From Nautiliaceae bacterium (lineage in GTDB: Bacteria; Campylobacterota; Campylobacteria; Campylobacterales; Nautiliaceae): a stretch of DNA of 11,575 nucleotides. A model generated the notes under the pieces. It did not search any database, was not told the origin of the DNA, and saw only the letters and a program-made list of their open reading frames with translations. Positions 1-11,575 of this stretch are shown here, piece by piece; the stretch's first letter is position 1; every line of letters begins with the position of its first letter. The stretch is from the NCBI GenBank assembly GCA_027063075.1, contig JAMOSM010000086.1, forward strand, positions 1 through 11,575. The letters run 5' to 3'. A program made the position numbers and the translations under genes.

Positions 1-582
1 AACATCATTAATTACAGGTTTTCCCCTTACAAAATAATACACTTTAACATCAGGATTAATCTCTTTTATAGTTTCAATCAAAAGCTCATCAAAAACATTC
101 TCTCCGGCGTTATCAGCAAGATAACAGATAGTTTCACTATCTTCAACATTTATTTTAAATTCATCAAAATCATTTTTTTTAAAATCCATTTCAAAAATTT
201 TTTGTATCTCTTCTTCAAGATTATATTCATGATGAACACCAAGATCAATTACATTACCCGCAACTGCAATTTTACACGCGTCATAAAGAGGGTTTTTTGA
301 TTCAAAAAGCCTGAGTTTTAAGATAGGTTTAAACCTTAAAGCCTCTTTAATAGCCTCTTTTTTCTCTTTTTCAAACAAATCTTCAATCCCTAAAATTTCA
401 CTGACCTTTCCATACTCTTCCCTTGCAATTTCAGGAGGGGTAACATTAATGTCATATTTACTAAGTATTCTTGCCCCCTCTTTTAAAATATTGCTTGCAC
501 ACTTATCATCTTTACAAAACTTGTCTGCAAGCTTAAAAACCTGCTTGTAAATACATAAATAACACTCTCTTGCTATATTCAT
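1..582 (-). CDS. DUF89 / ARMT1-like metal-dependent phosphatase, C-terminus outside window
   Basis: The first 194 codons are visible; the reading frame is open at the window edge. The family (DUF89, damage-control phosphatase ARMT1-like) comprises metal-dependent phosphatases thought to hydrolyse damaged or excess phosphometabolites; the substrate here is unknown. Seen directly: an N-terminal C7-x-x-C10 pair followed by C23 and C28, as in the short prokaryotic subfamily; a GN-V-I-D motif at 109-113; and the signature D157-N158-A-G-E161 with N-V-F-D-E-L-L after it, which holds metal-binding residues. The visible part ends in V-R-G-K-P-V-I-N-D-V, also typical of the family. The start ATG overlaps the stop of the upstream glutaredoxin gene (ATGA), which suggests translational coupling. 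The family call is firm; the cysteines and a glutaredoxin partner hint at redox or metal sensitivity, which is inference. Confidence 0.87.
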   Translation of the reverse strand, partial: MNIARECYLCIYKQVFKLADKFCKDDKCASNILKEGARILSKYDINVTPPEIAREEYGKVSEILGIEDLFEKEKKEAIKEALRFKPILKLRLFESKNPLYDACKIAVAGNVIDLGVHHEYNLEEEIQKIFEMDFKKNDFDEFKINVEDSETICYLADNAGENVFDELLIETIKEINPDVKVYYFVRGKPVINDV

Positions 583-818
583 TTAATTCCAAGCTCCCTT
601 TTAATCACAGGCTCGTTAAATCCACAAATCCATCTACTGCCGATTAAAATTACAGGCACTCCCCTGCACCCGTGTCTTTCACAGTCTTTTGCAGCTTTAG
701 TGTCTTTACTTATATCTATCTTTTTATATCTTATTTTGTTTTTTCTAAAAAACTGCTCGGCTTTTGTACACCATACACACCCAGGCGCTGTAAAAAGCAC
801 AACTCTTTTTTGACTCAT
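579..818 (-). CDS. Glutaredoxin-family thiol-disulfide protein (79 aa)
   Basis: A complete small thioredoxin-fold protein of normal glutaredoxin/NrdH length. The N-terminal strand leads into the redox motif C14-V-W-C17, preceded by T-A-P-G. The cis-proline loop G53-V-P-V56 and the C-terminal G66-F67 segment that contacts thiol substrates are both present. Additional cysteines (C46, C51, C65) are unusual for so small a protein. The C-V-W-C active site resembles NrdH-like redoxins more than the C-P-Y-C of classical glutathione-dependent glutaredoxins, so the electron donor could be thioredoxin reductase rather than glutathione; this is inference. The start is set by a strong AAGGAGG site lying inside the last codons of the preceding gene, with which it overlaps as ATGA. 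It is cytosolic, with no signal peptide or membrane segment. Confidence 0.88.
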   Translation of the reverse strand: MSQKRVVLFTAPGCVWCTKAEQFFRKNKIRYKKIDISKDTKAAKDCERHGCRGVPVILIGSRWICGFNEPVIKRELGIK

Positions 819-1300
819 TTCTCCTCCTTTTCTTTATTTTCATTTTTTAAATCTGTCTCTTTTTTTAAAACTTTTCCCCACATAAGCTTATATTTTCTTC
901 TACAAAACTCAAGTTCTTCCTGACAAAGCTCAAGTTGTTTCTGAAGTCTCTCAAGCGTTTTTTTTTGAGTTTCATAATCTTCCTGAATTGAATAAATCGA
1001 ATGTTTTAAAAAATCATTTTCCTCTTTTAGCGCTTCAATGGTTTCATCTTTGCTTATTAAAATTTTTTCATGAAGCATTAAAAGCATATTTATCGTTTTT
1101 TCTGCAATAGAATTTTCTTTTTCTATAATTTCAAGTTCCGGCAAAGGAACAAGGGACTTTGCCATTTGCTCTACTTCTATAAAAATTTTTCCATTCTGTT
1201 TTTTACAATTAAGTCTTTTTTCTTTGCAAAGTTTTAAAATCTCATTATTATTTTTACCAATAAGTTTAGAAAACTCATCAATACTAAGCCAGGTCTGCAT
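815..1300 (-). CDS. DUF3972-type protein: HTH-like N-terminus plus coiled coil
   Basis: A 161-residue protein at the position of Cj0703 in Campylobacter, directly after purE. I assign it to the epsilonproteobacterial DUF3972 family from context and architecture; its function is not known. Residues 4-44 (W-L-S-I-D-E-F-S-K-L-I-G, then an E-K-R-L-x-C-K-K-Q-N-G-K-I-F-I hairpin) look like the excisionase/MerR-type winged helix found in DNA-binding adaptors. Residues about 84-150 are a long charged helix with heptad-like leucines, so a dimeric coiled coil is likely. The tail is almost all K and E. The start shares one base with the purE stop (TAATG), which implies coupled translation. The lysine/glutamate tail codons also form the AAGGAGG ribosome-binding site of the next gene. 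Confidence 0.72.
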   Translation of the reverse strand: MQTWLSIDEFSKLIGKNNNEILKLCKEKRLNCKKQNGKIFIEVEQMAKSLVPLPELEIIEKENSIAEKTINMLLMLHEKILISKDETIEALKEENDFLKHSIYSIQEDYETQKKTLERLQKQLELCQEELEFCRRKYKLMWGKVLKKETDLKNENKEKEEK

Positions 1301-1797
1301 TAATCAAGTCTTACTTCCACTTCTTTTGAATCAAGTTCAACTTTTTTAGCCTGTGCGATTCTGTCTTCTTCAAGTTTTGCTTTTAATTCATCATCACTGT
1401 TTGCTAAAATCTGAAGAGCAAGATAAGCCGCATTTTTCGCCCCGGCTTTGCCAACGGCAACAGTTGCAACAGGCATACCTCCTGGCATCTGAACAGTAGA
1501 TAAAAGTGCATCAAGCCCGTCCATCATACCTGTAGGCATTGGAACCCCTATTACAGGCCTTGTAGTAAGACTTGCTACAACCCCGGCTAAATGAGCAGCC
1601 ATCCCGGCTCCACAAATAAATACTTTAGCACCTCTCTCTTCTGCCTCTTTTACATAACTGTGAGTCCTATCCGGCGTTCTGTGAGCCGATGTTACTATAA
1701 GCTCATATGGAATTTGAAACTTTTCAAGTACTTTTGCAGCCTCTTTCATAACCTCATAATCACTCTTACTTCCCATTAAAATACTTATAAATCTCAT
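1300..1797 (-). CDS. purE: N5-carboxyaminoimidazole ribonucleotide mutase PurE (class I)
   Basis: PurE interconverts N5-CAIR and CAIR in de novo purine synthesis (cytosolic octamer in the class I family). The 165-residue length is normal. Motifs seen in order: G9-S-K-S-D13 phosphate loop; S37-A-H39-R-T-P42, where H39 corresponds to the catalytic histidine of the bacterial enzyme; G63-A-G-M-A-A-H-L-A-G72; then a G-V-P-M-P block, L-L-S-T-V-Q-M-P and P-V-A-T-V-A-V, followed by G-K-A-G-A-K-N-A-A. The start has an AAGGAG site that begins at the stop codon of the upstream U32 gene, nine bases away. The C-terminal 25 residues are a charged helical extension. Placement between a U32 gene and DUF3972 matches Campylobacter (Cj0702). 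Confidence 0.97.
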   Translation of the reverse strand: MRFISILMGSKSDYEVMKEAAKVLEKFQIPYELIVTSAHRTPDRTHSYVKEAEERGAKVFICGAGMAAHLAGVVASLTTRPVIGVPMPTGMMDGLDALLSTVQMPGGMPVATVAVGKAGAKNAAYLALQILANSDDELKAKLEEDRIAQAKKVELDSKEVEVRLD

Positions 1798-1806
1798 TAC
1801 TTCTCC

Positions 1807-3090
1807 TTATATCCCGTTTGGACTAAAATCCACTTTTTTTCTAAGAAAGGTTAAATACGGCAACTTACAAGGAAGTTTTATAGGATTTAAATTACCACTA
1901 TGAACTGCATCAAGTTCTTTGCCGTTTTTTGTAACAATTTTATAAAACTTAAGCTTCCATTTGCCGTTGTCATTATAAATTTTACCTATTTCATTTTCAC
2001 ATTCTGAAATTTTAGCATTTTTTGGCGCTACAATCTCAACCTCATCTCCCGGAAAAGTTTTATATTTACACATAAACGTCTCTTCATCTTCATTCACAAT
2101 TCCGCTAACCTGCCACTCCCCGTATGTTAAAGATGTTTCAAGGTTTTGGGTATCGTCTCTTTCATATGGTCTTTTTACAAGATACGCATCGGTTAAGCCT
2201 CTGTTTTTAGTAGTTAAAATCTCATCAAGATATTTCTTACAATCACATTTTCCGGTTTTTAAAAATTCATCAATAGCTTCGCGGTAAGCTTTTGTAATAA
2301 CCCCTACATAATAAGGCGCCTTTGTACGCCCTTCTATTTTTAAACTGTCAATTGCACCGGATTTTAAAATTTCAGGAATATGTTCAATTAAACATAAATC
2401 TTTTGCATTCATAATATAAGTTCCATCACTATACTCTTCAAGTTTAAACATTTTACCGGTTTCTGGATTTTCGGCATATAAAACATAAGGATACCTACAA
2501 TCGTTTGCACAACTGCCTTTGTTCGGGTTTCTTCCAAACTGAACGGCGCTTAAAAGACATCTTCCGGAATATGCAAAACACATAGCCCCATGCACAAAAA
2601 TTTCAATTTCAATATCCGGAACTTTTTCTTTTATCTTTACTAAATCCTTTAAAGAACTCTCTCTTGCAGCAATTATCCTTTTTGCCCCAAGGTCCCTAAA
2701 AGCTTCATAATCCCAAGAATTTAAAGCATTTGCCTGGGTTGATACGTGAATATCAATCTCAGGTGCAATTTCTCTTGCTTTTTTCATAACGCCAATGGTA
2801 GATATTATCATAGCATCAACGCCTATTTCTTTTAATCTTTTAATATGCTCTTCAACTAAAGGAAGCTGGTTTTCAAAAGGAAAAGAATTTACCGTAGCAT
2901 ATACCTTAACCCCTCTTTTATGGGCATAATCCACAGCCTCTTTAAAAGTTTCATAATCAAACTCTTTTCCAGAGTGGCATCTAAGAGAAAAATGACTAAC
3001 CCCTGCATATACAGCATCTGCTCCATACTCTATTGCTATTTTTAATTTTTCAAAATCTCCCGCCGGGGCTAATAGTTCTGGTCTTTTCAT
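1807..3090 (-). CDS. trhP: U32 family protein, TrhP (YegQ)-like tRNA hydroxylation protein
   Basis: A 427-residue U32 family member. The family was named as peptidases (often labelled collagenase PrtC), but E. coli TrhP/YegQ is known to take part in prephenate-dependent 5-hydroxyuridine formation at the tRNA wobble position; that is the likelier role here. Seen: N-terminal E-L-L-A-P-A-G-D-F; a TIM-barrel-like first half with S-T-Q-A-N at 117-121; the U32 signature E-I-F-V-H-G-A-M-C-F-A-Y-S-G-R-C-L-L-S; and four cysteines C171, C178, C194, C198, arranged as expected for an iron-sulfur cluster. The C-terminal 90 residues form the small beta domain found in this branch (P-G-D-E-V-E-I-V-A-P). It starts three bases after the cheZ stop with GGAG upstream. 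No export signal is present, which argues against a secreted protease. Confidence 0.88.
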   Translation of the reverse strand: MKRPELLAPAGDFEKLKIAIEYGADAVYAGVSHFSLRCHSGKEFDYETFKEAVDYAHKRGVKVYATVNSFPFENQLPLVEEHIKRLKEIGVDAMIISTIGVMKKAREIAPEIDIHVSTQANALNSWDYEAFRDLGAKRIIAARESSLKDLVKIKEKVPDIEIEIFVHGAMCFAYSGRCLLSAVQFGRNPNKGSCANDCRYPYVLYAENPETGKMFKLEEYSDGTYIMNAKDLCLIEHIPEILKSGAIDSLKIEGRTKAPYYVGVITKAYREAIDEFLKTGKCDCKKYLDEILTTKNRGLTDAYLVKRPYERDDTQNLETSLTYGEWQVSGIVNEDEETFMCKYKTFPGDEVEIVAPKNAKISECENEIGKIYNDNGKWKLKFYKIVTKNGKELDAVHSGNLNPIKLPCKLPYLTFLRKKVDFSPNGI

Positions 3091-3093
3091 AAT

Positions 3094-3708
3094 TTACACT
3101 CCAAACTGTTTAAGTAATTTTTCAATATCTTCATCACTTACAATCTCATCATTGTCTCCGTGGATATATTCAGCACTTTTTACCCTCTCTTCATCTGCAA
3201 CTTTTCCTTCAAAAAGCTTGTTCATATATTTTATTAAAGCCCTCATAATATTAATAACTCTTTCTATTTTTTGTCTGTGGATATCTTGATACTGCATAAT
3301 CTCAAGAGCGTTAAAAAGTCTCTCTTCCATCTCCTCAGAAACATTTAAAAGATTTTTTATTTTTTCAATTTCCTGTGTTAATTTTTCTACTTCATCAGAA
3401 AAAAGTTTTATATTAGGAAACTTTTTATAAAGCTTTTCAAAAATCTCTTTTTCGTGTTTTAAAACATCTAAAACTTCTTTAAAGCCCTGAGTTAATGTTT
3501 CAACATCTTCGGATATAGAAGAAATTATTTCTAATACTTCAGAAGCTTTTTCCTCACTCTCTTTTGTAACCTCATCAAGCTGGGCTACAACTTTATGCTT
3601 ATCATCTGCTGGAGGAGGATATATTTCTTCTTTTTCTTCACTGCTTATAACATCATCTTGTGTTTTCTCTTCCCCCTCTAACAAAGCGTCAAGCTCTTCT
3701 TGTGTCAT
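3094..3708 (-). CDS. cheZ: Chemotaxis protein phosphatase CheZ (epsilon type)
   Basis: CheZ dephosphorylates CheY-P and ends the tumble signal; the Campylobacter homologue is Cj0700. Residues about 45-165 are predicted to form the long helical hairpin of the family. The catalytic motif reads Q141-D142-I-H-R-Q146-K-I, matching the D-x-x-x-Q pair (D143/Q147) of E. coli CheZ. The C-terminal peptide (S191-D-E-D-I-E-K-L-L-K-Q-F-G-V204) after a loose linker is the expected CheY-docking tail. The N-terminus, M-T-Q-E-E-L-D-A-L-L-E-G, also resembles the FliM CheY-binding peptide. I chose the ATG at 3708 because AAAGAGG lies just upstream and this N-terminus is conserved-looking; a longer frame to 3804 would run through the promoter and into the divergent gene. 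First gene of the minus-strand operon. Confidence 0.92.
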   Translation of the reverse strand: MTQEELDALLEGEEKTQDDVISSEEKEEIYPPPADDKHKVVAQLDEVTKESEEKASEVLEIISSISEDVETLTQGFKEVLDVLKHEKEIFEKLYKKFPNIKLFSDEVEKLTQEIEKIKNLLNVSEEMEERLFNALEIMQYQDIHRQKIERVINIMRALIKYMNKLFEGKVADEERVKSAEYIHGDNDEIVSDEDIEKLLKQFGV

Positions 3709-3729
3709 AGGCACCTCTTTTTTTAGTTT

Positions 3730-3741
3730 ATTATATATAAT
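3730..3741. promoter_or_regulatory. Shared palindromic -10 element, divergent cheZ/hisK promoters
   Basis: ATTATATATAAT is a perfect 12-bp palindrome in the 53-base gap. It holds TATAAT on the plus strand at 3736-3741 and on the minus strand at 3735-3730, back to back. Counting about seven bases from each box gives starts near 3748 (for the phosphatase) and 3723 (for cheZ), so both mRNAs would have leaders of only about 14-15 bases. No good -35 box is visible, which is usual for sigma-70 promoters in epsilonproteobacteria, where T-rich upstream DNA serves instead. Transcription start mapping would settle it. Confidence 0.65.
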
Positions 3742-3761
3742 TTCATCTAAAAAGGCAAAAT

Positions 3762-4541
3762 ATGGTAGATTTACACAATCACACACCTCTTTGCAACCAC
3801 GCACAGGGAAAACCTCAGGAGTATATTAAAAATGCAATAAAAAAAGGGATTAAAATATACGGTTTTGCCGACCACGCTCCTATGGAATTTGATAAAAAAT
3901 ATAGAATGAGTTTTAATGATATGAAAAATTACGAAAACGAAATAAACTCATTAAAAAAACAATATAAAGACAAAATAAAAATTTTACTTGGATACGAAGT
4001 GGATTTTACCCCTACAAAATATCTTGATAAAAGAGTATTAACAGCAGATGTTGATTATTTAATAGGAAGTGTTCATTTTCTTGATAACTGGGGATTTGAT
4101 AATCCTGAATTTATAAAAGAGTGGGAAGATAGAGATGTTGATGATGTTTATAAAGAGTATTTTGAGTACATAGAAAAAATGGCATCATCAAAACTCTTTC
4201 AGATAGTAGGACACATTGACCTTGTCAAAGTATTTGGTCACAAACCGAAAAAAAATATAAAAGACATTGCAAAAAACGCCATTAAAGCTATAAAAAAAGC
4301 CAATATGGCAGTTGAAATAAATACAGCAGGGCTAAGAAAACCTGTAAAAGAACTTTATCCATCGGATGAGCTACTTGAGATGATAATAGATGAAGGTATT
4401 GATATTACACTAAGCTCAGACGCCCACTCTCCTGAGCAAGTTGGCTTTGGATATGAAGTGGCTCTAGAGAAATTAAAAAAATTTTCAGTAAATAAACTTG
4501 TATATTTTGAAAAAAAACAAAAACATTATATTGATGTATAA
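3762..4541 (+). CDS. hisK: Histidinol-phosphatase, PHP family (HisK/HisJ type)
   Basis: A 259-residue PHP-domain protein that most likely converts L-histidinol phosphate to histidinol in histidine biosynthesis. The metal ligands of the PHP fold are all present: H5-N-H7 in D-L-H-N-H-T, H13, D37-H38, E79, H105 in G-S-V-H-F-L, H151-x-D153, and D220-A-H222 in S-S-D-A-H-S. The segments C-N-H-A, D-N-W-G-F-D-N-P and E-I-N-T-A-G-L-R-K are typical of the histidinol-phosphatase branch rather than the polymerase-linked PHP domains. It starts 14 bases after the predicted transcription start with only a weak AAAAGG-type site. It is the first gene of the plus-strand group; no other his genes are nearby, which is common in this phylum. 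The exact substrate rests on family resemblance. Confidence 0.86.
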   Translation: MVDLHNHTPLCNHAQGKPQEYIKNAIKKGIKIYGFADHAPMEFDKKYRMSFNDMKNYENEINSLKKQYKDKIKILLGYEVDFTPTKYLDKRVLTADVDYLIGSVHFLDNWGFDNPEFIKEWEDRDVDDVYKEYFEYIEKMASSKLFQIVGHIDLVKVFGHKPKKNIKDIAKNAIKAIKKANMAVEINTAGLRKPVKELYPSDELLEMIIDEGIDITLSSDAHSPEQVGFGYEVALEKLKKFSVNKLVYFEKKQKHYIDV

Positions 4542-4562
4542 TTCCATCAAAAAAGGATAAAA

Positions 4563-5819
4563 ATGATTTATTTAAGCCTTCTAATGGCTATTCGGTTTTT
4601 AGGGCTTTTTATTGTAATGCCTGTCCTTGCTATTTATGCGATGCATTTAGCAGGGGCTGATGAATTTAGTGTAGGGGTTGCACTTGGTGCTTATGCTTTG
4701 TCTCAGATATTTTTGCAAATTCCTTTTGGAAAACTTGCCGATAAATACGATAAAAAACTTATTTTGGTAGTCGGACTTTTCTTACTTTTTCTTGGAAGTT
4801 TGGTGTGTGCCTTTTCAACAAACATTTATATGCTCATTTTTGGAAGACTGCTTCAAGGAGCAGGAGCAATTGGAGGGGTTATTTTAGCTTATATTGCAGA
4901 CCTTACAGATGAAAACACCCGTGCAAAAGCGTTTGCGAGAATGGGTCAGTTTATTGCGTTAAGCTTTGCTGTTTCTATGATACTTGGACCTACTATTGGT
5001 GCAAAATACGGAGTTGATAAACTCTTTTTATTAACCGCCTTTTTGGCTTTAGTTTCAATATGGATTGTTATAAAAAAAGTACCTCCAGCTCCAAAAATCG
5101 TTCATCATATGCCACAAAACACTTCTTTAAAAGATATTTTAAAACACAAAGAACTATTAAAACTATTCTTTTCAGGTTTTATGCAAAAAGGGCTTATGAG
5201 CGTATTTTTCCTTTTAATTCCTTTAATTTTTACAAAAATTTTCGGATGGGACAAAACTGAACTTTACAAAGTTTATATACCTGCCCTTGTCTTTGGATTT
5301 TTTGCACTTCCTATGGGAGCTATTTTGGCTGAAAAAAAAGGTAAAGGAAAATTTGTATTTATCTTATCGGCTGTTAGTATCACTTTGGCTTTAGTGCTTT
5401 TTTTAATAGGAGTTGAAATCAAAAACTACTTAGTAGCGTTAATTGGAGTAATTGCATTTTTCTTTGGATTCAATCTTCTTGAGCCTGTGCTTCAAAGCTT
5501 TGTCAGTAAAGTTGCTATGGCTCATCAAAAAGCGACAGCCCTTTCTACTTCAAACACAATCCAATACCTTGGAATTTTCTTAGGAGGCGCAGTTGCCGGA
5601 TGGTTTTTAAACAAGGGAATGTTAAAAGAGTTTTTGATTTTTGCTACTTTTATAGGAATTTTGTGGATAATTGCCATTATAAAAATGAAACCTGTTAAAA
5701 AATTTAAAATAGTAGAATATGAAAACTTCGACAAAAACTTTATTGAAGAGCTTAAAACTGAAAAAAATGTATATGATTTTTATGAAAAAGACGGAAAATT
5801 AATAGTTAGATATTTTTAG
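4563..5819 (+). CDS. MFS transporter, YajR-like, with cytosolic C-terminal tail
   Basis: A 418-residue major facilitator with about twelve hydrophobic segments in the inner membrane, probably a proton-coupled exporter; the substrate cannot be read from the sequence. Motif A between helices 2 and 3 is G56-K-L-A-D-K-Y-D-K-K65, with aspartate at the usual glycine position. Motif B is R95 in G-R-L-L-Q-G-A-G. A motif C-like S-M-I-L-G-P-T-I-G in helix 5 supports a drug:H+ antiporter-like family. After the last helix (about residue 376) a soluble tail of some 40 residues follows with a strand-helix-strand look, reminiscent of a shortened YAM domain of YajR. It starts 21 bases after the phosphatase with AAAGGAT. 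Its stop codon overlaps the flgI promoter, so it may read through into flagellar genes. Confidence 0.88.
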   Translation: MIYLSLLMAIRFLGLFIVMPVLAIYAMHLAGADEFSVGVALGAYALSQIFLQIPFGKLADKYDKKLILVVGLFLLFLGSLVCAFSTNIYMLIFGRLLQGAGAIGGVILAYIADLTDENTRAKAFARMGQFIALSFAVSMILGPTIGAKYGVDKLFLLTAFLALVSIWIVIKKVPPAPKIVHHMPQNTSLKDILKHKELLKLFFSGFMQKGLMSVFFLLIPLIFTKIFGWDKTELYKVYIPALVFGFFALPMGAILAEKKGKGKFVFILSAVSITLALVLFLIGVEIKNYLVALIGVIAFFFGFNLLEPVLQSFVSKVAMAHQKATALSTSNTIQYLGIFLGGAVAGWFLNKGMLKEFLIFATFIGILWIIAIIKMKPVKKFKIVEYENFDKNFIEELKTEKNVYDFYEKDGKLIVRYF

Positions 5820-5833
5820 GAACACTTTTTGCT
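5819..5833 (+). promoter_or_regulatory. Sigma-54 (RpoN) promoter of flgI
   Basis: GGAACACTTTTTGCT has the invariant GG (5819-5820) and GC (5831-5832) separated by exactly ten bases, and agrees closely with the RpoN consensus used by Campylobacter and Helicobacter rod/hook genes. The first G is the last base of the MFS stop codon. Twelve bases past the -12 C puts the transcription start at about 5844, giving a 13-base leader that contains AAAAGG in front of the TTG start. Confidence 0.8.
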
Positions 5834-5855
5834 GTGCCTTTTAAAAAGGCACGGC
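5831..5855 (+). promoter_or_regulatory. Hairpin covering the flgI ribosome-binding site
   Basis: An 11-bp stem with one G-U pair and a three-base loop: 5831-5841 pairs with 5845-5855 (arms GCTGTGCCTTT and AAAGGCACGGC). The right arm contains AAGG, the only Shine-Dalgarno candidate for flgI. No T-run follows on either strand, so it is not a normal terminator. RNA that starts upstream would fold and hide the site; RNA starting at the sigma-54 start (about 5844) lacks the left arm. Confidence 0.6.
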
Positions 5856-5856
5856 T

Positions 5857-6807
5857 TTGAGAATTTTAATACTGATTTTTTTTGCTGTAATATTAAACGC
5901 ACAAAAGATAAAAGATGTAGCCTCTGTTGTTGGAGTTAGAGACAACCAGCTTATAGGATACGGACTTGTAGTAGGTCTTAACGGCAGTGGCGACAGTTCT
6001 TCAAAATTTACAAACCAAACCCTCTCAAACCTTCTTAAAAACGTAAATGTAAAACTTGACCCAAAAGACATAAAATCAAAAAACGTAGCGGCTGTAATGG
6101 TAACTGCAACACTCCCTCCATTTGCAAGGGAAGGAGACAAAATTGATGTAACAGTATCTTCAATAGGAGATGCAAAATCTCTTCAAGGGGGAGTTTTGCT
6201 TATAACTCCACTAAAAGGAGTTAATGGAAAAATCTACGCCCTTGCACAAGGTCCAATTACAATGGGCGGATTTAATCTAAAAGGCGGTAAAAAGCAAAAA
6301 CATTTCACAACAACAGTTAAGGTATTAAACGGGGCTACAGTCGAAAGAGCAGTTGTATGGGATATTTACCATCAAAATTTTGCAACTTTATCATTAAAAA
6401 AAAGCGATTTTAAACTTGCAATAAACGTTCAAAAAACAATCAACTCATTTTTTAAACAAAAAGTGGCAATAGCAATAGACCCAAGAACCGTAAAACTTAA
6501 AAAACCAGAAAAGCTCTCTATGCCTGAATTTTTAGCTCAGATTGAAGATTTAAACGTAAATGTTCCAAAAGAGGCGATTATTGTAATTGATGAAAGAACA
6601 GGAACGGTTGTTGCTGGAAGTGATATAATGGTAGAACCTACGGTAATTATTTATGGAGATTTCACAATAAAAATTACAAAAAAAACAACTGTTTTAGAAC
6701 TTACTCAAAATTTACAAAAAGTAAAAGCATCTCCACAGGATGTAATTGCTATACTTGAAAATTTAAGAGCGTCTAATGCCATTAATGCAAAACTTATAGT
6801 AAATTAA
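5857..6807 (+). CDS. flgI: Flagellar P-ring protein FlgI
   Basis: FlgI forms the periplasmic P-ring bushing around the rod. Residues 1-15 are a short signal peptide (M-R, hydrophobic core, N-A|Q). The mature protein opens with I-K-D-V-A-S-V-V-G-V-R-D-N-Q-L-I-G-Y-G-L, a hallmark of the family, and continues with T-L-P-P-F-A-R-E-G-D-K-I-D-V, the S-L-Q-G-G-x-L-L-x-T-P-L block and I-Y-A-L-A-Q-G-P-I. At 316 residues it is shorter than the usual 345-365. It has no cysteine at all, so it lacks the disulfide that stabilises the enterobacterial protein. The start is TTG at 5857: no ATG or GTG exists in frame between the upstream stop (5842-5844) and the signal peptide. Expression is likely RpoN-dependent. 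Fourteenth-position-type gene order (flgI-flgJ-flgM) matches Cj1462 onward. Confidence 0.95.
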   Translation: MRILILIFFAVILNAQKIKDVASVVGVRDNQLIGYGLVVGLNGSGDSSSKFTNQTLSNLLKNVNVKLDPKDIKSKNVAAVMVTATLPPFAREGDKIDVTVSSIGDAKSLQGGVLLITPLKGVNGKIYALAQGPITMGGFNLKGGKKQKHFTTTVKVLNGATVERAVVWDIYHQNFATLSLKKSDFKLAINVQKTINSFFKQKVAIAIDPRTVKLKKPEKLSMPEFLAQIEDLNVNVPKEAIIVIDERTGTVVAGSDIMVEPTVIIYGDFTIKITKKTTVLELTQNLQKVKASPQDVIAILENLRASNAINAKLIVN

Positions 6808-6816
6808 GGAGCAAAA

Positions 6817-7080
6817 ATGAAAATAAACCTAAACACCTTTGAGACATCAAACTACAAAAATGAAAATCTAAAAAAACTAAAAGAGGTTTGCGACAAATTT
6901 GAAAGTGAAATTTTAAACTTTTATCTAAAAGAGGCAATGGATTCTAAAGAAAGCCTTTTTCCAAAATCTGCGGGAGAAAAGATTTACAAATCAATGTACC
7001 AAGAAAATCTATCTCAGGAAATAAGCGGAAATTTTGGATATTCAAAGCTTTTGTTTGATTATTTAAAACAAAAAATTTAA
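6817..7080 (+). CDS. flgJ: Flagellar rod-binding protein FlgJ, short form
   Basis: An 87-residue protein equal to the N-terminal rod-binding domain of FlgJ, which caps and scaffolds the growing rod. Seen: C-D-K-F-E-S-E-I-L-N-F-Y-L-K-E-A-M, then G-E-K-I-Y-K-S-M-Y and the closing Q-E-I-S-G-N-F-G-Y-S-K-L-L. The C-terminal muramidase domain of enterobacterial FlgJ is absent, as is normal in epsilonproteobacteria, where a separate enzyme clears peptidoglycan. The GGAG site sits at the stop of flgI and the genes are nine bases apart, so both are probably made from the same RpoN-driven mRNA. The 3' end of the gene contains the -35 region of the next promoter. Confidence 0.9.
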   Translation: MKINLNTFETSNYKNENLKKLKEVCDKFESEILNFYLKEAMDSKESLFPKSAGEKIYKSMYQENLSQEISGNFGYSKLLFDYLKQKI

Positions 7081-7090
7081 ATGCCGATTT
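7064..7090 (+). promoter_or_regulatory. Sigma-28 (FliA) promoter of flgM
   Basis: TAAAACAA (7064-7071), an eleven-base spacer, then GCCGATTT (7083-7090). Spacing equals the FliA consensus TAAAGTTT-N11-GCCGATAA, and GATTT fits the epsilonproteobacterial CGATWT form. The -35 part lies inside the last codons of flgJ. The predicted start is near 7096-7097, in the middle of a 7-bp inverted repeat (TAGAGATAAAATCTCTA, 7090-7106) which only read-through RNA would carry whole. Confidence 0.8.
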
Positions 7091-7106
7091 AGAGATAAAA
7101 TCTCTA
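7090..7106. repeat. Perfect inverted repeat at the flgM transcription start
   Basis: TAGAGAT and ATCTCTA flank AAA, a perfect 7-bp palindrome with a three-base centre, just after the sigma-28 -10 box and before the AAGAAGG ribosome-binding site of flgM (7111-7117), which it leaves free. It lacks a T-run. It could be an operator or a read-through hairpin; the sequence does not decide. Confidence 0.45.
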
Positions 7107-7122
7107 TAAAAAGAAGGTAGAT

Positions 7123-7305
7123 ATGATAAGAAAAATTTCAACATCAACAAGTTTTGAAGCTATGCAGTTTAAAAAACCAAACATAAAAACTCAACAGACT
7201 CAGACAATATCAAGGGTTGAGGAGATAAAAAGAGCCATTAACAAAGGAGAATACAAAACAGATATTCAACAAACCGCAAAAGCTATGGCAAAGGCTCTTT
7301 TATAA
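7123..7305 (+). CDS. flgM: Anti-sigma-28 factor FlgM
   Basis: A 60-residue protein, shorter than enterobacterial FlgM (97). FlgM binds FliA and holds it inactive until the hook is finished, when FlgM is exported (or otherwise relieved). The N-terminal half (1-30) is polar and disordered-looking, as expected for the exported part. The C-terminal half, S-R-V-E-E-I-K-R-A-I-N-K-G-E-Y at about 31-45 followed by D-I-Q-Q-T-A-K-A-M-A-K-A-L-L, is the helical sigma-binding region with the family's I-x-x-G-x-Y signature. An AAGAAGG site sets the start. It is preceded by its own sigma-28 promoter, which would give the usual negative feedback loop on FliA, and by flgJ as in Campylobacter (Cj1463-Cj1464). 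Confidence 0.88.
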   Translation: MIRKISTSTSFEAMQFKKPNIKTQQTQTISRVEEIKRAINKGEYKTDIQQTAKAMAKALL

Positions 7306-7333
7306 TCCTGAGCTTTAATTTAAAGGGGAAAAA

Positions 7334-7744
7334 ATGTTAATACAAAAATTAAACCAAACAATTGCCATCTTAAACGAACTTATAAAAATAACAGATGAAG
7401 ATATTAAAAATATAAAACAGGCAAAACACGAAGAAGTTTTTAAAAACACCAAATTAAAAGAAGAGCTTGCTAAAAATTTTTCTGTTTTAAAAAGTGAAAT
7501 AGATTCAATACTTGTAGCAAGAAACAGACCAATAGAGAGTATTTTTTCACCTGAAGAAGAAATTTTGTTTAATGAATTCAAAGAAAAATTAAATATTTTT
7601 TATAAAAAACACAAACTATTTTCCCGCTTAGCTTTAAGCGTTGCAAATTTTTATAATACTTTAGTAAATAAAATAAAACAAGAAGAGCAAATAAGTTATA
7701 CAGAAAAAGCCAATTTTAATTCAAATCTTTCTTTAAGGGCTTAA
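7334..7744 (+). CDS. flgN: FlgN-like export chaperone (position and fold)
   Basis: A 136-residue, entirely helical, charged protein lying between flgM and flgK, where the FlgN-type chaperone is found (Cj1465 in Campylobacter). FlgN binds the C-termini of FlgK and FlgL and delivers them to the flagellar export gate. Identity to well-studied FlgN is low by eye; the evidence is helix content (two long amphipathic stretches at about 1-60 and 70-125), length typical of the family and position. The start follows AAAGGGG. The stop codon is one base from the flgK ATG, so chaperone and client are made together. No signal peptide or membrane segment. A different flagellar chaperone is the main alternative. 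Confidence 0.75.
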   Translation: MLIQKLNQTIAILNELIKITDEDIKNIKQAKHEEVFKNTKLKEELAKNFSVLKSEIDSILVARNRPIESIFSPEEEILFNEFKEKLNIFYKKHKLFSRLALSVANFYNTLVNKIKQEEQISYTEKANFNSNLSLRA

Positions 7745-7745
7745 A

Positions 7746-9944
7746 ATGGCAATTTCATCATCCCTCTCAACCGCCTTAAGCGGACTTAACGCTCATCAAA
7801 CAGCAATTCAAACCACTTCAAACAACATATCAAACGCCTCAAACCCCGATTATGTAAGAGAAAGGGCTGTTTTTAATTCCCTGCCTGCAATTAACTCAAT
7901 TCCAGGTGATATAGGCACAGGGGTTGAAATCAGCAAAATTTACAGAATTACCGATACATTTTTATTTAACAGATTATCCACAACCTCCACAACCTTTAAA
8001 AAATATGAAAATATGGAAAAATACTTAAAAGAAATTGCAACCTATTTTCCAGATGTTCAGGATGAAGGATTAGCCAAAGACATTGAAGAGTTTTTTAATG
8101 CATGGCAGACTCTATCTAACAATCCGAATGATTCAAGTGCAAAAGTGGTATTAGCCCAGGAATCCATAAAACTTAGCGACATTTTTCATCAGCTAACTCA
8201 AAAGCTAAAAGATATCCAAAAAAATATAAATAAAGATATAAAAGCTAAAACAGATGAAGCTAACAATATATTAAAACAGATAGCATCCTTAAACAAAGAC
8301 ATTACCAAAAACGAAGCTAATAACATCTCTTATGCAAATGAATTAAGAGACAAAAGAGACGCACTTGAGAAAAGATTAAAAGAAATTCTTGATGTAAAAA
8401 TTTATAAAACCGATATAAGTTCATACAACGCACAAGGAGAAGAGAGTATAGACTATTCAAAAGGATATGAAATCACACTAGGAGGATATGTTTTACTTGA
8501 AGGTAATGATTATAAAGAGCTTCACTTAATAGACAATAAAGGAAATTATGATATCGGCATAAAAAAAGACAACTACTCTTTAGCAAATATAACAAAAAAT
8601 ATAGGGGGTGAAATAGGCGGTCTTTTAGAAATAAGAGGGTATGAATTTAATGAAGACGGAAGCTCTAAAGACGGAAATATAGGAGATATGCTTTCATCTT
8701 TAAATGCTTTAGCCGAAGGAATGATTAGAAATATAAACTCAATTTATTCATACTCAGCCCAAGAAAACGTCCAAACAGACTCTTTATACACTCCAATAAG
8801 CATTTCATCAAAACTTGCAAACACTCCGCTGCCTATTGTAGAAAAAAAACTAAAACATCCAGTAAATGACGGAATAATGACACTCTCTACATATGATGAA
8901 AAAGGGAATCACATAAAAGACATTTCAATAAACATCGATTCTACAAAAAGTATAAATGAAATCATTGATGATATAAACAGCTCTATTTATAACAACGACA
9001 ATAATGCCAATTACGGAGCATATATTACAAACGGAGAAATCAAATTTGTAAAAGGAAGTTATGATAAAAACGGAAACTTCACCCCATCAACACCAACTCA
9101 GACATCTCCTAATATTTTAGTAAAAGATGACGGAAGTATGCTTTTTAGCGCTTTAGGGGAAATTGAATACATACCATTAAAACAGATAAATTCCACAGAC
9201 CTGCCTATACCTTTGCAAAACGGAAGTTTTGATGTAGTTGCTTATGATGAGAATGGAAACATTTTAGCAAAAAGAACAATAAACATAAATATGGATTCAA
9301 CAGACCCAAGATATTCAACAATACAGGGTATCATATCTCAAATAAACACCCCAAATATAGATGATAACAACGACAACAACTCAAATAACGACTTTGACGA
9401 TTTATATAAAGCCTCAATAGCCGGAGGCAAATTTTCTTTAATTCAAAAAGAGGAAAATATTTACGTAGGTTTAGATGAAGACAGTGCAAATTTTGGAGGT
9501 GCTTTTGGAATTAACAAATTTTTAAACGGAACAGATGCTGCTACAATAAATTTAAGAAAAGATTTAAAAAAAGACCCAAGCAAAATACACGCAAACAAAT
9601 CTCCGGCTCAAGGTGATAATGAAGTGGCAAATGCAATATTGCAGCTTCAAAGCAAAAAAATAACCTTTTACAAAGACAACCAGATTATAAACGATACAAT
9701 TTTAGGTTTTTACCGACAAACAACTTCATCGCTTGCTATAAAAACCCAAAATATAAGTGAAAAAAAAGAAACAACTTCAACATTATTAACAAGCATTCAA
9801 AATCAATATTACGCAATAAGCGGTGTAAATATAGATGAAGAGCTAATTAATCTTGAAAAATTTCAAAGAGGTTATCAGGCAAATGCCAAAGTAATCACAA
9901 CTATAAATCAAATGCTTGATGCCCTTTTTGGCATCAAGCAATAG
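7746..9944 (+). CDS. flgK: Flagellar hook-associated protein 1 FlgK (long form)
   Basis: FlgK forms the first junction layer between hook and filament. The N-terminal 45 residues (S-T-A-L-S-G-L-N-A-H-Q, then T-T-S-N-N-I-S-N-A-S-N-P-D-Y) and the C-terminal 45 (E-E-L-I-N-L-E-K-F-Q-R-G-Y-Q-A-N-A-K, ending M-L-D-A-L-F-G-I-K-Q) are the conserved D0/D1 coiled-coil parts. At 732 residues it is well above the usual 550-610; the excess is in the middle. Residues about 374-437 and 491-567 look like two copies of one domain (see findings), and 537-552 is an N/D-rich linker. No cysteine was noticed. The last gene of the sigma-28 group; its final codons form one arm-loop-arm of a perfect inverted repeat shared with the convergent gene. 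Confidence 0.96.
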   Translation: MAISSSLSTALSGLNAHQTAIQTTSNNISNASNPDYVRERAVFNSLPAINSIPGDIGTGVEISKIYRITDTFLFNRLSTTSTTFKKYENMEKYLKEIATYFPDVQDEGLAKDIEEFFNAWQTLSNNPNDSSAKVVLAQESIKLSDIFHQLTQKLKDIQKNINKDIKAKTDEANNILKQIASLNKDITKNEANNISYANELRDKRDALEKRLKEILDVKIYKTDISSYNAQGEESIDYSKGYEITLGGYVLLEGNDYKELHLIDNKGNYDIGIKKDNYSLANITKNIGGEIGGLLEIRGYEFNEDGSSKDGNIGDMLSSLNALAEGMIRNINSIYSYSAQENVQTDSLYTPISISSKLANTPLPIVEKKLKHPVNDGIMTLSTYDEKGNHIKDISINIDSTKSINEIIDDINSSIYNNDNNANYGAYITNGEIKFVKGSYDKNGNFTPSTPTQTSPNILVKDDGSMLFSALGEIEYIPLKQINSTDLPIPLQNGSFDVVAYDENGNILAKRTININMDSTDPRYSTIQGIISQINTPNIDDNNDNNSNNDFDDLYKASIAGGKFSLIQKEENIYVGLDEDSANFGGAFGINKFLNGTDAATINLRKDLKKDPSKIHANKSPAQGDNEVANAILQLQSKKITFYKDNQIINDTILGFYRQTTSSLAIKTQNISEKKETTSTLLTSIQNQYYAISGVNIDEELINLEKFQRGYQANAKVITTINQMLDALFGIKQ
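9913..9940. terminator. Convergent-gene hairpin, candidate bidirectional terminator
   Basis: TGCTTGATGCC (9913-9923) and GGCATCAAGCA (9930-9940) form a perfect 11-bp stem around the loop CTTTTT. It lies within the last codons of flgK and contains the stop codon (9936-9934) of the minus-strand gene. On the minus strand it is followed by a T-rich run (TTTGATTTATAG), which suits termination of the acidic-protein gene. On the plus strand no T-run follows, so termination of flgK there is less sure. Confidence 0.6.
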
Positions 9945-10587
9945 GCTCATCATAATCAACTTGGATAATGTCTTCAAACAAATCCCAGTGAAAATGCATT
10001 ACATCAATCTCAGCCACTCTTTCTAAATATTTTCCACCCTCTTCATTTACTCTTACTACATAAACTTCACCAATCATAGTATCTTTTGGATAAAAGTTAC
10101 TTGCAACACACTCTATTCTCTCACCATCAACTTCTACAATTTTTGGAAGCATTAAATCGCAAAAAAAGTTATAAACAGGCTCATTAGGAGTATCTACATC
10201 ACACGCTGTATATCCTACTTTTACCTCATCAATACTTGGATTTTCTTCATACTCAAAATAACCATCTCCGTTTCCCTGAAGTAAAAACAAAACATCTCCC
10301 TCTTCAAAATTTTCACTTATAAGCTCATCTACACTTTTATTTATATACTCAACATCCTCAAATGTATAAATTTCATCTTCTATTTCAATTTCAGCTGTAT
10401 CTGGTACAACACCTATTAAATCTTCCGGCAAATCAACAGCCTCAGCTTCTCCTGCATCAATAAAACTCATCACTGCTTCTTGAAATTTTTCAAGTTCTTT
10501 TGCATCACTTAAATCATAGTTTTCAATATCTACAAGCGGAGTTAAATCATATACTTTTATTAAATTCGCCTCTCCTCTGATAACCAT
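9934..10587 (-). CDS. Unrecognised, very acidic cytosolic protein (217 aa)
   Basis: I do not recognise this protein. It is rich in D and E throughout (for example V-D-L-P-E-D-L-I-G-V-V-P-D-T-A-E and I-E-I-E-D-E-I-Y-T-F-E-D-V), has few basic residues, no signal peptide and no membrane segment. Predicted strand-loop patterns dominate the middle and C-terminus (Y-V-V-R-V-N-E-E-G-G-K-Y), suggesting a compact beta-rich fold. Three cysteines occur (T-A-C-D, F-F-C-D, I-E-C-V). The ending D-V-M-H-F-H-W-D-L-F-E-D-I-I may form a site with two histidines, but that is a guess. The coding frame is well supported: AAGGAG lies six bases before the ATG, a clear promoter precedes it, and the frame has no interruption. 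It is monocistronic within the window and converges on flgK with an 11-base overlap. Confidence 0.78.
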   Translation of the reverse strand: MVIRGEANLIKVYDLTPLVDIENYDLSDAKELEKFQEAVMSFIDAGEAEAVDLPEDLIGVVPDTAEIEIEDEIYTFEDVEYINKSVDELISENFEEGDVLFLLQGNGDGYFEYEENPSIDEVKVGYTACDVDTPNEPVYNFFCDLMLPKIVEVDGERIECVASNFYPKDTMIGEVYVVRVNEEGGKYLERVAEIDVMHFHWDLFEDIIQVDYDEPIA

Positions 10588-10603
10588 TTGCTTCTCCTTT
10601 TTT

Positions 10604-10615
10604 ATATAATTATAT
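10604..10615. promoter_or_regulatory. Shared palindromic -10 element, second divergent pair
   Basis: ATATAATTATAT is a perfect 12-bp palindrome in the 54-base gap. It contains TATAAT on the plus strand (10605-10610) and on the minus strand (10614-10609), overlapping by two bases. Predicted starts are near 10617 (plus) and 10602 (minus), so RNA polymerase can bind in either direction but not both at once. The minus leader would be about 15 bases, the plus leader about 25. T-rich DNA lies upstream of the plus box; no clear -35 is seen. Confidence 0.62.
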
Positions 10616-10641
10616 CACAAAAGTTTATAAAAAGGGACTCA

Positions 10642-11358
10642 ATGGATATAAAAGCGAAATTAGATGAATTAATAAAAAATAATATTTATGAAGTAAATGA
10701 ACAAAAATTAGACCCAATAATGATTGCAAAAAAATATAATGATGAATATATTGCTCTAATTGCGGCACTTTTTGCATATGGAAACGTAAAAGCTATTCTT
10801 AAATTTTTAAACTCTTTAGATTTAGAAAATCTAAATTCTAACGGAGCATATTACAGGTTCCAGACAAAAGATGATGTAAGAGAGTTTTTAAATACAATAA
10901 AAAAAATGAAGGAAAAATATTCTTTAAACGAGCTTTTTTTAAAAGGATATAAAAAAACAAAAAATTCAATAGACGGAATAAGAGAAATTATAAAAACAAT
11001 TTATTCACTAAGCAGCTATAATTCAAAAGGATATGAGTTTTTAATAGGGAAAATCCCTCTAAACAAAACTAAAGGAGTCAGCCCTTATAAAAGATGGAAT
11101 ATGTTTTTAAGATGGATGGTAAGAAAAGACTCTCTTGATTTAGGACTCTGGAAAGGAGTTGATAAAAAAGACTTAATAATACCCCTTGATACCCATACTC
11201 ATAAAGTATCTTTAAATTTAGGTCTATTAAAAAGAAAAACGTATGATTTACAAGCGGCAATAGAACTTACTGAAAAATTAAAAGAGTTTGATAAAAACGA
11301 CCCTTTAAAATATGACTTTGCACTTTATAGAATAGGTCAGATGAATATCAAGATGTAA
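10642..11358 (+). CDS. TIGR02757/DUF2400 family protein of unknown function
   Basis: A 238-residue protein with the features of the TIGR02757 (DUF2400) family: an N-terminal E-Y-I-A-L-I-A-A-L-F-A-Y-G-N-V segment, the block K-R-W-N-M-F-L-R-W-M-V-R-K-D, then I-P-L-D183-T-H-T-H-K-V-S-L-N-L-G-L-L, and a C-terminal F-D-K-N-D-P-L-K-Y-D-F-A-L-Y. No function is established that I know of. The L-D-T-H-x-x-K-V-x-x-x-L-G-L segment resembles the part of HhH-GPD DNA glycosylases that carries the catalytic aspartate, so a DNA- or nucleotide-related role is possible (inference). I start it at 10642, after AAAAGGG; an upstream ATG at 10588 would precede the promoter. It is cytosolic. An IS200/IS605-type element end begins immediately after its stop, and the family's usual C-terminus appears intact. 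Confidence 0.87.
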   Translation: MDIKAKLDELIKNNIYEVNEQKLDPIMIAKKYNDEYIALIAALFAYGNVKAILKFLNSLDLENLNSNGAYYRFQTKDDVREFLNTIKKMKEKYSLNELFLKGYKKTKNSIDGIREIIKTIYSLSSYNSKGYEFLIGKIPLNKTKGVSPYKRWNMFLRWMVRKDSLDLGLWKGVDKKDLIIPLDTHTHKVSLNLGLLKRKTYDLQAAIELTEKLKEFDKNDPLKYDFALYRIGQMNIKM

Positions 11359-11384
11359 CACTTTGTGAACTACCCTGACTAAAT
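11265..11384. mobile_element. Probable boundary zone of an IS200/IS605-type insertion
   Basis: The element's tnpB-distal end must lie between the conserved C-terminus of TIGR02757 (ending about 11327) and the tnpB stop at 11384. The sequence reading out of tnpB includes GGTAGTTCAC (11374-11365 on the minus strand) just after the CCCTGACT arm, so the cut is most likely near 11358-11365. These elements insert without target duplication, so no repeat marks the edge. The exact base cannot be fixed without an uninterrupted relative. Confidence 0.45.
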
Positions 11385-11500
11385 CAGAGCCACACCAACC
11401 TACCAGCAAAGCTAGTGCCAAAGTCAGGGCTTCCTGTTTCAACGGTTGCCTTTTGGCACACCTCCACAGGCTCAACGGGCTGTTCCGTCCCTGATAATGC
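11365..11500 (-). ncRNA. Candidate omega RNA / right end of IS200/IS605 element
   Basis: In IS200/IS605 elements the TnpB guide RNA (omega RNA) overlaps the 3' end of tnpB and runs through the element end into flanking DNA, which supplies the guide. Here the tnpB 3' end is about 55 percent G+C by my count, far above its surroundings, and has paired segments: CCCTGACT (11373-11380) with AGTCAGGG (11422-11429), and GTGCCAAA (11415-11422) with TTTGGCAC (11452-11459). The two pairings cross, as in a pseudoknot. ACGG/CCGT (11475-11488) forms a small loop. Boundaries are approximate; the guide would be copied from the end of the TIGR02757 gene. Confidence 0.48.
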
Positions 11501-11575
11501 AAATTTTAGTATATTCTTTGCCGCATTTATATCTCTATCGTGAGTGGTATTGCAATAAGGACAAGTCCATTTTCT
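11384..11575 (-). CDS. tnpB: TnpB (IS200/IS605 family) C-terminus, start outside window
   Basis: The last 63 residues of a TnpB RNA-guided nuclease, the ancestor type of Cas12, read from the window edge. The visible part opens with [10 protein letters not shown], the second C-x-x-C of the zinc ribbon, then [11 protein letters not shown], which carries the third catalytic aspartate of the RuvC nuclease (the D of R-D-I-N-A-A). The tail [10 protein letters not shown] and V-E-T-G-S-P is typical of the family's variable C-terminus. The catalytic residues seen are intact, so this copy may be active; whether a tnpA transposase accompanies it lies outside the window. The gene points toward the TIGR02757 gene, with 25 bases between the two stop codons. 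The base composition of the final 115 bases is unlike the rest of the window. Confidence 0.93.

Follow-up and report, generated by a model that had tools for sequence, protein, structure and literature searches.

The promoter of a presumed flagellar operon in a Nautiliaceae bacterium contains a sequence complementary to the ribosome-binding site of flgI, the first gene that it would serve. On sequence evidence we regard it as probable that this arrangement forms a cis-acting, start-site-dependent translation gate, which would insulate the sigma-54 operon flgI-flgJ-flgM-flgN-flgK from a non-flagellar neighbour. The window (the whole stretch of DNA analysed, 11,575 nucleotides) comes from a draft genome of 1.23 Mb that is ~70% complete. 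The translation switch itself is a well-supported prediction, and comparison among related genomes supports it.

Only 37 nt separate the stop codon of the upstream MFS transporter gene from the start of flgI, and promoter, hairpin and Shine-Dalgarno (SD) sequence are all packed into this gap plus the final base of the MFS stop (Table 1). Profile matches back the genes of the window; the names flaB, flgB, flgD, flgE, flgL, fliK and fliW and those of upstream neighbours were assigned by eye. The window contains no Rfam match at gathering score. At 3762-3804, open reading frames overlap on both strands, one weakly CheZ-like (minus strand, GTG start) and one for a PHP-domain protein (plus strand); the GTG start is probably placed too early.

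Table 1. Coordinates of the genes and signals around flgI in the window.
Feature	Position	Strand	Basis and remarks
MFS transporter gene	4563..5819	+	PF07690, E 2e-45; stop codon overlaps promoter; presumed read-through source
Sigma-54 (RpoN) promoter GG-N10-GC, AGGAACACTTTTTGC	5819..5832	+	Sequence; GG-N8-TTGC in 20/20 near flgI loci
Hairpin left arm (anti-SD)	5831..5841	+	Folds, shuffle and donor nulls; lies between -12 element and +1
Predicted sigma-54 +1	5844	+	Last loop base; 12-nt rule, taken as given; geometry recurs in 20/20
Hairpin right arm	5845..5855	+	Fold; holds SD and most of the SD-start spacer
Shine-Dalgarno AAGG, sole flgI SD	5846..5849	+	Mean unpaired probability 0.01 in read-through RNA, 0.89 in sigma-54 RNA
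flgI, flagellar P-ring protein, TTG start	5857..6807	+	PF02119, E 4e-107
flgJ-type rod-binding protein gene	6817..7080	+	PF10135, E 5e-7; presumed flgI operon
flgM, anti-sigma-28 factor	7123..7305	+	PF04316, E 2e-7, above cut-off; presumed flgI operon
flgN-like chaperone gene, weak match	7334..7744	+	PF05130, E 0.002, below cut-off; position before flgK
flgK, hook-filament junction protein	7746..9944	+	PF22638, E 2e-41

A first-pass annotation of this DNA had placed a GG-N10-GC RpoN promoter on the MFS stop codon, and the site is confirmed: the G of the TAG (5817-5819) also opens the -24 GG (5819-5820), which is followed by N10 and the GC at 5831-5832, with a fuller match reading AGGAACACTTTTTGCT. 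RpoN (Sigma54_DBD, PF04552) is encoded in the window's own genome (G000; E 7e-51) and in 14 of the 21 family genomes; sites of the type GGAAYNNNNNTTGCT outnumber those of the reversed control by 44:2 (G001), 20:2 (G000), 24:5 (G002) and 19:9 (G017). One member of the window's genus, G004, which is 99% complete, gave no match to flgI, flagellin, flgB or RpoN; judged from its gene content, sigma-54 may have been lost along with the flagellum. Folding likewise bears out the proposed hairpin over 5831-5855, in which 11 bp, including one G-U, enclose a 3-nt loop and pair the only SD of flgI. We place the transcription start 12 nt downstream of the C in the -12 GC. Because the predicted +1 is the last loop base, the left arm would be missing from sigma-54 RNA. 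The TTG start, placed by the first-pass annotation 13 bases past the predicted start, is at 5857-5859 (+14 when 5844 is +1) and is the only ATG, GTG or TTG start in the signal-peptide part, because an in-frame TAA occupies 5842-5844.

To expose the SD costs 9.25 kcal/mol in read-through RNA, folded with 50 nt upstream and 60 nt downstream, whereas it costs 0.24 kcal/mol in RNA from the predicted +1. The former value varies with flank length between 5.8 and 10.6 kcal/mol, so that its size is uncertain and its direction is not, and the gap supports in silico the earlier proposal that read-through RNA hides the SD and RpoN RNA leaves it open. An error of a few bases in the start site is immaterial, since any 5' end within 5838-5846 gives an SD cost of ≤0.45 kcal/mol. 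At 60 °C the costs are 6.8 and 0.2 kcal/mol for read-through and sigma-54 RNA, respectively, and the gap is kept in silico throughout 50-70 °C. Opening the entire stretch from SD to start requires 7.0 kcal/mol without upstream sequence and 14.8-16.9 kcal/mol with it. Two of 200 dinucleotide shuffles of the 84-nt region fold equally well (z -2.85). When shuffling is confined to the -24/-12 spacer and the -11 to -1 stretch, none of 200 closes the SD equally, and none of 55 natural left regions donated by flgB and flaB genes is as closed as that of the window.

A stable stem that begins 12 nt past the MFS stop codon and is followed by three T could also end MFS transcription as an intrinsic terminator that covers the flgI SD only incidentally. 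We consider this very unlikely: the tail reads TTTGAGAATTTT, with no T run straight after the stem, and the hairpin is absent from the output of the terminator scan. Moreover, the other five stems found in the genus extend to the start codon or stop a few bases short of it and lack a T run behind them, and their arms pair with the SD, which termination does not need.

For the translation gate we propose the following sequence of events. MFS messages should enter flgI, because the terminator scan lists no intrinsic terminator between the two genes. In such read-through RNA the -13 to -3 sequence of the promoter would act as an anti-SD, closing on the flgI SD in the 11-bp hairpin and keeping ribosomes from initiating there; Rho-dependent polarity may then eliminate the untranslated RNA across the remaining operon. 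A ribosome terminating at the MFS stop codon could disturb the outer pairs of the hairpin. RNA started by RpoN at 5844 would begin in the loop, without the left arm and with AAAAGG at its 5' end, and would be translated. The same promoter DNA would thus have two jobs, as the -12 region for RpoN and as an anti-SD against unwanted RNA.

Comparison with near relatives provides evidence for the pairing. Twenty upstream regions were compared, from the 19 of 21 family genomes in which flgI is present and from one more distant genome (L027); we left out of the counts duplicate copies of loci in the whole-genome set (L009-L017) and two stretches with no sigma-54 site (L020 and L029, the latter a short partial match). 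All 20 have GG-N8-TTGC, an SD at +2 to +9 and a start codon at +13 to +19. The hairpin is kept in all six genomes of the window's genus that have flgI, and in five of these, read by eye from individual folds, the arms vary in sequence and length with both sides matching. The -12 GC and the SD are paired in each of the five; the stretches in between are equally long in the two arms (4, 2, 5, 3 and 2 nt) and read (left/right) TGTG/CACG in the window, TG/CG in L031, TTTAG/CTAAA in L032, TAG/CTT with one mismatch in L033 and TG/CA in L034, so that 15 of 16 positions pair. In the sixth member, L038, AACGCCTTTTGC of the promoter pairs with GCAAAAAGGCGTT instead, and in L046 and L047, from another genus, AACACCTTTTGC pairs with GCAAAAAGGTGTT, a compensatory change relative to L038. 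The left arm of these three is the -24/-12 spacer, and the position of the stem thus shifts. As far as sequence comparison goes, the matched arm changes within the genus would be hard to explain without RNA pairing.

The same comparison bears on the idea that the inverted repeat is a DNA operator, bound by a dimeric regulator in the region where RpoN starts transcription. Such an operator would account for a near-perfect repeat centred on the initial melting region of the promoter; we give the idea hardly any credence, as sister species have arms of different sequence and length that share only the -12 TTGC and AAGG, and the place of the stem moves in L038, L046 and L047. A G-U pair, unexpected under DNA symmetry, is present in five of the six genus stems, a count biased by a folding program that seeks such pairs.

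Returning to the pairing of anti-SD and SD, we shuffled each near-relative upstream region 200 times, keeping the -24/-12 motifs and the leader unchanged. At p ≤ 0.01 (no more than 2 of 200 shuffles close the SD as well), 13 of the 20 loci stand out: the full six from the genus of the window, that of L027, and six among the remaining 13. Exchange of upstream halves lowered the mean SD cost from 6.47 (cognate) to 4.21 kcal/mol (swapped), and none of 20,000 permutations reached the cognate value; together with the matched changes in arm length, this upholds the expectation that the pairing covaries in relatives. The differential effect is not uniform. In L033, pairing of the SD is predicted for the two RNAs alike (unpaired 0.01 and 0.02), the sigma-54 RNAs of L038, L046 and L047 still cost 3.0-4.1 kcal/mol, and in L036 (0.8 in read-through against 3.4 kcal/mol in sigma-54 RNA) and L043 (0.2 against 1.2 kcal/mol) it is the read-through RNA that is more open. 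The first-pass annotation had named relatives that retain the promoter without the left arm as evidence that would count against its proposal: at p ≤ 0.01, 13 of the 20 keep both, and 7 (L035, L036, L037, L040, L043, L044 and L048) keep the promoter with no clear hairpin. All seven belong to the 13 genomes without an abutting MFS gene, which weakens universality and fits an insulator against read-through.

We extended the analysis to the class by hand-picking 80 of 134 flgI-matched genomes outside the family, first one or two per genus and then more. Thirteen lacked an anchor, an SD or a sigma-54 site, which left 67 scored loci. As a control with the same promoter type we used 58 flgB loci (18 family, 40 class), of which 10 could not be scored and 48 remained. 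Counts of loci are not independent, as the genomes share ancestry. In shuffles of class flgI, 23 of 67 loci reached p ≤ 0.05 and 11 reached p ≤ 0.01, 44 falling short of p ≤ 0.05, with a mean excess of 1.57 kcal/mol. The corresponding counts for flgB were 6 of 48 (4/18 family, 2/30 class) and 2 of 48, with a mean excess of 0.08 kcal/mol. Nine Hydrogenimonas-type flgI loci gave 5/9 at p ≤ 0.025, with a marginal swap test (1,090 of 20,000 permutations). A second null, in which natural upstream halves of other genes served as donors (55 in the case of flgI and 60 drawn elsewhere; L023 excluded for its short upstream stretch), gave p ≤ 0.05 in 13/20 near, 4/8 Hydrogenimonas-type and 26/67 class flgI loci, in 5/7 flaB loci and in none of the 48 flgB loci (0/18 family, 0/30 class); this null overstates the contrast, because the flgB donors include flgI and flaB arms.

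These nulls also address the suspicion that the pairing is a functionless by-product of complementarity between a T-rich -12 element and an A/G-rich SD. TTTTGC can indeed pair with GCAAAA, CCTTTT spacers pair with any AAAAGG, and 7 of the 20 near relatives show nothing beyond -12/SD complementarity. That this is the whole explanation is scarcely credible, given that the shuffles hold the -12 and SD motifs fixed, that swapped promoters pair less well and that flgB, with the same type of promoter, shows little excess.

Beyond flgI, 5 of 7 scored sigma-54 flagellin loci of Nautiliaceae reached p ≤ 0.05 in shuffles, with arms that differ among them; in L142-L145 and L153 the anti-SD arm lies between -12 and +1, as at flgI. 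Judged from sequence, the hairpin device appears to recur, with unrelated arms, ahead of a sigma-54 flagellin as well as ahead of flgI in other families. Single-species anti-SD arms were seen at flgL (p 0.00), at fliK (p 0.00) and, less surely, at fliW (p 0.06; the loci are L105, L084 and L132). Among 107 GGAAYNNNNNTTGCT sites in four genomes, 93 were taken as loci and 53 passed the start and SD filter (4 flgI, 3 flaB and 46 other places); 6 of the 46 others reached p ≤ 0.05, little above chance. In some Hydrogenimonas-type flgI loci (L018, L023, L028) and in L172 the leader is longer, the start codon is TTG or GTG, and an additional G+C-rich hairpin separates the anti-SD arm from the SD.

The hairpin might instead belong to the normal flgI message as a regulated leader, either a CsrA target or a thermosensor, transcribed from a main start further upstream. 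PMC4894983 reports that the flgI leader of Campylobacter jejuni binds CsrA near the SD. Flagellin leaders without a sigma-54 site, which in at least G001 and G002 lie just upstream of the sigma-54 flagellin, carry AAGGA between short arms; in L149, L150, L161 and L163 these arms are roughly complementary and precede a second AAAAGGAG, by eye resembling a CsrA-type leader. We nevertheless judge a regulated leader highly improbable at flgI, where the sigma-54 site is present in 20/20 and an SD at +2 to +9 puts the left arm upstream of +1. CsrA sites usually lie in a hairpin loop, and the window SD reads AAGGC within the stem, with no loop-exposed GGA. The read-through SD is still closed in silico at 60-70 °C, its opening requiring 6.3 kcal/mol at 70 °C, which would speak against a thermosensor that opens at vent temperatures.

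If the gate guards against read-through, its occurrence might follow the neighbouring gene. The hairpin is present in 7/7 near genomes in which the MFS gene ends ≤10 nt from the promoter, 6 of the 7 being of one genus, and in 6/13 with a spacer of 23-318 nt (Fisher 0.044). In the class set, abutting was defined as a co-directional ORF ending within 20 nt of the promoter, a cut-off of our choosing, and half of the loci cover only ~300 nt upstream. Abutted flgI loci had the hairpin in 17/41 (mean excess 2.12 kcal/mol) and the remainder in 6/26 (mean 0.71 kcal/mol; Mann-Whitney 0.002, a statistic that ignores ancestry). A rule by which an abutting gene brings a hairpin fails: none of 11 abutting flgB genes has one, and flaB carries the hairpin and yet sits 61-140 nt from its neighbour. 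By eye, the upstream ORFs at 14 picked class loci, with and without hairpin, look non-flagellar (8/14 an RsmD-like methyltransferase), and the single-species cases adjoin what looks like a chemotaxis receptor (flgL and fliK) or an antiporter (fliW). Behind a hook-like gene, flgE of G001 and G000 has no hairpin; in G001 a fliK-like gene precedes flgD, whose weak arm (p 0.01) runs counter to a simple neighbour rule. In L035-L037 and L039-L048 the spacers between MFS stop and flgI promoter contain strikingly little G (pooled values: G 7.3%, C 24.6% and T 41%), and repeats resembling CCACCCATC occur in some; they may be sites of Rho loading, or repeats. The suggestion that relatives lacking the hairpin rely on a C/T-rich, rut-like spacer in its stead goes no further than base composition.

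Other systems work on a similar principle. According to the review PMC3014915, the long early RNA of T4 gene e (lysozyme) folds its ribosome-binding site into a hairpin that cuts synthesis 100-fold, RNA from the late promoter lacks the 5' strand of the hairpin and is translated, and I-TevI, soc and 49 are further T4 genes of this type. As in that account, the SD is paired in silico in the longer flgI RNA; by predicted geometry, the proximal start would lie downstream of the left arm. Unlike gene e with its phage late promoters, flgI heads a bacterial flagellar operon under RpoN, and its -12 element can itself form part of the anti-SD. In the fold-back inhibition of IS10/Tn10, external read-through RNA hides the ribosome-binding site of the transposase and RNA from the native promoter does not; there a mobile element guards its own transposition, whereas flgI belongs to a sigma-factor regulon. 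CsrA/FliW control in Campylobacter jejuni acts at SD-proximal RNA sites of the flgI and flagellin leaders (PMC4894983). It concerns the same genes and SD-proximal RNA, but is protein-dependent and acts on the gene's own message, unlike the flgI hairpin. In the open-access literature searched we recognised no description of such a hairpin device at a flagellar or sigma-54 gene; the flgI case differs from T4 gene e and IS10 in its setting, a core flagellar RpoN operon, and in a -12 region that would serve two purposes.

More tentatively, and with somewhat less than even confidence, we suggest a Campylobacterota-wide insulator, with promoter-embedded anti-SD arms where an alternative-sigma gene closely follows a gene of another regulon. 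The sequence from -12 to +1 would evolve into a counterpart of the ribosome site just behind it, and a message would be licensed only by the promoter of its own gene; this would be clearest at flgI and sigma-54 flaB, with the single-species copies at flgL, fliK and fliW in addition. In compact bacterial genomes, genes of different regulons stand head to tail, and how a gene under an alternative sigma factor escapes read-through from its neighbour is seldom clear. If our reading is true, the DNA of a promoter would itself encode a translational veto on RNA started elsewhere, and the 5' ends of transcripts, not their levels, would decide protein output. Operon maps and RNA-seq counts would then overstate the expression of gated genes, and a phage trick would have been brought into core bacterial regulation.
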